DNA of 64,000 nt from Haloarchaeobius salinus (GCF_024464185.1 NZ_JANHAU010000001.1:62001-126000); one strand, 5' to 3'; positions 1-64,000 are shown, counted from the stretch's first letter. Program-made: numbers and translations. Notes: generated by a model from the letters alone, not told the origin.

Positions 1-1050
1 CGGCATGTACGTCAGCTTGATGTCCTTCTCGGCGGCGTGGGGCTTGAGCTCCTGGCGGGCCTCGACGAGCGCGGTCACGTCGACCTCGTCGTGGTGGGTG
101 ACGTGCGGGGCGGTGTACTTCGACTCCGCCATCGCGTCGCCGATGGTCTTGCGCACGCCGCGGTAGGGCTCGCGGACCTCACGTTGCTGCGGCTCGCCCA
201 GTGACTCGCCGGCGGCCATCGCCTGCGCGTCGGCCTGCTGGGCCTGCTGCTGGGCCTGGGCGTACTCGCGGACGGCCTCGGGCGTGACGAACGCCTCGCC
301 GTCTTTCGTCTCGTCCGTCGGCACCGCGTTCAGGTCGACGCCCTCGTCCTCGGCGAGCTTGCGCGTCGCCGGGGCGGCCAGCGTCTTCTCGCGGTCCGCG
401 GCCTCGACGCTCGACGGCGCGGCCGTCGTCGTCGTGCTCGCGGCCGCCTGGCCGCCGGCAGCGCCTGCGTCGGCGGACTCGCTCGCGGCGGCACCGTCGT
501 CGCCTGTGGCGGTCGCCGGTTCGGGTTCCGCCTCGTCGCCACCCTCGGCGTGGGTGCGCACGTCGGCATCGGTGACGCGGCCCGAGGGGCCGGTGCCCTC
601 GACCGCGCCGATGTCGACGCCGAGTTCGCGGGCGAGCTTCCGGGCGCTCGGCGGCGCGAACACGCGACCCGAGGGCGTCTCGACCTCCTCGGTGTCGCCG
701 GCGGGTTCGGCGGCTTCGGGTTCGGCATCGGCTGCCTCGCCAGCGTCGCCCTCGGCGCTCTCCTCGCTCGCGCCGGAGCCGCTGGGCGTCGTGTCGTCGA
801 GGTCGTCCTCGCCCTCGACGTTGTACACCATGATGACGTCGCCGACGGGCACCATCTCGCCCGCCTCGGCGAGCAGTTCCTTCACCGTGCCGTTGTACGG
901 CGAGGGGACGTCGACGGCGGCCTTGTCGGTCTCGACCTTCGCGACCGGCTGGTCCTCCGTGACGGTGTCGCCGGGCTCGACGAGCCACTCCAGCAGCTCG
1001 CCCTCGGCGACGCCCTCGCCCACGTCGGGAAGCTTGAATTCCTTGGGCAT
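1..1050 (-). CDS. pdhC: 2-oxoacid dehydrogenase E2 (dihydrolipoamide acyltransferase), partial
   Basis: Acyltransferase core of a pyruvate-type dehydrogenase complex, moving the acyl group from E1 to CoA on a swinging lipoyl arm. Seen: an N-terminal lipoyl domain with the lipoylated lysine in ETDKAAVDV (K43), then an Ala/Glu-rich linker, a peripheral-subunit-binding domain near residues 130-165, a second more degenerate one near 220-250, and the start of the catalytic domain (PYRGVRKTIGDAM) near 295. The 3' end lies beyond base 1, so the catalytic HxxxD motif is not visible. The ATG at 1050 is separated by one base from the E1beta stop, so the gene is co-transcribed with E1alpha and E1beta. 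Which 2-oxoacid is used cannot be told from this fragment. Confidence 0.93.
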   Translation of the reverse strand, partial: MPKEFKLPDVGEGVAEGELLEWLVEPGDTVTEDQPVAKVETDKAAVDVPSPYNGTVKELLAEAGEMVPVGDVIMVYNVEGEDDLDDTTPSGSGASEESAEGDAGEAADAEPEAAEPAGDTEEVETPSGRVFAPPSARKLARELGVDIGAVEGTGPSGRVTDADVRTHAEGGDEAEPEPATATGDDGAAASESADAGAAGGQAAASTTTTAAPSSVEAADREKTLAAPATRKLAEDEGVDLNAVPTDETKDGEAFVTPEAVREYAQAQQQAQQADAQAMAAGESLGEPQQREVREPYRGVRKTIGDAMAESKYTAPHVTHHDEVDVTALVEARQELKPHAAEKDIKLTYMP

Positions 1051-1051
1051 G

Positions 1052-2059
1052 TCAGAAGCTCACCGCGTCGCGGATACCCTTCTTGATGCGTGCGGGCTCC
1101 GGCAGGTAGTAGTCCTCGAGCGCGTACAGCGGGAACGGCGTGTCGAAGCCGGTGATGCGCTCGACCGGTGCCTCCTGGTACAGCAGCGCCTCCTCCTGGA
1201 TGATAGAGGCGATCTCGCCGCCGAGGCCGCCGGACTTCGGGGCCTCGTGGACGACCGCAGCGCGGCCGGTCTTCTTGAACGACTCGACGATGGTCTCCTC
1301 GTCGAGCGGCGAGATCGAACGGATGTCGACGACCTCGACGTCGATGCCGTCCTCCTCGGCGAGCTCCTCGGCGGCCTCCATCGTCGGCCGGGACATCGCA
1401 CCCCAGGTGAACACCGAGATGTCGGTGCCCTCGCGGCGCACGGCGGCCTCGCCGAGCGGGACCTCGTAGTCGTCGGTCGGGACCTCGTCGCGGAACGCGC
1501 GGTAGATGAGCTTCGGCTCGAGGAACACGACCGGGTCGGGGTCGCGGATGGCCGAGATGAGCATCCCCTTCGCGTCGTACGGCGTGCTCGGGATCTGCAC
1601 CTTGAGGCCCGGCTGGTGGGCGAACATCGCCTCCGTCGACTCGGAGTGGTGCTCCGGGGCGCGGATGCCGCCGCCGTACGGTGCGCGGACGACCATCGGA
1701 CACGTGAACCGGCCGCGGGAGCGCGTCCGGATGCGCGCCGCGTGGCTCACGATCTGGTCGAACGCGGGGTAGATGAAGCCCATGAACTGGATCTCGGGCA
1801 CGGGCTTCAGGCCGTAGGCGGCCATCCCGATGGCCGTGCCGACGATGCCGGACTCGGCCAGCGGCGTGTCGATGACGCGGTCCCCGCCGAACTCCTCGTA
1901 GAGTCCTTCGGTCGCGCGGAACACGCCGCCGTTCTTCCCGACGTCCTCGCCCATGACGAGCACGTCTTCGTCGTTCTTCATCTCGGTGTACAGCCCGTCG
2001 CGGACGGACTGCACGAGCGTCAGGTTCTCCGTCTCGGATGCAGTGTCTTGCGTTGCCAT
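1052..2059 (-). CDS. pdhB: 2-oxoacid dehydrogenase E1 component, beta subunit
   Basis: Beta subunit of the thiamine-diphosphate-dependent E1 enzyme that decarboxylates a 2-oxoacid and acylates the E2 lipoyl group. The 335-residue product has the usual family length, with the N-terminal transketolase pyrimidine-binding domain (VMGEDVGKNGGVF), a conserved GTAIGMAAYGLKPVPEIQF stretch, and a C-terminal transketolase domain with HEAPKSGGLGGEI. It lies between E1alpha (three bases upstream) and E2 (one base downstream) in one operon. Pyruvate is the usual assignment in haloarchaea, but branched-chain 2-oxoacids cannot be excluded by sequence. Confidence 0.95.
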   Translation of the reverse strand: MATQDTASETENLTLVQSVRDGLYTEMKNDEDVLVMGEDVGKNGGVFRATEGLYEEFGGDRVIDTPLAESGIVGTAIGMAAYGLKPVPEIQFMGFIYPAFDQIVSHAARIRTRSRGRFTCPMVVRAPYGGGIRAPEHHSESTEAMFAHQPGLKVQIPSTPYDAKGMLISAIRDPDPVVFLEPKLIYRAFRDEVPTDDYEVPLGEAAVRREGTDISVFTWGAMSRPTMEAAEELAEEDGIDVEVVDIRSISPLDEETIVESFKKTGRAAVVHEAPKSGGLGGEIASIIQEEALLYQEAPVERITGFDTPFPLYALEDYYLPEPARIKKGIRDAVSF

Positions 2060-2062
2060 GTG

Positions 2063-3172
2063 TTAGTCCTCCAGGAGTGCGTCGTCGCCGAACTCTTCGC
2101 GGACGCTGTTGAACCACTCCAGCTGTTCGTCCAGCTTCTTCGGCATGCCCGCATAAACGTGTTTGAATATCTCTTCGGGGTCGGGGCGCTCGACCGCCTC
2201 GGCGGCGGCGATGGCGTCGGCGACCTCGTCCTCGATCTCGCCCTCGATGGCGTCGACGCGCTCGTCGTCGAGCAGCCCGTGCTGGCGCAGGAACGTCTCC
2301 ATGCGCGGGATGGGGTCCTTCTGCTTCCAGCGCTCGACCTCCTCGTCGTCGCGGTAGACGGAGGGGTCGTCGGCGGTGGTGTGCGCCCCGAAGCGGTACT
2401 GGACCGCCTCGATGAGCGTCGGACGCAGCTCGTCGTCGTCGGGGTTCTTCGCCTTCTCGACGGCCTCGCGTGTGACCTTGTACACCGCCAGCGGGTCCAT
2501 CCCGTCGACCTGCACGCCCTCGAAGCCGTAGGCGGTGGCCTTCTGGGCGATGGTCTCGCTCGCGGTCTGCTTCTCCCGCGGGACCGAGATGGCCCACTGG
2601 TTGTTGTTGCAGAAGAACACGTTCGGCGTGTCGAAGACGCCGGCGAAGTTCAGCCCCTCGTGGAAGTCACCCTCCGAGGTCGCGCCGTCGCCGAAGTAGC
2701 AGATGAACGCCCTGTTCTCGTCCTTGAGCTTCGACGCCCAGGCCGCGCCGGTCGCGTGGGGGACCTGCGTCGCGATGGGCACCGCGGTGGTGAACATGTT
2801 CACGTCGTCCGGGATGTCGTTGCCGGACTCGTGGCCCATCCAGGTCAGCAGCGTCTTCTCCAGCGAGACGCCACGGACGAGCGCCGCGCCGTGCTCGCGG
2901 TAGGACGGGAACAGCCAGTCGTCCTCGTCCAGCGCGTGGGCGCTGCCGATCTGGGCACCCTCCTGTCCGGAGAGCGGGGGGTAGGTCCCCATGCGTCCCT
3001 GGCGCTGGAGCGAGACGGCTCGCTGGTCGAAGTGGCGGGCCAGGCGCATCTGTTTGTACATCTCGACGAGCTCGTCGTCGTCGACGTCCGGCACCTCCGC
3101 GTCGTCGAGCACCCGGCCCGCGTCGTCGAGCACCTGTACGCGCTCTCGGGGGTCGTGCTGGATCGTGCTCAC
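2063..3172 (-). CDS. pdhA: 2-oxoacid dehydrogenase E1 component, alpha subunit
   Basis: Alpha subunit of the E1 decarboxylase. The thiamine diphosphate motif is clear: [13 protein letters not shown] followed after the expected spacing by CNNNQWAIS; the phosphorylation-loop-like region [11 protein letters not shown] follows. I chose the GTG at 3172 (protein starting V/M-STIQHDP, 369 residues) over the open frame to 3325, because the upstream part is A+T-rich, has atypical codon use and contains TATA-like boxes. First gene of the operon that continues with E1beta and E2. Confidence 0.93.
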
Positions 3173-3212
3173 GGTAGAACCCACCTTGACATGTATCGAA
3201 TGTCTCCCGCTC

Positions 3213-3238
3213 AGGTTATATGGTTTTCGTAAAAACGT
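3213..3238 (-). promoter_or_regulatory. TATA-like promoter boxes of the E1alpha-E1beta-E2 operon
   Basis: On the minus strand a TTTTTAC box (3232-3238) and a CATATAAC box (3215-3222) stand in a locally A+T-rich island. The nearer box is about 45 bases ahead of the GTG at 3172, giving a predicted 5' leader of about 20 bases. Seen in sequence; promoter role inferred. Confidence 0.5.
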
Positions 3239-3500
3239 TACTATCAACCCGATTCTTGCCATACAGTCGCACAGATTTGCGATTTTCGCCCGGAAGCTGA
3301 ACGGATTTCCAGTTTCTTTGGCCAATAGCCGTTCGACCTAGGTTCCTCACGGTCTTCTATCCTCAATTCTGGACGAATGGGCGGGAGTTTATTCGGTCGT
3401 ACGCGTGTGGTTCTGTACCGATGATGTGGTGTGTTCCCGTGGGGCGTTTTTCGTCGGTGGAATCGGTCTCGTGAGATGTGCGATTCCGTCGGGCGACGTT
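3239..3500. other. Non-coding spacer between lipA and the dehydrogenase operon
   Basis: No convincing gene. The first third (to about 3370) is A+T-rich relative to the window and belongs to the operon's upstream region. Open frames crossing it in both directions lack haloarchaeal codon bias and protein similarity that I can recognise. Confidence 0.5.
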
Positions 3501-3504
3501 CCGC

Positions 3505-3640
3505 GCGGGGATGCTGGAACGAACGAGGCCACGGCCACTCGCGCCGCCGCTCCACGACCGAACCCGCACCGCAGCCTCACGCCTCCCCCAGCCGGTTCCT
3601 CACGGGCACGCACCGGGCGGAAAACCGGGGACTCCCGCGA
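3505..3640 (-). repeat. Degenerate copy of a dispersed non-coding repeat (copy C)
   Basis: Read on the minus strand, this spacer holds GGCTGGGGGAGGCGTGAGG followed by TGCGGTGCGGG, which matches the central block of the two longer copies at 6225-6565 and 53160-53425. Flanking blocks of those copies are weak or missing here, so this is a decayed or partial member. Confidence 0.55.
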
Positions 3641-3649
3641 GCGGTCGGG

Positions 3650-4594
3650 TCAGTCCGAGGCAACCCGACGCGCCTGTTCCCTGGCCTCCTCGACGCTCTT
3701 GCCGTCCCGGAGCACGGCGTCGACGAACAGCTCGCCGGCCTTGTACGACGAGCGGACCATCGGGCCGGAGGCACAGTAGAGGAACTCGAACTCGTCCTCG
3801 GCGACGTCCCGCCAAGTGTCGAACTCGTCGGGGTGGACGTACCGCTCCACGTCGAGGTGGGTCCGCGACGGCTGGAGGTACTGCCCGAGCGTGACGATGT
3901 CGAGGTCGATCTCGGCCAGGTCCGAGAGGGTCTGCCAGATCTCGTGGTGGTACTCGCCGACGCCGAGCATCAGGCTCGTCTTCGTGTAGATGTCGGACTC
4001 GCGGGCGACCTGCTCCAGCACCGAGAGCGACTGCTCGTAGCCCGCGCGGCGGTCCCGGACCGGCCACTGGAGGCGCTCGACGGTCTCGACGTTGTGCGCG
4101 ATGACGTCCGGCCCGGCGTCGATTATCTTGCGGACGAGGTCGGGTTCGCCCTGGAAGTCGGGGATGAGCACCTCCACCAGAATCCCGGGGTGGCGCTGCT
4201 TTATCTCGCGGATGGTCTCCGCGAAGTGACCAGCGCCCTGGTCGGGGAGGTCGTCGCGGTCGACCGACGTGAGGACGACGTAATCGAGCCCGATCTCGGC
4301 GATGGCCTCGGCGACGTTCGCGGGCTCGTCGGGGTCGAGCGGCTCCATCCCCCCCGTCTCGACGTCGCAGAAGTTACACCCGCGCGAACAGCGGTGGCCC
4401 ATCAGCATGAACGTCGCCGTGCCGCCGTCGCTGCTCCCGTTGCGGCCGCTCCAGCACTCCCCGAGGTTCGGGCAGTTCGCCTCCTCGCAGACGGTGTTGA
4501 GGTCGTGCTCGCGCAGCGTCCGCTTGATGTCGGTGAACTCCCGGCCCGCCGGCGGCCGCATCTTCAGCCAGTCGGGCTTCCGCGAACGGCTCAT
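3650..4594 (-). CDS. lipA: Lipoyl synthase
   Basis: Radical SAM enzyme that inserts two sulfurs into octanoyl-E2 to make the lipoyl cofactor. Both iron-sulfur clusters are visible: the auxiliary cluster motif CEEANCPNLGEC (C36, C41, C47) and the radical SAM motif CSRGCNFC (C69, C73, C76). At 314 residues it has normal family length. I start at the ATG at 4594 (MSRSRKPDW); a T-rich box (CTTTTTC) about 28 bases upstream fits a leaderless transcript, and the longer open frame runs into the divergent MATE gene. It is about 0.5 kb upstream of the dehydrogenase operon whose E2 it would modify. Confidence 0.96.
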   Translation of the reverse strand: MSRSRKPDWLKMRPPAGREFTDIKRTLREHDLNTVCEEANCPNLGECWSGRNGSSDGGTATFMLMGHRCSRGCNFCDVETGGMEPLDPDEPANVAEAIAEIGLDYVVLTSVDRDDLPDQGAGHFAETIREIKQRHPGILVEVLIPDFQGEPDLVRKIIDAGPDVIAHNVETVERLQWPVRDRRAGYEQSLSVLEQVARESDIYTKTSLMLGVGEYHHEIWQTLSDLAEIDLDIVTLGQYLQPSRTHLDVERYVHPDEFDTWRDVAEDEFEFLYCASGPMVRSSYKAGELFVDAVLRDGKSVEEAREQARRVASD

Positions 4595-4748
4595 ACCGAG
4601 AACTCCGGTCCGGGGGCAGAAAAAGCGTCGGGGTTCCGGCGACGGCCGGTGAACCTGACACGGAGATTGCATTCTCTCCCAACAGCCGTCCATCGGTAAT
4701 GGTCGACAGAGTTTTGTGCCAGTCGCGTACCAGTGCAATAACGAGCAG

Positions 4749-6176
4749 ATGTTCGACGTGTCACCGGACGACATACGAACGGGGTCCATACCGAAGGTGC
4801 TCGTCGCGCTCGCGGCACCGCTGGTGGTCCAGAACCTCGTCCAGGTCGTCCAGCAGGTCGTCGACGCCTTCTGGCTCGGCCGCATCGGCGAGGCCGAACT
4901 CGGGGCTGTCGGTCTCGTGACGCCGCTGACCTCCATCCTCGTCGCACTCGCCGTCGTCGGGCCGATGGTCGGCTCGCACGTCGTCGTCTCACAGCGCGTC
5001 GGCGCGGACGAGGAGCGAACGGCCCGACGCGCCGCGTTCAACGGCGTCGTCCTGACATTCCTATTCGGTTCCGTTGCCGCCCTCCTCGCCTTCTTCTTCG
5101 CCGACCCGCTCGTCCGCGCGATCGCCACGGTCAACCCCGATGCCCCGGCCGTCGCCCCTGCCATCACCTACTTCACCGCCTACGCACCCGTCTTCCTGTT
5201 CATGGGTCTCTCGGACTCGCTCGAAGCGGGATTCCTCGGCTGGGGTGACACCCGGGCGACGCTGTACGTCAACGTCACCGCCGTCGCCGTCAACGTCGTC
5301 CTCGACCCGGTGCTCATCTTCGGCTACGGCGTCCCCGGCTTCGACGGGCTGGGCATCAGCGGCGCAGCCCTCGGCACCGCGGGCGGCTACGCGGCCAGCT
5401 TCCTGCTCGTGCTCGCGTTCGCGCTCGGCCTGCGCAGTTCCTTCCGGCTCACCCGCGAGGACGCCCACGTCTCGCTTGCGGACTGTCGCGAACTCCTCGA
5501 CGTCGGCTGGCCCACCGCCGGCCAGCGCGTCGCCCAGGACGCCGTCCGCATCGTCGTCGTCGTCCTCGTCTTCGTCGCCGGGGGCACCGCCGGCCTCGCT
5601 GCCTACGTCATCGGTGCCCGCGTCGCCAGCGTCGCGTTCATCCCCGCCAGCGGCCTCCAGCAGGCGGCCCAGTCGATGATCGGGCAGAACCTCGGCGCGG
5701 GCCACACCGAGCGCGCCCGCTCGACCACCTGGACCGGCGTCGGTATCGCCGTCGTCGCGCTCACCCTCGCCGGGGTCGTCCAGTGGCTCGTCCCCGGTGC
5801 CCTCGCGACCGTCTTCGTCCCCGACATCGCGCCGCAGGCGCTCGCGTACACCGTCGACTACCTCCAGATCCTCGCGCTCGGCTACTGGGCCATCGGCGCG
5901 GGCTACCTGCTGCGGGGCGGCTTCAACGCCGCCCGGCGCACCAAGACCAGCATGGTCGCCTCCCTCCTGCAGTACTGGGGCGTCCGCCTCCCCATCGCCG
6001 CCGTCGGCGTCTACCTGCTCGACGGCGGCGTCCAGTCCATCTTCTGGGCCGTCACGCTCTCGAACGTCGCCGTCGCGCTCGGCCTCGCCGCCTACTACTG
6101 GTACGAGACCAGCGACGGGATGCTGGAGCGCGCCGCCGCCAAAGCGTCCGACGCTGCTGCCGAATCGGCCGGGTGA
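4749..6176 (+). CDS. MATE family multidrug/toxin exporter
   Basis: Polytopic membrane protein (about 12 helices) of the MATE family, cation-coupled exporters of drugs or metabolites. Seen: two homologous halves, with the family-typical start RTGSIPKVLVALAAPLVVQNL, VVDAFWLGRIGEAELGAVGL, the loop DSLEAGFLGWGDTRATLYVN, and in the second half GLQQAAQSMIGQNLGAG and LLRGGFNAARRTKTSM. The ATG at 4749 gives 475 residues, normal for the family; an in-frame GTG at 4716 is possible but adds a non-conserved stretch. Divergent from lipA. Substrate unknown. Confidence 0.92.
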   Translation: MFDVSPDDIRTGSIPKVLVALAAPLVVQNLVQVVQQVVDAFWLGRIGEAELGAVGLVTPLTSILVALAVVGPMVGSHVVVSQRVGADEERTARRAAFNGVVLTFLFGSVAALLAFFFADPLVRAIATVNPDAPAVAPAITYFTAYAPVFLFMGLSDSLEAGFLGWGDTRATLYVNVTAVAVNVVLDPVLIFGYGVPGFDGLGISGAALGTAGGYAASFLLVLAFALGLRSSFRLTREDAHVSLADCRELLDVGWPTAGQRVAQDAVRIVVVVLVFVAGGTAGLAAYVIGARVASVAFIPASGLQQAAQSMIGQNLGAGHTERARSTTWTGVGIAVVALTLAGVVQWLVPGALATVFVPDIAPQALAYTVDYLQILALGYWAIGAGYLLRGGFNAARRTKTSMVASLLQYWGVRLPIAAVGVYLLDGGVQSIFWAVTLSNVAVALGLAAYYWYETSDGMLERAAAKASDAAAESAG

Positions 6177-6224
6177 ACGCCGACTATCGACCCACAGGAG
6201 TTTACACCTGTTGTAAACTTTCTA

Positions 6225-6565
6225 CCACCAGCGCGCGCTGGCGAGCGTGTCGAGCGAAGCGAGGTCTCCGCGAACGCAGTGAGCGGAGGGCAGCGAGACG
6301 ACGGAGGAGTCTCGCCAGGCCGCGAGCCATTCCGCGCGAGGGACGAGGAGCGCAGCGGAGCGAGCACCGCAGGAGGCTGGGGAGGCGTGAGGTGCGGTGC
6401 GGTCGGGTGTCCCCGTGGGCGAGCCTGCGAGCGAACGGGGGCTCGTCGGAGCTTGCTCCGACGGTGGGACTGAAAGGGGCGAGGTTCTCGGTGAACCTCG
6501 ACGAAGCAAGGACCGGAACGGAGTGAGGACCGCAGCGAGTCGCGAGAGCCGAGAACCTCGGGGCT
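6225..6565 (+). repeat. Dispersed non-coding repeat, long copy A
   Basis: The 520-base spacer between the MATE and helicase genes is filled by a purine-rich sequence built of blocks such as GCGCGCTGGCGAG, GAGCGAAGCGAG, GCGCGAGGGACGAGGAGCG, GCAGGAGGCTGGGGAGG, GGGACTGAAAGGGGCGAG and GGGGCTTTC. The same blocks in the same order and orientation relative to each other occur on the minus strand at 53160-53425, and the central block at 3505-3640. Short frames cross it but none is conserved between copies. This copy also carries local inverted repeats (GGTTCTCGG/CCGAGAACC and TCGGAGC/GCTCCGA). Confidence 0.8.
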
Positions 6566-6696
6566 TTCTGGCTGTTCGTCACCGGACCAGAGAAACAGGA
6601 ATCGAGCCAGCCACGTCACGAGATAACACGCACCAGTATCACTTTCGCTCCGCTACGGAAACGCCTTTGACCACTCGGCCCCCGGACACACACAGA

Positions 6697-9042
6697 ATGG
6701 AGGTCGCCGAGGTCGTCCCCGATTTTGCAGACGCCTTCGCCTTCGACGAGTTCAACCGGATGCAGCGGGAGGCGCTGCCCGCGCTGCTGGACTCGGAGGC
6801 GAACGTCGTCGCCAGCGCGCCGACCGCGAGCGGGAAGACGGCGCTCGCCGAGCTCGCCATCTGCAAGACGCTGGATTCGGGCGGGACCGCGCTGTTCATC
6901 GCGCCGCTGCGCGCGCTGACCAACGAGAAGGAGGCGGACTGGGACCGCTTCGAGGAGCTGGGCTACTCGGTGTACGTCGTCACGGGCGAGCGGGACCTGA
7001 ACCCGCGGCGCGCCCGCCACGCGGACATCCTCGTGATGACGCCGGAGAAGCTCGATTCGGCGACGCGCAAGCACGACACGGCGCGGTACGACTTCATCAC
7101 GGACGTGGACGTCTGCATCATCGACGAGGTGCACCTGCTGGATTCGGACCGGCGGGGCGCGACGCTGGAGGTGACGGTGTCGCGGCTCCGCCGGCTCTGT
7201 GACCCCCGCGTGGTGGCGCTGTCGGCGACGATGCCGAACGTCGACGACGTGGCGGCGTGGCTGGACGCGCCGCCGGAGGCGACGTTCGAGTTCGGCGACG
7301 AGTACCGGCCGGTCGACCTGAACGCAGGCGTGAAGACGTACACCCACGGCGAGAACTCCTTCGCGGACAAGTACCGCCGGCTCTACCGGGCGCTCGACCT
7401 CGCGGAGCCGCACCTGAACGAGGACGGGCAGGCGCTCGTGTTCGTCTCCTCGCGCCAGGACACGGTGCAGGCGGCGAAGAAAGCCCGAGACGAGGTGGCC
7501 GAGCGCGACGTGGACATGGGCGCACGCGGCGACTACGACTTCCACACGGAGACCCAGCAGCTCGACAACGACACGCTGCGGAACTCCTGCATCGACGGGG
7601 TGGCGTTCCACCACGCGGGCCTCTCGAAGAACGACAAGGACCTCGTCGAGGAGTGGTTCAAGCAGGGGAAGCTCCAGCTGCTGTTCTCGACGTCGACGCT
7701 CGCATGGGGCGTGAACATGCCCGCCCGCTGTGTGGTCATCCGGGACACGAAGCTGCACGACCCCCTGGAGGGCGAGGTGGACATGAGCCCGCTCGACGTG
7801 CTCCAGATGCTCGGCCGGGCCGGGCGACCGGGCTACGACGACGTGGGCTACGGCTGGGTCGTCTGTGACGGGTCGGACGCCGGGAAGTACCGACGCCTGC
7901 TCCGCGAGGGCAAGGAGATCGAGAGCAGACTGGCGGAGAACCTCGACGCGCACCTCAACGCCGAGATCGCGATGGGGACGGTGCAGGACCTGGACGACGT
8001 GATGAGCTGGCTGGAGACGACGTTCTACTACCAGCGCGCCCGGTCGAACCCCGAGGCGTACGGCTTCGAGGACCGCCGCGAGCGCGTGCGGACCGTCCTC
8101 GAATCCCTCGTCGAACGGGGCTTCGTCGAGACGGGCGACGACCTCGCCATCGAGTCGACCGGGCTGGGCGTGCTGGCCTCGAAGTTCTACCTCAGACTCG
8201 ACACCGCGGAGCGCTTCTACGACCTCGCGACGAGCGAGGGAATCGACGAGAAGGCGGTGCTCGGCGCGGTCGCGACGGCCGCCGAGTTCGACAGCGTGAG
8301 CGCGCGCCAGTCCGAGAAGGAGGCCGTCGACGACGTGCTCGTCGGCAACGACACGGGCGACATGGACGCCGGCGCGCGGAAGGTGCTCGCCATCCTCGTC
8401 GGCTCGATGAACGGGACGACGCCGGGCGACCTCCGCAGCGACGCCTGGGTCATCAAGCAGAACGCGCTGCGCCTGCTCGCGGCGTTGCAGGCGTTCCTCG
8501 ACCGCTTCGCCGACCCGAACGCCGCGAACTGCGCGCGCCGCGCCGAGGCCCGCGTCGAGAACGGCGTCGCACCCGACGCGGTCGGGCTGACCGCCATCGA
8601 CGGCGTCGGCGCGGGCCGTGCCTCGAAGCTGGCGAAGGAGGGGTTCGAGACGCCCGGCGACGTCGCCGACGCCGGTCCCGGCGCACTCGAGGACGCCGGG
8701 CTCTCGGCGGGCGTCGCCGAGCAGGTCCACGAGGGCGCGTCGGGACTCCCGAACGTCGCCGTCGAGTGGGGCGACTTTCCGGACACCGTCGCCCGCGGCG
8801 AGAACGAAATGTGCGAGGTGACGGTCCGGAACACCGGCGACGGCGCGAACGCCGGCGTCCGGGTGACCGTCAACGGCGTCGAGATGACCGCGACCGAGAC
8901 GTACCTCGACGGCGAGGCGACGGTCCCGGTCGGCGTCTTCGGTGCGACCGACGACGTGCTCTCCTACCAGGTGTCCGTGGCGTTTCCCGACCTCCCGCTG
9001 GTGCCGGTGACGGCGACGCGGACGGTGCAGGTCGAGGACTGA
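6697..9042 (+). CDS. Ski2-like superfamily 2 helicase related to Hel308
   Basis: ATP-dependent DNA or RNA helicase. Ordered motifs: Walker A APTASGKT (41-48), motif Ia PLRALTNEKEADW, motif II DEVH (143-146), motif III SATMPN, motif V TSTLAWGVNMPAR, motif VI MLGRAGRPGYDD. These are followed by a winged-helix/ratchet region, a helix-hairpin-helix (AIDGVGAGRASKLAKEGF, about 631-660) and an immunoglobulin-like C-terminal domain (about 690-781) resembling the end of Sec63-type modules. The 781-residue length fits Ski2-like proteins. I start at the ATG at 6697; the frame extends upstream through the repeat element, which I regard as non-coding. Hel308-type repair is a likely role, but a second Hel308-like paralogue is common in haloarchaea. 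Confidence 0.88.
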   Translation: MEVAEVVPDFADAFAFDEFNRMQREALPALLDSEANVVASAPTASGKTALAELAICKTLDSGGTALFIAPLRALTNEKEADWDRFEELGYSVYVVTGERDLNPRRARHADILVMTPEKLDSATRKHDTARYDFITDVDVCIIDEVHLLDSDRRGATLEVTVSRLRRLCDPRVVALSATMPNVDDVAAWLDAPPEATFEFGDEYRPVDLNAGVKTYTHGENSFADKYRRLYRALDLAEPHLNEDGQALVFVSSRQDTVQAAKKARDEVAERDVDMGARGDYDFHTETQQLDNDTLRNSCIDGVAFHHAGLSKNDKDLVEEWFKQGKLQLLFSTSTLAWGVNMPARCVVIRDTKLHDPLEGEVDMSPLDVLQMLGRAGRPGYDDVGYGWVVCDGSDAGKYRRLLREGKEIESRLAENLDAHLNAEIAMGTVQDLDDVMSWLETTFYYQRARSNPEAYGFEDRRERVRTVLESLVERGFVETGDDLAIESTGLGVLASKFYLRLDTAERFYDLATSEGIDEKAVLGAVATAAEFDSVSARQSEKEAVDDVLVGNDTGDMDAGARKVLAILVGSMNGTTPGDLRSDAWVIKQNALRLLAALQAFLDRFADPNAANCARRAEARVENGVAPDAVGLTAIDGVGAGRASKLAKEGFETPGDVADAGPGALEDAGLSAGVAEQVHEGASGLPNVAVEWGDFPDTVARGENEMCEVTVRNTGDGANAGVRVTVNGVEMTATETYLDGEATVPVGVFGATDDVLSYQVSVAFPDLPLVPVTATRTVQVED

Positions 9043-9083
9043 CGGCGAAACCCGTTAGTGAGTACCACCAGAACGGGGACGGT

Positions 9084-9557
9084 ATGGACCCGGACGAGCG
9101 CGTCGACGTCCTGCGGTACCCCGTCGACGGTGCGGGCGACCGTGTGCTCGCGGTGCCCACCGGGAAGGGGGAGACCATCGTCCGGGAGCGCCGGGACCGT
9201 CGTTCGGAGCGGCGGGAGCGGCGAATCGTCTTCTGGATCGCGGTCCCGCTCGTCGCCGTGTTCATGACCGTCGGGCCGGCCGACATCATCGGCCTGCCGA
9301 GGTGGACGCCGGTCGTCGCTGGGCTGGCATCGCTGTCGCTGTTGTGGTGGCTGTTCACCCTGGTCGACGCACACCGTGACACGGGGGTCCCCGAACTCGT
9401 CGCCACCGACTGCTCGGTCGCGACGGCCCGGAGTCGGTGGAACGCCACGGTGGTCGACGCACGCCCGGCCCGCGAAGCGGGCGACGGCGGCGACATGTCC
9501 GCCACGTGGACGGCGCGACTGCTTCGACCGGCGGACGAGCGCGTCGAGCGCGAGTGA
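9084..9557 (+). CDS. Small two-helix membrane protein, unknown function
   Basis: 157-residue protein not recognised as a named family. It has a charged N-terminal part ending in an Arg/Glu-rich stretch (RERRDRRSERRERR), two hydrophobic segments (IVFWIAVPLVAVFM and PVVAGLASLSLLWWLFTL, about residues 51-100), and a soluble acidic C-terminal half. The basic stretch before the first helix suggests the N-terminus is inside. It follows the helicase gene by about 40 bases on the same strand and converges on the HAD hydrolase gene. Haloarchaeal codon use supports a real gene. Confidence 0.7.
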   Translation: MDPDERVDVLRYPVDGAGDRVLAVPTGKGETIVRERRDRRSERRERRIVFWIAVPLVAVFMTVGPADIIGLPRWTPVVAGLASLSLLWWLFTLVDAHRDTGVPELVATDCSVATARSRWNATVVDARPAREAGDGGDMSATWTARLLRPADERVERE

Positions 9558-9583
9558 CAGCCGGCTACGGTGCCGGCCCCGGC

Positions 9584-10240
9584 TCAGCCGCCCCGCCCGA
9601 GCAGTTCGTCGACGGTCGCGAGCAGGTCCGCTGGCGAGTCGACGACGTGGTCGGCGGCGGAGTGGTCGAGCGCGTCGTCCGCGCCGGAGACGTAGCCGAT
9701 GCAGGTGCAGTCGGCGGCGACGGCCGACGCGATGCCGTGCTCGGAGTCCTCGACGGCGACGCAGCGTCCCGGCTCGACACCAACGACGTCGGCCGCGTGC
9801 TCGTAGATGTCGGGTTCGGGCTTGCCCGGAGCGTCGATGTCCTCGGCGCTGATGCGGGCGTCGAACGCGAGGTCGAACCGCTCGCAGACCATGGCGATCC
9901 AGTCCTGCGGCGAGGAGGAGACGACCGCGACGGGCACGTCCGCGCGGGCGGCCGGCAGCCAGTCCTCGAAGCCCGACAGCAGGGCGGCGTGGTCCGTGTA
10001 TATCTCGGCGGCCGTCTCGTCGAAACGCTCGACCCAGGCCTCCTTGCCGACGGCCACGTCGTAGTGCTCCGTGAGGTAGTCGTGTATCTCGCGGTAGTTC
10101 ATCCCGGTTATCTCGCTGGGTTCGACGGTCGCGTCGGGGACCGCCCACGGGAGGATGTCGCGCTCCTCGCGCTCGACCCAGTAGTGCTCGGAGTCGACGA
10201 GCACGCCGTCCATGTCGAACAGGACCGCCTCGTGGTGCAT
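9584..10240 (-). CDS. HAD superfamily hydrolase, beta-phosphoglucomutase-like
   Basis: Phosphatase or phosphomutase of HAD subfamily I. Seen: motif I DMDGVLVDSEHYW with the nucleophile and acid aspartates, a helical cap, motif II VVSSSP, motif III lysine in APGKPEPDIYEHAA, and motif IV VAVEDSEHGIASAVAAD. Length (218 residues) is usual. The substrate is not predictable; sugar phosphates or 2-phosphoglycolate are typical for the subfamily. Divergently placed from the NucS-N/zinc-ribbon gene. Confidence 0.9.
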   Translation of the reverse strand: MHHEAVLFDMDGVLVDSEHYWVEREERDILPWAVPDATVEPSEITGMNYREIHDYLTEHYDVAVGKEAWVERFDETAAEIYTDHAALLSGFEDWLPAARADVPVAVVSSSPQDWIAMVCERFDLAFDARISAEDIDAPGKPEPDIYEHAADVVGVEPGRCVAVEDSEHGIASAVAADCTCIGYVSGADDALDHSAADHVVDSPADLLATVDELLGRGG

Positions 10241-10357
10241 ACGCTCGCTCGGACCGCGAGCCGTATCGGTCCGTCGGTCACGGCGACCGACCACGCGGTC
10301 GAGCCGCCGGGGCGACGCGTCCCACGGTTCAAGTACCGGAACGGGACCAGAGGGGGT

Positions 10358-11113
10358 ATGTCGGATACCCTCCGCCTCTTCGTCGGCGACTGTACGGCGA
10401 CGTTCGAGAACGGCGACCGCACCGAGCACCGCGGACAGGTCGCCGTCGTCGTCAAACCAGACGACACCGTCCTCGTCCACGACGCCGACGGCTACCAGCC
10501 GGTCGCGTGGCTCACCCGCGCCGACGCGGTGGCCGTCACGACCGACGACGGGCTCGACCTGACGGCCCACGACGGCGACCGGACGCTCCGTGTCCGCTCG
10601 CACACACTCCACCTCGCCGGCTCGTACCCCGTCTCCGACGCCGGCGAGCCGGTGGGGCACTGTCCCGACTGCGACGGCGCACTCGTGCGGACGACCCGCG
10701 CGGTGACGTGCCTCGGCTGCGACCGTCGCTACGGCATCCCCACCGACGCCACCTGCCACGGCGGTCGCTGTGACTGCGGCCTCCCCCGCATCCGTGTCGA
10801 GCGTGGCACGCCCATCGACTGCTGCGTCGACTACACCTGCGAGTCCCTCTACGAGGCCGTCATCGACCGCTTCGACCGCGCGTGGGACTGCCCCGACTGC
10901 GGGGACGACCTCCGCGTGTTCCGCAAGGGCGGCCTGCTCGTCGGCTGCGACGACTACCCCGACTGCGACGCGACCTACAGCTTCCCGGCGGGCAGCGTCG
11001 TCGGCGACTGCGACTGCGGCCTCCCCGTGTTCGAGACCGGCGGCGGCCGGCGGTGTCTCGACTCGGCGTGTGACGGGGTCGTCGAACCGGCGAGCGTCGA
11101 CGCCGTACCATGA
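10358..11113 (+). CDS. NucS N-terminal-like domain fused to topoisomerase-type zinc ribbons
   Basis: 251 residues. The first about 100 resemble the DNA-binding N-terminal domain of the EndoMS/NucS mismatch endonuclease (RGQVAVVVKPDDTVLVHD and GYQPVAWL). Instead of the NucS nuclease domain it carries a series of cysteine pairs of the topoisomerase C4 zinc-finger kind: CPDCDGALV...CLGC, CDCGLPRIRV, CPDCGDDLRVFRKG..GCDDYPDCDATYSFP and CDCGLPVFETGGGRRC. No D/E/K nuclease residues of NucS are recognisable. A nucleic-acid-binding protein without its own nuclease domain is the simplest reading; function unknown. A 40-base run of weak promoter sequence separates it from the divergent HAD gene. Confidence 0.8.
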   Translation: MSDTLRLFVGDCTATFENGDRTEHRGQVAVVVKPDDTVLVHDADGYQPVAWLTRADAVAVTTDDGLDLTAHDGDRTLRVRSHTLHLAGSYPVSDAGEPVGHCPDCDGALVRTTRAVTCLGCDRRYGIPTDATCHGGRCDCGLPRIRVERGTPIDCCVDYTCESLYEAVIDRFDRAWDCPDCGDDLRVFRKGGLLVGCDDYPDCDATYSFPAGSVVGDCDCGLPVFETGGGRRCLDSACDGVVEPASVDAVP

Positions 11114-11179
11114 GTTGACGGGCCATCCCGACCGGGTCGGACCGTCACCGCTTTGCGGCGCGGGAACGCAGAACTCCCC

Positions 11180-12214
11180 ATGAACGGACACATCGACGGC
11201 GGCGTCGTCCGCGTGGGGGGCGACGCCCGTCAGCGGTTCCACGACTCGCGGGGGTACGGCTACCCGACCGACGGGAACGCCATCGCCCTCGCGCCGGTCG
11301 AGGCCGCACACCTGCTCTACCGGGGTGACCTCGACACCGTCGACGGGATGGCGTTCCGGACGTTCGTCCGCGACGCCAGCGGCGACGGCTTCGTCCCGCG
11401 GTTCCTGGTGTACGCCGACCTGCGGGAGCGTGGGTTCTACCTCTCACCCGCTCGCGAGGCGTGGCTCCAGCGCGTCAGCGCACGGGACGCGGACCTGATC
11501 GTCTACCCACGGGGGAAGGGGCCGGGCGACGGCGAGGTCGCCTACCGCGTCAGGGTGGTCGGCGAGCGACAGTCCATCCCGGCGGCCGCCCTCGGCGACT
11601 GCGTGCTCGCGGTCGTCGACGAGGAGAGCGAGATCACGTACTTCGAGACGGCCTGTCCGGACCCCACCGGCACGGCCGACATCGACCTCCCCACAGGCGT
11701 GGACGCCGACCTGCTCGCCGACCGCGCCGTCTGCTGGGGGCCGCCGGCGACGCTGTACGAGTCGGGGTTCTACGGCACGCCGCTGGCGGGGCGGGACGCC
11801 GACCACGACGCGCTCCAGCTCTCGCTCGTCGAGGCGGCGTACCTGGCCGAGCGGGGGGCCATCGCGCTCGACGCGGCGACGGTCCGGGAGCGCGGCCGCA
11901 CCGTCGAAGGCGACCGGTTCGGGCGGCGGCTCCGGACCTACAGCGACCTCCGCGAGCGGAACGTCGTGCCCAAGACCGGGTTCAAGTTCGGGGCGGACTT
12001 CCGGACCTACGCCGAGTTCGAGGACATCGACGAGTTCGGCCACTCCGAACTGCTCGTCCGCGTGCTCCCGGCGGGCCACGTGTTCTCGCCGCGCGACCTC
12101 TCGCTCGACGTGCGACTCGCCAACGGCGTCCGCAAGCAGATGGTGTTCGCGGTGGTCGACGAGGCCGACGGCGAGCCGCCGACGTGGCTCCGGGCCGGTC
12201 GGCTGACCCCCTGA
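11180..12214 (+). CDS. endA: tRNA-splicing endonuclease, two-unit (homodimer) type
   Basis: Cuts introns from precursor tRNA at bulge-helix-bulge sites. The 344-residue length shows the duplicated form: an inactive first unit followed by a catalytic second unit. The catalytic triad is in the second unit: Y277 in FRTYAEFED, H288 in DEFGHSELLVRV and K319 in NGVRKQMVFAVVD, with spacings (11 and 31) like the known archaeal enzymes. The first unit keeps the fold (TFVRDASGDGFVPRFLVYADL) but lacks the His and Lys. ATG at 11180 gives the family-typical MNGHIDGGVVRVGGDARQRF start. Confidence 0.95.
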   Translation: MNGHIDGGVVRVGGDARQRFHDSRGYGYPTDGNAIALAPVEAAHLLYRGDLDTVDGMAFRTFVRDASGDGFVPRFLVYADLRERGFYLSPAREAWLQRVSARDADLIVYPRGKGPGDGEVAYRVRVVGERQSIPAAALGDCVLAVVDEESEITYFETACPDPTGTADIDLPTGVDADLLADRAVCWGPPATLYESGFYGTPLAGRDADHDALQLSLVEAAYLAERGAIALDAATVRERGRTVEGDRFGRRLRTYSDLRERNVVPKTGFKFGADFRTYAEFEDIDEFGHSELLVRVLPAGHVFSPRDLSLDVRLANGVRKQMVFAVVDEADGEPPTWLRAGRLTP

Positions 12215-12388
12215 GTCGGGGCGGGAGCGTCCCGGTGTCGCCGACGTTCGTGACGATACGACCGCGAACAGCCGTGCGAAGTCGCGGTCGCCGAGCGGTG
12301 ACCGCACAGCAGAACGGGCGGCCGGGCCCCGAACCAACGTGGGCAGAGCGACGGTTCTGTGAGCCCCGGAGCTGATGGCTTCGCTGGG

Positions 12389-13315
12389 TCATTCGACGAG
12401 AGGCCGGTCGGTCGGTGGCGCATCGGCGACGCTCCCCGCGTCCGTCGACACCACGTCGACGCCTCCGTCGACGGTGAGCGAGAGCGCGTCGTCGCCCAGT
12501 GTGACGGTCACGCCGACCCGCAGCGGGTCCTCGGAGACGACCGCCGGTGCGGCCGTGAGCCACGGGAGCTGCCACGAGGGGAGCGCCCCCACGTCGAGCC
12601 CGTGCTCGTGGTAGAAGGCGACGACGGCCGGGTCGTGCACCACCGCCTCGGGCACCGTGGATAGGACCACTTCGCCGCAGCGTCCGCACTCGTACTCGAC
12701 GTGGACGTCCGTCGCCTCCGCGAACTTCGCGGCCCGTGACCCCTCGTCGACGGCGGGCGCGACCCGCGCCTCCGTCGGGCCCTGACAGGCCATGCAGAAG
12801 CCGCCGGCGACGCCGGCGACCCGGGTACGGAGCCAGCGGTCGAACAGCACCGGCGCGTCGGTGCGGTCCCGGCCCTCGAACACGCCGGGTGGCACGTTCG
12901 CCGACGCGACCGCGTAGTCGCAGTCGAGACACGCGATGGTCGCCCGCTCGTCCTCGTAGGTCAGCGCGACCTCGCCGCCACAGTCGGGGCAGGGGTCGCC
13001 GGTCGAGACGGGCCCGTCGAAGCCGCCGTCCTCGTACTGCCCGGCGAGCATCGCCGCGACGACCATCCCGCCGGCCGCCCGCAGCGTGTAGCCCCCGTCG
13101 GTCTTGCGCACGAAGCGGTCGCAGAGCTTCGTGAGGTGGTAGTTGAACTGCCCCGAGTCCCGGGTGCCGACCCGTTCGCGCAGCTCCGAGAACGGGAGCG
13201 GCCCCTCCCGAGCCGCCGCCCACAGCTCGTGCAGGATGGCGACCCGTGTCTCGTTGCCCAGCGTCGCGAAGGCCTCACCCGGTCCGGACCAGTCCGCCTC
13301 GTCCCGTTCGTTCAT
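12389..13315 (-). CDS. ArsR-like winged-helix protein with zinc ribbons
   Basis: 308-residue putative transcription regulator. The N-terminal 90 residues form an ArsR-type winged helix (FATLGNETRVAILHELW, PLPFSELRERVG, GQFNYHLTKL); the rest contains two zinc-ribbon cysteine sets, CPDCGGEV..CLDCDYAV (about 120-150) and CMACQGP..CGRCGEVV (about 185-230). This layout is common in haloarchaea (DUF7347/DUF7351-type proteins) without an assigned target. The ATG at 13315 is favoured because the longer open frame upstream has no conserved sequence. It lies just downstream of trpS on the same strand. Confidence 0.85.
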   Translation of the reverse strand: MNERDEADWSGPGEAFATLGNETRVAILHELWAAAREGPLPFSELRERVGTRDSGQFNYHLTKLCDRFVRKTDGGYTLRAAGGMVVAAMLAGQYEDGGFDGPVSTGDPCPDCGGEVALTYEDERATIACLDCDYAVASANVPPGVFEGRDRTDAPVLFDRWLRTRVAGVAGGFCMACQGPTEARVAPAVDEGSRAAKFAEATDVHVEYECGRCGEVVLSTVPEAVVHDPAVVAFYHEHGLDVGALPSWQLPWLTAAPAVVSEDPLRVGVTVTLGDDALSLTVDGGVDVVSTDAGSVADAPPTDRPLVE

Positions 13316-13367
13316 GTCGAAGGTGACGCGGCCGACGGATATCGCGTTATCGCCGCTATCGGGTGGA

Positions 13368-14594
13368 CTAGCCCCGCAGCCCCACCGCCCGTCGGGCACG
13401 CTCGCGCTCCGCCTCGGTCAGCCGATAGGGCGCGAGCTCGGATTCGAGGTCGCCCAGTGCCGCCCGACGGCGCTGGTGTTCGGACAGGAACTCGCCGATG
13501 CGGTCCGCGGCCAGCTCCTTCAGCTCGCCGCTGAGCAGCTCGCCTCCCCGATACGCGGACTCGATGCGGGCGAGTTCGTCGTCGTCGCGCTCGAAGAAGA
13601 ACCGGAGGTACTGGAACGGGACGTCGACGCTCGGGTCGCCGCCGTGCTCGCGGTGCTCGGCGACGCTCGCGCGACCGCCGGTGAACGCGTGTCTCCGGAC
13701 GATGTCGCGCACGTCGTCGGGGTCGTCGGTGAGGTCGATGGTCGGCACGTCGTCGCTGGCGGACATCTTCCCGGGGCCGTCGAGCGTCGGGAGGAACCGC
13801 CCGAGCAGCGCGCCCGGCTTCGAGACGGGGAACCGCTCCTTCGCGGCCACGTCCCGGCAGACCCGGATGTGCGGGTCCTGGTCGACCGCGACCGGCACCA
13901 GCGTCGGGTGCTCGCCGTGGATGAGCTGTGGGAGGAGCAGGTGCGCCGCCTGCACCGCCGGGTAGAAGGAGAGCCCGACGTTCTCGGGGTCGCCGTAGGT
14001 CGCGTCGACCGTCGACTGCGTGAGGTGCTTCGCGAACGCGCTCGCGACCGGGTACATCACGTCCGCGTCCTCCGTGTCGACGACGATGGTCGTCCGCTCG
14101 GGGTCGAAGCCGACCGCGAGCAGGTCGCGCAGGTTCTCGTCGCGGTACGCCGAGATCTCCCCGTAGGTGAGGTCCTTCGAGTAGTACTTCTCGTCGTCCG
14201 AGAGCGGGATGAGCACCTCCGCCCCGGTCGCGTCCTGCAGCTCTTTCGCGAGGTAGAACACGAGCGCGTGGCCGAGGTGCATCGGTCCCGAGGACCCGAC
14301 GCCGGTGACGATGGAGTGCGTCTCGCCCGCCTCGGCAGCGTCCAGATACCGGTCGACGCTCCGGCCGGCGTAGTAGATGCGCCGCCGGAGCATCGGGTGG
14401 TCGGGGAACCGGCGAATCTGCTCGTCGGTGAGCCGGTCCGCCCCGAACCGTTCGAGCAGGCGGTCGTAGTCGACCGTGCCCGAGACGTCGTAGGGCGTGA
14501 CGGTGAAGTCGTCCCCGTCGTCGTTGGCTGCGTTCGTGTCGTCGGCCGGTGTGTTCGAATCGTGCTGTGCCGTCGTGGTGTCGTCTGTCGTCAT
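13368..14594 (-). CDS. trpS: Tryptophanyl-tRNA synthetase
   Basis: Class I aminoacyl-tRNA synthetase charging tRNA-Trp. Signature motifs: the HIGH-type GPMHLGHA (near residue 104) and the KMSKS-type GKMSASDD (near 275). The 408-residue length includes a Thr/Asp-rich N-terminal tail (about 35 residues, halophilic and poorly conserved) before FTVTPYDVSGTVDYDRLL. Haloarchaea often carry two TrpRS paralogues, so this may be the second. ATG at 14594 chosen; the longer frame adds an Arg-rich non-conserved stretch. Confidence 0.93.
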   Translation of the reverse strand: MTTDDTTTAQHDSNTPADDTNAANDDGDDFTVTPYDVSGTVDYDRLLERFGADRLTDEQIRRFPDHPMLRRRIYYAGRSVDRYLDAAEAGETHSIVTGVGSSGPMHLGHALVFYLAKELQDATGAEVLIPLSDDEKYYSKDLTYGEISAYRDENLRDLLAVGFDPERTTIVVDTEDADVMYPVASAFAKHLTQSTVDATYGDPENVGLSFYPAVQAAHLLLPQLIHGEHPTLVPVAVDQDPHIRVCRDVAAKERFPVSKPGALLGRFLPTLDGPGKMSASDDVPTIDLTDDPDDVRDIVRRHAFTGGRASVAEHREHGGDPSVDVPFQYLRFFFERDDDELARIESAYRGGELLSGELKELAADRIGEFLSEHQRRRAALGDLESELAPYRLTEAERERARRAVGLRG

Positions 14595-14807
14595 GCTGTG
14601 GATGGTGGAACCGCTGGCTGGCGAGCGATGCGCGAGAGAACGAGTGAGCACCGCGCCGCCGGCGACCCGGTTACGCCGTGTCGACGCCGAGCGCGATACT
14701 GTCCGCTCCCGAGAACCCGTGCCAGCGCCAGGCGGGAGCGGACTCCATACCCATACGTAGTCGGGCACGAGGTTTCACCGTTTCGGAGTCTGTCGGACCC
14801 AGCACGA

Positions 14808-14817
14808 GACTTATACC
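14808..14817 (+). promoter_or_regulatory. TATA box of the PGF-CTERM surface protein gene
   Basis: CTTATACC centred 28 bases ahead of the ATG at 14841, the spacing expected for a leaderless archaeal transcript. Confidence 0.55.
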
Positions 14818-14840
14818 CACCGAGCGAGCAGTCCTGTGAT

Positions 14841-17237
14841 ATGTCACGCCCTCCGCAGTTCGTGACGGCCATCACCGTACTGGTCGTCACGGCGACGCTC
14901 CTCCCGGCCGTCGGCGCGGGTGCGCCGACGGGTGGGACCGGTGGCCCGGTCGAACCCACGACATCGGCGGCGGTCGTCGAGCCGAACACGGGCACGACGA
15001 CGGTCGAGAACGACACGGCGGTTAGCCTCTGGGCCGGCCCACCGGGGCTCGCCGAACGAGTCGACGACGCCGACGACCTGCCGGACCACATCGGCAACGT
15101 GTCCCGACGGTCGAACGTCGTTCCGACCAACGCGTCGCTCGTCGTCCAGGTCCAGCTTCCGGGACTCGACGGGCAGGTCCGGAACGCCACCGGCGCGAAC
15201 CTCACCACGCGGTTCCTCTCCGTCGCGGACGACCCCGAACTTGGCCTCACGGTCAGAGCCTGGCAGAACGGGCCGATTGAGCCACGGTTCGCCGCGCTGA
15301 ACCCGACGAACACGACGGTCGTCCGTGGTGACTCCCCGGACACGTACCACCTCGTCATCGAGCCGCGCGAGCTGTCCGCAGTCCGGGTCACCGGGGACGC
15401 CGAACTGGACTACGTCGGCAACGGAACCGGCGGGCCGCTCACGTTCGCTCCGGCCCCCGACGAACTCGAACCTGTCGAGATGGGGTCCGGCCAGCTCTAC
15501 TTCGACGTGAGCTTCGCGCACGACGGCGGCGCGCCGGAACAGACACGCCTCCCCCGAACACCGGCCACGCTGACCGTCGCGCCCCGCGAACCCGGCATCG
15601 CGCTCGCCGACCGGGCGAACGCGACGGTCCACGGGACGACCTCGCTCCCGCCCGGCACCAGCGTCGACGTGCGCGTCGAGACCGCCGACGGGGCGACCGT
15701 CGCAACGACCACCGCGACGGTCCACGCGAACAGCTCGGGGCCGGACATCTGGCCGGGGAGGCCGAACGGCTGGTCCACCACCATCGACGCCGCCTCACTC
15801 CCGGAGGACGCTGACCTCTCCGTCGTCGCGAGTGCGGACTGGGGCGAGCACCCGGTGACCGAGCGCGTCGACGCCGCGGTCGTGCCGAACGAGTCGCTCG
15901 CCGAGCCGCGCCTCCGGATTCAGCGCGTCTCGAACGACACCGACCCGACGGACCTCCCGGAGTACGTCGGTCTCGACGGTCCGAGCACGCCGACGGTGCT
16001 GGTGGGGGACGACCTCGTCGTCACCGTCCAGTCGGCCGTCATCGCCGCCGAGGTCGAGGATGCACCCGGCGACAACCTGACCGAGCGGTTCGCGGCGGCG
16101 TGGGAAGGTGACACGAGACTCCTCGTTGGCTACGACTACCGACCCGGCCACGCACCACCCCGGGTGTTCGACCTCGCCGACGCGGCGAACGTCACCGTCG
16201 TCGCTGGCGACGCACCGGCGACGTACCACGTCGTCCCGGACCGCTCGACGGCCGACATCTTCCGGGGGGAACCCGGCCCCGACGTCAGGGAGCCACGCCT
16301 GGAGTACGTCTACGAGGGGTCGACGTACCTCGTCGGGTTCAACCTGTTCGACGAGTTCGCCCCGGAGCCGACTGGGCTGCCGCCGAACAGGACGGCCGTG
16401 GTCGAAACGACCGCGGCAACCATCACGGACGGCACCGCCGGGACGATACTGATCCCGCCGTCCGGAAACGTCACCGTCACCGGCCGGACGTCGCTCCCGC
16501 TCTCGGGCCCGATAACCGTCGAGCTCCTCGACGCGAACTCGTCGACGGTGCTCGAACGGGAACGGACGAATCCGAGCCCTCCCTTCGATTCACGGGCGGA
16601 ATTGACGTCCCAGTTCGCCGTGACGTTCGACCACGACATCGAACGGGGAACCGACTACGTCGTCCGGGCCACGTTCGACGGACGGACCCTCACCGAACCG
16701 GTGCCACTCGAAGTCGTCCCCCGCGAGGCGAGCCTGGGGTTCGAAAACCAGACTACGCAGTGGGGTGTCTCGCTGAACGAGACCGATCTCACCCACGGTG
16801 GCCTCGTCGTCCTCCGGGAGGGGAGCGCCGACGGTCCGGTCCTCGGAACGGAGTTCATCTATCCCGGGAACGCCCGCGTCGGCATCCAGTTCGACGACGC
16901 CATCGACGAGCCGACGACCGTCGTCGCGGTCGCCTACCGCGACGTGAACCGCAACTTCGAGTTCGACACCGCCGACGAGCCGTACCGCGAGGGCGGCGAG
17001 CCCGTGACCGCGACGGCTGTCGTCCGACCGCCCGAGGAGACGGCAACACACACGCCGACCGCGACGACACCGGCCGACACGGCCACGACGGAGCCGACGC
17101 CCACCGCCACGACGCCGACGCTCGGGCTGTCGGACCCCGCGGACACCGACGACGACGCGGTCCCCGGCTTCGGCGTCGGCGGGACGGTCGCCGCGCTCGT
17201 CGCACTGTGCTCGCTCCTCGCGCTCCGTCGCCGATAA
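14841..17237 (+). CDS. Large secreted surface protein with C-terminal PGF-CTERM anchor
   Basis: 798 residues exported through an N-terminal signal peptide (VTAITVLVVTATLLPAVGAGA). Two related modules of BGTF-surface-domain type are seen: LWAGPPGLAERVDDADDLPDHIG and, after about 350 residues, RIQRVSNDTDPTDLPEYVGLDG; both continue with TTxVRGDxPxTYH-like strands. A DUF7282-like domain follows (about 630-735, GGLVVLREG..TVVAVAYRDVNRN), then a Thr/Pro linker and the terminal PGFGVGGTVAALVALCSLLA-LRRR, a PGF-CTERM signal for archaeosortase ArtA processing and lipid attachment. Numerous NxT/S sites fit N-glycosylation. Stop codon abuts the stop of the convergent rio1 gene. Likely cell-envelope component; precise role unknown. 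Confidence 0.88.
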   Translation: MSRPPQFVTAITVLVVTATLLPAVGAGAPTGGTGGPVEPTTSAAVVEPNTGTTTVENDTAVSLWAGPPGLAERVDDADDLPDHIGNVSRRSNVVPTNASLVVQVQLPGLDGQVRNATGANLTTRFLSVADDPELGLTVRAWQNGPIEPRFAALNPTNTTVVRGDSPDTYHLVIEPRELSAVRVTGDAELDYVGNGTGGPLTFAPAPDELEPVEMGSGQLYFDVSFAHDGGAPEQTRLPRTPATLTVAPREPGIALADRANATVHGTTSLPPGTSVDVRVETADGATVATTTATVHANSSGPDIWPGRPNGWSTTIDAASLPEDADLSVVASADWGEHPVTERVDAAVVPNESLAEPRLRIQRVSNDTDPTDLPEYVGLDGPSTPTVLVGDDLVVTVQSAVIAAEVEDAPGDNLTERFAAAWEGDTRLLVGYDYRPGHAPPRVFDLADAANVTVVAGDAPATYHVVPDRSTADIFRGEPGPDVREPRLEYVYEGSTYLVGFNLFDEFAPEPTGLPPNRTAVVETTAATITDGTAGTILIPPSGNVTVTGRTSLPLSGPITVELLDANSSTVLERERTNPSPPFDSRAELTSQFAVTFDHDIERGTDYVVRATFDGRTLTEPVPLEVVPREASLGFENQTTQWGVSLNETDLTHGGLVVLREGSADGPVLGTEFIYPGNARVGIQFDDAIDEPTTVVAVAYRDVNRNFEFDTADEPYREGGEPVTATAVVRPPEETATHTPTATTPADTATTEPTPTATTPTLGLSDPADTDDDAVPGFGVGGTVAALVALCSLLALRRR

Positions 17238-18122
17238 TCAGAACCGCTCGTCGTCCTCGACGACGAACTCGTAGAGCTCGTCGCCGGTCACGTCGATGCC
17301 CTGCCGGGAGAAGAACGCGGCGACGTTCCGGCAGTCCCGTTCGAGGAACTCCCCTGCGTTGGGATGGTGGACCGTCACGGCCTGCCCGAGGTCGATGACC
17401 ACCAGCTCGCCGTCGTGGATGACCATGTTGTACTCCGAGAGGTCGCCGTGGACCAGCCCGGCGGTGTGGAGCCGGCGCATGTACTCGCGGACGACCTCGT
17501 AGGCCGTCTGTGGGTTCTCGACGTTCACCTCGGCGAGGCGCTTCGCCCGGCCCGCCTCCGCGCCGATGTACTCCATCACGAGCACGTTCCGCTCGACGGC
17601 GAGGGGGTGCGGGACGCGGACGCCGGCACGGCGGGCACGCTGGAGGTTCGCGTACTCCTTGCGGACCCAGGCGATGACGACCTGTGACTTCTTCCCGCCG
17701 ATACCCTCGAAGCGGGGGTCGCCGACGAGGTAGTCGCGCATGTCGCGGAAGTCCGAGGCGTTGATGCGGTACACCTTGATGGCGACCTCGGGGGCCTCCG
17801 CACCGAGCACGTCGGCCGCGCCGTCGCCGCCGAGGGCGGAGTAGACGTTGGCCTCCTTCCCGGTCGAGATGGGGCCGCCCAGCGCGTCGACCCAGCCGTC
17901 CTGGACGAGCTTGTAGAGCGCGGCGTAGGTCGCGTCGTCGAACACCGACGCCTCGACCTTCAGCGACTCGTTGTCCTTGATGCGCTTTCTGAACTGGTCG
18001 AACTTCCGGTCGCGCTTGCGGGCGATGCGGTCGGCCTCGGTGTCGCTCACGTCGATGGCCTCCCACTCGTCGCCCGGTTCGTCGACCGCCTCCGGTTCCA
18101 CCAGTCCGTACTCGTCGCTCAT
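17238..18122 (-). CDS. rio1: RIO1-type serine/threonine protein kinase
   Basis: Atypical kinase/ATPase acting in late small-subunit ribosome maturation. The 294-residue protein shows the RIO fold: N-terminal winged-helix-like region, nucleotide loop STGKEANVYSALGG, the ATP-binding lysine in VAIKVYRIN, hinge NVLVMEYIG, catalytic HGDLSEYNMV and the metal-binding VIDLGQAV. It lies 56 bases downstream of aIF1A on the same strand, a conserved archaeal pairing. The archaeal Dim2/KH gene that often completes the group is not next to it here; its place is taken by the convergent PGF-CTERM gene. Confidence 0.95.
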   Translation of the reverse strand: MSDEYGLVEPEAVDEPGDEWEAIDVSDTEADRIARKRDRKFDQFRKRIKDNESLKVEASVFDDATYAALYKLVQDGWVDALGGPISTGKEANVYSALGGDGAADVLGAEAPEVAIKVYRINASDFRDMRDYLVGDPRFEGIGGKKSQVVIAWVRKEYANLQRARRAGVRVPHPLAVERNVLVMEYIGAEAGRAKRLAEVNVENPQTAYEVVREYMRRLHTAGLVHGDLSEYNMVIHDGELVVIDLGQAVTVHHPNAGEFLERDCRNVAAFFSRQGIDVTGDELYEFVVEDDERF

Positions 18123-18178
18123 CTACGGCAGGATAACGTGACGAACGCGTAAAAGCGTGGGTATCCCGGTACGGGTGC

Positions 18179-18463
18179 TCAGATGTGCCCCTCGTCGCGG
18201 AGCTGGTCGGCGTCCTGCTTGTCGTAGCGCCACGTGATGTCCGCCTTCTCGTCCTGCCAGTCCCAGGGCTCGACGAGCACGACGTCCTCCTCCCGTATCC
18301 AGACGCGTTTCTGCATCTTGCCCGGAATCCGGGCCGTGCGCTCGACACCGTCGGCACAGCGGACACGGACCCGGTTCGCACCGAGCATGTTCGTCACCGT
18401 CGCGAACACCTCGTCGTCCTCCGGCATACGCAGGTTGCGTCGGCCGCCGTCGTTGTCGCTCAT
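18179..18463 (-). CDS. eif1A: Translation initiation factor aIF1A
   Basis: OB-fold factor that binds the A site of the small ribosomal subunit during initiation. The 94-residue protein has the typical [30 protein letters not shown]-like OB core (split here for brevity), [26 protein letters not shown] and an acidic tail ending DQLRDEGHI. The ATG at 18463 ([10 protein letters not shown]) is supported by a GTTTAAAAG box 27 bases upstream; the upstream in-frame ATG at 18487 would lie inside that promoter box. Confidence 0.95.
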
Positions 18464-18485
18464 GTGTCCCCGTATGGATGCCGAC

Positions 18486-18494
18486 ACTTTTAAA
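18486..18494 (-). promoter_or_regulatory. TATA box of aIF1A
   Basis: GTTTAAAAG on the minus strand, centred about 27 bases before the ATG at 18463, as for a leaderless transcript. Confidence 0.6.
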
Positions 18495-18530
18495 CGGTCT
18501 GGAAATCCCCTCTGTCACTCCGAACCACGG

Positions 18531-18539
18531 CGTTTAATC
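18531..18539 (+). promoter_or_regulatory. TATA box of the small membrane protein gene at 18563
   Basis: GTTTAATC centred about 28 bases ahead of the ATG at 18563; back-to-back with the aIF1A box. Confidence 0.5.
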
Positions 18540-18562
18540 GGCTCGGGGGTGGACTGGCGGAC

Positions 18563-18802
18563 ATGGCTGCCGACATGAGTCCGGGCGGAGGCTCGTCCGG
18601 TCCGATGAAGTACGCGCAGATGCTCGGGATCTCCGGCGCGATCGGGTTCCTGTTCGTCCTCGCAGGTATCGGGATCATCGCAATCGAGGGGTCGCTCGTC
18701 CTCGCCGCCGGCTTCGCGCTCGTCATCGCGGGGCTCGGACTCCTGCTGAAGGCGCTCGTGAGCAACGCGCTCGGGATGCTCGGGATGGGCGGGATGTTCT
18801 AG
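18563..18802 (+). CDS. Small two-helix membrane protein (DUF7470-like)
   Basis: 79 residues with a short Gly/Ser N-terminus and two hydrophobic helices (MLGISGAIGFLFVLAGIGII and LVLAAGFALVIAGLGLLLKAL), ending in a Gly/Met-rich tail. It matches a small haloarchaeal membrane family of unknown function. Promoter spacing fits a leaderless transcript starting at its ATG. Its TAG stop overlaps by four bases the TAG stop of the convergent DUF460 gene. Confidence 0.8.
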   Translation: MAADMSPGGGSSGPMKYAQMLGISGAIGFLFVLAGIGIIAIEGSLVLAAGFALVIAGLGLLLKALVSNALGMLGMGGMF

Positions 18803-20784
18803 AAGGCGTTGCTCCCGGCCTCGTCGGCGCGGTGCTCGCTGATGAGCCGGTCGACCATCTCCGATTTCTGGTCCTTCTTGCGCTCCTCGGCGCGGCCCTC
18901 CCAGTCCTCGATGACGGCCTCGACGTCGTCCTCGCGGGCGACGGCGAGCTCGTCGACCTCCTGCATCGCCACGTCGGCGGCGGGTCCGACCGGGATCTCG
19001 TGCTCGAACAGCACCTCGTCGGCGACGTCGGAGAGCCCACCCTCCTTGAGGACGACGCGGGGCTCGTGTGCGACGAGCTTCTCGGCGGTGGATCGGCCGG
19101 CACCGGAGGCGTCGCGCAGGTAGACCACGTCGTCGGGGGCGAGCCCGTAGCTGTCGTGGGCGTCGTCGATGGCGTCCCTGGTGAACTTGTCGACGGGCTT
19201 GACCGGGACGAGCCCCCGTTTCTTCTCCTCGACGTCGGCGAAGTTGGAGTGGTCGAGCTTCCAGAGCTCCTTCAGCCGGGCGAGCTTGCCCTCCAGCGCC
19301 TCGATGGTCTCCTCGCGGTCCGTGACGTCGCGTTCGAGCGCGTCGTTCCGACGTTCGAGCCGGGTGACGGTGCGACGTTCGCGGGCCTCGCGGCGCTCCT
19401 CGCGACGGGCCTCCGAGAGCTCGGATTCGAGCTCGCTGATGCGGTCGTCCTTCTCCGAGACGGTGTCCTGCAGCTCGTCGACGTGGGACTGGAGTCGCTC
19501 GACCTGGCGTTCGAGGTCGCGGATGCGCTTCTCCTCGGCGGTCAGCTCCCGCGCGTCGTGCTCGTGCTCGTTCTCGGCCGGCTCCTCGTCCTCCTCGACG
19601 ATGTCGGCGACGACGGCCTCGACGCTCCCGTTCCCGGCGAGCACGCGCTCGATGACGGTCCCACGGTCGAGATGGGGCGGGGTCTTCCGGGCGATGCGGG
19701 CGAACTGGTCCTCGTGGTCGTCGAAGGCGAACAGCGCGGCGGCGAGGGCGTCGCGCTCGTGGTCGTTGTCGTAGCCCGTCTCCCGGGTCCGATGTTGCTT
19801 CTCGTCGACCGGGAGGTCGGAAGTGGGGATCCAGGGCGCGGCGTCGAAGCTCCGGCGGACCTTCTCGACGGTCTCGGGCATGGGCTCCACGTCGGCGGCG
19901 ACGACGACGGGCCGCCCGCGCTCGATGATCCACTCGATGACGGCGGCGGTGTCGGCGGTGCGCGTCGAGAGCACGTCGTGAACCTGGCCGTCGAGGGAGA
20001 CGACGGCGACTGCCGTTGTGGTGCCGGGGTCCATCCCGACGATGACGTGGTCCCGGCGCTTCGCGAGAGGTTCGAACTCGATACCGTCGCGACGTTCCCG
20101 TTCGATCTCCACCCGCGTGTCGCCCGAGCGACCGCGCGAGACGGGGATGTCGGCGGGGTGTGCGTCGACGGTGAAGACGGCGTTGGCGAAGCCCCCGTAC
20201 TTCTCGGTCGGGTCCATCTCGTAGTCCAGCCCGGCGTCGTCGAGCGCCGAGGCGACCTCGCGGGCGCGGGTCCTGACGTTGCCGTGGATTCGTCGGGTGT
20301 AGCGGTCCTGGCTCCAGCCGCCGCTGCCGGTCGAGCGACCGCGGGAGACCTTCACCGTCGTCGTGTCGGTGAAGGCGCTGACCTCGTAGCCGACGTTCGC
20401 GGCGGCCAGTCGGGCGGCGGCTTCGGCCTCCTGCATCGGGTCCTTGCCGTAGGGGACGCCGTGGCGGGAGGCGACGCGGGAGAGGGGTTCGGGCTGTTCG
20501 TCGCCTGTCACCTGCACGAGCCGTGTCTCGTCCGGCAGGCTGCCGAGGAAGCGCACGAGGGCGTCCTTGTCCTCGGCGAGTTCGTACATGTTGTCGGTGG
20601 CGACGATGGTCGGCGCCTCGTCGTCGATGCGGCGGCGCAGCTTCCGGTAGGTGACGACGTCGCGCTCGACGGACTCGCCGTCGAACACGACGAGCGCGTA
20701 GGATGGGGCGTCCCCCCTGACGTCCCCGCTCTGGATGTCCACGCCGAACACAACCGCGTCGAGGGCCGTGGTACGAGCGCTCAC
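18799..20784 (-). CDS. DUF460 protein, RNase H/RuvC-like fold with coiled coil
   Basis: 661-residue archaeal protein of the DUF460 family. Seen: an N-terminal region with VVFGVDIQSGD, a RuvC/RNase H-like segment VIVGMDPGTTTAVAVVSLDG (about 250-270), DRGTVIERVLAGNG, a long charged coiled coil (about 395-510) and a C-terminal domain with GLVPVKPVDKF and VVYLRDASGAGRSTAEKL. Acidic residues in GMDPG and the later EMP/DHERDALAA segments suggest a metal-dependent nuclease-like core, but activity is unproven. I choose the GTG at 20784 over the ATG at 20826: a TATA box lies 28 bases ahead of the GTG and overlaps the longer frame. Confidence 0.85.
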   Translation of the reverse strand: MSARTTALDAVVFGVDIQSGDVRGDAPSYALVVFDGESVERDVVTYRKLRRRIDDEAPTIVATDNMYELAEDKDALVRFLGSLPDETRLVQVTGDEQPEPLSRVASRHGVPYGKDPMQEAEAAARLAAANVGYEVSAFTDTTTVKVSRGRSTGSGGWSQDRYTRRIHGNVRTRAREVASALDDAGLDYEMDPTEKYGGFANAVFTVDAHPADIPVSRGRSGDTRVEIERERRDGIEFEPLAKRRDHVIVGMDPGTTTAVAVVSLDGQVHDVLSTRTADTAAVIEWIIERGRPVVVAADVEPMPETVEKVRRSFDAAPWIPTSDLPVDEKQHRTRETGYDNDHERDALAAALFAFDDHEDQFARIARKTPPHLDRGTVIERVLAGNGSVEAVVADIVEEDEEPAENEHEHDARELTAEEKRIRDLERQVERLQSHVDELQDTVSEKDDRISELESELSEARREERREARERRTVTRLERRNDALERDVTDREETIEALEGKLARLKELWKLDHSNFADVEEKKRGLVPVKPVDKFTRDAIDDAHDSYGLAPDDVVYLRDASGAGRSTAEKLVAHEPRVVLKEGGLSDVADEVLFEHEIPVGPAADVAMQEVDELAVAREDDVEAVIEDWEGRAEERKKDQKSEMVDRLISEHRADEAGSNAF

Positions 20785-20805
20785 AGGCGGGGGTTGGGGA
20801 GGTAT

Positions 20806-20818
20806 CTGTATAAATTTC
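20806..20818 (-). promoter_or_regulatory. TATA box deciding the GTG start of the DUF460 gene
   Basis: AAATTTATAC on the minus strand, centred about 28 bases upstream of the GTG at 20784. The position implies transcription starting at or next to that GTG. Confidence 0.65.
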
Positions 20819-20873
20819 GCGGGCACCGCACCGTCGACGGGACGGTCGTTCGTCGCGTGTATCGCTTCCGGAC

Positions 20874-21776
20874 TCAGTACAGCTCGCCGCGTGCGACCGG
20901 GACGACCCGACCGCCGACCTGCACCTCGATCTCACCGTCTCCGTCGCTCCCGTCTCGCTCCCCGGCGACGAGGTGGAGCAGCGACGGCCGGCCCATCTCG
21001 TAGCCCTGCTCGACGACCACGTCGAGCGGTGCGTCGCGATGCCGTACCAGATACCCAGCCAGGCAGCCGTTCGAGGAGCCCGTCGCCGGGTCCTCCGTCA
21101 CGCCGTAGAACGGCGCGAACACGCGGTCGGCGTAGTCGTGGGCCGAGTCGCGCGGCTCCGGACAGAACGCGAGGACGTTCTTCCCGTCGTGGTCGCCCGT
21201 CAGCGCCGCGTAGCCGTCGGGGTCGACCTCGGCACGTTCGAGCGCGTTCCGGTCGCGCAGCGGGACGACGACCGTCGGTAGCCCGGTCGACACCCACTGG
21301 ACCGGCAGGTCGTCGCGGACGTCGTCCACCGAGAGCCCGAGCGCGGCGGCGGCCGTCCCGCGGTCGAACGTCCGTCCGAACTCGGGCGGCCGCTGGGTCA
21401 TCCAGTACAGCGGGTCCTCGTCGTCGCCCTCCACGCGGACCGGCACGTCGCCGACCCCCAGATGGAGGGTGATCGGGTCCGGTTCGGCGGCGGCGAGGTG
21501 TTCGCGAATCACGGCCGCGGTCCCGAGGGTCGGGTGGCCCGCGAACGGGATCTCGCTGTTGGGCGTGAAGATGCGCACGTCCCAGCCGTCGTCGTCCCGG
21601 CCGGTGACGAACGTCGACTCGGAGTAGTTCATCTCGTTCGCGACCGCCTGCATCTCGTCGGTCGAGAGGTCGCCCGCGTCCGTCACGACCGCGAGCTGAT
21701 TCCCGGCGTAGCGTTCCGTGGCGAACACGTCACAGAGGTGGAACTCGTGGGACACGGCACAGTGTGCGGGCGGCAT
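20874..21776 (-). CDS. PhzF family isomerase-like protein
   Basis: 300-residue member of the PhzF/diaminopimelate-epimerase-fold family. The catalytic glutamate is E53 in NYSESTFV; also seen are the N-terminal DVFATERYAGNQLAVV, the FAGHPTLGTAAV motif and a second-half TEDPATGSSNGCLAGYL. Start ATG at 21776 gives family length. Reactions in the family vary (isomerisation or epimerisation of small acids); the substrate here is unknown. Monocistronic between rnz and DUF460 genes, all on the minus strand. Confidence 0.92.
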   Translation of the reverse strand: MPPAHCAVSHEFHLCDVFATERYAGNQLAVVTDAGDLSTDEMQAVANEMNYSESTFVTGRDDDGWDVRIFTPNSEIPFAGHPTLGTAAVIREHLAAAEPDPITLHLGVGDVPVRVEGDDEDPLYWMTQRPPEFGRTFDRGTAAAALGLSVDDVRDDLPVQWVSTGLPTVVVPLRDRNALERAEVDPDGYAALTGDHDGKNVLAFCPEPRDSAHDYADRVFAPFYGVTEDPATGSSNGCLAGYLVRHRDAPLDVVVEQGYEMGRPSLLHLVAGERDGSDGDGEIEVQVGGRVVPVARGELY

Positions 21777-21827
21777 CGTGAAAAACGAACGCGTTCCGTG
21801 TGAGAGGCCCCCACAGCCGCTGGTCAC

Positions 21828-22757
21828 TCACTCCCCGTCCGGGTACGGGACCTCGACGGTGTCGCCGTCGTCCGGGATCAGCAGTTCGCCGTCGAACGCC
21901 TCCCGGGCCTCGGTCCGGTGCATCTCCACGTCGTTCGCGTATCGCGAGGAGACGTGCGTGAGCGCCAGCCGCTTCGCGCCGGCGCGCCGGGCGACCTCGC
22001 CGGCCTGCTTCGCCGTCGAGTGGCCGGTCTGTCCGGCGCGGTCGCGGCGGTCCTCGGCGAACGTCGCGTCGTGGACCAGCAGGTCGGCGTCCGTGGCTAC
22101 CTCGACGGTCGCGTCGACGGGCTGGGTGTCGCCCGTGTAGACGAACCGCCGGCCGGGGCGGGGCTCGCCGACGACCTGGTCCGGGGTGACGACCGTGCCA
22201 TCGTCGAGTTCGACCGCGTTCCCCTCGTGGAGTGCCGAGAACTTCGGCCCGACCGGCACGCCCAGTTCCTCGGCGTGCTGGCGGTCGAACCGCCCCTTCC
22301 GGTCGTCCTCGACGAGCGCGTAGCCGAGCGCCGTCGTCCGGTGCTCGACGTCGAACGCGCGGACCTCGTAGTCGTCACGGCGGAGCGCCACGTCGCCGGC
22401 ACTCACCTCGTTGATGCGGACCGGGAACAAGGGGCGTGCGCCGGTTGCGCTCACGAGGCGCTCGATGAGTGGCTTCTCGCCCGGTGGGCAGTGGATGGCG
22501 AGCGCCGCGTCGCGCTCGTTGAAGTCCATCGTCTGGACCAGCCCCGGGATGCCGAGGACGTGGTCGCCGTGGGTGTGCGTGACGAAGATGTGGTCCACCG
22601 AGAAGCCGGTCCCGAAGCGCATCATCTGGCGCTGGGTCCCCTCGCCGCAGTCGAAGAGGAAGCCGTCACCCTCGCGCTGGCAGTAGATGGCGGTGGGGTT
22701 GCGCTGGGTGGTCGGCACGGCCCCGCTGGTCCCGAGGAAGGTCACGCGCATCGACAT
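21828..22757 (-). CDS. rnz: Ribonuclease Z (tRNA 3'-processing endonuclease)
   Basis: Metallo-beta-lactamase-fold nuclease that removes the 3' trailer from precursor tRNA. Metal motif HTHGDH (61-66), PTTQRNPTAIYC near the N-terminus, FDCGEGTQRQMMRF, exosite-like region, VYTGDTQP, LLVHDATF and the terminal His-containing ALTHVSSRY motif are all present. 309 residues is typical of the short form. ATG at 22757 (MSMRVTFLGTSG) chosen; MRVTFLG two codons later is equally possible. Confidence 0.95.
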   Translation of the reverse strand: MSMRVTFLGTSGAVPTTQRNPTAIYCQREGDGFLFDCGEGTQRQMMRFGTGFSVDHIFVTHTHGDHVLGIPGLVQTMDFNERDAALAIHCPPGEKPLIERLVSATGARPLFPVRINEVSAGDVALRRDDYEVRAFDVEHRTTALGYALVEDDRKGRFDRQHAEELGVPVGPKFSALHEGNAVELDDGTVVTPDQVVGEPRPGRRFVYTGDTQPVDATVEVATDADLLVHDATFAEDRRDRAGQTGHSTAKQAGEVARRAGAKRLALTHVSSRYANDVEMHRTEAREAFDGELLIPDDGDTVEVPYPDGE

Positions 22758-22919
22758 GGTACACCGTCCGCCTGGGACCGGTAAACCGGTGTCGAAACGG
22801 TCGACCCACAGTCGAAACCGTTCACGACCGTTCAGAACCGCCGGTTCCGTTGAATCGGAGGAAATCGTCCGCAACCGAGTTCCCGGTTTATGGCCCCCGA
22901 GCCGTCATGGACGACCACG

Positions 22920-24101
22920 ATGTCACGACCCACTGCACTGCTCGCAATCGCATTGGCCGCCCTCCTCGTGACCGCCGGCTGTCTCGGCGGCGTGACCGGC
23001 AACGGGGACGACGCGAACACCGACGGCGACGACGCCAGCGTGTCGTTCTACGTGAGCGACCGCCCGGGTGCCATCGACCAGTTCGAACACCTGAACGTCA
23101 CGATCACCTCGGTCGGCTTCCACCAGGTCGACGACGGTGACGACTCGGACGGGAACGAAACCGAGAACCCCGACAGCGACGACGGCGACGACGTCGAGAA
23201 CGAGACCTCCGACACCGAGTCGCTCGAGGACGCGAACGAGACGACCACCCAGACCGAGACGAACGCGACCAGCGAGGCCCCGGAGACGGAGGACGACGAC
23301 TCGGGCGAGAACGACACCGAGGGTGACGACTCCGACGAGCGCGACGACGACTCCGACAGCGAGGAAGACGACGCAGCGGACGACGAGCCCGGCAGCGAGT
23401 CGGATGGCTGGGTCACGCACGAGGTCGACAACCGCACCGTCGACCTGACCGAGCTGCAGGGCGCGAACGCCTCCCGGCTCGTCGACTTCAACATCAGCGC
23501 CGGCGAGTACGACCGGGTGTTCGTCCACGTCGGCGAGGTCCAGGGCACCCTGAATAACGGCGAACAGGTCGACGTCAAGCTCCCGAGCGACAAGCTCCAG
23601 ATAAACAAGCGATTCACCGCCGAGTCCGGGTCGAGCCTGGACTTCGTGTTCGACATCATGGTCCACGAGGCCGGCAACTCCGGGAAGTACATCCTCCGCC
23701 CCGTCGTGAGCGAGTCCGGCACCGGTGACCAGGTCGAGATCGACGACGTCGACGCAGACGACGAGGACGAGCGTGGCCCGCCCGAGGACGCGGGTCCCGA
23801 GAGCGACGACAGCGACGACGCCGACGACAGCGGCCTCGAACTCGCGGTCGACGGGCAGGTCCGTGCCGGCGAGACGGTGACGCTGACCGTCACCGGGGAC
23901 GACGCCGCCGTCGCCAACGCCACCGTGACCGTCGACGGCGAGACGGTCGGCACCACCGACGGTGACGGCACCGTCGAACTCACCGTGCCCGACGACGCCG
24001 AGGAGTTCGAGGTGACCGTCACGACGGGCGACGCCGAGGCAGAACAGTCGTGGCCGGTCCGCAGTAACGGCGGACAAGGCCGCGTGGCGCTCCCCGCGTG
24101 A
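22920..24101 (+). CDS. DUF4382 secreted lipoprotein, highly acidic
   Basis: 393 residues with signal peptide and lipobox LVTAGCLGG (lipid-modified C21). The N-terminal half is a DUF4382 domain (ASVSFYVSDRPGAIDQFEHLNVTITSVGFH ... split around an inserted acidic linker, then VDLTELQGANASRLVDFNISAGEYDRV). The insert of about 100 residues is Asp/Glu/Asn/Thr-rich. A C-terminal carbohydrate-like beta domain (VDGQVRAGETVTLTVTGDDA, TVTVDGETVGTTDGDG) ends the protein. A GTTTATGG box lies about 30 bases ahead of the ATG at 22920. Function unknown; surface-exposed. Confidence 0.88.
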   Translation: MSRPTALLAIALAALLVTAGCLGGVTGNGDDANTDGDDASVSFYVSDRPGAIDQFEHLNVTITSVGFHQVDDGDDSDGNETENPDSDDGDDVENETSDTESLEDANETTTQTETNATSEAPETEDDDSGENDTEGDDSDERDDDSDSEEDDAADDEPGSESDGWVTHEVDNRTVDLTELQGANASRLVDFNISAGEYDRVFVHVGEVQGTLNNGEQVDVKLPSDKLQINKRFTAESGSSLDFVFDIMVHEAGNSGKYILRPVVSESGTGDQVEIDDVDADDEDERGPPEDAGPESDDSDDADDSGLELAVDGQVRAGETVTLTVTGDDAAVANATVTVDGETVGTTDGDGTVELTVPDDAEEFEVTVTTGDAEAEQSWPVRSNGGQGRVALPA

Positions 24102-24459
24102 CCAGCTGGCCCCCACCCTCTATTTACTCCCGGTACTCCTGCAACGAGTGTCGTGGGCCTCCGTTTTCGTAGTCGTTAACGGGTTGATTAACGCGACCGA
24201 GAGCGCGCCAACACTCCTGATCGTCGGTTCTCAGTCAATGGAAATGGCCATTAGAAAGTTCACGAGTGTCGTCCCCACACGCTCCGTGTGACCACCACTC
24301 GTGAAACCGGAGCGGCGATGGACAGAAACGACCATCTGTGAACCGACATGTCGGCTGCCTCTCCTGCCTTCAGTTGGTTACCAGTTATCTGGAAATTAAC
24401 TTTGGAGGCGTAGAAATGAGGGGGAGGTACTGCGGGAACGGTTCTCGCAGGGGGAAAGG
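24102..24459. promoter_or_regulatory. Upstream region of the subtilase gene
   Basis: 358 bases without a credible gene and markedly A+T-richer than the window. It contains two TTAAC-type boxes (24173-24192), an AAATTAAC box near 24393, a GGAGGT ribosome-binding-like sequence near 24423, and an inverted repeat TGCGGGAAC/GTTCTCGCA (24431-24449) directly ahead of the start. The transcript therefore probably has a leader that can form a hairpin, unlike the leaderless genes around it. Confidence 0.45.
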
Positions 24460-27400
24460 ATGAATCGGAAACTCCTAGCACTACTGCTCGCCAGTCTGAT
24501 GGTATTCGGCTTTACGACTCCGTACGTTGCGGCCGGAGCACCAGCCGCCCAGCAGGCAGGCACTTCGACAGATATCGCACAGGTAGGCGTCGGCGACGAC
24601 GTCGCAGCAAGCACAGCCGCTGAAGAGACGTCCGCGCCCGAGACCGCGTGGATCCAGCCTGCACTCGAACATCAGTTCGAGCAGCAGGAAGTCACACAGG
24701 TGGTCGTCCGGCTCGGAACGCCGGACCTGAGTCAGTCACTCAGCCGTGAGGCGACCATCGATGGCCTCAAGACCCACGCGGAGCGGACCCAGGAACCGAT
24801 CCTCGACTGGGCCAGCGAACGTGAGAACGTCGCAGTCGAGAACCGGTTCTGGCTCGCCAACGCCGTCGTCCTGACGGTGCGCTCGGGCGGTGACAGCGGC
24901 GTGAACCTCGACGAGATCGCGCGCCTCGACGGTGTCGACGAGCTCCACGCCAACTTCGAAGTTACGTCCCCGGAACCCGTGGACAGCGATGAGGTTCGCA
25001 GCTCCTCCGACCACCCGGCGACATACGGGCTGAACCAGATCAACGCGACCGAGACCTGGGACCAGTTCGGCACCATGGGCGATGGCGCGAAGGTCGCCAT
25101 CCTCGACACCGGTATCGACCCGACCCACCCGGACATCGACCTCTACACCGAGAACGCGTCGGACCCGACCTACCCCGGCGGGTGGGCGGAGTTCGACGGT
25201 GACGGTAACCAGGTCCCGGGTAGCGAGCCCTACGACTCCGACGGTCACGGCACGCACACCTCCGGGACGGCCACCGGTGGCAACGCCAGCGGTGAGTTCA
25301 TCGGCGTCGCCCCCGAGGCCAGCCTGATCCACGGCGGCGTCCTCACGCCCGAGGGCGGTACCTTCGCAGCCATCATCGGTGGCATGGAGTGGGCCGTCGA
25401 GGAGGATGCCGACGTCATGTCGATGAGTCTCGGCTGCACCAACGCACCGTGTTACGAAGCGGGGATGATCGAGCCGACGCTGAACGCAGAGGCCGCGGGG
25501 ACCGTCGTCGTCGCGTCCTCCGGTAACGACGGCGAAGGGATGAGCAGTTCGCCCGGTAACGTCTGGGACGTCGTCGCCGTCGGCGCGTCCAACGAGAACG
25601 CCAACATCGCCAGCTTCTCCAGCGGCATGGAGGTCGACACGGACAGTGCCTGGGGTGACGACGCACCCTCGCACTGGCCCGACACGTACATCGTACCCGA
25701 CGTGTCCGCACCCGGGGTGGACGTGAAGAGCTCCGTCCCCGGCGGTAGCTACGCCGAGTACTCCGGCACGTCCATGTCCTCGCCGCACACCGCGGGCGCG
25801 GTCGCACTGATGCGCTCCGCCTCCGGTGGCGACGCGAGCGTCTCGATGATCAAGGACGCACTCCGTGAGACCGCGTGGAAGCCCGACGGCGAACCGTCCG
25901 GCAACGACACGCGCTACGGTGCGGGTATCATCAACGCCCTCGAGGCGACCGAGCAGGTCGCGCTCGAACAGGGCGTCGAGGGTACCGTCACCGACGCTGA
26001 CGGCAACCCAATCGAGGGTGCCGAGGTCAGCCTCGACGGCGGTGGATCCGGTGCGACCGACGCCGCAGGCAACTACAGCGTCATCGCACAGAACGGCACC
26101 TACGACGTGACCGCGGACTCCTTCGGCTACGAGGCGTCCACAGAGACCGTCACGGTCGACGGCGACTGGGTCACGCAGGACTTCTCGCTGAACGCAGCAC
26201 TCGACGTGGAAGTCCTCGAGGGGCAGCCCGGAGGTATCGAGGGCGGTGAGAACGTCAGCGTGACGGTCAACGCTGCCAACCTCGATTCCTACACCGCCTC
26301 GCTCGCGGACGGGTACAGCGAGGAGAACGCGACGCTGTACGTCAACGGCGACGAGGCCTCCTTCGGCGAGGCCATCGAGTTCGACGAGCCGTACACCGGT
26401 GAAGTCACCGTCACCGTCGAGACGACCGCCGACACGAGCGGCGAACTCGCAATCGAGCACACGTTCGAGGGCATGGGTGACTCCATCGGAGTGACCACCG
26501 GCCCGACGAACGTCTTCGAGGAGTTCACGCAGGTCGGTGTCGTTGACGACGACAGCAACTACGGCGCAGACGTTGCAGACACGCTCGAGGAGTGGCTGCC
26601 GGCACACTACTCCGTGTCGGTCCTCACCTCCGACGAGGCGATCGACAACGTCGACTCGTACGACAGCTTCGTCGTGCAGTACCTCGACTCGGACAACGCC
26701 GAAGCCTTCGCGGAGGCCACGAACGGCTACCAGGCTGGCGTCGTCTACCTCGACCAGTGGGGTACGAGCAGCAACGGTATCGAGGAGCGCTCGAACGCCA
26801 TCGGTGACCCCGCCGAGACCGGTGAAAGCGACTTCAACGATGCTCCGGAGTATGTGAACGTCGCGGACCATCCGATATTCGAGGGTGTCGGTGAGGGACC
26901 GATCACTCTCCACACTGCGACGTTCGCCGACATGACGTACTTCTCTGGGACCGACGCAACGGTGCTTGCCGAGGTCACGGACGGTACCGAACAAGATAGC
27001 GGCGTCGCAGTCGACGAGGACCGCTGGGACGTCCTCGGAGCCACGCTCGGCTACTCGACGTTCGTCGGCCAGGGCGACTACACCGACGACGCGGACCTCA
27101 TCCTGGCCAACATGGTCCAGTTCGCATCCAACCCGCCGGAGCCCGTCGGCACGGTCGACGTCACCGAGACTGAGACCCAGCCCGGCGAGTCCGCCGAGGT
27201 GAGCGTCTGGACCGGTGACATCGACAACGTCTCCGGCTACCAGGCCAAGCTGAACTTCGACCCGAACAAGCTCCAGGTCTCCAGTACCGACGGGCAGGAC
27301 TTCGCTGACCCTGTCGTCAACATCGACAACGAGAACGGTGTTGTCACCCTGGCACAGGCACAGGCGAGCGGTGTCGACGATCCCACGATGGTCGACATCG

Positions 27401-27783
27401 AGTTCGACGTGCTCATGGAGGACTTCAACCAGACGGCTGAAGTCACCTGGAACACGAGCGCGTCGATGGTGACCTACGAGAACGGCACCGCGCCGCTCGT
27501 GGAGTACACGCCCGGTGCGGTCTCCACCGAGGACTGCATGCTCGGTGACGTCAACCAGGACGGCGCAATCACCGTCCAGGACGCGACGCTCACCCAGCAG
27601 TACATCGTCGGTGAGGACCCCGACAACTTCAACCCGAGCTGCGCCGACATGAACGGCGACGGTGAGGTCACTTCCGCTGACGTGACCCTCATCCTCGAGG
27701 AGATCGTCGGCAGCAGCATCTCGGCACCGCAGCCGATGACGGTCTCCGACCTGGTCGACTCGCAGCTTCAGGCTGAAGCCTGA
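24460..27783 (+). CDS. Secreted subtilisin-like protease with cohesin and dockerin domains
   Basis: 1107-residue exported protease. Signal peptide (LLALLLASLMVFGFTTPYVAAGA), inhibitor-like propeptide (about 60-190), S8 catalytic domain (about 207-490) with complete triad D216 (ILDTGID), H263 (DGHGTHTSG), S438 (SGTSMSSPHTAG). Then a carboxypeptidase-regulatory-like beta domain (507-575), a further beta domain, a GATase/ThuA-like segment (about 690-890), a cohesin domain (about 900-1020, GYQAKLNFDPNKLQV) and a type I dockerin with two calcium loops DVNQDGAITVQD (1030-1041) and DMNGDGEVTSAD (1063-1074). No transmembrane or PGF anchor is present, so attachment may be through the dockerin. Codon use here has fewer GC-ending codons than most neighbours. 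Followed by a paralogous anchored cohesin gene. Confidence 0.92.
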   Translation: MNRKLLALLLASLMVFGFTTPYVAAGAPAAQQAGTSTDIAQVGVGDDVAASTAAEETSAPETAWIQPALEHQFEQQEVTQVVVRLGTPDLSQSLSREATIDGLKTHAERTQEPILDWASERENVAVENRFWLANAVVLTVRSGGDSGVNLDEIARLDGVDELHANFEVTSPEPVDSDEVRSSSDHPATYGLNQINATETWDQFGTMGDGAKVAILDTGIDPTHPDIDLYTENASDPTYPGGWAEFDGDGNQVPGSEPYDSDGHGTHTSGTATGGNASGEFIGVAPEASLIHGGVLTPEGGTFAAIIGGMEWAVEEDADVMSMSLGCTNAPCYEAGMIEPTLNAEAAGTVVVASSGNDGEGMSSSPGNVWDVVAVGASNENANIASFSSGMEVDTDSAWGDDAPSHWPDTYIVPDVSAPGVDVKSSVPGGSYAEYSGTSMSSPHTAGAVALMRSASGGDASVSMIKDALRETAWKPDGEPSGNDTRYGAGIINALEATEQVALEQGVEGTVTDADGNPIEGAEVSLDGGGSGATDAAGNYSVIAQNGTYDVTADSFGYEASTETVTVDGDWVTQDFSLNAALDVEVLEGQPGGIEGGENVSVTVNAANLDSYTASLADGYSEENATLYVNGDEASFGEAIEFDEPYTGEVTVTVETTADTSGELAIEHTFEGMGDSIGVTTGPTNVFEEFTQVGVVDDDSNYGADVADTLEEWLPAHYSVSVLTSDEAIDNVDSYDSFVVQYLDSDNAEAFAEATNGYQAGVVYLDQWGTSSNGIEERSNAIGDPAETGESDFNDAPEYVNVADHPIFEGVGEGPITLHTATFADMTYFSGTDATVLAEVTDGTEQDSGVAVDEDRWDVLGATLGYSTFVGQGDYTDDADLILANMVQFASNPPEPVGTVDVTETETQPGESAEVSVWTGDIDNVSGYQAKLNFDPNKLQVSSTDGQDFADPVVNIDNENGVVTLAQAQASGVDDPTMVDIEFDVLMEDFNQTAEVTWNTSASMVTYENGTAPLVEYTPGAVSTEDCMLGDVNQDGAITVQDATLTQQYIVGEDPDNFNPSCADMNGDGEVTSADVTLILEEIVGSSISAPQPMTVSDLVDSQLQAEA

Positions 27784-27821
27784 TCGGGTCACCACACCCT
27801 GTCGCATCGCACGCCAACCGA

Positions 27822-27846
27822 CCTCGCATCCGTGCGAGGCCTTTCG
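27822..27846 (+). terminator. Possible hairpin terminator after the subtilase gene
   Basis: Perfect 7-bp stem CCTCGCA/TGCGAGG around a TCCG loop, followed by CCTTTC, 40 bases after the protease stop. Archaeal terminators need only T-runs, so the role is inferred. Confidence 0.35.
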
Positions 27847-27937
27847 AGACGACGCGACGCGGATTTGCGTACTGCCCGCTCGACGGGCATCCAGGGCGGC
27901 CGGGGACACCCGGTCGCCGATTTCAACCACACGACCC

Positions 27938-28654
27938 ATGACCACGAACCGCCTTCCCGACGGAACGACGCTGCTGCTGGTAGCCCTCTGTCTCGCACTC
28001 GTGGCCGTCCCCATGGCGGCCGCCCAGGAGAGCGCGACGCTCTCGCTGACCGAGACGGAGGTCGAGTCGACAGACGGCACCGCAACGGTAACACTCGCCG
28101 CCGAGGGCTCCGATGTCGCCGGCTATCAGGCGAACGTCTCGTTCGACCCCGACGTCGTCCGGGTCCAGAGCGTCTCCGGCGCGGACTACTCCGACCCGGT
28201 GCAGAACGTGAACAACGAGGACGGCTGGGTGTTCCTCACGCAGTCACAGTCGGACGGGATGGACGACCCCGAGCTCGCGACCATCACCTTCGAGGTGGTC
28301 GGTGACGAGGGCGACCGTTCCACTCTCTCGTTCGTCGAGTCGGATACCCGCATCAACGACGGAGCCGGTGAGCACGTCGACGTCCAGCTCGACAGCGGGA
28401 CCGTCACGGTCGGGAGCGGCGACGTGCAGTCGATGGGCGAGGGGTCCGCCGCGACCGACGGTGGCGGCGAGGACCCGGCCGCCAACGAGAACCAGCAGTC
28501 GGACCCGGACACGGCCGCGAACGATGCCGACAGCGATGGTGACGGCGGCGACGACACGACCGGAGACGGGACCGGCGTCTCGACGCCGATACTGGTCGGC
28601 GGCGCAGCGGCGCTCCTCGCCGGTGGCGTGTTGCTCGGCCGGCGCGCGTCCTGA
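27938..28654 (+). CDS. Membrane-anchored cohesin-domain protein
   Basis: 238 residues: signal peptide ending VPMAAAQ, one cohesin domain (about 32-150), a Ser/Asp/Asn-rich acidic stalk and a C-terminal membrane helix (TPILVGGAAALLAGGVLLG-RRAS). The cohesin is plainly paralogous to the one inside the upstream protease: both share GYQAxxxFDP, VxSxxGxDxxDPV, NExGxVxLxQxQ and GxDDP. It lies 154 bases downstream of the protease on the same strand. Family knowledge says cohesins bind dockerins, so it could hold the protease dockerin at the cell surface; that pairing is inference. Confidence 0.88.
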   Translation: MTTNRLPDGTTLLLVALCLALVAVPMAAAQESATLSLTETEVESTDGTATVTLAAEGSDVAGYQANVSFDPDVVRVQSVSGADYSDPVQNVNNEDGWVFLTQSQSDGMDDPELATITFEVVGDEGDRSTLSFVESDTRINDGAGEHVDVQLDSGTVTVGSGDVQSMGEGSAATDGGGEDPAANENQQSDPDTAANDADSDGDGGDDTTGDGTGVSTPILVGGAAALLAGGVLLGRRAS

Positions 28655-28696
28655 GAACCGACCGATTCTTACCGGGCGCTCGCCTACCGGCGCGTG

Positions 28697-29710
28697 ATGG
28701 ACGCGCCGCTGTGGACCGACGCCCACGCCCCGTCGCTCGAGGAGCTCCCACAGCCGGACGCACGGGAGTACCTGCAGAAGGCGGTCGACGAGCCGCTGAA
28801 CCTGCTGCTGCACGGCCCGCCCGGCGTCGGCAAGACCGCCGGGGTCAGGGCACTCGGTCGCGCGGCCCACGACGACCCCGACAACGACCTCGTGGAGATC
28901 AACGTCGCCGACTTCTTCGGCCGGACGAAGACGGAGATCAAGAACGACCCCCGGTTCGCCTCGTTCCTCGACGGGAAGTCGCGGCTCTCGAAGCGCGACA
29001 TGATCAACCACGTGCTGAAGGAGTCAGCGAGCTACGCGCCGGTGTCGGGGAGCTACAAGACGGTCGTGCTGGACAACGCCGAGGACGTGCGCGTCGACTT
29101 CCAGCAGGCGCTCCGCCGGGTGATGGAGCGCTACCACCGGACGACGCAGTTCGTCATCTGCACCCGACAGCCGACGAAGCTCATCCCGCCGATCCGCTCG
29201 CGCTGCTTCCAGGTGCCGATGCGGGCGGCGACGAACGACGAGCTGGTGACCGTGCTCCGCCGCATCGTCGAGGCCGAGGACGTTGCCTTCGACGACGACG
29301 GGCTGGAGTACGTCGCTGGCTACGCCGACGGCGACGTCCGCGAGGCGATTCTCGCCGCACAGACCACGGTCTCCCGGGCCGACGAGCTGACGATGCAGAC
29401 CGCCTACGAGACGCTGGGCGACGTGGGCACGCTCGACGAGGTCGGCGAGATGCTCGACGACGCCGAGTCCGGCGAGTTCACCGACGCACGCTCGGCGCTC
29501 GACGATCTGCTCGTCGACGAGGGCTACAGCGGCACCGAGGTGCTTTCGGAGATCCTCACCGTGGGTCGCAAGCGCTACGACGGCGAGCGGCTGGCCCGGC
29601 TCCACCGGCTCGCGGGCGAGGTCGACCACGACATGAGCCAGGGGACGAGCGACCGGGTCCACCTCGGGCACCTGCTGGCGGAGCTCGGGCGGGCGTCGAC
29701 GGCGCAGTGA
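28697..29710 (+). CDS. rfcC: Replication factor C small-subunit paralogue
   Basis: 337-residue AAA+ clamp-loader-type ATPase. Walker A HGPPGVGKT and the arginine-finger SRC motif (PPIRSRCFQV) are intact. Walker B is VVLDNAED where RFC proteins have DEAD, and the sensor-1 position reads ICTRQP instead of the usual SCN, so catalytic glutamate and sensor asparagine appear changed. This fits a specialised subunit of the haloarchaeal three-gene RFC set, perhaps binding but poorly hydrolysing ATP. A TTCTTACC box about 29 bases upstream fits a leaderless ATG start at 28697. Confidence 0.85.
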   Translation: MDAPLWTDAHAPSLEELPQPDAREYLQKAVDEPLNLLLHGPPGVGKTAGVRALGRAAHDDPDNDLVEINVADFFGRTKTEIKNDPRFASFLDGKSRLSKRDMINHVLKESASYAPVSGSYKTVVLDNAEDVRVDFQQALRRVMERYHRTTQFVICTRQPTKLIPPIRSRCFQVPMRAATNDELVTVLRRIVEAEDVAFDDDGLEYVAGYADGDVREAILAAQTTVSRADELTMQTAYETLGDVGTLDEVGEMLDDAESGEFTDARSALDDLLVDEGYSGTEVLSEILTVGRKRYDGERLARLHRLAGEVDHDMSQGTSDRVHLGHLLAELGRASTAQ

Positions 29711-29890
29711 CTACACGGGCGATCGGGGCACCGGTTTTCTGGCGAACAGGCGACGCGTGAGCGTTCGGTCCGGGGCGCGTCGCACTCCAGCCTCGACCGC
29801 CGGACCGCGTGGGTCAGACCACGCCGCGGTTGCGGCGGTATCCCTGAAGAACCCTCGCCCTCTTTTGCGGCAGGGCGCGACGGTCCGGGT

Positions 29891-30337
29891 ATGCAGGCAG
29901 TCTCCGAGACGCGAATCACGAACCGCCAGCGGGTCCAGCCGAACCACGCGAACAACTACGAGGCGGTCCACGGCGGCAACCTCATGAAGTGGATGGACGA
30001 GGTCGGCGCGATGGCGGCGATGCGCTTCGCGGGCGAGACCTGCGTCACGGCCGCGGTCGACGAGTTCTCCTTCGAGCGGCCGATTCCGGTCGGGGAGACG
30101 GCGCTCATCGACGCGTACGTCTTCGACGCGGGGCGGACGAGCGTCCGGGTGTTCCTGCGCGCCTACCGGGAGGAACCCCGTAGCGGCGACACCGAGCAGA
30201 CGACGGCGGCGTGTTTCACCTTCGTCGCGGTCGGGGACGACGGGAAGCCGGTCGCGGTGCCGTCGGTCCGGGTCGAGACCGACGAGGACGAACGGCTGCA
30301 GGCGACGGCACGCGCTGCCGTCGACGGTGACGACTAG
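29891..30337 (+). CDS. Hotdog-fold acyl-CoA thioesterase
   Basis: 148-residue single-hotdog thioesterase hydrolysing acyl-CoA. Seen: NRQRVQPNHANNYEAVHGGNLMKWMDEVGAM-type core (N and HGG motif), the catalytic-type VDEFSFERPIPVGE and a strand-forming second half; typical of the YciA/BFIT-like 4HBT group. Its stop overlaps by four bases that of the convergent Trm-G10 gene. Acyl chain preference unknown. Confidence 0.9.
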   Translation: MQAVSETRITNRQRVQPNHANNYEAVHGGNLMKWMDEVGAMAAMRFAGETCVTAAVDEFSFERPIPVGETALIDAYVFDAGRTSVRVFLRAYREEPRSGDTEQTTAACFTFVAVGDDGKPVAVPSVRVETDEDERLQATARAAVDGDD

Positions 30338-31386
30338 TCGAGGACCAGCACGTACCGGGTCAGCGAGCGGTGGACGCGTCGCTCGAAGGAGTGCTCGACC
30401 GTCCAGCCTGCACGTCTGGCGGCACCGGTCCAGTCGCGGTCGGCGACGACGACGGCCCGGTCGGCGACGCGGCGGGACTCCGTGAGTGCGCCGGCGACGA
30501 GGTCGTCGAGCTCGTGGGTCTCGATCTTCGACTGACGGCCGTACGGGGCGTCGAAGACGACGGCGTCGACAGCGTCGTCGACGAGCGGGAGCCGTGTGGC
30601 GTCGCCGCGGCAGACGTGCCAGTCTCCAGGGTCGGTGACCGCGTGGTCGTCCTCGCCGTCGAGGAAGTGGCCGAGGTTCTCCGTCGCCCCACCGACCATC
30701 TTCGCCTGGGCGTCGACACCCACGACGTCCGCGCCGACGAGCCCGGCCTCGACGAGGACGCCGCCGGTGCCACACATCGGGTCGAGAACGCGGCGGCCAG
30801 GGGCCGCACCGGCGACGTTGGCGACGGCACGGGCGAGCAGCGGGTCCATGCTGCCGGGCTGGAAGAACGGCTTGTCGGTCGGCCTGCGGTCGCCGAAGTC
30901 GCGGACGGACTCGACGGCGAGCCAGCCGAGGGCGCAGACGCCGGCCTCACCGGCCGCACCGTCGGGTTCGCCGGCAGTATCGGCCCGATCGTCGCTGGTC
31001 GGCGCGAACAGCACCCGGAGCTCGTGGTCGGGGTCGTCGAGATCGACCGTGAACCCACGGTCGACGAGCACCTGTCCGAGTACCCGTTCGGCGTCGCTGG
31101 TGGAGACACCGGTCTCGCCGCGGACGTCCCGGGCACGGACGGCGACGGTGCCCTCGCGGTCGACGGGTGCGGCCGAAAGCAGGGCGACGGCGCTGTCGAC
31201 GCTCGCGTCGGTCCGGCCGACGAACTCGCTCGCGCGGTGGGTGTAGGCGAGTCCACGGACGCGCCCGGTGGCGACGCTGCGTGCGGTGGCGAGACCGCCA
31301 CCGATGCGCTCGACGTCGGTGGCCGCGCTCGCGGCCTCGCAGGCGGCGAAGGCGTCGTCCTCGCCGCCGAGTTCCAGCAGGTACAC
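30334..31386 (-). CDS. trmG10: tRNA (guanine-N2-)-methyltransferase, Trm-G10 type
   Basis: THUMP-plus-Rossmann methyltransferase forming N2-methyl or dimethylguanosine at tRNA position 10. N-terminal THUMP region (ARDVRGETGVSTSDAERVLG), then PFFQPGSMDPLLARA, SAM motif VLDPMCGTGGVLVEAGLVGA and the catalytic DAPYGRQS (variant of the N/DPPY motif). No ATG exists at the N-terminus: I take the GTG at 31386 (VYLLELGG), with a TTG at 31392 as alternative. A good match in length (350) and motif order. Confidence 0.9.
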   Translation of the reverse strand: MYLLELGGEDDAFAACEAASAATDVERIGGGLATARSVATGRVRGLAYTHRASEFVGRTDASVDSAVALLSAAPVDREGTVAVRARDVRGETGVSTSDAERVLGQVLVDRGFTVDLDDPDHELRVLFAPTSDDRADTAGEPDGAAGEAGVCALGWLAVESVRDFGDRRPTDKPFFQPGSMDPLLARAVANVAGAAPGRRVLDPMCGTGGVLVEAGLVGADVVGVDAQAKMVGGATENLGHFLDGEDDHAVTDPGDWHVCRGDATRLPLVDDAVDAVVFDAPYGRQSKIETHELDDLVAGALTESRRVADRAVVVADRDWTGAARRAGWTVEHSFERRVHRSLTRYVLVLD

Positions 31387-31568
31387 GTCCAACCGTGAGC
31401 GAGGGCGTGCAATCAGCGTGTCGACTGCCGGCCGAGCGCGCGTCAGCGCGGACGCCCGGCTTCGGCGGGGCAGCGACCGTTCGAGCCCCCCGTCTATCGG
31501 CAGAATTCACCGATTCCGTCGCACCGCCAGTCGTTCGGTCTGGCGCCGTGCGGGCACGTGGCACCAAC

Positions 31569-31600
31569 CTTTATAAGCCTTAAATACGACTTTTAAGTCG
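31569..31600 (+). promoter_or_regulatory. TBP promoter with inverted repeat at the transcription start
   Basis: TTTATAAG (31570-31577) lies about 32 bases ahead of the tbp ATG. Between it and the start codon is the inverted repeat CGACTT-TT-AAGTCG (31587-31600), placed over the expected transcription start. Position suggests an operator or an autoregulatory second TBP site (TTTTAA); role inferred. Confidence 0.45.
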
Positions 31601-31604
31601 AGTT

Positions 31605-32165
31605 ATGACCGACCCCAAGGAGACTATAAATATCGAGAACGTCGTCGCCTCGACCGGTATCGGCCAGGAGCTCGACCTCCAGAGCGTCGCCATGGACCTC
31701 GAGGGGGCCGACTACGACCCCGAGCAGTTCCCCGGCCTCGTCTACCGCACGCAGGAGCCGAAGTCCGCCGCGCTCATCTTCCGGTCCGGCAAGATCGTCT
31801 GCACCGGTGCCAAGAGCACCGACGACGTCCACGAGAGCCTCCGCATCGTCTTCGACAAGCTCCGCGACCTCAACATCCAGGTGAACGAGGACCCGGAGAT
31901 CGTCGTCCAGAACATCGTCACGTCTGCCGACCTCGGCCGCAATCTCAACCTCAACGCCATCGCCATCGGCCTCGGGCTGGAGAACATCGAGTACGAGCCC
32001 GAGCAGTTCCCCGGCCTCGTCTACCGCCTCGACGAGCCGGAGGTCGTCGCGCTCCTGTTCGGCTCCGGGAAGCTCGTCATCACCGGCGGGAAGAAGCCCG
32101 AGGACGCCGAACACGCCGTCGACAAGATCGTCTCGCGCCTCGAAGACCTCGGCCTGCTGGAGTAG
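31605..32165 (+). CDS. tbp: TATA-box-binding protein
   Basis: General transcription factor that bends TATA DNA and recruits TFB and RNA polymerase. 186 residues with the two direct TBP repeats, each with the PEQFPGLVYR motif and GSGK/RSGK-containing strand (FRSGKIVCTGAK; FGSGKLVITGGKK), and a short acidic tail. Length and repeats are exactly those of haloarchaeal TBPs. Haloarchaea often have several TBP paralogues; this could be the main one since it keeps all canonical residues I can check by eye. Confidence 0.97.
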   Translation: MTDPKETINIENVVASTGIGQELDLQSVAMDLEGADYDPEQFPGLVYRTQEPKSAALIFRSGKIVCTGAKSTDDVHESLRIVFDKLRDLNIQVNEDPEIVVQNIVTSADLGRNLNLNAIAIGLGLENIEYEPEQFPGLVYRLDEPEVVALLFGSGKLVITGGKKPEDAEHAVDKIVSRLEDLGLLE

Positions 32166-32246
32166 CTCGACGGTTCTCTCCGCTCTTGTTTCTCGACGAC
32201 ACATATCCCCAGAAGAGACATTGCCGTCGAACCCCAGAGAACGTGT

Positions 32247-34121
32247 ATGTCAGCGGAGCCGGCGGCGATGACAGTCCTCCACGTCGACGACGACGGGGAG
32301 TTCGCCGCCCTCACCACCGAGCTGCTCGAGCGGCAGAGCGACCGCATCGGCGTCGTCTCGGCCGCGACGGGTGACGAGGCGCTCGACCTGCTCGAACGCG
32401 AGTCCATCGACTGCGTCGTCTCCGACTACGAGATGGGCGAGACCGACGGGCTGGAACTGCTCGCTGCCATCCGTGAGCGCCACGACGGACTCCCCTTCAT
32501 CCTCTTCACAGGTCGGGGGAGCGAGGAGATCGCCAGCGAGGCGATCTCCGCCGGCGTCACCGACTACATCCGCAAGGGCCGCGGGACCGACCAGTTCGCC
32601 CTCCTCGCCAACCGCATCGAGAACGCCGTCGAACAGGCCCGTTCGCGGGTGAGCTACCGGGCGGTGTTCGAGAACACGGACGTCGGGCTCACCATCCGCG
32701 ACGTCGAGACGGGCAGGGTCGTCGACGTGAACCAGCAGTACTGCGACCTGCTCGGCTACGACCGCGAGACCCTCGGCGAGCTCGGCATCGCGGAGATAAC
32801 CGCCGACGTACCGGGGTACGACGCCGAGCGTGGCGTCGAACTCCTCGAGCGAGCACTCGCGGAGCCGGCGTTCACCTTCGAATGGCCCGACAGACGCAGC
32901 GACGGCTCGACGAACTGGGTCGAGGTGGACGCCACGCTCGTCGAGATCGAGGGCCGGGAGCGCTCGCTCGTCACCGTCCACGACGTCCACGAACGCCACG
33001 AACGGGAGGCGGTGCTGGCGACGCTGCACCAGGCCGCGACGGATATACAGGAGTGCAAGACCATAGAGGCCGCCTGCGACCGGACCGTCGCCGCCGCCGA
33101 GTCCATCCTGGAGTTCGAGATGTGCAGTGTCATGGTCGCCGAGGACGGCTGGCTGGTCCCGAAGGCGGTCTCCAGCGGCGCGCCGGCCGACGGTGCCCGG
33201 CGGATGCGTCCGGACCAGGGGCTGGCCGGCGAGACCTACCGGACCGGCGAGTCCGCACTCGTCGAGGACGTGCTGACCGACGACGTCTCCGAGCCGGCCA
33301 ACGAGAGCTACCGGTCCGGCATCAGCGTCCCCATCGGCGAGACGGGGGTGTTCCAGGCCGTCGCGGCGGAGCCGAACGCCTTCTCGCAGGAGGACCTCGA
33401 ACTGGCGGAGCTGCTCGTCTCACACACCGCACGGGCGCTCGACCGTCTCCGGTTCGAGGCGGAGCTACGACGGCAGAACGACCGGCTCGAGGAGTTCGCG
33501 AGCGTCGTCAGCCACGACCTCCGGAACCCCCTCACCGTCGCCCAGGGGGAGCTCGAACTCGCCCGCGAGAACCACGACAGCGAGCACCTCGCGCACCTCG
33601 GCGACGCCCTGGACCGCATGGCGAACATCACCGAGGACACGCTCCGGCTCGCCAGACACGGCGGGAGCGTCGAGGACCCCCGACGCGTCGACCTCGGGAC
33701 GTTCGCCGACCGCTGCTGGAGCGTCGTCTCGACGGACGACGCGACCCTGACCGTCGAGAACGTCGTCATCCGGGCCGACGACGGGCGGCTCCAGCACGTC
33801 CTTGAGAACCTGTTCCGGAACGCCGTGGAACACGGTTCCACGAGCCCTCGTTCGACTTCGTCTCACGAGGACGGCGCTATCGCCGTCCGTATCGGTGGAC
33901 TCCCCGATGGGTTCTACGTCGAGGACGACGGCGTCGGCATCCCCGAGGCCGAGCGCGACCGGGTGTTCGAGCCCGGCCACACGACCACCGAGACGGGCAC
34001 GGGCTTCGGGCTCGCCATCGTCGAGGAGTTCGCCACCGCCCACGGCTGGGACGTGCAGGTGACCGAGAGCGAGGCGGGCGGCGCGCGCTTCGAGTTCACC
34101 GGCGTCGAACGCCTCGACTGA
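32247..34121 (+). CDS. Hybrid sensor: REC-PAS-GAF histidine kinase
   Basis: 624-residue cytoplasmic signalling protein. Domains: receiver with phospho-acceptor D60 (DCVVSDYEMGETDG) and lysine in YIRKGRG; PAS (about 135-250); GAF (about 262-405); HisKA with H423 (SVVSHDLRNPLTVAQGE); HATPase with N box ENLFRNAVEHG, G1 VEDDGVGIP and GTGFGLAIVEEFA. No membrane helix. Between N and G1 boxes sits the extra GSTSPRSTSSHEDGA, encoded by a short sequence with ACGAG/CTCGT inverted repeats. Output partner is not nearby. Starts at ATG 32247; an internal ATG 21 bases on is possible. Confidence 0.93.
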   Translation: MSAEPAAMTVLHVDDDGEFAALTTELLERQSDRIGVVSAATGDEALDLLERESIDCVVSDYEMGETDGLELLAAIRERHDGLPFILFTGRGSEEIASEAISAGVTDYIRKGRGTDQFALLANRIENAVEQARSRVSYRAVFENTDVGLTIRDVETGRVVDVNQQYCDLLGYDRETLGELGIAEITADVPGYDAERGVELLERALAEPAFTFEWPDRRSDGSTNWVEVDATLVEIEGRERSLVTVHDVHERHEREAVLATLHQAATDIQECKTIEAACDRTVAAAESILEFEMCSVMVAEDGWLVPKAVSSGAPADGARRMRPDQGLAGETYRTGESALVEDVLTDDVSEPANESYRSGISVPIGETGVFQAVAAEPNAFSQEDLELAELLVSHTARALDRLRFEAELRRQNDRLEEFASVVSHDLRNPLTVAQGELELARENHDSEHLAHLGDALDRMANITEDTLRLARHGGSVEDPRRVDLGTFADRCWSVVSTDDATLTVENVVIRADDGRLQHVLENLFRNAVEHGSTSPRSTSSHEDGAIAVRIGGLPDGFYVEDDGVGIPEAERDRVFEPGHTTTETGTGFGLAIVEEFATAHGWDVQVTESEAGGARFEFTGVERLD

Positions 34122-34163
34122 GGCCGTCACGCGGCGGACGTGACACGGGAAAGCGGCAGGCAC

Positions 34164-34568
34164 ATGACAGCCCGGCCGCTAGTCGGGGACATGGTCGGTC
34201 TCACGCCGCTGCAACTGGACCCGTCGGCCGGCACGCCCGTCGCCTACGTCGGGACGTTCGTCGTCGCCACCCTCTTCTACTCGGTGACGCTGCACATCGC
34301 GGCGCGGAACGTCCTCGGCGACGTGCCGGTCAAGCTCGCGTTCGTCGTCGGCCCGGTGCTCGCACTCGTCTCGCTCCTGCTCCAGCAGTACGGCCCCGCG
34401 GTGGTCCTGCCCGTGACGCTGGTCGCCGACGCGGTCGCCATCGGCCTCGTCTACCGCCTCGACGCGAAGCTCACCGTGCTCGTCTCCGTCATCCACTACA
34501 CCGTCGCGGTCATCCTCGGGTTCACGCTGTTCAACCTCGTCGCGCTGCTGTCGACCGCGCCGGCCTGA
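34164..34568 (+). CDS. Four-helix membrane protein (DUF7473-like)
   Basis: 134-residue integral membrane protein with four hydrophobic helices (AYVGTFVVATLFYSVTLHIA, LAFVVGPVLALVSLLLQQYG, VVLPVTLVADAVAIGLVY, VLVSVIHYTVAVILGFTLFN). It matches a haloarchaeal family of unknown function. Start choice is uncertain: ATG at 34164 is used; ATG at 34191 (MVGLTPLQLDPSAG) would begin nearer the conserved part. Same strand as the kinase upstream and the next small membrane gene. Confidence 0.75.
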   Translation: MTARPLVGDMVGLTPLQLDPSAGTPVAYVGTFVVATLFYSVTLHIAARNVLGDVPVKLAFVVGPVLALVSLLLQQYGPAVVLPVTLVADAVAIGLVYRLDAKLTVLVSVIHYTVAVILGFTLFNLVALLSTAPA

Positions 34569-34628
34569 GGTGGGGACGGCCGAGGCGCGCATGACCGCCT
34601 TTTTGTCGTCGCTCCGCCGAGGGGGCGT

Positions 34629-34943
34629 ATGGACGCATCGAGCCGTACTCGGGTCGCCCGGGGCGGACTGTCGCTGTTGCTCGCCGGTGCCATCGTCGGC
34701 ATCGTCGCCGCGAGCGGGGTCCAGAACACGACCGGGCTCGCAGTCACCCTCGTCGTGTCCGGGGTCGTCGCGCTCGTCGTCGGGAAGGCCGTCGAACAGC
34801 AGGTGCTGCTCGGAATCTGGCTCGCGCCGGTCGTCGCCGGCGTCATCGTCTACGTGTTCGAGCCGGACGCGCTGCTGACACAGTCGTTCCTGCTCGGGGT
34901 CATCGGGGTCGCACAGCTGCTGTTCTCGCAGGCGGGGAAGTAG
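34629..34943 (+). CDS. Small multi-helix membrane protein
   Basis: 104 residues with about four short hydrophobic segments (GGLSLLLAGAIVGIVAAS, LAVTLVVSGVVALVVG, VLLGIWLAPVVAGVIVYVF, TQSFLLGVIGVAQLLF). No named family recognised. It follows the DUF7473-like gene by 60 bases and converges on hisG. Confidence 0.72.
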   Translation: MDASSRTRVARGGLSLLLAGAIVGIVAASGVQNTTGLAVTLVVSGVVALVVGKAVEQQVLLGIWLAPVVAGVIVYVFEPDALLTQSFLLGVIGVAQLLFSQAGK

Positions 34944-34960
34944 AGACGGTCGGCCGGCCG

Positions 34961-35806
34961 CTACTCGACGAGACGCTCGATCTCGGTGACGAGGATGTCG
35001 CTCGCGCCCTCGCCCTTGACCTCGTTGATGGTCTCGAACACGTCGCGCTCGTCGACGACGGCGTGGACGGCCAGCTTGTCGGAGCCCGCGATGTCCATCA
35101 CCGTCGGACCGCCCATGCCGGGGATTACCTCGCGGACGGCGTCGAGGTTCGACTCGGGCACGTTCATCATCAGGTAGCGCTTGCCCTCGGCGGCGATGAC
35201 GGAGTCGAACGCCATCCGGATCTGCTCGGTCTTCTCGTCGTCGGCCACGTCCGGGCGGGCGATGAGCCGAACCGACGACTTCAGCACCTCGTCGATGATG
35301 GCGAGCCGGTTCACCTTCAGCGTCGTCCCCGTCGAGGTGATGTCGACGATGGCGTCGGCCATGTCGACGTGGGGCGTGAGCTCGGTCGCGCCGGTGACCT
35401 CGACGATGTCGGCGTCGATGTTGCGCTCGTCGAAGTAGTTCCGCGTGATGGTCGGGAACTCGGTGGCGACGGTCCGCCCGTCGAGGTCGAACGGAGTCTC
35501 GATGTCGCCGTCCTCCGGCGCGGCGAGGACGAGCCGACAGGAGCCGTATCCCAGGTCGAGCAGGTCGGCCACGTCGACGCCGGCCTCGCAGACCTGGTCG
35601 TAGCCCGTCACACCGAGGTCTGCCGCGCCGTCGGCGACGTACTCGGGGATGTCGGCGGCGCGAGCGAACAGCAACGTGACGTCGGGGTCGACGGTGTCGG
35701 CGTACAGCTTCCGGTCGGCCCCGTCGACGACGTGGAGTCCGGCCCGTTCCAGCAGGTCGATGGTCGGGTCGTGCAGTCGGCCCTTGTTCGGTACCGCGAT
35801 GCGCAT
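34961..35806 (-). CDS. hisG: ATP phosphoribosyltransferase, long form
   Basis: First enzyme of histidine synthesis, condensing ATP with PRPP. The 281-residue length shows the long, self-sufficient form: catalytic domain with [40 protein letters not shown]-binding [12 protein letters not shown], and a C-terminal regulatory ACT-like domain ([25 protein letters not shown]) that should bind histidine as feedback inhibitor. ATG at 35806 chosen by conservation. No other his genes are nearby, as is usual in archaea. Confidence 0.96.
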
Positions 35807-35883
35807 TTGCCAGTCCTTCGCGTCCGGGCGGGAACTGCCTTTCCATCCGCCCGGAGCTTGCCGGTTCGGCGAGGGCGGGGTGG

Positions 35884-36642
35884 TCAGGCCCCGGCCGTCC
35901 CGTACACCTGGTCCAGCAGCCACGTCGTCACGTGCATCTCGACGACTGCGGCGACGGCGAGCGTGACCACCGAGACGCCGACGAGCAGCCCCGTCCGCTT
36001 CACCTCACCGCGGGTGTAGAAGTGGTCGCGGCGGTCGAAGACGTAGAGCACAATGTTCCCCAGGAACCGGTACGCGATAGCGGCCCCGACGAACAGCGCC
36101 GGCAGCTCGAGGACGCCGTGGGGGAGCAACGCGAGCAGCACGAAGCCGAAGCCCTCCTGGGCGGCGGCTGGCGTCACGACGTAGCCGACCAGCACCCCGT
36201 TGAACACCAGCCCGAACGTCGTCAGGATACCCCCGGTCAACGCCCCGAGGATGAACACGAAGAAGGCGCGGGTGTTGTTCAGGAAGATGAACAGCGCGGT
36301 GATGTCGTCGGGGAACATCTCGCTCGGCGAGTCGAACCCCATCGCGCCGAACAGGTCGAAGCCGACCTCCCAGAGCGCGACGCCGAGCGGGATGCTCAGC
36401 AGGAACAGCACCGCCGAGAACGCGGTGTAGCGGCGGTGCTCCCGCCAGGCGAGCGCGAAGCCGTCCCACGAGAGCGTCGGCGGGTCGTCCTGCCCGGGTG
36501 GAGTCGTCTCGGGCGGCTCGGCGGGTTCTGACTGTGGTTCCGCGGGCTCGTCGCCGTCGAACGACCAGCCGACGCCGTCGTCGGTGTCGGCCGGCTCCGT
36601 CGCTGACTCCCCGTCTGGAGGGTCGTCGGGGCGGTCGGTCAT
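35884..36642 (-). CDS. Stage II sporulation M-like (SpoIIM/DUF95) membrane protein
   Basis: 252-residue membrane protein. A Pro/Glu/Asp-rich cytoplasmic N-terminus (about 65 residues) is followed by a DUF95-type membrane domain with the family signature [17 protein letters not shown] and [18 protein letters not shown], then a final helix ([20 protein letters not shown]). DUF95 proteins often accompany RDD or ABC-type envelope systems; here it stands alone, so the role remains open. ATG at 36642 chosen; the frame extends upstream without conserved sequence. Confidence 0.88.
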
Positions 36643-36774
36643 GGGTTGCGCTACGGTCGCCACCGGAAAAAAGCGTCCGTCGGTCGGCGGAACCCCTCGA
36701 CCGCCTCAATCGACCCTCACGACACGAACCGTACCCGATGGAGTCTTGACCCGTCCACCGAAAACACGCCCAAC

Positions 36775-38058
36775 ATGGAACTCGCAGTCACCGGTGGACG
36801 GGTACTCTTGCCGGACCTCACAGTGACGGAGGCGGACGTGCTGGTCGACGCCGACGATGGCGTCGTCCGCGAGGTCGGCCATGACCTCACCGGCGACGAG
36901 GAACTGGACGCGTCGGGCGGGCTGGTGATGCCCGGCCTTGTGAACGCCCACACGCACGTCGCGATGACGCTGCTCCGGGGGTACGCCGACGACAAGCCGC
37001 TCGAGGCGTGGCTCCAGGAGGACATCTGGCCGGCGGAGGGCGAGCTGACCCCCGAGGACGTGCGCGTCGGCGCGGAGCTGGGGATGCTGGAGATGATAAA
37101 GTCCGGGACGACCGCGTTCGCGGACATGTACTTCCACGTCCCGGAGATCGTCGACGCGGTGGCGGACGCTGGCCTCCGGGCGCGGCTCGGCCACGGCGTC
37201 GTCACCGTGGCGAAGGGGACGGAGACGGCCCACGACGACGCCGAGGAGAGCATCGAAGTGGCGCGGGAGTTCGACGGCGCGGCCGACGGCCGGGTCCGCA
37301 CCGCGTTCATGCCGCACTCGCTGACGACCGTCGGGAGCGACTTCCTCGACGAGTACGTGCCGCAGGCCCGCGAGGCGGGCGTCCCGGTGCACATCCACGC
37401 GAACGAGACGGCCGACGAGGTCGACCCCATCGTCGCAGAGCACGGGATGCGGCCGCTGGCGTACGCCCGGGAGCACGGGCTGCTCGAACCCGAGGACTTC
37501 GTCGCCCACGGCGTCCACACCACGCCCGAAGAGCACGCCATCCTCGCCGAAACCGGCGCGGGCGTCGTCCACTGCCCGGCATCGAACATGAAGCTCGCGA
37601 GCGGGATGGCCCCCGTGCAGGCGATGCGGGACGCGGGCGTCTCGGTCGGCCTCGGAACGGACGGCGCGGCGTCGAACAACGACCTCTCGCTGTTCGACGA
37701 GATGCGCGACGCGGCGATGCTCGGCAAGCTCGCGGCCGACGACGCGAGCGCGGTGCCCGCCGAGACCGTCGTCGAGATGGCGACCCAGGGCGGTGCGGAC
37801 GTGGCGGGGCTCCCCGGTGGGCGCATCGAGGCCGGCGCGGCGGCGGACCTCGTCGTCGTCGACCTCGACGCACCGCACCTCACGCCGGGCCACGACCTCG
37901 TGAGCCACCTCACCTACGCCGCGACGGGCAGCGACGTGCGCCACACGATCTGCGACGGCGCGGTGCTCATGCGCGACCGCGAGGTGCTGACGATGGACGA
38001 GGACGCGGTGCTGGAGCGGGCGGAGACGGCGGCGGCGGAGCTGGTCGAGCGGGTCTGA
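36775..38058 (+). CDS. dadD: Amidohydrolase: S-adenosylhomocysteine/5'-deoxyadenosine deaminase
   Basis: 427-residue zinc amidohydrolase removing the amino group from adenosine-type nucleosides. Metal and substrate motifs: HTH (59-61) in GLVNAHTHVAMTLLRGY, HIHANET, GVVHCPASNMKLASGM and LGTDGAASNNDLSLFDEM, all characteristic of the MTA/SAH deaminase group. Known archaeal DadD converts 5'-deoxyadenosine, SAH and MTA to inosine forms. An adenosylhomocysteinase gene lies about 5 kb downstream on the same strand, so an S-inosylhomocysteine route is possible. ATG at 36775 gives the conserved MELAVTGGRVL start. Confidence 0.92.
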   Translation: MELAVTGGRVLLPDLTVTEADVLVDADDGVVREVGHDLTGDEELDASGGLVMPGLVNAHTHVAMTLLRGYADDKPLEAWLQEDIWPAEGELTPEDVRVGAELGMLEMIKSGTTAFADMYFHVPEIVDAVADAGLRARLGHGVVTVAKGTETAHDDAEESIEVAREFDGAADGRVRTAFMPHSLTTVGSDFLDEYVPQAREAGVPVHIHANETADEVDPIVAEHGMRPLAYAREHGLLEPEDFVAHGVHTTPEEHAILAETGAGVVHCPASNMKLASGMAPVQAMRDAGVSVGLGTDGAASNNDLSLFDEMRDAAMLGKLAADDASAVPAETVVEMATQGGADVAGLPGGRIEAGAAADLVVVDLDAPHLTPGHDLVSHLTYAATGSDVRHTICDGAVLMRDREVLTMDEDAVLERAETAAAELVERV

Positions 38059-38083
38059 GGCGGGAAACCGGAGTGGAACGCGT

Positions 38084-39067
38084 TCAGGTAACCGAAGCCG
38101 GTGCGAGCGAGGCGGAGCTATCGTTCTCGTAGATCCTAACGTTGCGGAACCGGGAGTTCGGTGGGTCCTCACGGTCGGGAGTACAGCCGGAGTTCGTGTC
38201 GCAGTCGGTGATGAATACGATGTACTCCGTGTTGCCGTCGTAGCCGTTCGCCTCGTAGTGCTCCCCGATGGGCACCTCGTAGCGGACCCAGCCGTCGCTC
38301 TGCTGGTAACGCTCCAGCCCGTCGAAGTTGGCCACGTCGTGGCCCCAGTACTGGTCGCCGTACACCTCGATGACCCGGCCCCCGGTCTGGTCCTGATCGT
38401 CCTCCAGCCCGATACCGTGTATCTCACCCATCGAGGTGCTCCTGAACTCGAAGACGAGCGTCGTGTTCTCGGTCACGGTGTAGTCGCGGTCGACGAACTT
38501 CCACTGGTTGCCCGACTGCTGGACGGTCGCCCCACCGTCCTCGACGGTCGTATCGCCGGTGCCGTCCTGGTTGTCCTCGAACGACTGCGTCGGCGCGCTG
38601 CTCTCGAAGTCGACGACCGACGGACTGCTGTCGGACGGGATCGTGACGCGCTGCTCGTCGACGACGGCGTCCGTCGGCCGGTGTATCAGCTGGACCGTCG
38701 CCGGGCCGGAGAGGAGCTGCGTCGTCCGCAGTTCGTCCCCCGCGTCGACGACACCGTCGCTGATGCCGGACCGGTTCTCGAACGCCGACAGGGTCAGTCG
38801 TGAGACCCCGTCCCCGTCGCGCACGACCACGTCGAACGCGTCGACGCGCAGGTCGTCACCACCCCGATGCCGGATGGCGAGCGTCTGTGCGTCCGGGCCG
38901 TTCGTCTCGACGCTGACGTCGATGCTCGCCGACGGCGCGTTGCCGAGCAGGTCCGGCGACAGGTCGAAGATGACGACCCCGGCCGCGCCCGCCGCGACGA
39001 GCACCAGCGCGACCATCAACAGCGTCCCGATCGGTGCCGACTGTCCTCGTTCCCCTCCCCTTCGCAT
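38084..39067 (-). CDS. Type IV pilin-like protein with lectin-like C-terminal domain
   Basis: 327 residues. The N-terminus has the archaeal pilin signature: basic MRRGGERGQSAPIGTLLMVA followed by a hydrophobic helix (ALVLVAAGAAGVVIF), the type processed by prepilin peptidase PibD. A DUF1628-like beta domain follows (VETNGPDAQTLAIRHRGGDD). The second half (from about residue 180) reads QWKFVDRDYTVTENTTLVFEF, STSMGEIHGIGLEDD, VYGDQYWGH and YEVPIGEHY, closely resembling a beta-sandwich module appended to bacterial secreted polysaccharide-degrading enzymes. This could give a pilus a sugar-binding tip; inference. Stop is 26 bases past the dadD stop (convergent). Confidence 0.85.
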   Translation of the reverse strand: MRRGGERGQSAPIGTLLMVALVLVAAGAAGVVIFDLSPDLLGNAPSASIDVSVETNGPDAQTLAIRHRGGDDLRVDAFDVVVRDGDGVSRLTLSAFENRSGISDGVVDAGDELRTTQLLSGPATVQLIHRPTDAVVDEQRVTIPSDSSPSVVDFESSAPTQSFEDNQDGTGDTTVEDGGATVQQSGNQWKFVDRDYTVTENTTLVFEFRSTSMGEIHGIGLEDDQDQTGGRVIEVYGDQYWGHDVANFDGLERYQQSDGWVRYEVPIGEHYEANGYDGNTEYIVFITDCDTNSGCTPDREDPPNSRFRNVRIYENDSSASLAPASVT

Positions 39068-39169
39068 ATCGGTCCGTGGGTGAGCGACGACCATCAAATC
39101 ATCGGCCTGTTGACAGAGGTACGGGGGGGATGGTATCTGTTCGAACATGCGAGAATTGAACGTCCAGAG

Positions 39170-39181
39170 CTGTTTTTAAAC
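39170..39181. promoter_or_regulatory. Symmetric TTTTTAAA box between pilin and NETD-protein genes
   Basis: GTTTTTAAACG lies about 105 bases from the start codons of both divergent genes (39067 minus, 39285 plus). It is near-palindromic and could serve as TATA element in either direction; role inferred. Confidence 0.3.
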
Positions 39182-39284
39182 GTTGAAGCGCTATCTAAGC
39201 CCGCCTCATTCGAACGACAAACGGAATGAACCAGATGAACGTGCTCACGGGTTTATCCCCCTCTCCGGCACAGGATTGGGTGTG

Positions 39285-39935
39285 ATGAGCACAAAGACGA
39301 CGTTCGCACTGTTCGGTGCACTGCTGCTCGTGGTCGGTGCCGTCGCTCCGGCGGCCGCCGCCACGGGTGCGACGCCTGTACAGACCGCAGACGATCCGGC
39401 GACGGAGCTGACGCCGGACAACAACACGTCCGACGACGAGACGGAACTGCCCGACAACGAGTCCGACGACAACGAGACCGACGCCGACGACAACGAGACT
39501 GACGTCGACGACAACGAGACCGACGTCGACAGCAACCAGAGCTCCGCGGACGCCCACAACGAGTTCGCGCAGCTGCTCAACGAGTACGTCCAGAACGTGA
39601 CGAACAACCCGAACGTCACGGCACCCGGCCTCCACATCGCGGAGTGGGTCATCGAGCACAACCCGGGTAACGCGCCGGAGCACGCCGGGCCGCCGGCCCA
39701 CGCAGGCCCCGGTGACGACGCGGCCGACAACGAGACGGACAACGAGTCCACCGGGCCGCCCGAACACGCCGGTTCCGGTGACGACGAGGCCGACGCCGAC
39801 AACGAGACGGACGGCGGCCAGGGTCCCCCGGACCACGCCGGTACCGACGACGGGCAAGAAGATGACGAGGAGGACGACGGCGGGAACGGTAACGGCCCGC
39901 CGGCCGGCATCCTCGCGTTCCTGCCCTTCTTCTGA
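39285..39935 (+). CDS. Secreted acidic repeat protein, unknown function
   Basis: 216 residues with signal peptide (FALFGALLLVVGAVAPAAAA). Two repeat types are seen: DDNETD(V/A)D units (about residues 55-85), each with an NxT glycosylation sequon, and GPP(E/D)HAG units (PPAHAGPGDD, GPPEHAGSGDD, GPPDHAGTDD; about 125-190). A conserved-looking central segment HNEFAQLLNEYVQNVTNNPNVTAPGLHIAEW separates them (helical). The end, PPAGILAFLPFF, is hydrophobic but too short for a normal membrane anchor. No family recognised. Confidence 0.78.
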   Translation: MSTKTTFALFGALLLVVGAVAPAAAATGATPVQTADDPATELTPDNNTSDDETELPDNESDDNETDADDNETDVDDNETDVDSNQSSADAHNEFAQLLNEYVQNVTNNPNVTAPGLHIAEWVIEHNPGNAPEHAGPPAHAGPGDDAADNETDNESTGPPEHAGSGDDEADADNETDGGQGPPDHAGTDDGQEDDEEDDGGNGNGPPAGILAFLPFF

Positions 39936-40066
39936 GACCCGGGGCTGACGCCTCGCGCTGCTTCCCCCACCGCGTCGGCGGGACCGGCCGTGGTTCCCTC
40001 GTAACGGACCGGGACCGCTGACCGCGTTCCCCGTACTACGGCGGGTCGAGGACCGCCACTCCCCCC

Positions 40067-40795
40067 TTACTTCGATGCGACGACGCCGAGACAGCGGTCC
40101 ACGGCGTCAGCGACGTGCAACGCGGTCGTATCGAACAGCGGCGTGTCGGGCACGTCCGACTGCGCGACGAGCATCTCGATCTCGGTGCAGCCGAGCACGA
40201 CGCCCTCGGAACCCGCGTCGACGAGTTCCTCGATGGCCGCGACGTAGGCTACACGGGACTCGTCCGTGACGATGCCCTTCGTCAGCTCGTCGAAGATGAC
40301 GTCGTGGACCTGCTGCCGGCGCTCGGCGTCGGGGACGACCACGTCGATACCGTGGTCGGCGAACCGGCCTGCGTAGAACTCCCCCTCCATCACCGGCCGG
40401 GTGCCGAGGACGCCGACCGTATCGAGCCCGGCGTCGGCGATGGCCGCCGCCGTCGGGTCGACGATGTGGACGAACGGCACCGAGAGCGCGTCCTCGATGG
40501 CGGGCGTGACCCGGTGCATCGTGTTCGTCGCCATGACGACGAAGTCCGCCCCGCCGGCGTCGAGGTCGCCCGCGGCGTCCGCGAGGTAGTCGCCGGCCGC
40601 GTCCCACCGCTCGTCGGCGATGAACCCCTCGATGTCGGCGAAGTTCACGCTCCTGATGAGCACCTGTCCGGCGGCGTGGCCGCCCCGTTCCTCGTTGATG
40701 CCCGCGTCGATACCGCGGTAGTACTGGACCGTCGATTCGCTGCTCATGCCGCCGAGGATGCCGACCGTCCGGAGGTCGCCGTCTGCGGAGTCCAT
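40067..40795 (-). CDS. Aspartate/glutamate racemase family protein
   Basis: 242-residue cofactor-independent amino acid racemase-fold protein. Seen: VGILGGMSSESTVQYYRGID at the N-terminus, FVVMATNTMHRV (first catalytic position, T90) and GVVLGCTEIEML (C203). The first catalytic cysteine of ordinary aspartate racemases is threonine here; a Thr/Cys pair is known in the E. coli YgeA-type L-Asp/Glu racemase, so activity may be asymmetric. ATG at 40795 chosen. Downstream of the PAS kinase gene on the same strand. Confidence 0.87.
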   Translation of the reverse strand: MDSADGDLRTVGILGGMSSESTVQYYRGIDAGINEERGGHAAGQVLIRSVNFADIEGFIADERWDAAGDYLADAAGDLDAGGADFVVMATNTMHRVTPAIEDALSVPFVHIVDPTAAAIADAGLDTVGVLGTRPVMEGEFYAGRFADHGIDVVVPDAERRQQVHDVIFDELTKGIVTDESRVAYVAAIEELVDAGSEGVVLGCTEIEMLVAQSDVPDTPLFDTTALHVADAVDRCLGVVASK

Positions 40796-40835
40796 ACTTC
40801 GCCGTCGACCGGCGACGAGAAAAAACGGGCCGTTC

Positions 40836-42803
40836 CTACGGGCGCGGCAGCCCGACGGTGAACGCCGCCCCGCCAGCCTCCCGGTTCGTCGCCTCGACGC
40901 GTCCCCCGTACGAGTCAACGATCTCGTGGACGAGGTAGAGCCCGAAGCCGGTGCCGGGGCTCTCGAACCCCTTCTGTCCCTTCTCGAAGACGTGCGCCAT
41001 CACCGACTCGTCGATGCCCGGCCCGTCGTCGAGCACCCGGACGACCACCTCGTCGTCCGTCACCTCGGTCTCGACGCGGACCCGTGCCGTCGGCCCCTCG
41101 TTGTGCTGGACCGCGTTCGTCAGCAGGTTCTCGAACACCTCCGGGAGCAGGTCGTCCGCGAGCACCGGAACCTCGGGGAGCGCGTCGTGTTCGAACGTCG
41201 CGTCGTCGTAGGCACGGTCTGCCTTCGCCAGCTCGTCTTCGAGCACGCCGTCGAGCGCCATCGGCTCCGCCTCGTGCTCCTCCCCCTCGACGATGGCCTT
41301 CATGAACGTCCGCATCGTCTCGATGAGGTCGGTCATGTCCTCGACGCGCTCCTGGATGGTGGCGAGGTGCGGCGCGACCTCGTCGTCGACGTGGCCCTCG
41401 AGGATGTTCGCCCGGGCCTCGACCACGTTCATCCCGTTGAGGAGGTTGTGCCGGATGATGCGGTTGACGAACTCCAGCCGCTCGCGCTCGTGCTCCAGCT
41501 GTTTCTCGCGGGCGCGCCGCTCCGTCATGTCGCGGGTCACCTTCAGGAACCCCAGGAGCTCGCCGTCGTCGTCGTGCAGCGCCGTGATGACGGCGTTCAC
41601 CCAGATGCGCGAGCCGTCGGCCCGGACGCGCCAGCCCGTGTCGACCGCCCGACCTCGCTCCCGGGCACGGTCGAGGAGCTCGTCCGCGTAGTCGATCTCG
41701 CGGTCGGCCTCGGTGTGGAACGTGCGGACGTGCTCGCCGATGATCTCCTCGCTCTCGTAACCCTTGATCTCCTCCGCGCCGCGGTTCCAGCTCTCGACGT
41801 GGCCGTCGGTGTCCAGCCGGAAGATGGCGTAGTCCTCGACGTCCTGCACCAGCGACTCGAACTCGCGTCGTGCCTGCAGGAGCTGCTCCTCGGCCCGGTC
41901 CTCGCGGATGCTGTTGGCGAGTTCGTGGCCGAGCGAGTTCGCGGTGATGTCGAGCAGCGTCAGCTCCCAGTCGAGCCCCCCCTGCTTCGGGGCGGCACCG
42001 GCGAACGACAGCACGCCGTACTGCTCGCCCTCGACGGCGACCGGGACGCCGACGTAGTAGTCGAGTCCCGTGTTCCCGGCGACCCCGACCGGGTGACGGT
42101 CGGGCCACCGGTCGGTCGCGTCGTCGGCGTGGACGAGACCGTCCCGTTCCGAGACGACACCCGCGATGGTCTCTGACGTGTCGATGGCGTGGCCGGGCGC
42201 GACGGCCGCGTCGAGACCGGATGTGACGTTCTCGACGAGCACGCGCCCGTCGCCGAACCGGGCGAACGCCGCGTGGTCCGCTCCGAGCATCCGGCCGGTC
42301 ACGTCGAGCAGCTCGTCGAGACGGTCGTCGAGGTCGCGCGACCGGTCGAGCAGGACGTCGTGGACGGCGCGGAGGGTCCGTTCGCGCCGGTCGAGTCGGT
42401 CGAGTGCGTGCTTCTGGTCGCTGACGTCGACGTAGCACTCTACCCGACCGCCCGCGTACTCCCCGTCCTCTATCGGGTGGGTGCGACGTTCGAGCCACCG
42501 GTCCTCGGGGCCATCGACGACGTGGATCTCCCGGTCGGGGGCGTCGACGCCGCCCTCGGTCACTGCCGCGACGAACGCGGCGCCATCGGCGAGCCGGGAG
42601 GCGGCCCGCTCGGCGAACGCCTCCGCGGACAGCCCGCGGACGGCCGCGCCGTCGACACCGAGGTACCGCGTCGCCGCATCGTTCGACCAGACCACCCGTC
42701 CGTCCCCGTCGAGGACGACGACACCCGTATCCGCGGCGGCGAGCAGTGCCGCACCCGCCGGCGGCTCCTCCTCCCGGACGGACGCGTCGCCCCCGCCGCT
42801 CAC
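40836..42803 (-). CDS. PAS-GAF-PAS sensor histidine kinase
   Basis: 655-residue soluble sensor kinase. Domains: PAS (about 20-125), GAF (about 165-300, ADHAAFARFGDGRVL), second PAS with PAC (about 320-435, AIFRLDTDGHVESWNRGAEE), dimerisation/phospho-acceptor helix with H452 in RIIRHNLLNGMNVVEARAN, and HATPase with EVFENLLTNAVQHN, DDGPGIDE and GTGFGLYLVHEIV. Haloarchaeal kinases commonly use this RHNLLNG phospho-acceptor form. No ATG is in frame near the domain start; I take the GTG at 42803 (VSGGGDASV). No response regulator is adjacent. Confidence 0.9.
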   Translation of the reverse strand: MSGGGDASVREEEPPAGAALLAAADTGVVVLDGDGRVVWSNDAATRYLGVDGAAVRGLSAEAFAERAASRLADGAAFVAAVTEGGVDAPDREIHVVDGPEDRWLERRTHPIEDGEYAGGRVECYVDVSDQKHALDRLDRRERTLRAVHDVLLDRSRDLDDRLDELLDVTGRMLGADHAAFARFGDGRVLVENVTSGLDAAVAPGHAIDTSETIAGVVSERDGLVHADDATDRWPDRHPVGVAGNTGLDYYVGVPVAVEGEQYGVLSFAGAAPKQGGLDWELTLLDITANSLGHELANSIREDRAEEQLLQARREFESLVQDVEDYAIFRLDTDGHVESWNRGAEEIKGYESEEIIGEHVRTFHTEADREIDYADELLDRARERGRAVDTGWRVRADGSRIWVNAVITALHDDDGELLGFLKVTRDMTERRAREKQLEHERERLEFVNRIIRHNLLNGMNVVEARANILEGHVDDEVAPHLATIQERVEDMTDLIETMRTFMKAIVEGEEHEAEPMALDGVLEDELAKADRAYDDATFEHDALPEVPVLADDLLPEVFENLLTNAVQHNEGPTARVRVETEVTDDEVVVRVLDDGPGIDESVMAHVFEKGQKGFESPGTGFGLYLVHEIVDSYGGRVEATNREAGGAAFTVGLPRP

Positions 42804-42929
42804 GCGAGCGACACCTCGCTCGGTCCGCAGCGTCGAGTCATGGGCGGGGCTAGTGGACCCGGGCCTAAAGTCGTGGACCCTACACACGTCGTCGTCGGCC
42901 GCGCGACGACAGCAGCGCCAGCCGACTCC

Positions 42930-42940
42930 GGTAGGGTTTT
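42930..42940 (+). promoter_or_regulatory. TATA-like box of ahcY
   Basis: GGGTTTTCC centred about 30 bases before the ahcY ATG at 42966; consistent with a leaderless transcript, weak match. Confidence 0.35.
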
Positions 42941-42965
42941 CCACCCGCTACCCCTCCCAGAGACT

Positions 42966-44249
42966 ATGAGTCAGTACCCGCCGATCAGCGAGCAACTCGA
43001 CGACATCGAGGCCGCTCGCGACGAGGGACGACGGAAGATGGACTGGGCGCGCCAGCACATGCCCATCCTGAACGCACTGCGAGAGGAGTTCGAGCGCGAC
43101 CAGCCGTTCGCCGACCAGCGCATCGGCATGGCGATGCACGTCGAGGCGAAGACCGCGAACCTCGTCGAACTGCTCGCCGACGGCGGTGCCGAGGTCGCCA
43201 TCACCGGCTGCAACCCGCTGTCGACACACGACGACGTGAGCGCGGCGCTCGACACCCACGAGAACATCACGAGCTACGCGAAACGGGGCGTCGACGACGA
43301 CGGGTACTACGACGCCATCGAGGCCGTCATCGACATCGAGCCGACCATCACCGTCGACGACGGGATGGACATGGTCGCCGCCATCCACGAGGACCACCCC
43401 GAGCTCATCGACTCCATCGTCGGCGGTGCCGAGGAGACGACGACCGGCGTCCACCGCCTCCGCGCGATGGACGCCGACGGCGCGCTCGACTACCCCGTCT
43501 TCGCCGTCAACGACACGCCGATGAAACGACTGTTCGACAACGTCCACGGCACCGGCGAGTCCTCGCTGGCCACCATCGCGATGACGACGAACCTCTCCTA
43601 CGCCGGCAAGAACGTCGTCGTCGCGGGCTACGGCGACTGCGGCCGCGGCGTCGCCAAGAAGGCCAGCGGCCAGAACGCGGACGTCATCGTCACCGAGGTC
43701 GAGCCCCGTCGCGCCCTCGAAGCACACATGGAGGGCTACGACGTCATGCCGATGGCCGAGGCCGCCGAGGTCGGCGACGTGTTCCTCACCGTCACCGGCA
43801 ACCGCGACGTCATCACCGCCGAGCACTTCGAGCGGATGAAGGACGGCGTCCTGCTCGCGAACGCCGGCCACTTCGACATCGAGGTCGACCTCGACGCGCT
43901 CTCGGACATGGCGGTCGACCGCTACGAGGCCCGCGACGGCGTCGAGGCCTACGAGATGGACGACGGCCGCCGGCTGAACGTGCTCGCCGAGGGCCGTCTG
44001 GTCAACCTCGCCTCGCCCATCGCGCTCGGCCACCCCGTCGAGGTCATGGACCAGTCCTTCGGCGTCCAGGCCGTCTGCGTGCGCGAACTCGTCGAGAACG
44101 GCGACGCCTACGACGCCGGCGTCCACGAGGTCCCCGACCGACTCGACCGCGAGGTCGCCGAGATCAAACTCGACGCAGAGGGCGTCGACTACGACTCGCT
44201 GACGGACGCCCAGACCGAGTACATGGGCTCCTGGCAGCACGGCACCTAG
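42966..44249 (+). CDS. ahcY: Adenosylhomocysteinase (or S-inosylhomocysteine hydrolase)
   Basis: NAD-dependent hydrolase releasing homocysteine from SAH, pulling SAM methylations forward. 427 residues with GMAMHVEAKTANLVELL, GCNPLSTHDDV, EETTTGVHRL, NDTPMKRLFDNVHGTGES, the NAD loop VVAGYGDCGRGVAKKA and NAGHFDIEVDL. It lacks the C-terminal extension of bacterial enzymes, as archaeal members do. Known archaeal members can prefer S-inosylhomocysteine made by DadD; with a DadD-like gene about 5 kb upstream, that chemistry is possible here. Confidence 0.96.
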   Translation: MSQYPPISEQLDDIEAARDEGRRKMDWARQHMPILNALREEFERDQPFADQRIGMAMHVEAKTANLVELLADGGAEVAITGCNPLSTHDDVSAALDTHENITSYAKRGVDDDGYYDAIEAVIDIEPTITVDDGMDMVAAIHEDHPELIDSIVGGAEETTTGVHRLRAMDADGALDYPVFAVNDTPMKRLFDNVHGTGESSLATIAMTTNLSYAGKNVVVAGYGDCGRGVAKKASGQNADVIVTEVEPRRALEAHMEGYDVMPMAEAAEVGDVFLTVTGNRDVITAEHFERMKDGVLLANAGHFDIEVDLDALSDMAVDRYEARDGVEAYEMDDGRRLNVLAEGRLVNLASPIALGHPVEVMDQSFGVQAVCVRELVENGDAYDAGVHEVPDRLDREVAEIKLDAEGVDYDSLTDAQTEYMGSWQHGT

Positions 44250-44368
44250 GCCGGTCGCCGGTTTTCCCGGTGTACGCCTCGGATTGCATCAGTTTTCCCC
44301 GTTGAACTCTTAATTTCCATGAAACCTTCCGATAGGATGAAATGGGTCGGGGATGTTGATGCACCAAC

Positions 44369-46900
44369 GTGAGCGAGGAACACGAACTATCGACGGACGA
44401 GGAATCGGTCGACTGGCCACCAGCGGACGGTGACGCCGTGGTGGTCGCCGAGGGGGGCGTCCGGGTTCGGAAGTGGGTGACTGACCGAGGGGCTGCGGTG
44501 CCAGTCGTGACGTACGACATCGCGTCGATGCGGGACGAACCGGTGACGCTGGAGCTCCGCGACTCGACACCGGACTCGCTGGAGCCCGACGAGTTCGGCT
44601 TCCACGACGACTACGAGGCCGAGAACTGGCGACGGACCGGACCACACGACATCGCGTACCGTCGCCGACTCGACCCGGACGAGTCGGTGACGACGGTGTA
44701 CGGCGTCCGGCGCTCGTCGCTGGACGACCCCGCGCCGTTCCTGAACGAGCCGACCATCGGCGTCACCGTCGACGCGGACGAGGCCGCCGAGGCCGCCGGC
44801 GAGGCCGTCTCCACGCTGGACGTCGACGGCGAGGAGATGAGCGTGACCGAACCCGCGGAGAGCGACGACGCCCCCGGCGAGGCGGACGACGACGCCGAAC
44901 CGGTCGAGACGCTCTCGCTCGACGACCCGGGCGAGGAACCGGAGACGGCCGTGGTCGCCCCACCGGCGGACGATGACGCCGACGCTGAGGCCGACACAGC
45001 GGCCGACGAACCGGAGACGGAGCCCGCGCCGACACACCGCGAGGGCGAGCCGATCGGTTCCGTCCTCGCCGCCGAACTCCGTGAGGACCGCATCCCCGAG
45101 GGCGACCGCGACGCCATCGCGTCGGCGCTGAACCTCGAACTGTCCGAATCGACCGCCGCATTCCTGGACCGGCTCCGCGACCGCGTCCAGCAGCGCCGCG
45201 ACCAGCTCGAAGACGAGATCGAGGAGCTCGACGAGAGCATCGCCGAGCTGTACGGGCTGAAGGCCGACGCGGCCGACGTCCAGCAGACCCGCGCCGACCT
45301 GCGCGACCTCGAGGACCGCGCCGCCGCGGAGAGCGACCTCGAGACCGTGCGAGACGCCGTCGAGACGCTCGACCAGGCGAAGGCCGAGGTCGACAGGCTC
45401 GCGGCGCTGGAGTCGCGACTCGACGACCTCTCGCAGGAGGCCGCCCGTGCCGAGACGGTCGAACAGCTCGACGAACGTGTCGACGAACTGGACGCGGCGG
45501 CCGCCCGCGCCGACGACCTCGACGAGCTCGTGGAGACGGTCGACGACGTCGAGGACCGGATGGCGACCGCCGAGTCGCTGCGCGAGACGGACGAACAGCT
45601 GGCCGAACTCGACGACGCCGCAGCCCGTGCCGACGACCTCGACGCGCTCGTCGACCGCGTCGGGCAGCACGAGACCGCGACGGACGAGGAGTTCGAGGCG
45701 GTCCGCGGCGAGCTCGACAGCGCCGTCGCGTCGGCCCGCTCCGAGCTCGACGCCGAGATCGAGTCGGTCCGGACGGACCTCGTGGCCGACCTCGAGGCGC
45801 TCCGTGCCGAGCGCGAAGCCGCGACCGCCGCGCTCCGAGAGGACCTGACCGGTCGCGTCGGCGACCTCCGCGCGGACACGGAGGCCGACATCGCGACCAT
45901 CGAGCGGACGCTCCAGGACGAGTACGTCACGCAGGCCGACGTGGACGCCGTCATCGAGGAGCGCATCGAGCGGAGCCTCCGGGCGACGATGCTGCTGGCG
46001 CTCGGTGCCGGCGGCGTGCTCCTCTCGCTGGTGCTCGCCGCGACCGGCGCGGCGTCCATCGCGCTCAGCGCATTCCTCGTGGGGGCGCTGCTGCTCGGCG
46101 GCTGGTGGTACCTCCAGCCCGGCGACATCCTGCCGGGCGGCGACGCGGCGGCCGACGCCGGCGTCCCCGGAGCCGACGCGGTCGCCTCCGGTGGCGGCGT
46201 CAGTGAACCGGACGACGGCGACGACGGTGCCGCCACCGAGGCGACGGAGGCAGACGCGACGACTGCCGAGGAACCCGAGCCGTCCCCCACTACCGACGAG
46301 GGAGCACCGGATGTCGCTGACGAAGCCGACGACGAACCCGACGCCGAGACCGTCACCGAGGAAGACGAGCCTGTGGTCGAGGCAGACGACGAACCCGACG
46401 CCGAGGCCGGGGTCGAAGCCGACGACGACACCGTCTCCGAGGCTGTCACCGACGACGGGAGCGACGACGAGTTCGGTGCCCACGCGGACCTCGAGGTCGG
46501 CGACATCGACCTCGGGAGTGACGAGGAAGCAGACACTCTCGAGGGTGACGAGGAAGTCGCCGAGATGGCGGACGTCGCCAGCGTGGAGCCGACGCCCGTC
46601 GACGAGGTCGAAGCGGTCGACGGGGACGACGACGAGCACGAACCGTCGCAGACCGGGGACGAAGAGACGCCGTTTGACGACGGATCGGACGACGTCGAAC
46701 GCGACACGGACGAGGAAGCAGTCGACGATGCGGGCGAAGATGCCGACGACGAGGCAGCGGACGCGTCCGACGACGACGAGACAGCCGGGTTCGACGCCGA
46801 CACGACCGACGTCGCAGACGACGACGCCGGTGCGGAGACCGACGACGTGGCCGCCGCTGCCGCCGCGGCTATCGAGGCCGTCGACGACGACGAGGAGTAG
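44369..46900 (+). CDS. Coiled-coil membrane protein with long acidic tail
   Basis: 843 residues, no named family recognised. An N-terminal globular domain (about 20-130: VAEGGVRVRKWVTDRGAAVP, VYGVRRSSLDDPAPFLNEP) is followed by an acidic linker, a long coiled coil (about 252-530, repeated AARADDLDELVETVDDVEDR-like units), two close membrane helices (MLLALGAGGVLLSLVLAA and IALSAFLVGALLLGGWWYL, about 543-585) and a 250-residue Asp/Glu tail. Predicted orientation puts a cytoplasmic coiled coil on a membrane hairpin. GTG start at 44369. Possibly a structural or chemoreceptor-like scaffold; function unknown. Monocistronic, 57 bases before hjc. Confidence 0.8.
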   Translation: MSEEHELSTDEESVDWPPADGDAVVVAEGGVRVRKWVTDRGAAVPVVTYDIASMRDEPVTLELRDSTPDSLEPDEFGFHDDYEAENWRRTGPHDIAYRRRLDPDESVTTVYGVRRSSLDDPAPFLNEPTIGVTVDADEAAEAAGEAVSTLDVDGEEMSVTEPAESDDAPGEADDDAEPVETLSLDDPGEEPETAVVAPPADDDADAEADTAADEPETEPAPTHREGEPIGSVLAAELREDRIPEGDRDAIASALNLELSESTAAFLDRLRDRVQQRRDQLEDEIEELDESIAELYGLKADAADVQQTRADLRDLEDRAAAESDLETVRDAVETLDQAKAEVDRLAALESRLDDLSQEAARAETVEQLDERVDELDAAAARADDLDELVETVDDVEDRMATAESLRETDEQLAELDDAAARADDLDALVDRVGQHETATDEEFEAVRGELDSAVASARSELDAEIESVRTDLVADLEALRAEREAATAALREDLTGRVGDLRADTEADIATIERTLQDEYVTQADVDAVIEERIERSLRATMLLALGAGGVLLSLVLAATGAASIALSAFLVGALLLGGWWYLQPGDILPGGDAAADAGVPGADAVASGGGVSEPDDGDDGAATEATEADATTAEEPEPSPTTDEGAPDVADEADDEPDAETVTEEDEPVVEADDEPDAEAGVEADDDTVSEAVTDDGSDDEFGAHADLEVGDIDLGSDEEADTLEGDEEVAEMADVASVEPTPVDEVEAVDGDDDEHEPSQTGDEETPFDDGSDDVERDTDEEAVDDAGEDADDEAADASDDDETAGFDADTTDVADDDAGAETDDVAAAAAAAIEAVDDDEE

Positions 46901-46926
46901 GACGACCGCGCGACCGACGACGGGCC

Positions 46927-46934
46927 ATTTTTAT
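46927..46934 (+). promoter_or_regulatory. TATA box of hjc
   Basis: TTTTTATC centred about 27 bases before the hjc ATG at 46958; leaderless spacing. Confidence 0.55.
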
Positions 46935-46957
46935 CCGACGCTCGCCGAGGAGTCCCC

Positions 46958-47383
46958 ATGAGTTCCAACCGCAAGGGCGACAGGCGGGAGCGCGAGCTCG
47001 TCAACCGCCTCGACGAGGCCGGCTTCGCGGTGATGCGAGCGCCGGCGAGCGGGAGCGCGACGGAGCGGGAGCTACCGGACGTCCTCGCGGGCGACGGCGA
47101 GCGGTTCTACGCCATCGAGGCGAAGTCCTCCTCGGGGCGACCCATCTACCTCGACGGGGAGGAGATCGAGGCGTTGCTGTACTTCTCGCAGAACTTCGGT
47201 GCGAAGGCGAGGGTCGGGGTGCGCTTCGACCGGGAGGACTGGTACTTCTTCCACCCGGCCGACCTGCACACGACGGACGGGGGGAACTACCGGGTGAAGA
47301 AGGAGACGGCGCTGTCCGACGGCACCGACTTCGAGGAGTTCGTCGGTGGCACGCGAAAGCGCGACCTCGGGGAGTACGAGTAG
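46958..47383 (+). CDS. hjc: Holliday junction resolvase
   Basis: Structure-selective nuclease cutting four-way DNA junctions in recombination. 141 residues, with the catalytic set of the Hjc family: E11 in [11 protein letters not shown]41 in LPDVLAG, E54 and K56 in AIEAKSSSG, spacing matching the Pyrococcus enzyme, plus the basic/aromatic [19 protein letters not shown]. Own promoter directly upstream. Confidence 0.95.
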
Positions 47384-47506
47384 GCGAACAGGCGGTGCTG
47401 GGGAGCGTCCGGCGACACACCGCGCGACCGCGTCCCGCCGGACGGTGGCTGGTCAGGACACGCCCCGGTTGGCCGCCCCCTGGTATTTGAACCTCCGCCC
47501 CTCCAC

Positions 47507-48124
47507 TCAGTTCCCTTCGGGGTCGACGCGCCGGAGCCGCGACGCCGGGAATGAGTACACCCGGAGCGAGTCCGGCGTCGTGTCGTCGTCGACCGCAGCG
47601 CCGGCCGGGAAGACGGCGGTCACGACCGGGTCGTCGGCGGGGTACGCACGGTTGGTCTCGTACTCGGCGACGGTGCAGTCGTGGCTCTCGATGCGGACCT
47701 CGTCCGCCCGGCGGGGGGTGACACCGACGACGATGACCGTCGCGCCCGTCTCGCGGTCCGTGGCGAGGTCGCCGCGACGGAGCGCGTGCGGGTCGCAGAA
47801 GTGCGGTTCGGGTGCGTCCCGGTGGACGAACGTCGTGGTGCCACAGACGGCACAGCCGACTGCGACGTGGCTCGGCGGGGGCACCGCACCCTCGGTGATC
47901 TCGATGGCGACGCGACGGAGGTGCTTGCAGCGCTCGCCGCGGAACGTGTGATCGGGGCAGGTACAGCGGTGCTCGCGTGCGTCGACGAGGTACGAGCCGT
48001 GTTCGGTCGCGACGGCGTAGCGGCCGCTCCCGAGGGGGGCGACGGCCATCGGTTCGGTCCGTGCTCGCCGCGACCGGGGGTCGAGGTGGGCGTCGGCGGG
48101 GACGGGACGGGTGTAACGTGACAT
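47507..48124 (-). CDS. SWIM zinc-finger protein
   Basis: 205 residues. The SWIM motif CTCPDHTFRGERCKHL (C54, C56, C66, H68) sits in YLVDAREHRCTCPDHTF; a second metal site CAVCGTTTFVHRD..HFCDPHAL follows, then a beta-rich C-terminal part. SWIM proteins bind DNA or proteins and in archaea have been linked to recombinase helpers, but this one has no assigned role. I use the ATG at 48124: the open frame continues to 48193, yet the extra codons (AGA, ACA, TCA, CAA, GGA) depart from local GC-ending usage. Confidence 0.85.
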   Translation of the reverse strand: MSRYTRPVPADAHLDPRSRRARTEPMAVAPLGSGRYAVATEHGSYLVDAREHRCTCPDHTFRGERCKHLRRVAIEITEGAVPPPSHVAVGCAVCGTTTFVHRDAPEPHFCDPHALRRGDLATDRETGATVIVVGVTPRRADEVRIESHDCTVAEYETNRAYPADDPVVTAVFPAGAAVDDDTTPDSLRVYSFPASRLRRVDPEGN

Positions 48125-48318
48125 GGTTCCGGTCGGCGGTTGGACCGACGGACCGGACCGCTCTGACGCGGGTGTGATTCTGGTGTGCGTCATGCGTATG
48201 CTCCATCGAACCGTGCGATTCGTGCCGGTTCTTATTCGAGTAGAAATAGGGGTTGGAGCACCGTAAGTCTTCCACCGAATCGAACGGTTAAGGTGGCGCG
48301 GGACCCTACACCGGCCAA

Positions 48319-48663
48319 ATGGAGTTCCTGTCGGGGGGCGTTCCGCTCCACGCGCAGACGACGATCGTCGACCCGGTGCTGCTCGCGGTCATCGGACTGG
48401 CCGCGCTCGGGTCGGCGGTGCTGCTCGGGCTCGGGCTCGCGGCCTACGTCCGGCGAGGATCGCGGCCCTACCTCCTCGTCGTACTCGCGCTGGCGGCCAT
48501 CGCCGCGCGGTCGGCCGTCGCGTGGGTCACGATGCTGGGGATGCTCCCGGACGCGACCCACCACCTCGTCGAGCACAGCCTCGACGTGGTGATGACGGCG
48601 CTCGTCGTCGGTGCGGTGTGGTACGCGCGGTCGCTCCGACAGGGGACAGGGGTGAACCAATGA
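48319..48663 (+). CDS. Three-helix membrane protein paired with HTH regulator (DUF7471-like)
   Basis: 114 residues with three hydrophobic helices (DPVLLAVIGLAALGSAVLLGLGLAAYV, YLLVVLALAAIAARSAVAWV, VVMTALVVGAVWYARSL) and a conserved-looking HHLVEHSLDV between them. Its stop overlaps the start of the next HTH gene (ATGA), so both are translated from one message. Membrane/HTH pairs of this kind are frequent in haloarchaea; role unknown, a membrane sensor controlling the regulator being one possibility. Confidence 0.78.
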   Translation: MEFLSGGVPLHAQTTIVDPVLLAVIGLAALGSAVLLGLGLAAYVRRGSRPYLLVVLALAAIAARSAVAWVTMLGMLPDATHHLVEHSLDVVMTALVVGAVWYARSLRQGTGVNQ

Positions 48664-49172
48664 CGGACACGAGAGCACTCATCGCGACCGAGATCGAGGG
48701 AACGCCGGGGATCCACTTCAACGAGCTCGTCAGGGAGCTGCCCGTCGCGCCGGGACAGGTCCAGTACCACGTGCGCGACCTCGTCGGCGCTGGCGAGGTG
48801 GTCCGCGAGGAGCTGTTCGGGCGGACCCACTACTACCCGCCCGGCTACGACGAGTTCGACCGGGCGGCACTCGCCCTCGTCCGTCGCGAGACGACGCGGG
48901 AGGTACTGCTGACGCTCATCGAGGCCGGGCCGCAGGGGCCGAGGACGGTCGCCGACGAGGTGGGCATCGCCCGGTCGACGCTCGAGCACCACGTCGACAA
49001 CCTGGTCGAGGCTGGACTCGTGGAGAAGCGTCGCGACGCCCGGAACCGGGTAACACTTGTGCTCGCTGCACCAGCGCGGACCGGCGAGTTGCTCTCGGAC
49101 GTGACGCCGACGCTTCCCGAGCGCCTCGTCGACCGGTTCACGCTGCTGGTCGACGAACTGCTCGCCGAGTAG
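48660..49172 (+). CDS. Winged-helix transcription regulator (double wHTH)
   Basis: 170 residues with two winged-helix units: EIEGTPGIHFNELVRELPVAPGQVQYHV-type first unit (split here by length) and TREVLLTLIEAGPQGPRTVADEVGIARSTLEHHVDNLVE-type second unit. Both fit the MarR/ArsR-like archaeal group that often acts as repressor. ATG at 48660 overlaps the stop of the membrane-protein gene by four bases. Target unknown. Confidence 0.85.
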   Translation: MTDTRALIATEIEGTPGIHFNELVRELPVAPGQVQYHVRDLVGAGEVVREELFGRTHYYPPGYDEFDRAALALVRRETTREVLLTLIEAGPQGPRTVADEVGIARSTLEHHVDNLVEAGLVEKRRDARNRVTLVLAAPARTGELLSDVTPTLPERLVDRFTLLVDELLAE

Positions 49173-49337
49173 TTCTTGTACGATGCCGGCACCAGCCCCG
49201 GCGTGTCCTGACCGACGCGCGCCGGCGGCCTGGGCGGGTGTGCGACGAACCCCGGCGCGACAGCGGCCCGTCGCCTGTTCGCCCTTTCGACTCGTGCACC
49301 ACGCCGTTTTTTGCCGGCCAGTGCCAACCGCAACGCA

Positions 49338-50639
49338 ATGAGCCCCAGCGACAGCCGCGGAATCGACCGCCGCGAGTTCGTCAAGTCGGCGGTCGCCATC
49401 GGCGGCATGAGCGCCCTCTCCGCCTGCCTCGGACGGTTCGGTGACGGTGACGGGGAGTCCATCCCGACGGGTGTCGACGACCCGACCAGCCTGCCGGACC
49501 GACAGCACGCCTGGAACGACGCCATCCCGACCGACGACCACGGCAACCACGTCCTCGCCCGCCACCACGTCCTGCTGTACGCCGACTACGCGGGCGACGG
49601 GACGCCGACGGCCGACGAGCGCGAGACCGTCGAGGCCGCGTTCCGGAGCCTCGAACGCGCCTTCGAGTGGTCGAACGAGGGGCTGCTGTTCACGGTCGGC
49701 TACTCGCCGCGCTACTTCGACCGGTTCGAGGAGCCCCTGCCCGACTCGGTCGACCTGCCCGAGCCGGCGGCGCTCACGTCGTTCGAGGACCCCGAGCTGG
49801 ACAGCCACGACGTGGTCCTCCACCTCGCAAGCGACAGCGGGACGGCCCTGCTCGAGGCCGAGGAGGCGCTGAAGGGCAACAGCGACACCGCCAACGGCGT
49901 CGAGCTGTCGGCCCACCTCGGCGACGTGCTCGACCTCCCCGACGAGTTCCCCGGTCGGCGGACCGGCTTCGTCGGGGCAGGCCTGCCGGCGGAGAACAGC
50001 GACGTCTCGGGCATTCCCGACGGTGCGGAGATCGACGAGGACGCACCGCTGTACATGGGGTTCAAGTCCGGCTTCGAGAAGAACCAGGCGACGGAGGACG
50101 GCGTCACCATCTCGGAGGGGCCGTTCGCCGGCGCGACGACCCAGCACATCTCCCGCATCCGGCTCCGCCTCGACGACTGGTACGTCGAACAGGACCAGGA
50201 GGACCGCGTCGCGGAGATGTTCTGCCCGGCCCACGCGGAGAACGGGACCGTGGAGGGCGTCGGGGAGAACCTCGGCGACGACGCCGGCGTCGACGGCTGC
50301 GCCGAGACCATCGAGGAGGACGCCCGCTCGGCCGGCCGCGTCGGGCACTCCCAGAAGCTCGCCAGGGCCCGGACGGACGGCCGGCCGATCATCCTCAGAC
50401 GTGACTTCGATTCGACGGACCGCGGCGAGGCCGGCCTGCACTTCCTCGCGGTCCAGGAGGGTATCGGCGACTTCGTCGAGACGAAGACCGCGATGGCTGG
50501 CGAGGACCTCACCGACACCCCGACGATCCGCCAGCGCGTCAACAACGGCATCCAGGAGTACACGTTCGTGAAGCGTCGCGGGAACTTCCTGCTGCCGCCG
50601 CGGGCCCACCGTGCGCTCCCGACGCCGCGGCCGGAGTAG
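49338..50639 (+). CDS. Tat lipoprotein, DyP-peroxidase-like (DUF7405)
   Basis: 433-residue exported protein. Twin-arginine signal DRREFVKSAVAIGG (R11, R12) with lipobox LSACLG (C30). The mature part has RHHVLLYADYAGDGTPTADERETVEAAF, FTVGYSPRYFDRF and RRTGFVGAGLPAENSD, weakly like the ferredoxin-like repeats of DyP-type peroxidases such as EfeB, and FCPAHAENGTVEGVGENLG later. Heme-binding is not provable by eye. The next gene is a Tp34-like iron protein, supporting an iron or peroxide role at the cell surface. Confidence 0.75.
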   Translation: MSPSDSRGIDRREFVKSAVAIGGMSALSACLGRFGDGDGESIPTGVDDPTSLPDRQHAWNDAIPTDDHGNHVLARHHVLLYADYAGDGTPTADERETVEAAFRSLERAFEWSNEGLLFTVGYSPRYFDRFEEPLPDSVDLPEPAALTSFEDPELDSHDVVLHLASDSGTALLEAEEALKGNSDTANGVELSAHLGDVLDLPDEFPGRRTGFVGAGLPAENSDVSGIPDGAEIDEDAPLYMGFKSGFEKNQATEDGVTISEGPFAGATTQHISRIRLRLDDWYVEQDQEDRVAEMFCPAHAENGTVEGVGENLGDDAGVDGCAETIEEDARSAGRVGHSQKLARARTDGRPIILRRDFDSTDRGEAGLHFLAVQEGIGDFVETKTAMAGEDLTDTPTIRQRVNNGIQEYTFVKRRGNFLLPPRAHRALPTPRPE

Positions 50640-50729
50640 GCGACGACTCCGCCGTGGGTGAGCGGTGACACGGCCCGTTTCGACGGCTAAACCAGAAGCC
50701 GTTTTTCCGTCAGTCCCCGAGGCTGCACC

Positions 50730-51785
50730 ATGAACAGACGCACGTTCCTCGGGGCCACGGCGGGGGCCGCGAGCGCCGGGCTGGCCGGCTGTTTCGGGCT
50801 GCTCGAGACGCAGACGGCCGGCCAGCCGCCTGTCCTCTCCGACCGCCCGGACGCGGTCTACTACCCGACACACGTCGAGGGGATGAAGATGACCGACATG
50901 GCCACGTCGGGGGACTACGCCGCCGCGGTGATGTACAGCTACCCGCACCGGTTCTGGACGGTGACAGGCGACGAGGCGAGCAAACACGCCATCCGCGACC
51001 GCGACGACGCGCACGTCATGGTGAGCATCTGGGACCCCGAGACCGGGACGGTCGTCCCCGACGCCGGCGTCAGCATCGCGGTGACGAACGACGGCGAGAC
51101 CGTCACCGAGGAGGTCATCTACCCCATGCTCTCACAGCCGATGGGCTTCCACTACGGCGCGAACTTTGCGCTCGACGGCACCGCGAACTACACCGTCGGG
51201 GTCGGTATCGGCGGTCTCAGCGGCGTCGAGACTGTCGGCGCGTTCGACGGCCGGTTCGCGGAGTCGACGACCATCGACCTCGAGCTCTCCTACAGCGAGG
51301 CGGGGAAACAGGAGATCCGTTACGAGAACACGCCCGACAGGGCGGGCGACCTGGCGGCCGTCGAGCCGATGTCGACGATGGAGATGCCGCTGGGCATCGC
51401 TCCGACGGCCGACGAGCTGCCGGGCCAGACGGTCGGGACCGCGAGTTCGGGCGACGCGCAGTTCGTCGTGCAGGCGGTCGAGGCCGACCGGTTCGGCTCC
51501 GGCACGCACCTCGCGGTCTCGCCGCGGACGCCGTACAACGGGATGCTGATACCGCGCCTCGGTCTCGAGGCGTCCGTCGACCGCGACGGCCGGACCGTCC
51601 TCGACGACGCGCTCGGTGCGTTCCTCGACCCCGAGCTGGGCTACCACTACGGCGCGACGGTCGATGGACTCGAATCCGGCGACGAGCTGACACTCCGGGT
51701 GACGACCCCCCCGCAGGTGGCCCGCCACGAGGGCTACGAGACGGCGTTCCTGTCGTTCGAGCCGATGACGCTGTCTGTGGCGTAA
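50730..51785 (+). CDS. Tat lipoprotein, Tp34/P19-like metal-binding protein (DUF7350)
   Basis: 351 residues with twin-arginine signal NRRTFLGATAG and lipobox LAGCFG (C21). The first domain carries the likely metal site DAVYYPTHVEGMKM (His and Met ligands as in P19/Tp34) and a second half with MLSQPMGFHYGANFAL; a second beta domain (about 215-351) repeats the pattern GFLDPELGYHYGATVDG-like. P19/Tp34 proteins supply iron or copper to FTR1-type permeases; no permease is seen nearby. Same strand as the DyP-like gene, 90 bases after it. Confidence 0.8.
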   Translation: MNRRTFLGATAGAASAGLAGCFGLLETQTAGQPPVLSDRPDAVYYPTHVEGMKMTDMATSGDYAAAVMYSYPHRFWTVTGDEASKHAIRDRDDAHVMVSIWDPETGTVVPDAGVSIAVTNDGETVTEEVIYPMLSQPMGFHYGANFALDGTANYTVGVGIGGLSGVETVGAFDGRFAESTTIDLELSYSEAGKQEIRYENTPDRAGDLAAVEPMSTMEMPLGIAPTADELPGQTVGTASSGDAQFVVQAVEADRFGSGTHLAVSPRTPYNGMLIPRLGLEASVDRDGRTVLDDALGAFLDPELGYHYGATVDGLESGDELTLRVTTPPQVARHEGYETAFLSFEPMTLSVA

Positions 51786-51828
51786 GTACGACACGCTTTT
51801 GTCCCGGCCACTGAAACGCCGACACGAG

Positions 51829-52050
51829 ATGGACGCTGATACCGTCAAGGAGGTCGTGGTCGCCGGCGCCTCTGTCCTGGCCGTCATCGCTGCCATGGCC
51901 TACGTCGGGATGGCCTACGGGAGCGACACGGGCGTGTTGTCCACCCAGGGCGGCCGGATGCTCGCCTACGCCATCGCCGGCTTCGTCGTCCTGATGACCA
52001 TCGTCGGCTACACCCGCAGCTACTGGCTCGATCTCGAAGACGAGGAGTGA
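51829..52050 (+). CDS. Small two-helix membrane protein (DUF7472-like)
   Basis: 73 residues, two helices (VVAGASVLAVIAAMAYVGMAYG and MLAYAIAGFVVLMTIVGYTRSYWL) and an acidic tail. Follows the Tp34-like gene by 43 bases; its stop abuts the stop of the convergent priL. Function unknown; could belong to the metal module. Confidence 0.75.
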   Translation: MDADTVKEVVVAGASVLAVIAAMAYVGMAYGSDTGVLSTQGGRMLAYAIAGFVVLMTIVGYTRSYWLDLEDEE

Positions 52051-53079
52051 TCAGTCGTCGGCCGCGAGACGCGTCTCGTAGTACGACAGCGGGTGCACGA
52101 TGGTCTCGCAGGTCTCGTCCTTGTTCACGCAGTCGCCGTAGGTCTGCATCGTCGCACACGACACCGGCGGGTACGCGATCTCGCCCTCCGACGTGGCGAC
52201 GCGTTCGACGCCGTAGCGGATGCGCTCGGCGACCGTCTCGTCGTCCGGGTCGACGATGGCGACGACCTCCTCGGCGTGCATCCCGACCGTCGCACAGAAC
52301 GACAGCAGGACGAACCACGAGTGGTCGGGCAACTCCTCGCCGTCGCGGGCCCGCTCCAGCAGCGCGTCCACACAGGGCGGGAACGCCGCCGGCTCGACGT
52401 CGTCGAACGTGGTCGGAACCGCCGGGTCGGAGAGCACGTCCTCGACGGCCACGACGGCGTGGTCCAGGTGCTCGCCGATGGCATCGGGGACGGCGAACGG
52501 CAGGCCCGCGGCGACGCGCTCCTCGATGGCCGCCCGGAGCAGTTCGAGCAGCTCGTCTCGGGTGACCGGCACCTCGCCGTCGGCGAGGCTCCGGCGCGGG
52601 AGCCGCCAGTCGAGGTCGTCGAGGTCGCCCGCGAGCTGCAGGTACCGGGTGACCGCGACCTCGTAGCCGTCGTCGGTCGGGGTCACCTCGCCGTCGAGGT
52701 CGAACTCCGTCAGGAGCCGCTCGACGGTGAGATCCGTGTCGTTGCTTGTGAAGTTGAGTCCGTCCCCCCCGTCGAGGTCCGCGAGCACCCGCTCGTGGGC
52801 GGTCGCGGCCTCCGCCTTCGCGTACGTCCGGGTGACCACCGGGTCGTCCACCAGCGAGACGACGACGCGCGCGACCGGGTACGACAGCAGCTCGATGCGG
52901 TCGTCGCCGTGGGGCTCGCCGATGGTGTGGTCGGTGAGCGCCGACACCACCCGGTCGATAGCACGCTCGACCGCCGGCTCGTCGGGCCGGGCGACCAGCT
53001 CGCCGAGGTCGACGGCCGCCGCGTCGACCGCCTCGCGGGCGGCCGCGAAGAACGGGTACCGGGCGTGGAGACGCTCCAT
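52051..53079 (-). CDS. priL: DNA primase large subunit
   Basis: Regulatory subunit of archaeal primase, needed for primer initiation. 342 residues; begins MERLHARYPFFAAAREAV and shows four conserved cysteines expected to hold a [4Fe-4S] cluster: PPCVDALLE, PVSCATM, YGDCVNKDETC (two). I use ATG 53079; a GTG three codons earlier is possible. The upstream spacer contains the dispersed repeat copy B. Confidence 0.93.
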   Translation of the reverse strand: MERLHARYPFFAAAREAVDAAAVDLGELVARPDEPAVERAIDRVVSALTDHTIGEPHGDDRIELLSYPVARVVVSLVDDPVVTRTYAKAEAATAHERVLADLDGGDGLNFTSNDTDLTVERLLTEFDLDGEVTPTDDGYEVAVTRYLQLAGDLDDLDWRLPRRSLADGEVPVTRDELLELLRAAIEERVAAGLPFAVPDAIGEHLDHAVVAVEDVLSDPAVPTTFDDVEPAAFPPCVDALLERARDGEELPDHSWFVLLSFCATVGMHAEEVVAIVDPDDETVAERIRYGVERVATSEGEIAYPPVSCATMQTYGDCVNKDETCETIVHPLSYYETRLAADD

Positions 53080-53159
53080 CGGCGTCACGTTCCCGCTGTG
53101 CCCGGATAAACGCGACGGTCGGTCTCAACAGGATGTTTCGAGTGGTTTTCAGCTGCCCT
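53080..53159. promoter_or_regulatory. priL upstream region
   Basis: 80 bases between priL and the repeat copy. No strong TATA match; CCGGATAAACGC near 53102-53113 is the best candidate in the minus direction (GTTTATCC). Confidence 0.3.
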
Positions 53160-53425
53160 TCGAGCCGCTCTTTACACCTCGAAAGCCCCGAGTCGCGGGA
53201 GTCGGAGGCCTCGCCGCGCTCCTCGTTCCTGCGGTGCTTGCGTCGGCCACCTTCCTCCTGCGACTCGCCCCTTTCAGTCCCGCCCGACAGCACCGCAACC
53301 GTACCTCACACCTCCCCAGCCTCCTGCGATGCTCGGTCGCAGGCTCCCTGCGCTTCTCGTCCCTCGCACGGTGCTGGCTTGACGCGCTCGCTTCGCTCGC
53401 GCAGTCTTGCCAGCGCGCGCCAGCC
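53160..53425 (-). repeat. Dispersed non-coding repeat, long copy B
   Basis: On the minus strand this spacer carries, in the same order as copy A (6225-6565), GCGCGCTGGC, GAGCGAAGCGAGCG, GTGCGAGGGACGAGAAGCG, GCAGGAGGCTGGGGAGG, TGAGGTACGGTTGCGG, GGGACTGAAAGGGGCGAG and CTCGGGGCTTTCGAGG. Internal segments differ (for example the copy-specific GCCGACGCAAGCACC). It fills most of the 381-base gap between priL and the MaoC gene. No open frame is shared between copies. Confidence 0.8.
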
Positions 53426-53460
53426 AGCTGGTCGAGAATCGAAGAATCGCCAGAACAGAC

Positions 53461-53895
53461 TCAGTCCGCACCGGCTTCGGCCTCACAGCTGCCCTCGGCG
53501 GGCTCGTGCGCGAGCGAGAGGACGGTGGCCTCGCCGCCGAGGACGGTCGTGTCGTCGACGGTGGCGGTGGTCCGGACCCGGAGCTGGCCGTCGCCGAGGT
53601 CCTCGACGACCTCGACCGTGGCCGCGACGGTGTCGCCGGGACGGACCGGGGCACGGAACTCGAGGTCCTGCGAGACGTACACCACGTCGCCAGGGAGGTC
53701 GGCGAGTGCGGCGCTGACGAGGCCGGCGGGGAGCATCCCGTGGGCGATACGGCCCTCGAACATCGTCTCGGCGGCGTAGCCGTCGTCGACGTGGAGTGGG
53801 TTGTCGTCGCCGACGAGCGCGGCGTAGTCCTCGATTGCGTCGGTCGATACCGTCATGCGTGCCGTGGCGGAGTCCCCCACCGTCGCGACTGTCAT
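53461..53895 (-). CDS. MaoC-like (R)-specific enoyl-CoA hydratase
   Basis: 144-residue hotdog hydratase adding water to 2-enoyl-CoA. Hydratase motif: YAALVGDDNPLHVDDGYAAE and MFEGRIAHGMLPAGLVSAAL, which together hold the catalytic Asp and His of the MaoC/PhaJ family. Start at ATG 53895, within the divergent promoter shared with the hydrolase gene. With the neighbouring acyl-CoA synthetase it points to acyl-CoA breakdown or polyhydroxyalkanoate precursor supply. Confidence 0.9.
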   Translation of the reverse strand: MTVATVGDSATARMTVSTDAIEDYAALVGDDNPLHVDDGYAAETMFEGRIAHGMLPAGLVSAALADLPGDVVYVSQDLEFRAPVRPGDTVAATVEVVEDLGDGQLRVRTTATVDDTTVLGGEATVLSLAHEPAEGSCEAEAGAD

Positions 53896-53933
53896 GTCGG
53901 AACGGGAGCCGCGTACCGGATTCAAGTTAGGGG

Positions 53934-53945
53934 TTAACATGTGAA
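53934..53945. promoter_or_regulatory. Operator-like TTAACATGTGAA in MaoC/hydrolase divergent promoter
   Basis: Eleven of twelve bases match the perfect palindrome TTAACATGTTAA at 58277-58288 ahead of the ABC operon. It lies 39 bases from the MaoC start and 39 from the hydrolase start, midway between the two divergent genes. Confidence 0.45.
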
Positions 53946-53983
53946 ACGGGGTCTTTTCTATCCCGACAAGCGTTGCCACAGAT

Positions 53984-54829
53984 ATGCCGACCGTGGACAA
54001 CGATGGAGTGACTATCTCCTACGACGTGGACGGACCGCAGGACGCGCCGGTGGTGGCCTTCTGCGAGGGACTGGGCTACGCGCGCTGGATGTGGCGGTTC
54101 CAGCGCGAGCGACTGGACGACTACCGGACCCTCGTGTTCGACAACAGGGGGACGGGGGAGTCCGAGGTGCCCGAGGACCCGGAGGCGTACAGCATCGCGG
54201 CGTTCGCGAGCGACCTCGAGGCGGTTCTGGCCGCCGAGGATATCGAGGCGGCGCACGTCGTCGGCGCGAGCATGGGCGGGATGACCGCCCAGCGGTACGC
54301 CCGCGACTACGACCGGGCCGTCTCGCTGACACTGCTCTGTACCTCGCACGGGGGCGAGGACGCCGTCGAGACCCCGCCGGAGACACAGGAGTACATGTTC
54401 GACGTACCCGAGGAGTACGACGAACGCGAGGCAATCCGGTACAAGATGACGCCCGCGATGACGGAGCCGTTCGCCGAGGAGAACGAGGAACTGGTCGAGC
54501 GGATCGTCGACTGGCGGCTGGATTCGGATGCGCCGGCGGCCGCGCGGAACGCCCAGGCCGGCGCGGTCGCCGCCTTCGACAGCACGCCGTGGCTGGACGA
54601 GCTGACGCTCCCGACGCTGGTGCTCCACGGCACCGACGACCGCGTGCTCCCCGTCGCAAACGGCGAGCGACTGGCCGCGGCGCTGCCGAACGCCGAACTC
54701 GAGCTGTACGAGGGGGGCTCGCACCTGTTCTTCATCGAGGACGCCGACGACGTGACGGCGAACATCCGGGGGCACGTGACGGTACACGCCGCCAACGCGC
54801 ACGCGGGCGTGGAGGCACACGATGGGTAG
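53984..54829 (+). CDS. Alpha/beta hydrolase
   Basis: 281-residue alpha/beta-fold hydrolase. Catalytic triad by motif: nucleophile serine in GASMGG, Asp in LHGTDDRVLP, His in EGGSHLFFIED; the N-terminal oxyanion region VVAFCEGLGYARWMW and DNRGTGESEVP fit the group that includes enol-lactone and ester hydrolases. Its 3' end overlaps the acyl-CoA synthetase start by eight bases, so the two are co-translated: hydrolysis of an ester or lactone followed by CoA activation of the released acid is a reasonable guess. Confidence 0.9.
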   Translation: MPTVDNDGVTISYDVDGPQDAPVVAFCEGLGYARWMWRFQRERLDDYRTLVFDNRGTGESEVPEDPEAYSIAAFASDLEAVLAAEDIEAAHVVGASMGGMTAQRYARDYDRAVSLTLLCTSHGGEDAVETPPETQEYMFDVPEEYDEREAIRYKMTPAMTEPFAEENEELVERIVDWRLDSDAPAAARNAQAGAVAAFDSTPWLDELTLPTLVLHGTDDRVLPVANGERLAAALPNAELELYEGGSHLFFIEDADDVTANIRGHVTVHAANAHAGVEAHDG

Positions 54830-56501
54830 TTCCGGGGACGACGGCACAGCCGGCGGGACCGACGGCCGGGACGGAACGGGGTCGACCGCTGGCCCGCACG
54901 CCGGTGGCTGGGTCGGTGCCTGGTCCGAGCGCCGGGCGTCGCTCTCGCCGGACCGGGTGGGACTCCGGGACGCGACGACGGGCGAGGCGTACACCTACGC
55001 GGAGCTCGACCGGCGGGCGAACCGTGTCGCACGGCTCCTCCGGGAGCACGGCGTCGACGTCACGGACGCAGCGACGATGCCGAACGTCGGCGGGGCCGGA
55101 CGGGCGACCCCGGGTGGGGACGACCCCGGAGACGTGACGGTCGGCGGCCGTGTCGCCGTCGTCTCCCGGAACCGACCCGAGCTGGTCGACCTGTTCTTCG
55201 CCACGGGGAAGACCGGCGGCGTGCTCGCGCCGCTGTCGCACCGGCTCGCGCCGCGCGAGCTGGGTGAACTGCTCTCGAACGTGGCCCCGTCGCTGCTGGT
55301 CGTCGAGGAGCCGTTCGAGGCGGTGGTCGGCGACGCGCTCGACCACGACGCCTGCGACTACGATGGCCCGGTCCTCGGGCTGGGCGAGACTGCCCACGAG
55401 TCCTTCGACGCTGCCGTGCCCGACGACGGCTCGCCGGTCGCGCCGGCGGGCGTCGACGAGGACCACGCACACCTGTTCCTGCACACCGGTGGCTCGACGG
55501 GGACGCCGAAGGAGACGGTGCTTACGCACGGCACCATCGCCTGGAACTCGGTCAACACCATCACGGCGTGGGGCCTGCGCCCGGCGGACGTGACGCCGAT
55601 GGTGTTCCCGATGTTCCACACCGGCGGCTGGAACGTCCTCACCGTCCCGATGTTCCACCTCGGTGCGGAGGTCGTCATCGCCCGCGAGTTCGACGAAAGG
55701 GAGGTGCTCTCCATCGTCGACGAGCGCGACGCGACGCTGCTCGTGGCGGTACCGGCCGTCCTGCGCATGATGACGCAGGCCGACGGCTGGGACGACGCCG
55801 ACCTCTCGACGCTCCGGTTCGTGAAGTCCGGCGGCGGTCCCTGTCGCGCCTCGGTCATGCAGGCGTGGTGGGACCGCGGCGTCGACCTCTCGCAGGGGTA
55901 CGGCCTCACCGAGTGCGGCCCGAACAACTTCACGATGCCGACGAACTGGCCCCACGAGAAGGCGGACAGCGTCGGCGTCCCCGCGATGCACGTCGACGTG
56001 CGTATCGTCGACGACGACGGGAGTCCCGTCGCGCCCGGGCGCGTCGGCGAGCTCGAACTCGCCAGCCCGCACGCCGCCGCCGGCTACTGGCACGCGCCCG
56101 AGGAGACCGAGGCGACGTTCGGGCATGGGTGGGTGTCGACCGGCGACCTCGCCCGGCGGGACGACGCGGGCTACGTCTACATCGAGGGGCGCAAGAAGAA
56201 CATGTACGTCTCCGGCGGCGAGAACGTCTATCCCGCCGAGATCGAGGACGTTATCTCGGGCCACCCGAAGGTCGACGAGGTCGTCGTCGTCCCCGTCCCC
56301 GACGACCAATGGGGGCAGGTCGGCAGGGCCGTCGTCGAGGGCGACGAGTCCCTGTCCCTGGAGGAGCTGACCGCCTTCCTCGACGGGAAACTCGCCCGCT
56401 TCAAGCGACCGCGCCACCTCGCGTTCGTCGACGAGATGCCCACCTCCGGCCCGTCGAAGATCGACCGCGAGACCATCGCACGGGAGTTCGGCGCGGCGTA
56501 G
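54822..56501 (+). CDS. AMP-forming acyl-CoA synthetase
   Basis: 559-residue adenylate-forming enzyme activating a carboxylic acid with ATP and CoA. Motifs: phosphate loop HTGGSTGTPKETVLTHG, GYGLTECGPNN, STGDLARRDDAGYVYIEGRKK, and the catalytic lysine in GPSKIDRE. A Gly/Asp-rich N-terminal extension of about 28 residues and a second low-complexity insert (about 85-110, VGGAGRATPGGDDPGDV) are unusual and probably halophilic surface loops. Substrate unknown (medium-chain or aromatic acids are typical of this subgroup). Confidence 0.92.
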   Translation: MGSSGDDGTAGGTDGRDGTGSTAGPHAGGWVGAWSERRASLSPDRVGLRDATTGEAYTYAELDRRANRVARLLREHGVDVTDAATMPNVGGAGRATPGGDDPGDVTVGGRVAVVSRNRPELVDLFFATGKTGGVLAPLSHRLAPRELGELLSNVAPSLLVVEEPFEAVVGDALDHDACDYDGPVLGLGETAHESFDAAVPDDGSPVAPAGVDEDHAHLFLHTGGSTGTPKETVLTHGTIAWNSVNTITAWGLRPADVTPMVFPMFHTGGWNVLTVPMFHLGAEVVIAREFDEREVLSIVDERDATLLVAVPAVLRMMTQADGWDDADLSTLRFVKSGGGPCRASVMQAWWDRGVDLSQGYGLTECGPNNFTMPTNWPHEKADSVGVPAMHVDVRIVDDDGSPVAPGRVGELELASPHAAAGYWHAPEETEATFGHGWVSTGDLARRDDAGYVYIEGRKKNMYVSGGENVYPAEIEDVISGHPKVDEVVVVPVPDDQWGQVGRAVVEGDESLSLEELTAFLDGKLARFKRPRHLAFVDEMPTSGPSKIDRETIAREFGAA

Positions 56502-56735
56502 GCTGCGCCGGGTGGCGACCCCTGGAGGTTCTCCTCGTGGTTCCGGTGACGGTGCGTGGTCGGCCGCGTCACCCACGCCACTCGGTACCACACATAAATT
56601 CGCCTTGTATACAATGGCGAAGATTGTTTTAATTCGGCGAGCTACGTTCGAGTAACTATACCAGATAGCCCGTGGAGCGGGCCGCTGTCGGTGGTGGGGG
56701 CCATCGACCGCTCGAGGGTGTAGTTGGGGGTAGGA

Positions 56736-57455
56736 ATGGCGATACGATACCGGAAGAGCGGGGGGAGCGTGGGGCGCTCGAGACTGTGGCTCGTCTGTCT
56801 CGTCGTCCTGGCAGTGCTCGCCGCACCGTTCGTCGGCGCGACGATGGACGACGGAGCCACCAGCGACACCGGTCAGGAGAGCGCCGGCCCCGACGAACCG
56901 CCGGACCCGGCGAGCACCGGTGCGAGCGGACCGGCCGTGCTGGCGGGCAACGGGTCCGTCGCGGCGACCACGACCGTCGGGGCCGTCGACGTCGGCACCG
57001 ACGAGACGGCGACGGTCCACGAGGCCAACGTCGTCTCGACGAACGGCTCGCTCGCCGACGGGTTGGCTGTCCGGGTCGACCGCGCCGGGAGCTTCCAGCT
57101 GCCGATCCAGACCCACGACGGCGATGGACTGCAACTCTCGTCGGGCCATCGCGCGCTGGGCGGGCTCTCCGTCGGCGACGACTGGGTGCCTGTGAGCCGG
57201 TCCACCCTGACGGGCACAGACAACGTCACCCCGGCGGAGGTTTCGATGGGCGAGAGCGGCACCGTCGCGGTCGACACCGGGCCCGCGAACGTACCCGCGA
57301 CGACGGCGGCGGACCCGGCACAGCCAGCGGAGCCCGGGGCGCGGCCACCGTCGGACGAGGACGATGGCCTGTGGCCCTCCATCGAGGCGGTCATCCGGGT
57401 CGCGGCGATGGTGCTACTCTGCTTCGCGGTCGCCGCCCGCTTCGTTCGTGAGTGA
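56736..57455 (+). CDS. Secreted/membrane protein, unknown function
   Basis: 239 residues: N-terminal signal/anchor (RLWLVCLVVLAVLAAPFVGAT), a Thr/Asp-rich linker, a small beta domain (about 75-190, TVHEANVVSTNGSLADGLAV, FQLPIQTHDGDGLQLSS) and a C-terminal membrane helix (IEAVIRVAAMVLLCFAVAARF). Not recognised. ATG at 56736 follows GGGGGTAGGA, a purine-rich ribosome-binding-like sequence; an in-frame ATG-containing extension to 56724 is possible. The 234-base upstream gap is A+T-rich (CACATAAATTC, TTTTAATTC near 56590-56640) and so likely has its own promoter. Confidence 0.75.
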   Translation: MAIRYRKSGGSVGRSRLWLVCLVVLAVLAAPFVGATMDDGATSDTGQESAGPDEPPDPASTGASGPAVLAGNGSVAATTTVGAVDVGTDETATVHEANVVSTNGSLADGLAVRVDRAGSFQLPIQTHDGDGLQLSSGHRALGGLSVGDDWVPVSRSTLTGTDNVTPAEVSMGESGTVAVDTGPANVPATTAADPAQPAEPGARPPSDEDDGLWPSIEAVIRVAAMVLLCFAVAARFVRE

Positions 57456-57521
57456 CAGCGGGGTCGTGAGCCGGTGCTTCTCGCCGGTTTCGGCGGGAGA
57501 GCGGGGTGTGGGAAAGAAACG

Positions 57522-57544
57522 CTTATGAACCGATGTACCGATGT
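57522..57544 (+). promoter_or_regulatory. Promoter and direct repeat of the HTH-10 regulator gene
   Basis: CTTATGA box (57522-57528) followed at once by two tandem copies of ACCGATGT (57529-57544), ending 24 bases before the ATG at 57568. The tandem copies could be a binding site, perhaps for the regulator itself. Confidence 0.35.
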
Positions 57545-57567
57545 GTGAACACTGGACACGAACGATT

Positions 57568-58272
57568 ATGATAGACCTCTCGATGGACATGCAGCAGTAC
57601 GACTGCCCGTTCATCGACACCACCGCGGACCACGACGTGGCGTTCGCGGCGGCGCACTGGGAGTTCCATCCGGTCGCCGAGGAACTCGAATGTCGCATGG
57701 TGGTCGAAGGAGCGGACAGGGGGGCACTCGACAACGGGCTGCACACGCTGCAGGAGCACGACCACATGCACGACATCGACCTGCTGGCCAAGCGCGACGA
57801 CGTGGCCCACCTGAAGACCGTGATGGGTCAGACCGACGCCATGGAGACGATCCGCCGCAACGACGGCTACATCACCGGCCCGTTCTACATCGAGGACGGC
57901 AGCGAGATGTGGCACGTCGGCTTCGACGACGAGGGGCGGGCCGACGGCACGCTCTCGGAGCTGGAGAAGGCCAACGAGTTCGACGTCGTCGAGCGCGAGA
58001 CGGTCACGCTGCCGTCGATGAACGACATCGTGCAGAACGCGGGCGCGGCGATGACGCTCATCGGCGGCTGTCGCGACCTCTCGGACGTGGAGCGCACCAC
58101 GCTGGAGACCGCGGCGAACGAGGGCTACTTCGAGAGCCCGCGGGAGACGACGCTCGGCGACCTCGCCGACGAGTTCGGCGTCTCGAAGCCCGCCGTCTCG
58201 AAGAACCTGCGGCGCGGGCAGCAGAAGATGGTCGACCGCGTCGTCGACGCGCTCTCCGAGCTCGACGACTGA
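57568..58272 (+). CDS. HTH-10 (bacterio-opsin-activator-like) transcription regulator
   Basis: 234 residues. A ligand-sensing N-terminal part (MQQYDCPFIDTTADHDVAFA, LHTLQEHDHMHDIDLLAKRDD) precedes a C-terminal HTH-10 domain: SDVERTTLETAANEGYFESPRETTLGDLADEFGVSKPAVSKNLRRGQQ-type sequence (shown in part), the standard haloarchaeal Bat-like DNA-binding module. It stands immediately before the ABC operon on the same strand with 56 bases between, so it is a candidate regulator of that operon and of the acyl-CoA genes. Start at ATG 57568; 57583 also possible. Confidence 0.88.
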   Translation: MIDLSMDMQQYDCPFIDTTADHDVAFAAAHWEFHPVAEELECRMVVEGADRGALDNGLHTLQEHDHMHDIDLLAKRDDVAHLKTVMGQTDAMETIRRNDGYITGPFYIEDGSEMWHVGFDDEGRADGTLSELEKANEFDVVERETVTLPSMNDIVQNAGAAMTLIGGCRDLSDVERTTLETAANEGYFESPRETTLGDLADEFGVSKPAVSKNLRRGQQKMVDRVVDALSELDD

Positions 58273-58276
58273 CGGT

Positions 58277-58288
58277 TTAACATGTTAA
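58277..58288. promoter_or_regulatory. Perfect palindrome TTAACATGTTAA ahead of the ABC operon
   Basis: 12-bp perfect inverted repeat, 41 bases before the substrate-binding protein ATG at 58329 and overlapping the expected promoter region (GGTTTAAC). A near-identical site is at 53934-53945. Confidence 0.55.
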
Positions 58289-58328
58289 CCTCGTAATTCT
58301 TGCCGGTCTTGAGTCGATAGTATCGAGT

Positions 58329-59765
58329 ATGTCGCGCGTGAGCATCTCACGAAGACGAATGATGGCTACGTTGGGCGCACTCAGTTCCGGCGCGCTGGCC
58401 GGCTGTACGAGTGGTGGAGACGGCAACGGTACGGACACACAAACGAACACGGCCACGGATGGGGGAACCACCAGTGGTGGTGGACAGCAGACCACGACCC
58501 AGGCGGACGTGTCGGCCTCGGGGACGATCAAGGTCGGGCTCATGCAGCCGATGTCCGGCGACCTCCAGTACTACGGGATGCAGTCCATCTGGGGCTTCCT
58601 CTCGGGGCTGGCCTACCGGACGGACTCCGACCCGCTGACGGACGTCCAGACCGGGACCCGCACCATCGAGGACGGCGACGTGACCTGGGAGCTCATCTTC
58701 AAGGACACGCAGTTCTCGGCGGACGTCGCACAGACGGCAGCCACCGACCTCGTCCAGCAGGACGACGTCGACGTGCTCTTTGGCTGCTCGTCCTCCGGTG
58801 CGGCCGAGCGGGTCGCCCAGACCGTCGTGAACACCTCGGGGGTCGACATCCCGTACATCGCCGGTCCGGCGGCGTCGGCGAACCTGACCTCGAACGGCGA
58901 GACCTGCTCGGACCAGATCTTCCGTGCCAACGAGAACACCGCGATGGACGCGCGCTCGGGCGGCACGTACGTCGCCCAGGAGACCGACGTCGAGCGCGTC
59001 TTCCTCATGGGCGCGGACTACTCGTTCGGGCAGGCCGTCGTCGGCAACTACCGGACGGTACTGGAGAACAACGGCATCGAGATCGTCGGCGAGCGCTTCG
59101 TCCCGCAGGGCTACTCCGAGTTCGAGGGGCTGTTCGAGGCCGCGGTGGACGCGAACGCCGACGCCGTCGTCGGCGGGTTCACCGTCGCCACGCTGCCGAA
59201 CTTCATGACGACGGCGGCGAACTACGACATCCGCATCTTCGGCGGCTTCGCCACGGAGATCACGAACGCGGTCGTCGGCCAGGTGCTGACGAACCTGCTC
59301 GGCGAGCCGCTGACCGCCGAGAAGATCGAGGACGCCGAGGTCGGCCCGTTCACGACCCGGTACCACTGGAACCAGTACGACAACGAGATCAACAGCTCGT
59401 TCGTCGACATGTACACGAGCGCCTACGGCAAGGTGCCCGACCTGTTCACGTCGGGGACGTTCACCGCCGCCTCCTCCGTCCACCAGGCGGTGCAGGCGTC
59501 CGGTTCGACCGAAGGTATCGATATCGCGGGCGCGATGAAGGGGATGACCGTCACGGACACCCCGAAGGGGACGGACGCGTACACCTACCAGGGGTACAAC
59601 AACCAGGCGCGCTCCGAGATGACCGTCGCCTACCCCGTCCCGACCACGGACGAGTTCGCGGACAGCTGGGGGGCCGGCATCATGCCGGGCGAGCCCGTCG
59701 CCCGCGTCGGCAAGGACCAGACGACCATCCCGGCCGACGACGACGGGATGGGGTGCTCCCTGTAG
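58329..59765 (+). CDS. Liv-type ABC transporter substrate-binding lipoprotein
   Basis: 478-residue extracellular binding protein of the LivJ/AmiC family. Twin-arginine-like signal SRRRMMATLGALSSGALAGC with lipid-anchored C26, then a Thr/Gly linker and the periplasmic-binding fold (IKVGLMQPMSGDLQYYGMQ, VDVLFGCSSSGAAERVAQTV, YIAGPAASANL, DYSFGQAVVGNYRTVLENNG). Members bind branched-chain amino acids, amides, urea or aromatic acids; the ligand cannot be told. First gene of a five-gene transporter operon. Confidence 0.92.
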   Translation: MSRVSISRRRMMATLGALSSGALAGCTSGGDGNGTDTQTNTATDGGTTSGGGQQTTTQADVSASGTIKVGLMQPMSGDLQYYGMQSIWGFLSGLAYRTDSDPLTDVQTGTRTIEDGDVTWELIFKDTQFSADVAQTAATDLVQQDDVDVLFGCSSSGAAERVAQTVVNTSGVDIPYIAGPAASANLTSNGETCSDQIFRANENTAMDARSGGTYVAQETDVERVFLMGADYSFGQAVVGNYRTVLENNGIEIVGERFVPQGYSEFEGLFEAAVDANADAVVGGFTVATLPNFMTTAANYDIRIFGGFATEITNAVVGQVLTNLLGEPLTAEKIEDAEVGPFTTRYHWNQYDNEINSSFVDMYTSAYGKVPDLFTSGTFTAASSVHQAVQASGSTEGIDIAGAMKGMTVTDTPKGTDAYTYQGYNNQARSEMTVAYPVPTTDEFADSWGAGIMPGEPVARVGKDQTTIPADDDGMGCSL

Positions 59766-59768
59766 GCG

Positions 59769-60596
59769 ATGGCGGACCAGGTGTTACGCACCGACGGGCT
59801 GACGAAGCACTTCGGCGGCATCACCGCCGTCGACGGTGTGTCGTTCGGCCTCGACAGCGACGAGTGCTGCGCGCTCATCGGCCCGAACGGGGCGGGGAAG
59901 ACGACGTTCTTCAACCTGCTCACCGGCGAACTCGAACCCAGCGAGGGCAGCGTCGAGTTCCGGGCCGACGGCGAGTGGCACGACCTGACCGGCCTCGCAC
60001 CGCACGAGACGGCGAGCGCCGGCCTCCACCGGTCGTACCAGATAACCAACCTGTTCCCGACGACGACAGTGCGGGAGAACGTCCGCGTCGCGGCACAGGC
60101 CCACGGGGACGCGACGACGCGCTTCTGGCGCAACGTCGGCGCGTTCCCGGAGTACGTCGACGAGGCAGAGGCCATCCTCGAACGGGTGGGTCTCGCCGGG
60201 AAGGCCGACGACATCGCCCAGAACCTCAGTCACGGCGAGAAGCGCCAGCTCGAGCTGGCCGTCGCGCTCGCGGGCGACCCCGACGTGCTGTTGCTCGACG
60301 AGCCGGCCGCGGGCGTCTCCTCCGAGAGCGTCGACGAGGTCGTCGAGCTCATCCGGAACGTGGCGTCCGACCACGCCGTCCTGCTCGTCGAGCACAACAT
60401 GGACGTCGTGATGGACCTCGCGGACCGCATCGCCGTGTTGCACCAGGGCGAGCTCATCGCCGACGGCCCGCCGACCGAGGTCCGCGACGACGAGGCGGTG
60501 CAGGAGGCGTACCTCGGCGGCTACGACCCCGAGGAGCCGACCGTCGAGGGCGGTGACGACGGCGGCGCGACCGGCGACGGAGGTGGCCTCGCGTGA
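59769..60596 (+). CDS. livG: Liv-type ABC transporter ATP-binding protein (LivG-like)
   Basis: 275-residue ABC ATPase. Walker [12 protein letters not shown] signature [10 protein letters not shown], Walker [11 protein letters not shown] and the LivG-specific insertion after Walker A; a Gly/Glu/Asp-rich tail ends the protein. Three bases after the binding-protein stop; its own stop overlaps the next gene. Confidence 0.93.
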
Positions 60597-61291
60597 GCCA
60601 CCTGCTCGAACTCGACGACGTCCACACGTTCTACGGCGAGAGCCACATCCTCGAGGGTGTCTCGCTGCACGTCGACCCGGGCGAGACCGTCGCGCTCGTC
60701 GGCCGCAACGGCGTCGGCAAGACGACGACGCTGCGGACCGCGCTCCAGCTGACCCCGCCGCGTGACGGGACGGTCACCTACGACGGCGAGGACGTGACCG
60801 GCCGGCAGACCCACGAGGTCGCCCAGTCCGGCATGGGCTGGATCCCCGAGGACCGCCGCATGTTCTCCCAGCTCACCGTCGAGGAGAACATCGAGGTCGC
60901 GGTGAAAGACGGCGAGGGCGTCGACCGGCACCTCGACCGCGCGTTCGAGGCGTTCCCCGACCTCCGCGAGTTCCGGAACCGCAAGGCCGGCAACCTCTCG
61001 GGCGGCCAGCAGCAGATGGTCGCCATCGCCCGCGGCCTCGTCGGGGAGAACGACCTGTTGCTCGTCGACGAGCCCAGCGAGGGGCTCGCCCCGCAGATCG
61101 TCGAGGACGTGGCGAACGCGCTGCGGGCGGTCGCCAGCGACGCCTCGCTGCTGCTCGTCGAGCAGAACTTCCCGCTCGCGATGGACCTGGCGGACCGGTT
61201 CTACCTGATGGACCACGGCGAGGTCGTCCACTCGGACACGACCGAGGGCGTCAGCGCCGACGACGAGGAGATACGGAGGTACCTGACGTGA
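60593..61291 (+). CDS. livF: Liv-type ABC transporter ATP-binding protein (LivF-like)
   Basis: 232-residue ABC ATPase, second of the pair. Walker A GRNGVGKT, signature LSGGQQQMVAI, Walker B LLLVDEPSEGL, and the LivF-typical MGWIPEDRRMFSQLTVEENI. GTG start at 60593 overlaps the livG stop by four bases (GTGA), indicating coupled translation. Confidence 0.93.
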   Translation: MSHLLELDDVHTFYGESHILEGVSLHVDPGETVALVGRNGVGKTTTLRTALQLTPPRDGTVTYDGEDVTGRQTHEVAQSGMGWIPEDRRMFSQLTVEENIEVAVKDGEGVDRHLDRAFEAFPDLREFRNRKAGNLSGGQQQMVAIARGLVGENDLLLVDEPSEGLAPQIVEDVANALRAVASDASLLLVEQNFPLAMDLADRFYLMDHGEVVHSDTTEGVSADDEEIRRYLT

Positions 61292-62295
61292 TACCGCTCG
61301 TCTCGCTCGTCGACGCTGTCACGCACTTCCTCGACCCGTCGGTGCTCGGTCGGGTGCTGTTCGACGGGCTCGCGAAGGCCTCCATCTACGTGATGATCGC
61401 CGCCGGGCTGACGCTCATCTTCGGGCTGATGGGCGTGTTGAACTTCGCCCACGGCTCGCTGACCGCCATCGGGGCGTACCTCGGCGGGCTCGTGATGGTG
61501 ACCTTCGCCGCGAGTGCGTCCGGCAACGTCGGGCGCATCGCGCTCTTCTTCGTCGCCATCGTCGTCGTGTTCGCGCTGCTGACGGCGTTCGGTGGGGCGA
61601 TGGAGGTGTCGCTCATCCGACCGCTGTACGACCGGCCGCCGCTGTACCAGATACTGCTCACCTTCGGCATCACGCTGGTGCTGGAGGAGCTGTTGCGGAT
61701 GGTGCTGCTGTTCTACGACATCCAGCCGTCGACGGACTGGCTGGCGGCCCAGGGCACCCGTCCGGAGATAATCTCGAAGACCCACGACGTGGTCGGCCTG
61801 GGGGTCGAGGGGCTGGAGGTGTTCCAGATACTGCTCGGCCTCGCCATCACGGCAGGCGTCTGGGTGTTCCTCACCCGGACCCGGTACGGGCTCTACATCC
61901 GTGCCGGCAGCGAGGACGGCGAGATGGCCCAGGCCCTCGGCGTGAACGTCCACCAGGCGTTCACCGTCGTCTTCGGCGTCGGGGTCGGCATCACCGGCGT
62001 CGCCGGCGCGCTCCTGATGTGGGACAGCGCGTGGGCGGCGAGCATCAACCTCGGTGCGGAGGTGCTGCTGCCCGCGTTCGTCGTCGTCATCGTCGGTGGC
62101 CTCGGCACGTTCCGGGGCACCGTCGTCGCCGGCGTGCTGGTCGGCTTCGTGGACGCGTTCACCACCGAGCTGTTCACCAGCGACATCGTCGGCTTCTCCG
62201 CGCTGCCGGAGCTGTTCATCTTCCTCATCCTCGTGGGGACGCTCATCCTGCGCCCCCAGGGGCTGTTCGGCGTCGAGGAGGTGGGTGGCCATTAG
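61288..62295 (+). CDS. livH: Liv-type ABC transporter permease (LivH-like)
   Basis: 335-residue permease with about eight membrane helices, including the family stretch ASIYVMIAAGLTLIFGLMGVLNFAHGSL and later VVIVGGLGTFRGTVVAGVLVG. GTG start at 61288, overlapping the livF stop by four bases. Confidence 0.92.
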   Translation: MIPLVSLVDAVTHFLDPSVLGRVLFDGLAKASIYVMIAAGLTLIFGLMGVLNFAHGSLTAIGAYLGGLVMVTFAASASGNVGRIALFFVAIVVVFALLTAFGGAMEVSLIRPLYDRPPLYQILLTFGITLVLEELLRMVLLFYDIQPSTDWLAAQGTRPEIISKTHDVVGLGVEGLEVFQILLGLAITAGVWVFLTRTRYGLYIRAGSEDGEMAQALGVNVHQAFTVVFGVGVGITGVAGALLMWDSAWAASINLGAEVLLPAFVVVIVGGLGTFRGTVVAGVLVGFVDAFTTELFTSDIVGFSALPELFIFLILVGTLILRPQGLFGVEEVGGH

Positions 62296-63691
62296 CGACC
62301 CCACCGACGTGCCCGACGACGGCGCGACCGAGACCGACGGCGGCGCGACCGGCACGGCAGACTCCACCGACGTGGCGAGCGAGACGGCCACCGACGACCA
62401 CTACCTCGTCGAGTACCTCCGCGAACACGTCGCCCACGCGTTCGTGGTCGCCTTCTTCGGGCTCTACCCGTTCGTCCACGCCTTCGCCATCGGCTCGCCG
62501 CTCGGCGCTGAGATGGAGATGTTCCTGCCGCGCGTGCAGACGATGATCACGGTGTTCTACTTCGGCCTGTTCGCGATGAGCTTCGACTTCATCAGCGGCT
62601 ACACCGGGTACCTCTCCTTCGGCCACTCGGCGTTCTACGGCCTCGGCGCGTACTTCGTCATCCTCGTGGCGAACGGGAAGGTACCGCTGCTGGGCAACGG
62701 CACGCCGTTCATGATGCTGTTGCTCCTCGCGGGACTGCTCGCCGTGGTCATGGCGCTGCTGATGGGTGCCGTCGCGTTCCGTCTCACCGGCGTCTACTTC
62801 GCGATGATCACGCTCGGGTTCGCCCAGATCCTCTACGTGTTCTTCTCCAACTGGGACTACGTCGGCTCGAACCCGCGTGACGGCATCGCCGTCCTCGGCA
62901 GACAGGACGGGTTCTCGATCGGCGTTCCGTACGTCGACTCGCTGAACATGAGCATCGGCCAGCTCCAGGGCGACACGTTCACCTGGGGGATGGACTTCGC
63001 GGCGATGACCGGCATCGATGCGCTCTCACCCATCAGCCACACCATCGTCTTCGGCCCGGGCGAGGTGTCGTACTACATGATCGGTCTGGTCGTGCTGGTC
63101 TGTTACCTCGCGATGCAGCGCATCATCCACTCGCCGTTCGGGCGGGCGATGATCGCCATCCGCGAGAACGAGGAGCGCGCCCGTGCCGTGGGCTACGACA
63201 CGTTCCGCGTGAAGATGGGCGCGTTCGCCATCTCGGGCTTCTTCGGGGCGGTCGCCGGCGGCCTGTTCACGGGCTACCGGACCTCCGTCGCACCCGAGAA
63301 CTCCTTCTACTTCCTCACCGCCGGGGACGCCCTGCTGGCCTCCATCATCGGAGGCTTCGGCACCGTGGCCGGACCGCTGTTCGGCCGGCTGTTCCACGAG
63401 GGGCTGCACGAGTTCCTCACGAAGGAGGGCGGCGGCCTGCTGCCGTACCTTCGCCAGCAGCTCGGCGAGGGGACGCTGAACACCGTCATCCTCGACGGCT
63501 TCACCGTCGCCGAGGGCATCGAGGTGTTCCTCAACGGCCGCGCCGGCCTCTACATCGGCCTGCTGTTCGTCCTGTTCGTGCTGTACGTGCCCAACGGGCT
63601 GCTCGGGACGCTCCGGGCGTACCTCGGCGGGACCGTCGCCGGACAGGTCGCGGCGGCCGTCGAGCGTCGCGTCCGGGGGTGGAAGCTGTGA
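62285..63691 (+). CDS. livM: Liv-type ABC transporter permease (LivM-like)
   Basis: 468-residue permease with about ten helices: SFDFISGYTGYLSFGHSAFYGLGAY, LTGVYFAMITLGFAQILYV, RAMIAIRENEERARAVGYDTF and IIGGFGTVAGPLFG are LivM hallmarks. A Thr/Asp-rich N-terminal tail of about 40 residues precedes the first helix. A central insert (about 200-250, GRQDGFSIGVPYVDSLNMSIGQLQGDTFTW) is longer than in typical LivM. GTG start at 62285 overlaps livH by eleven bases. Confidence 0.92.
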   Translation: MAISDPTDVPDDGATETDGGATGTADSTDVASETATDDHYLVEYLREHVAHAFVVAFFGLYPFVHAFAIGSPLGAEMEMFLPRVQTMITVFYFGLFAMSFDFISGYTGYLSFGHSAFYGLGAYFVILVANGKVPLLGNGTPFMMLLLLAGLLAVVMALLMGAVAFRLTGVYFAMITLGFAQILYVFFSNWDYVGSNPRDGIAVLGRQDGFSIGVPYVDSLNMSIGQLQGDTFTWGMDFAAMTGIDALSPISHTIVFGPGEVSYYMIGLVVLVCYLAMQRIIHSPFGRAMIAIRENEERARAVGYDTFRVKMGAFAISGFFGAVAGGLFTGYRTSVAPENSFYFLTAGDALLASIIGGFGTVAGPLFGRLFHEGLHEFLTKEGGGLLPYLRQQLGEGTLNTVILDGFTVAEGIEVFLNGRAGLYIGLLFVLFVLYVPNGLLGTLRAYLGGTVAGQVAAAVERRVRGWKL

Positions 63692-64000
63692 GCGGTCCGG
63701 CGGGTGCGACGGTCGCACTCACCGGCTACGGCACCTACGTCCCCGACGGGACAGTTTCGGGCGAGGAGATCGCCGAGGAGAGCGGCATCCCCGAGGACGT
63801 CGTCGTCGAGAAGATGGGCCTGCGCGAGAAGCACGTCTGTCCGCCCGACGACGACCACGCGACCGACATGGCCGTCGAGGCGGGCCGCGAGGCGCTCGCC
63901 GACGCCGGCCTCGCCGCCGACGACCTCGACCTCGTGCTGTACCACGGCAGCGAGTACAAGGACCACGTCGTCTGGTCCGCCGCGGCCGCCATCGCCGAGG
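63688..64000 (+). CDS. KAS III/thiolase-fold acyl-CoA enzyme, partial
   Basis: N-terminal 104 residues of a thiolase-fold protein, cut by the window end: VALTGYGTYVPDGTVSGEEIAEESGI, VVEKMGLREKHVCPPDDDHATDMAVEAGREALADAGL. This is the start of a 3-oxoacyl-ACP synthase III or HMG-CoA-synthase-like protein; the catalytic Cys/His/Asn are not reached. Its GTG overlaps the livM stop by four bases, so it is translated with the transporter. Such genes in haloarchaea act on acyl-CoA rather than in fatty-acid synthesis; exact reaction unknown. Confidence 0.82.
   Translation, partial: MSGPAGATVALTGYGTYVPDGTVSGEEIAEESGIPEDVVVEKMGLREKHVCPPDDDHATDMAVEAGREALADAGLAADDLDLVLYHGSEYKDHVVWSAAAAIAE

Follow-up and report, generated by a model that had tools for sequence, protein, structure and literature searches.

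A haloarchaeal subtilase with a cohesin-dockerin tail and its anchored-cohesin neighbour: a probable surface-docking module

Two adjacent genes of Haloarchaeobius salinus, one encoding a secreted subtilase that ends in a cohesin and a dockerin, the other a small membrane-anchored cohesin protein, are best explained as a two-gene surface-docking module. We consider this explanation likely; binding between the two proteins is inferred, and there are no binding data. Cohesin-dockerin docking is known chiefly from cellulose degradation. The genes occupy positions 24,460 to 28,654 of the analysed stretch of DNA (the window, 64,000 nucleotides, GCF_024464185.1, NZ_JANHAU010000001.1:62001-126000), and positions without a contig name are those of the window.

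Results

The protease

The features of the first gene are as follows (with the evidence in parentheses):

24460..27783, + strand: secreted S8 subtilase of 1107 aa with a cohesin and a dockerin at the C-terminus, ATG start (ORF, Pfam, hydropathy)
25078..25926 (aa 207-489), + strand: Peptidase_S8 domain, triad motifs DTG, HGTH and GTSMSSPH (Pfam 1.6e-47, alignment with relatives)
25975..26190, + strand: CarboxypepD_reg domain (Pfam 1.4e-12)
26512..27129, + strand: conserved region of about 200 aa without a library match (comparison with relatives)
27151..27468 (aa 898-1003), + strand: protease-borne cohesin (Pfam Cohesin 2.2e-10, structure model)
27541..27693 (aa 1028-1078), + strand: type I dockerin (Pfam Dockerin_1 7.8e-12)
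27547-27582, + strand: dockerin calcium loop 1, DVNQDGAITVQD (sequence)
27646-27681, + strand: dockerin calcium loop 2, DMNGDGEVTSAD (sequence)

The polypeptide starts with a hydrophobic Sec-type signal peptide, which is followed by a propeptide-like region and by the S8 domain, whose Asp-His-Ser triad motifs are intact as judged by Pfam and by alignment. All named domains of the protease, as well as the cohesin of the small protein, exceeded the curated Pfam cut-offs. Hydropathy analysis revealed no hydrophobic or membrane segment at the C-terminus. Both calcium loops of the dockerin are intact, and they were kept in all 28 dockerins compared. In each of these 28 dockerins two cysteines were either both present or both absent. 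For the region of about 200 aa neither a Pfam match nor a PDB sequence match was found; in one relative (G087) it is also present in the absence of a protease, joined to a cohesin-dockerin (L074:18-1481). An ORF of 1114 aa running antisense over the protease gene (24736-28080, - strand) was taken to be a high-GC artefact.

The small anchored cohesin protein

The second gene starts 154 nt downstream of the protease gene, on the same strand, and contains the following features:

27938..28654, + strand: small anchored cohesin protein, 238 aa, ATG start (ORF, Pfam, hydropathy)
28034..28417, + strand: anchored-class cohesin domain (Pfam 7.6e-10, tree, 37% identity to the protease cohesin)
28418..28567, + strand: acidic stalk rich in Asp, Gly and Ser (translation)
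28574..28651, + strand: C-terminal membrane helix with a basic end, STPILVGGAAALLAGGVLLGRRAS (hydropathy)

Hydrophobic segments were detected at both the N- and the C-terminus, and the order of the parts is signal peptide, cohesin, acidic stalk, membrane helix. The two cohesins of the window are 37% identical over 95 aa and have the GYQA, FDP, DPV, QxQ and DDP motifs in common. The architecture given in the original prediction thus holds for both genes: a protease without a membrane anchor whose last two domains are a cohesin and a type I dockerin with two loops, followed by a gene for a signal peptide, one cohesin, an acidic stalk and a membrane helix; the proposed paralogy of the two cohesins is borne out by their identity and by all five named motifs.

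Anchoring of the small protein through a PGF-CTERM tail was rejected, as TIGR04126 gave no match in it. This does not apply to the relatives, of which L068 scored 38.9 bits (cut-off 24.5) and an eight-cohesin protein at L074 (see below) possesses the motif with a score of 20.4, below the cut-off. The archaeosortase A gene is present in the H. salinus genome and in all ten genomes tested. A structure model of the small cohesin, based on an alignment of only four rows, had a pLDDT of 37 and was not used.

Cohesins and dockerins in the H. salinus genome

In a whole-genome search the dockerin of the window protease was the only one found, so that the check on other dockerin proteins of this genome gave none. 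Three cohesins scored above the cut-off, each of them single. The third is carried by another small protein of the signal peptide-cohesin-stalk-helix type, encoded 189 kb away (L001:1396-2112) next to a malate-dehydrogenase-like gene. One dockerin and three cohesins leave three possible sockets: the cohesin of the protease itself and the two anchored ones. Weak cohesin matches at L004 and L005 were below the cut-off and were rejected; the L004 frame resembles, in our reading of the sequence, a DUF58-type protein. A cellulosome would call for a multi-cohesin scaffoldin and several dockerin-bearing carbohydrate-active enzymes; as the only dockerin found is carried by a protease and each of the three cohesins is single, membership was rejected for this genome.

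Conservation of the gene pair in relatives

Of 392 genomes belonging to the order, 67 were matched by a profile of the cohesin-dockerin tail. The loci of relatives were fetched and annotated with domain models built for this analysis. An anchored cohesin gene was the next downstream gene on the same strand for 33 of 42 S8 proteases with a cohesin-dockerin tail, with a spacing of -65 to 244 nt. When one genus (g6), whose clusters contain many copies, was left out of the count, 28 of the 30 fetched proteases of this architecture were paired, in 11 genera and five families. As to the two exceptions, at L212 the anchored cohesin gene lies immediately upstream of the protease gene, and L196 holds a second copy of the protease gene in a genome that also has an intact pair. 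The pair of Halomicrococcus gelatinilyticus lies on a plasmid, and its two genes are annotated separately as an S8 peptidase and a cohesin-domain protein.

Judged by homology of the genes within 3.5 kb, the 28 paired loci fall into six unconnected flanking contexts, indicating that the pair has been kept together though its surroundings differ. The loci are related by descent, therefore the counts do not represent independent events.

Eleven further loci contain a gene for a dockerin protein without a detected cohesin, followed by an anchored cohesin gene; at nine of them the two genes overlap by 4 nt. Three of these eleven proteins were scanned with Pfam, and all three were calcineurin-like phosphoesterases. 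The occurrence of the same neighbour beside cohesin-free dockerin enzymes speaks against the view that the anchored gene merely duplicates the protease cohesin. On a Geoglobus contig a gene for a propeller-like cohesin-dockerin protein (L089:2294-4060) overlaps an anchored cohesin gene (L089:4057-4614). The window and Geoglobus thus share the order in which an anchored cohesin gene comes directly after a cohesin-dockerin gene, and the arrangement extends to the Archaeoglobales, the group of A. fulgidus.

Multi-cohesin proteins

In genus g6 scaffoldin-like proteins cluster with dockerin proteases. Genome G087 has a run of genes for S8 proteases with the cohesin-dockerin tail together with a gene for an eight-cohesin protein of 1258 aa that has a PGF-type tail (L074:4565-8341). 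Genome G264 encodes a protein of 2087 aa with 14 cohesins (L214:7162-13425; Pfam 1.4e-83, 14 stretches) as well as a three-cohesin protein, and in G377 there are proteins with at least four and with two cohesins. The proteins with eight and 14 cohesins stand against an earlier statement that archaea have no large scaffoldins (PMC9012536).

Cohesin classes, distances and structure

In a tree of 95 cohesins the domains clustered strongly by class, protease-borne versus anchored, the protease class requiring five label changes compared with about 30 in shuffles; the branch dividing the two classes was weak (69/89). The third cohesin of the H. salinus genome and the scaffoldin repeats of g6 both grouped with the anchored class.

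Dockerin distances correlated with those of the anchored cohesins after removal of the S8 signal (r 0.64, a value reached in 0 of 500 permutations), and with those of the protease's own cohesin (r 0.57). As far as distances between sequences can tell, this supports co-evolution of the dockerin with the one cohesin as well as with the other, and favours neither.

The structure model of the cohesin-dockerin tail had a pLDDT of 86. Its cohesin matched solved type I cohesins with Z values up to 19.0, and the A. fulgidus structure 2XDH with Z 16.9. About seven residues join the last cohesin strand to the dockerin, from which we infer that binding of the dockerin to the cohesin of its own chain is unlikely. 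A single-chain model gives no interface confidence, and, as alignment of the sequence to solved cohesins yielded partial matches only, no interface residues are claimed.

Distribution of the domains

The original prediction held that archaeal cases are few. This needs revision, cohesins and dockerins both being common in haloarchaea. At the level of Pfam families their co-occurrence is weak, just slightly above chance (30 genomes, with 23 expected; p 0.02): many haloarchaea have a dockerin without a cohesin or a cohesin without a dockerin, anchored cohesin-like proteins exist in dockerin-free genomes, and in cohesin-poor genomes other dockerin types are found on subtilases and further enzymes. 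Because of this weak co-occurrence the docking claim rests on adjacency and class, and presence alone is weak proof. Wide separation of the two genes in relatives, which had been named as an outcome that would refute the pairing, was not seen, 28 of the 30 genes outside g6 being paired. The suggestion of a non-cellulosomal docking system is supported by the adjacency, by the second enzyme type and by the expansion in g6, with binding remaining an inference. In a separate scan of named genomes the matches were mostly in rumen bacteria and were to the dockerin only.

Discussion

According to the model that we prefer, the subtilase would be exported without an anchor of its own, and its dockerin would bind the membrane-anchored cohesin encoded by the next gene and so keep the enzyme at the cell; that this binding depends on calcium, and that this cohesin is the preferred one, is inferred. 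The second anchored cohesin, encoded elsewhere in the genome, may perhaps bind the dockerin as well. The protease's own cohesin would most likely take the dockerin of another protease molecule, as suggested by the short joint between the two domains. Short chains of protease molecules, themselves an inference, could in this way hang from the anchor and digest protein beside the cell, a nutritional role that is likewise inferred.

The same genes can be read differently. Binding of the dockerin might be limited to the cohesins of further molecules of this protease, which would give free oligomers, with the anchored cohesin serving some other ligand. Cohesin and dockerin of the protease are always joined, their distances correlate, and there is no other dockerin in the genome, all of which would suit such self-assembly. 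However, since the genome encodes just the one dockerin, the anchored cohesin would be left without a known partner, the dockerin phosphoesterases have the same anchored-cohesin neighbour without possessing a cohesin of their own, and it is the anchored class that is expanded in the multi-cohesin proteins of g6; we regard this possibility as quite improbable. We also think it improbable that dockerin and cohesin are ordinary surface modules, providing calcium-dependent stability or substrate binding, which do not bind each other and are adjacent for the sake of shared expression. Haloarchaeal dockerins have been read as substrate-binding, with no mention of cohesin (PMC10963439, PMC13260240), and the many haloarchaea that have only one of the two domains would agree with this. 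Yet the adjacency holds across six contexts and extends to a second type of enzyme, multi-cohesin proteins adjoin dockerin proteases, and an archaeal pair, that of A. fulgidus, does bind.

The paralogy of the two window cohesins, with their 37% identity, allows the view that the small gene is a tandem-duplicated piece of the protease cohesin which stays nearby by descent and plays no part in docking. This view is largely refuted already, and we give it very little credence: the divergence looks old, cohesins clustering by class across genera, the pair persists where the flanks differ, and dockerin enzymes devoid of a cohesin have the same neighbour.

For the proposed docking module, a variant of cohesin-dockerin systems, there are precedents: the pair of A. 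fulgidus, bacterial ScaO-like proteins and a surface protease of C. thermocellum. Non-cellulosomal cohesin-dockerin binding in A. fulgidus is treated as established and the domains are reused as an engineering pair (PMC9012536, PMC9705933); the pair is cited as Bayer 1999, Haimovitz 2008 and Voronov-Goldman 2011 (PDB 2XDH). It resembles the present system in being archaeal and non-cellulosomal, in the fit of the modelled protease cohesin to 2XDH and, through its relative Geoglobus, in the overlap of a cohesin-dockerin gene with an anchored cohesin gene. In contrast, the Geoglobus protein is propeller-like and no subtilase, and the sequences are no more than about 20-30% identical.

The ScaO-like scaffoldins of Acetivibrio mesophilus, A. 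cellulolyticus and Clostridium alkalicellulosi combine an S8-peptidase-like domain with a C-terminal Coh1-Doc1 (PMC11557425), as the haloarchaeal protein combines an S8 domain with a cohesin-dockerin tail. They belong to cellulosome producers and have FN3 and galactose-oxidase-like domains, which a Pfam scan did not find in the window protease, so that the full ScaO-like architecture is not met; the haloarchaeal protein has instead a CarboxypepD_reg domain, the region of about 200 aa without a match and a dedicated anchored-cohesin neighbour. An S8 protease of C. thermocellum with a double dockerin (dDoc_0689) has a dockerin that prefers the cohesin of a cell-bound scaffoldin (PMC12484212), but it is described with two dockerins and no cohesin, and works beside a full cellulosome.

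Archaeal multi-cohesin proteins with up to five cohesins are known from ANME (Chadwick 2022; PMC9012536). These differ from the haloarchaeal proteins in carrying a dockerin, and the common dockerin cargo in ANME is ABC substrate-binding proteins. The proteins of g6, with their eight and 14 cohesins, have a PGF-type tail and are encoded next to genes for dockerin proteases. The newest part of the finding is these clusters of dockerin proteases and large scaffoldin-like proteins in g6.

The conserved pair and the multi-cohesin proteins of the relatives, taken together, probably mean that digestive enzymes are held at the surface as in bacterial cellulosomes, though binding has not been shown. 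A broader reading, towards which we incline only slightly, is that haloarchaea build surface complexes resembling cellulosomes with proteases as cargo, mostly from one protease and one anchor and in one genus on anchored scaffoldins of 8-14 cohesins, that is, a proteolytic analogue of the cellulosome. The protease-anchor pair and the proteins with eight and 14 cohesins would then show that archaea in concentrated brine use the same plug-and-socket device to keep digestive proteases at the cell. Cohesin-dockerin pairs stable in salt would be a further gain, and the role of an archaeal dockerin becomes directly testable.

Dockerin and conserved region of the protease

The two dockerin cysteines of the window protease (window 27535-27537 and 27640-27642) are either both kept or both missing among the 28 relatives, and this joint presence or absence suggests, from sequence comparison only, a disulfide clasp in the dockerin. 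Another part of the protease, window 26512-27129, is conserved, and no sequence match to it was found in Pfam or PDB. This region recurs without a protease, adjoining a cohesin-dockerin, in genome G087 (L074:18-1481).

Large subtilases (1600-1750 aa) carrying a dockerin in mid-chain were also observed (L079:2450-7306 and L084:2351-7621); noted with them was the absence of Pfam cohesins, at the threshold used, from genomes G106 and G034.

Multi-cohesin proteins and other cohesin sources

In a single haloarchaeal genus, dockerin-subtilase clusters contain genes for four scaffoldin-like proteins, most of which have PGF-type tails.

Scaffoldin-like proteins
L074:4565-8341, 8 cohesins, genome G087
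L214:7162-13425, 14 cohesins, genome G264
L215:8619-10490, 3 cohesins, genome G264
L216:9729-13571, several cohesins, genome G377

In genome G003 (loci such as L250, L251, L252, L253 and L075) many exported proteins carry dockerins of a separate FPDVNxLF type, with 31 matches in all, and only two cohesins score over the cut-off, which adjoin each other in L075.

Further small exported cohesin-like proteins (L012, L014, L015, L018, L021, L023, L028 and L030-L032; L008, L011, L020, L025 and L029), many of them from dockerin-free genomes, recur in two contexts, 3' of a regulator-like gene and adjoining a lipoprotein-like gene. They probably represent the cohesin fold put to a different use.

A proposed second docking pair

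At L218-L226, L232 and L233 an anchored cohesin gene lies directly 3' of a dockerin-enzyme gene, mostly overlapping it. All three of these dockerin enzymes that were scanned are calcineurin-like phosphoesterases. Dockerin enzyme and anchored cohesin constitute a second docking pair, the binding itself being inferred.
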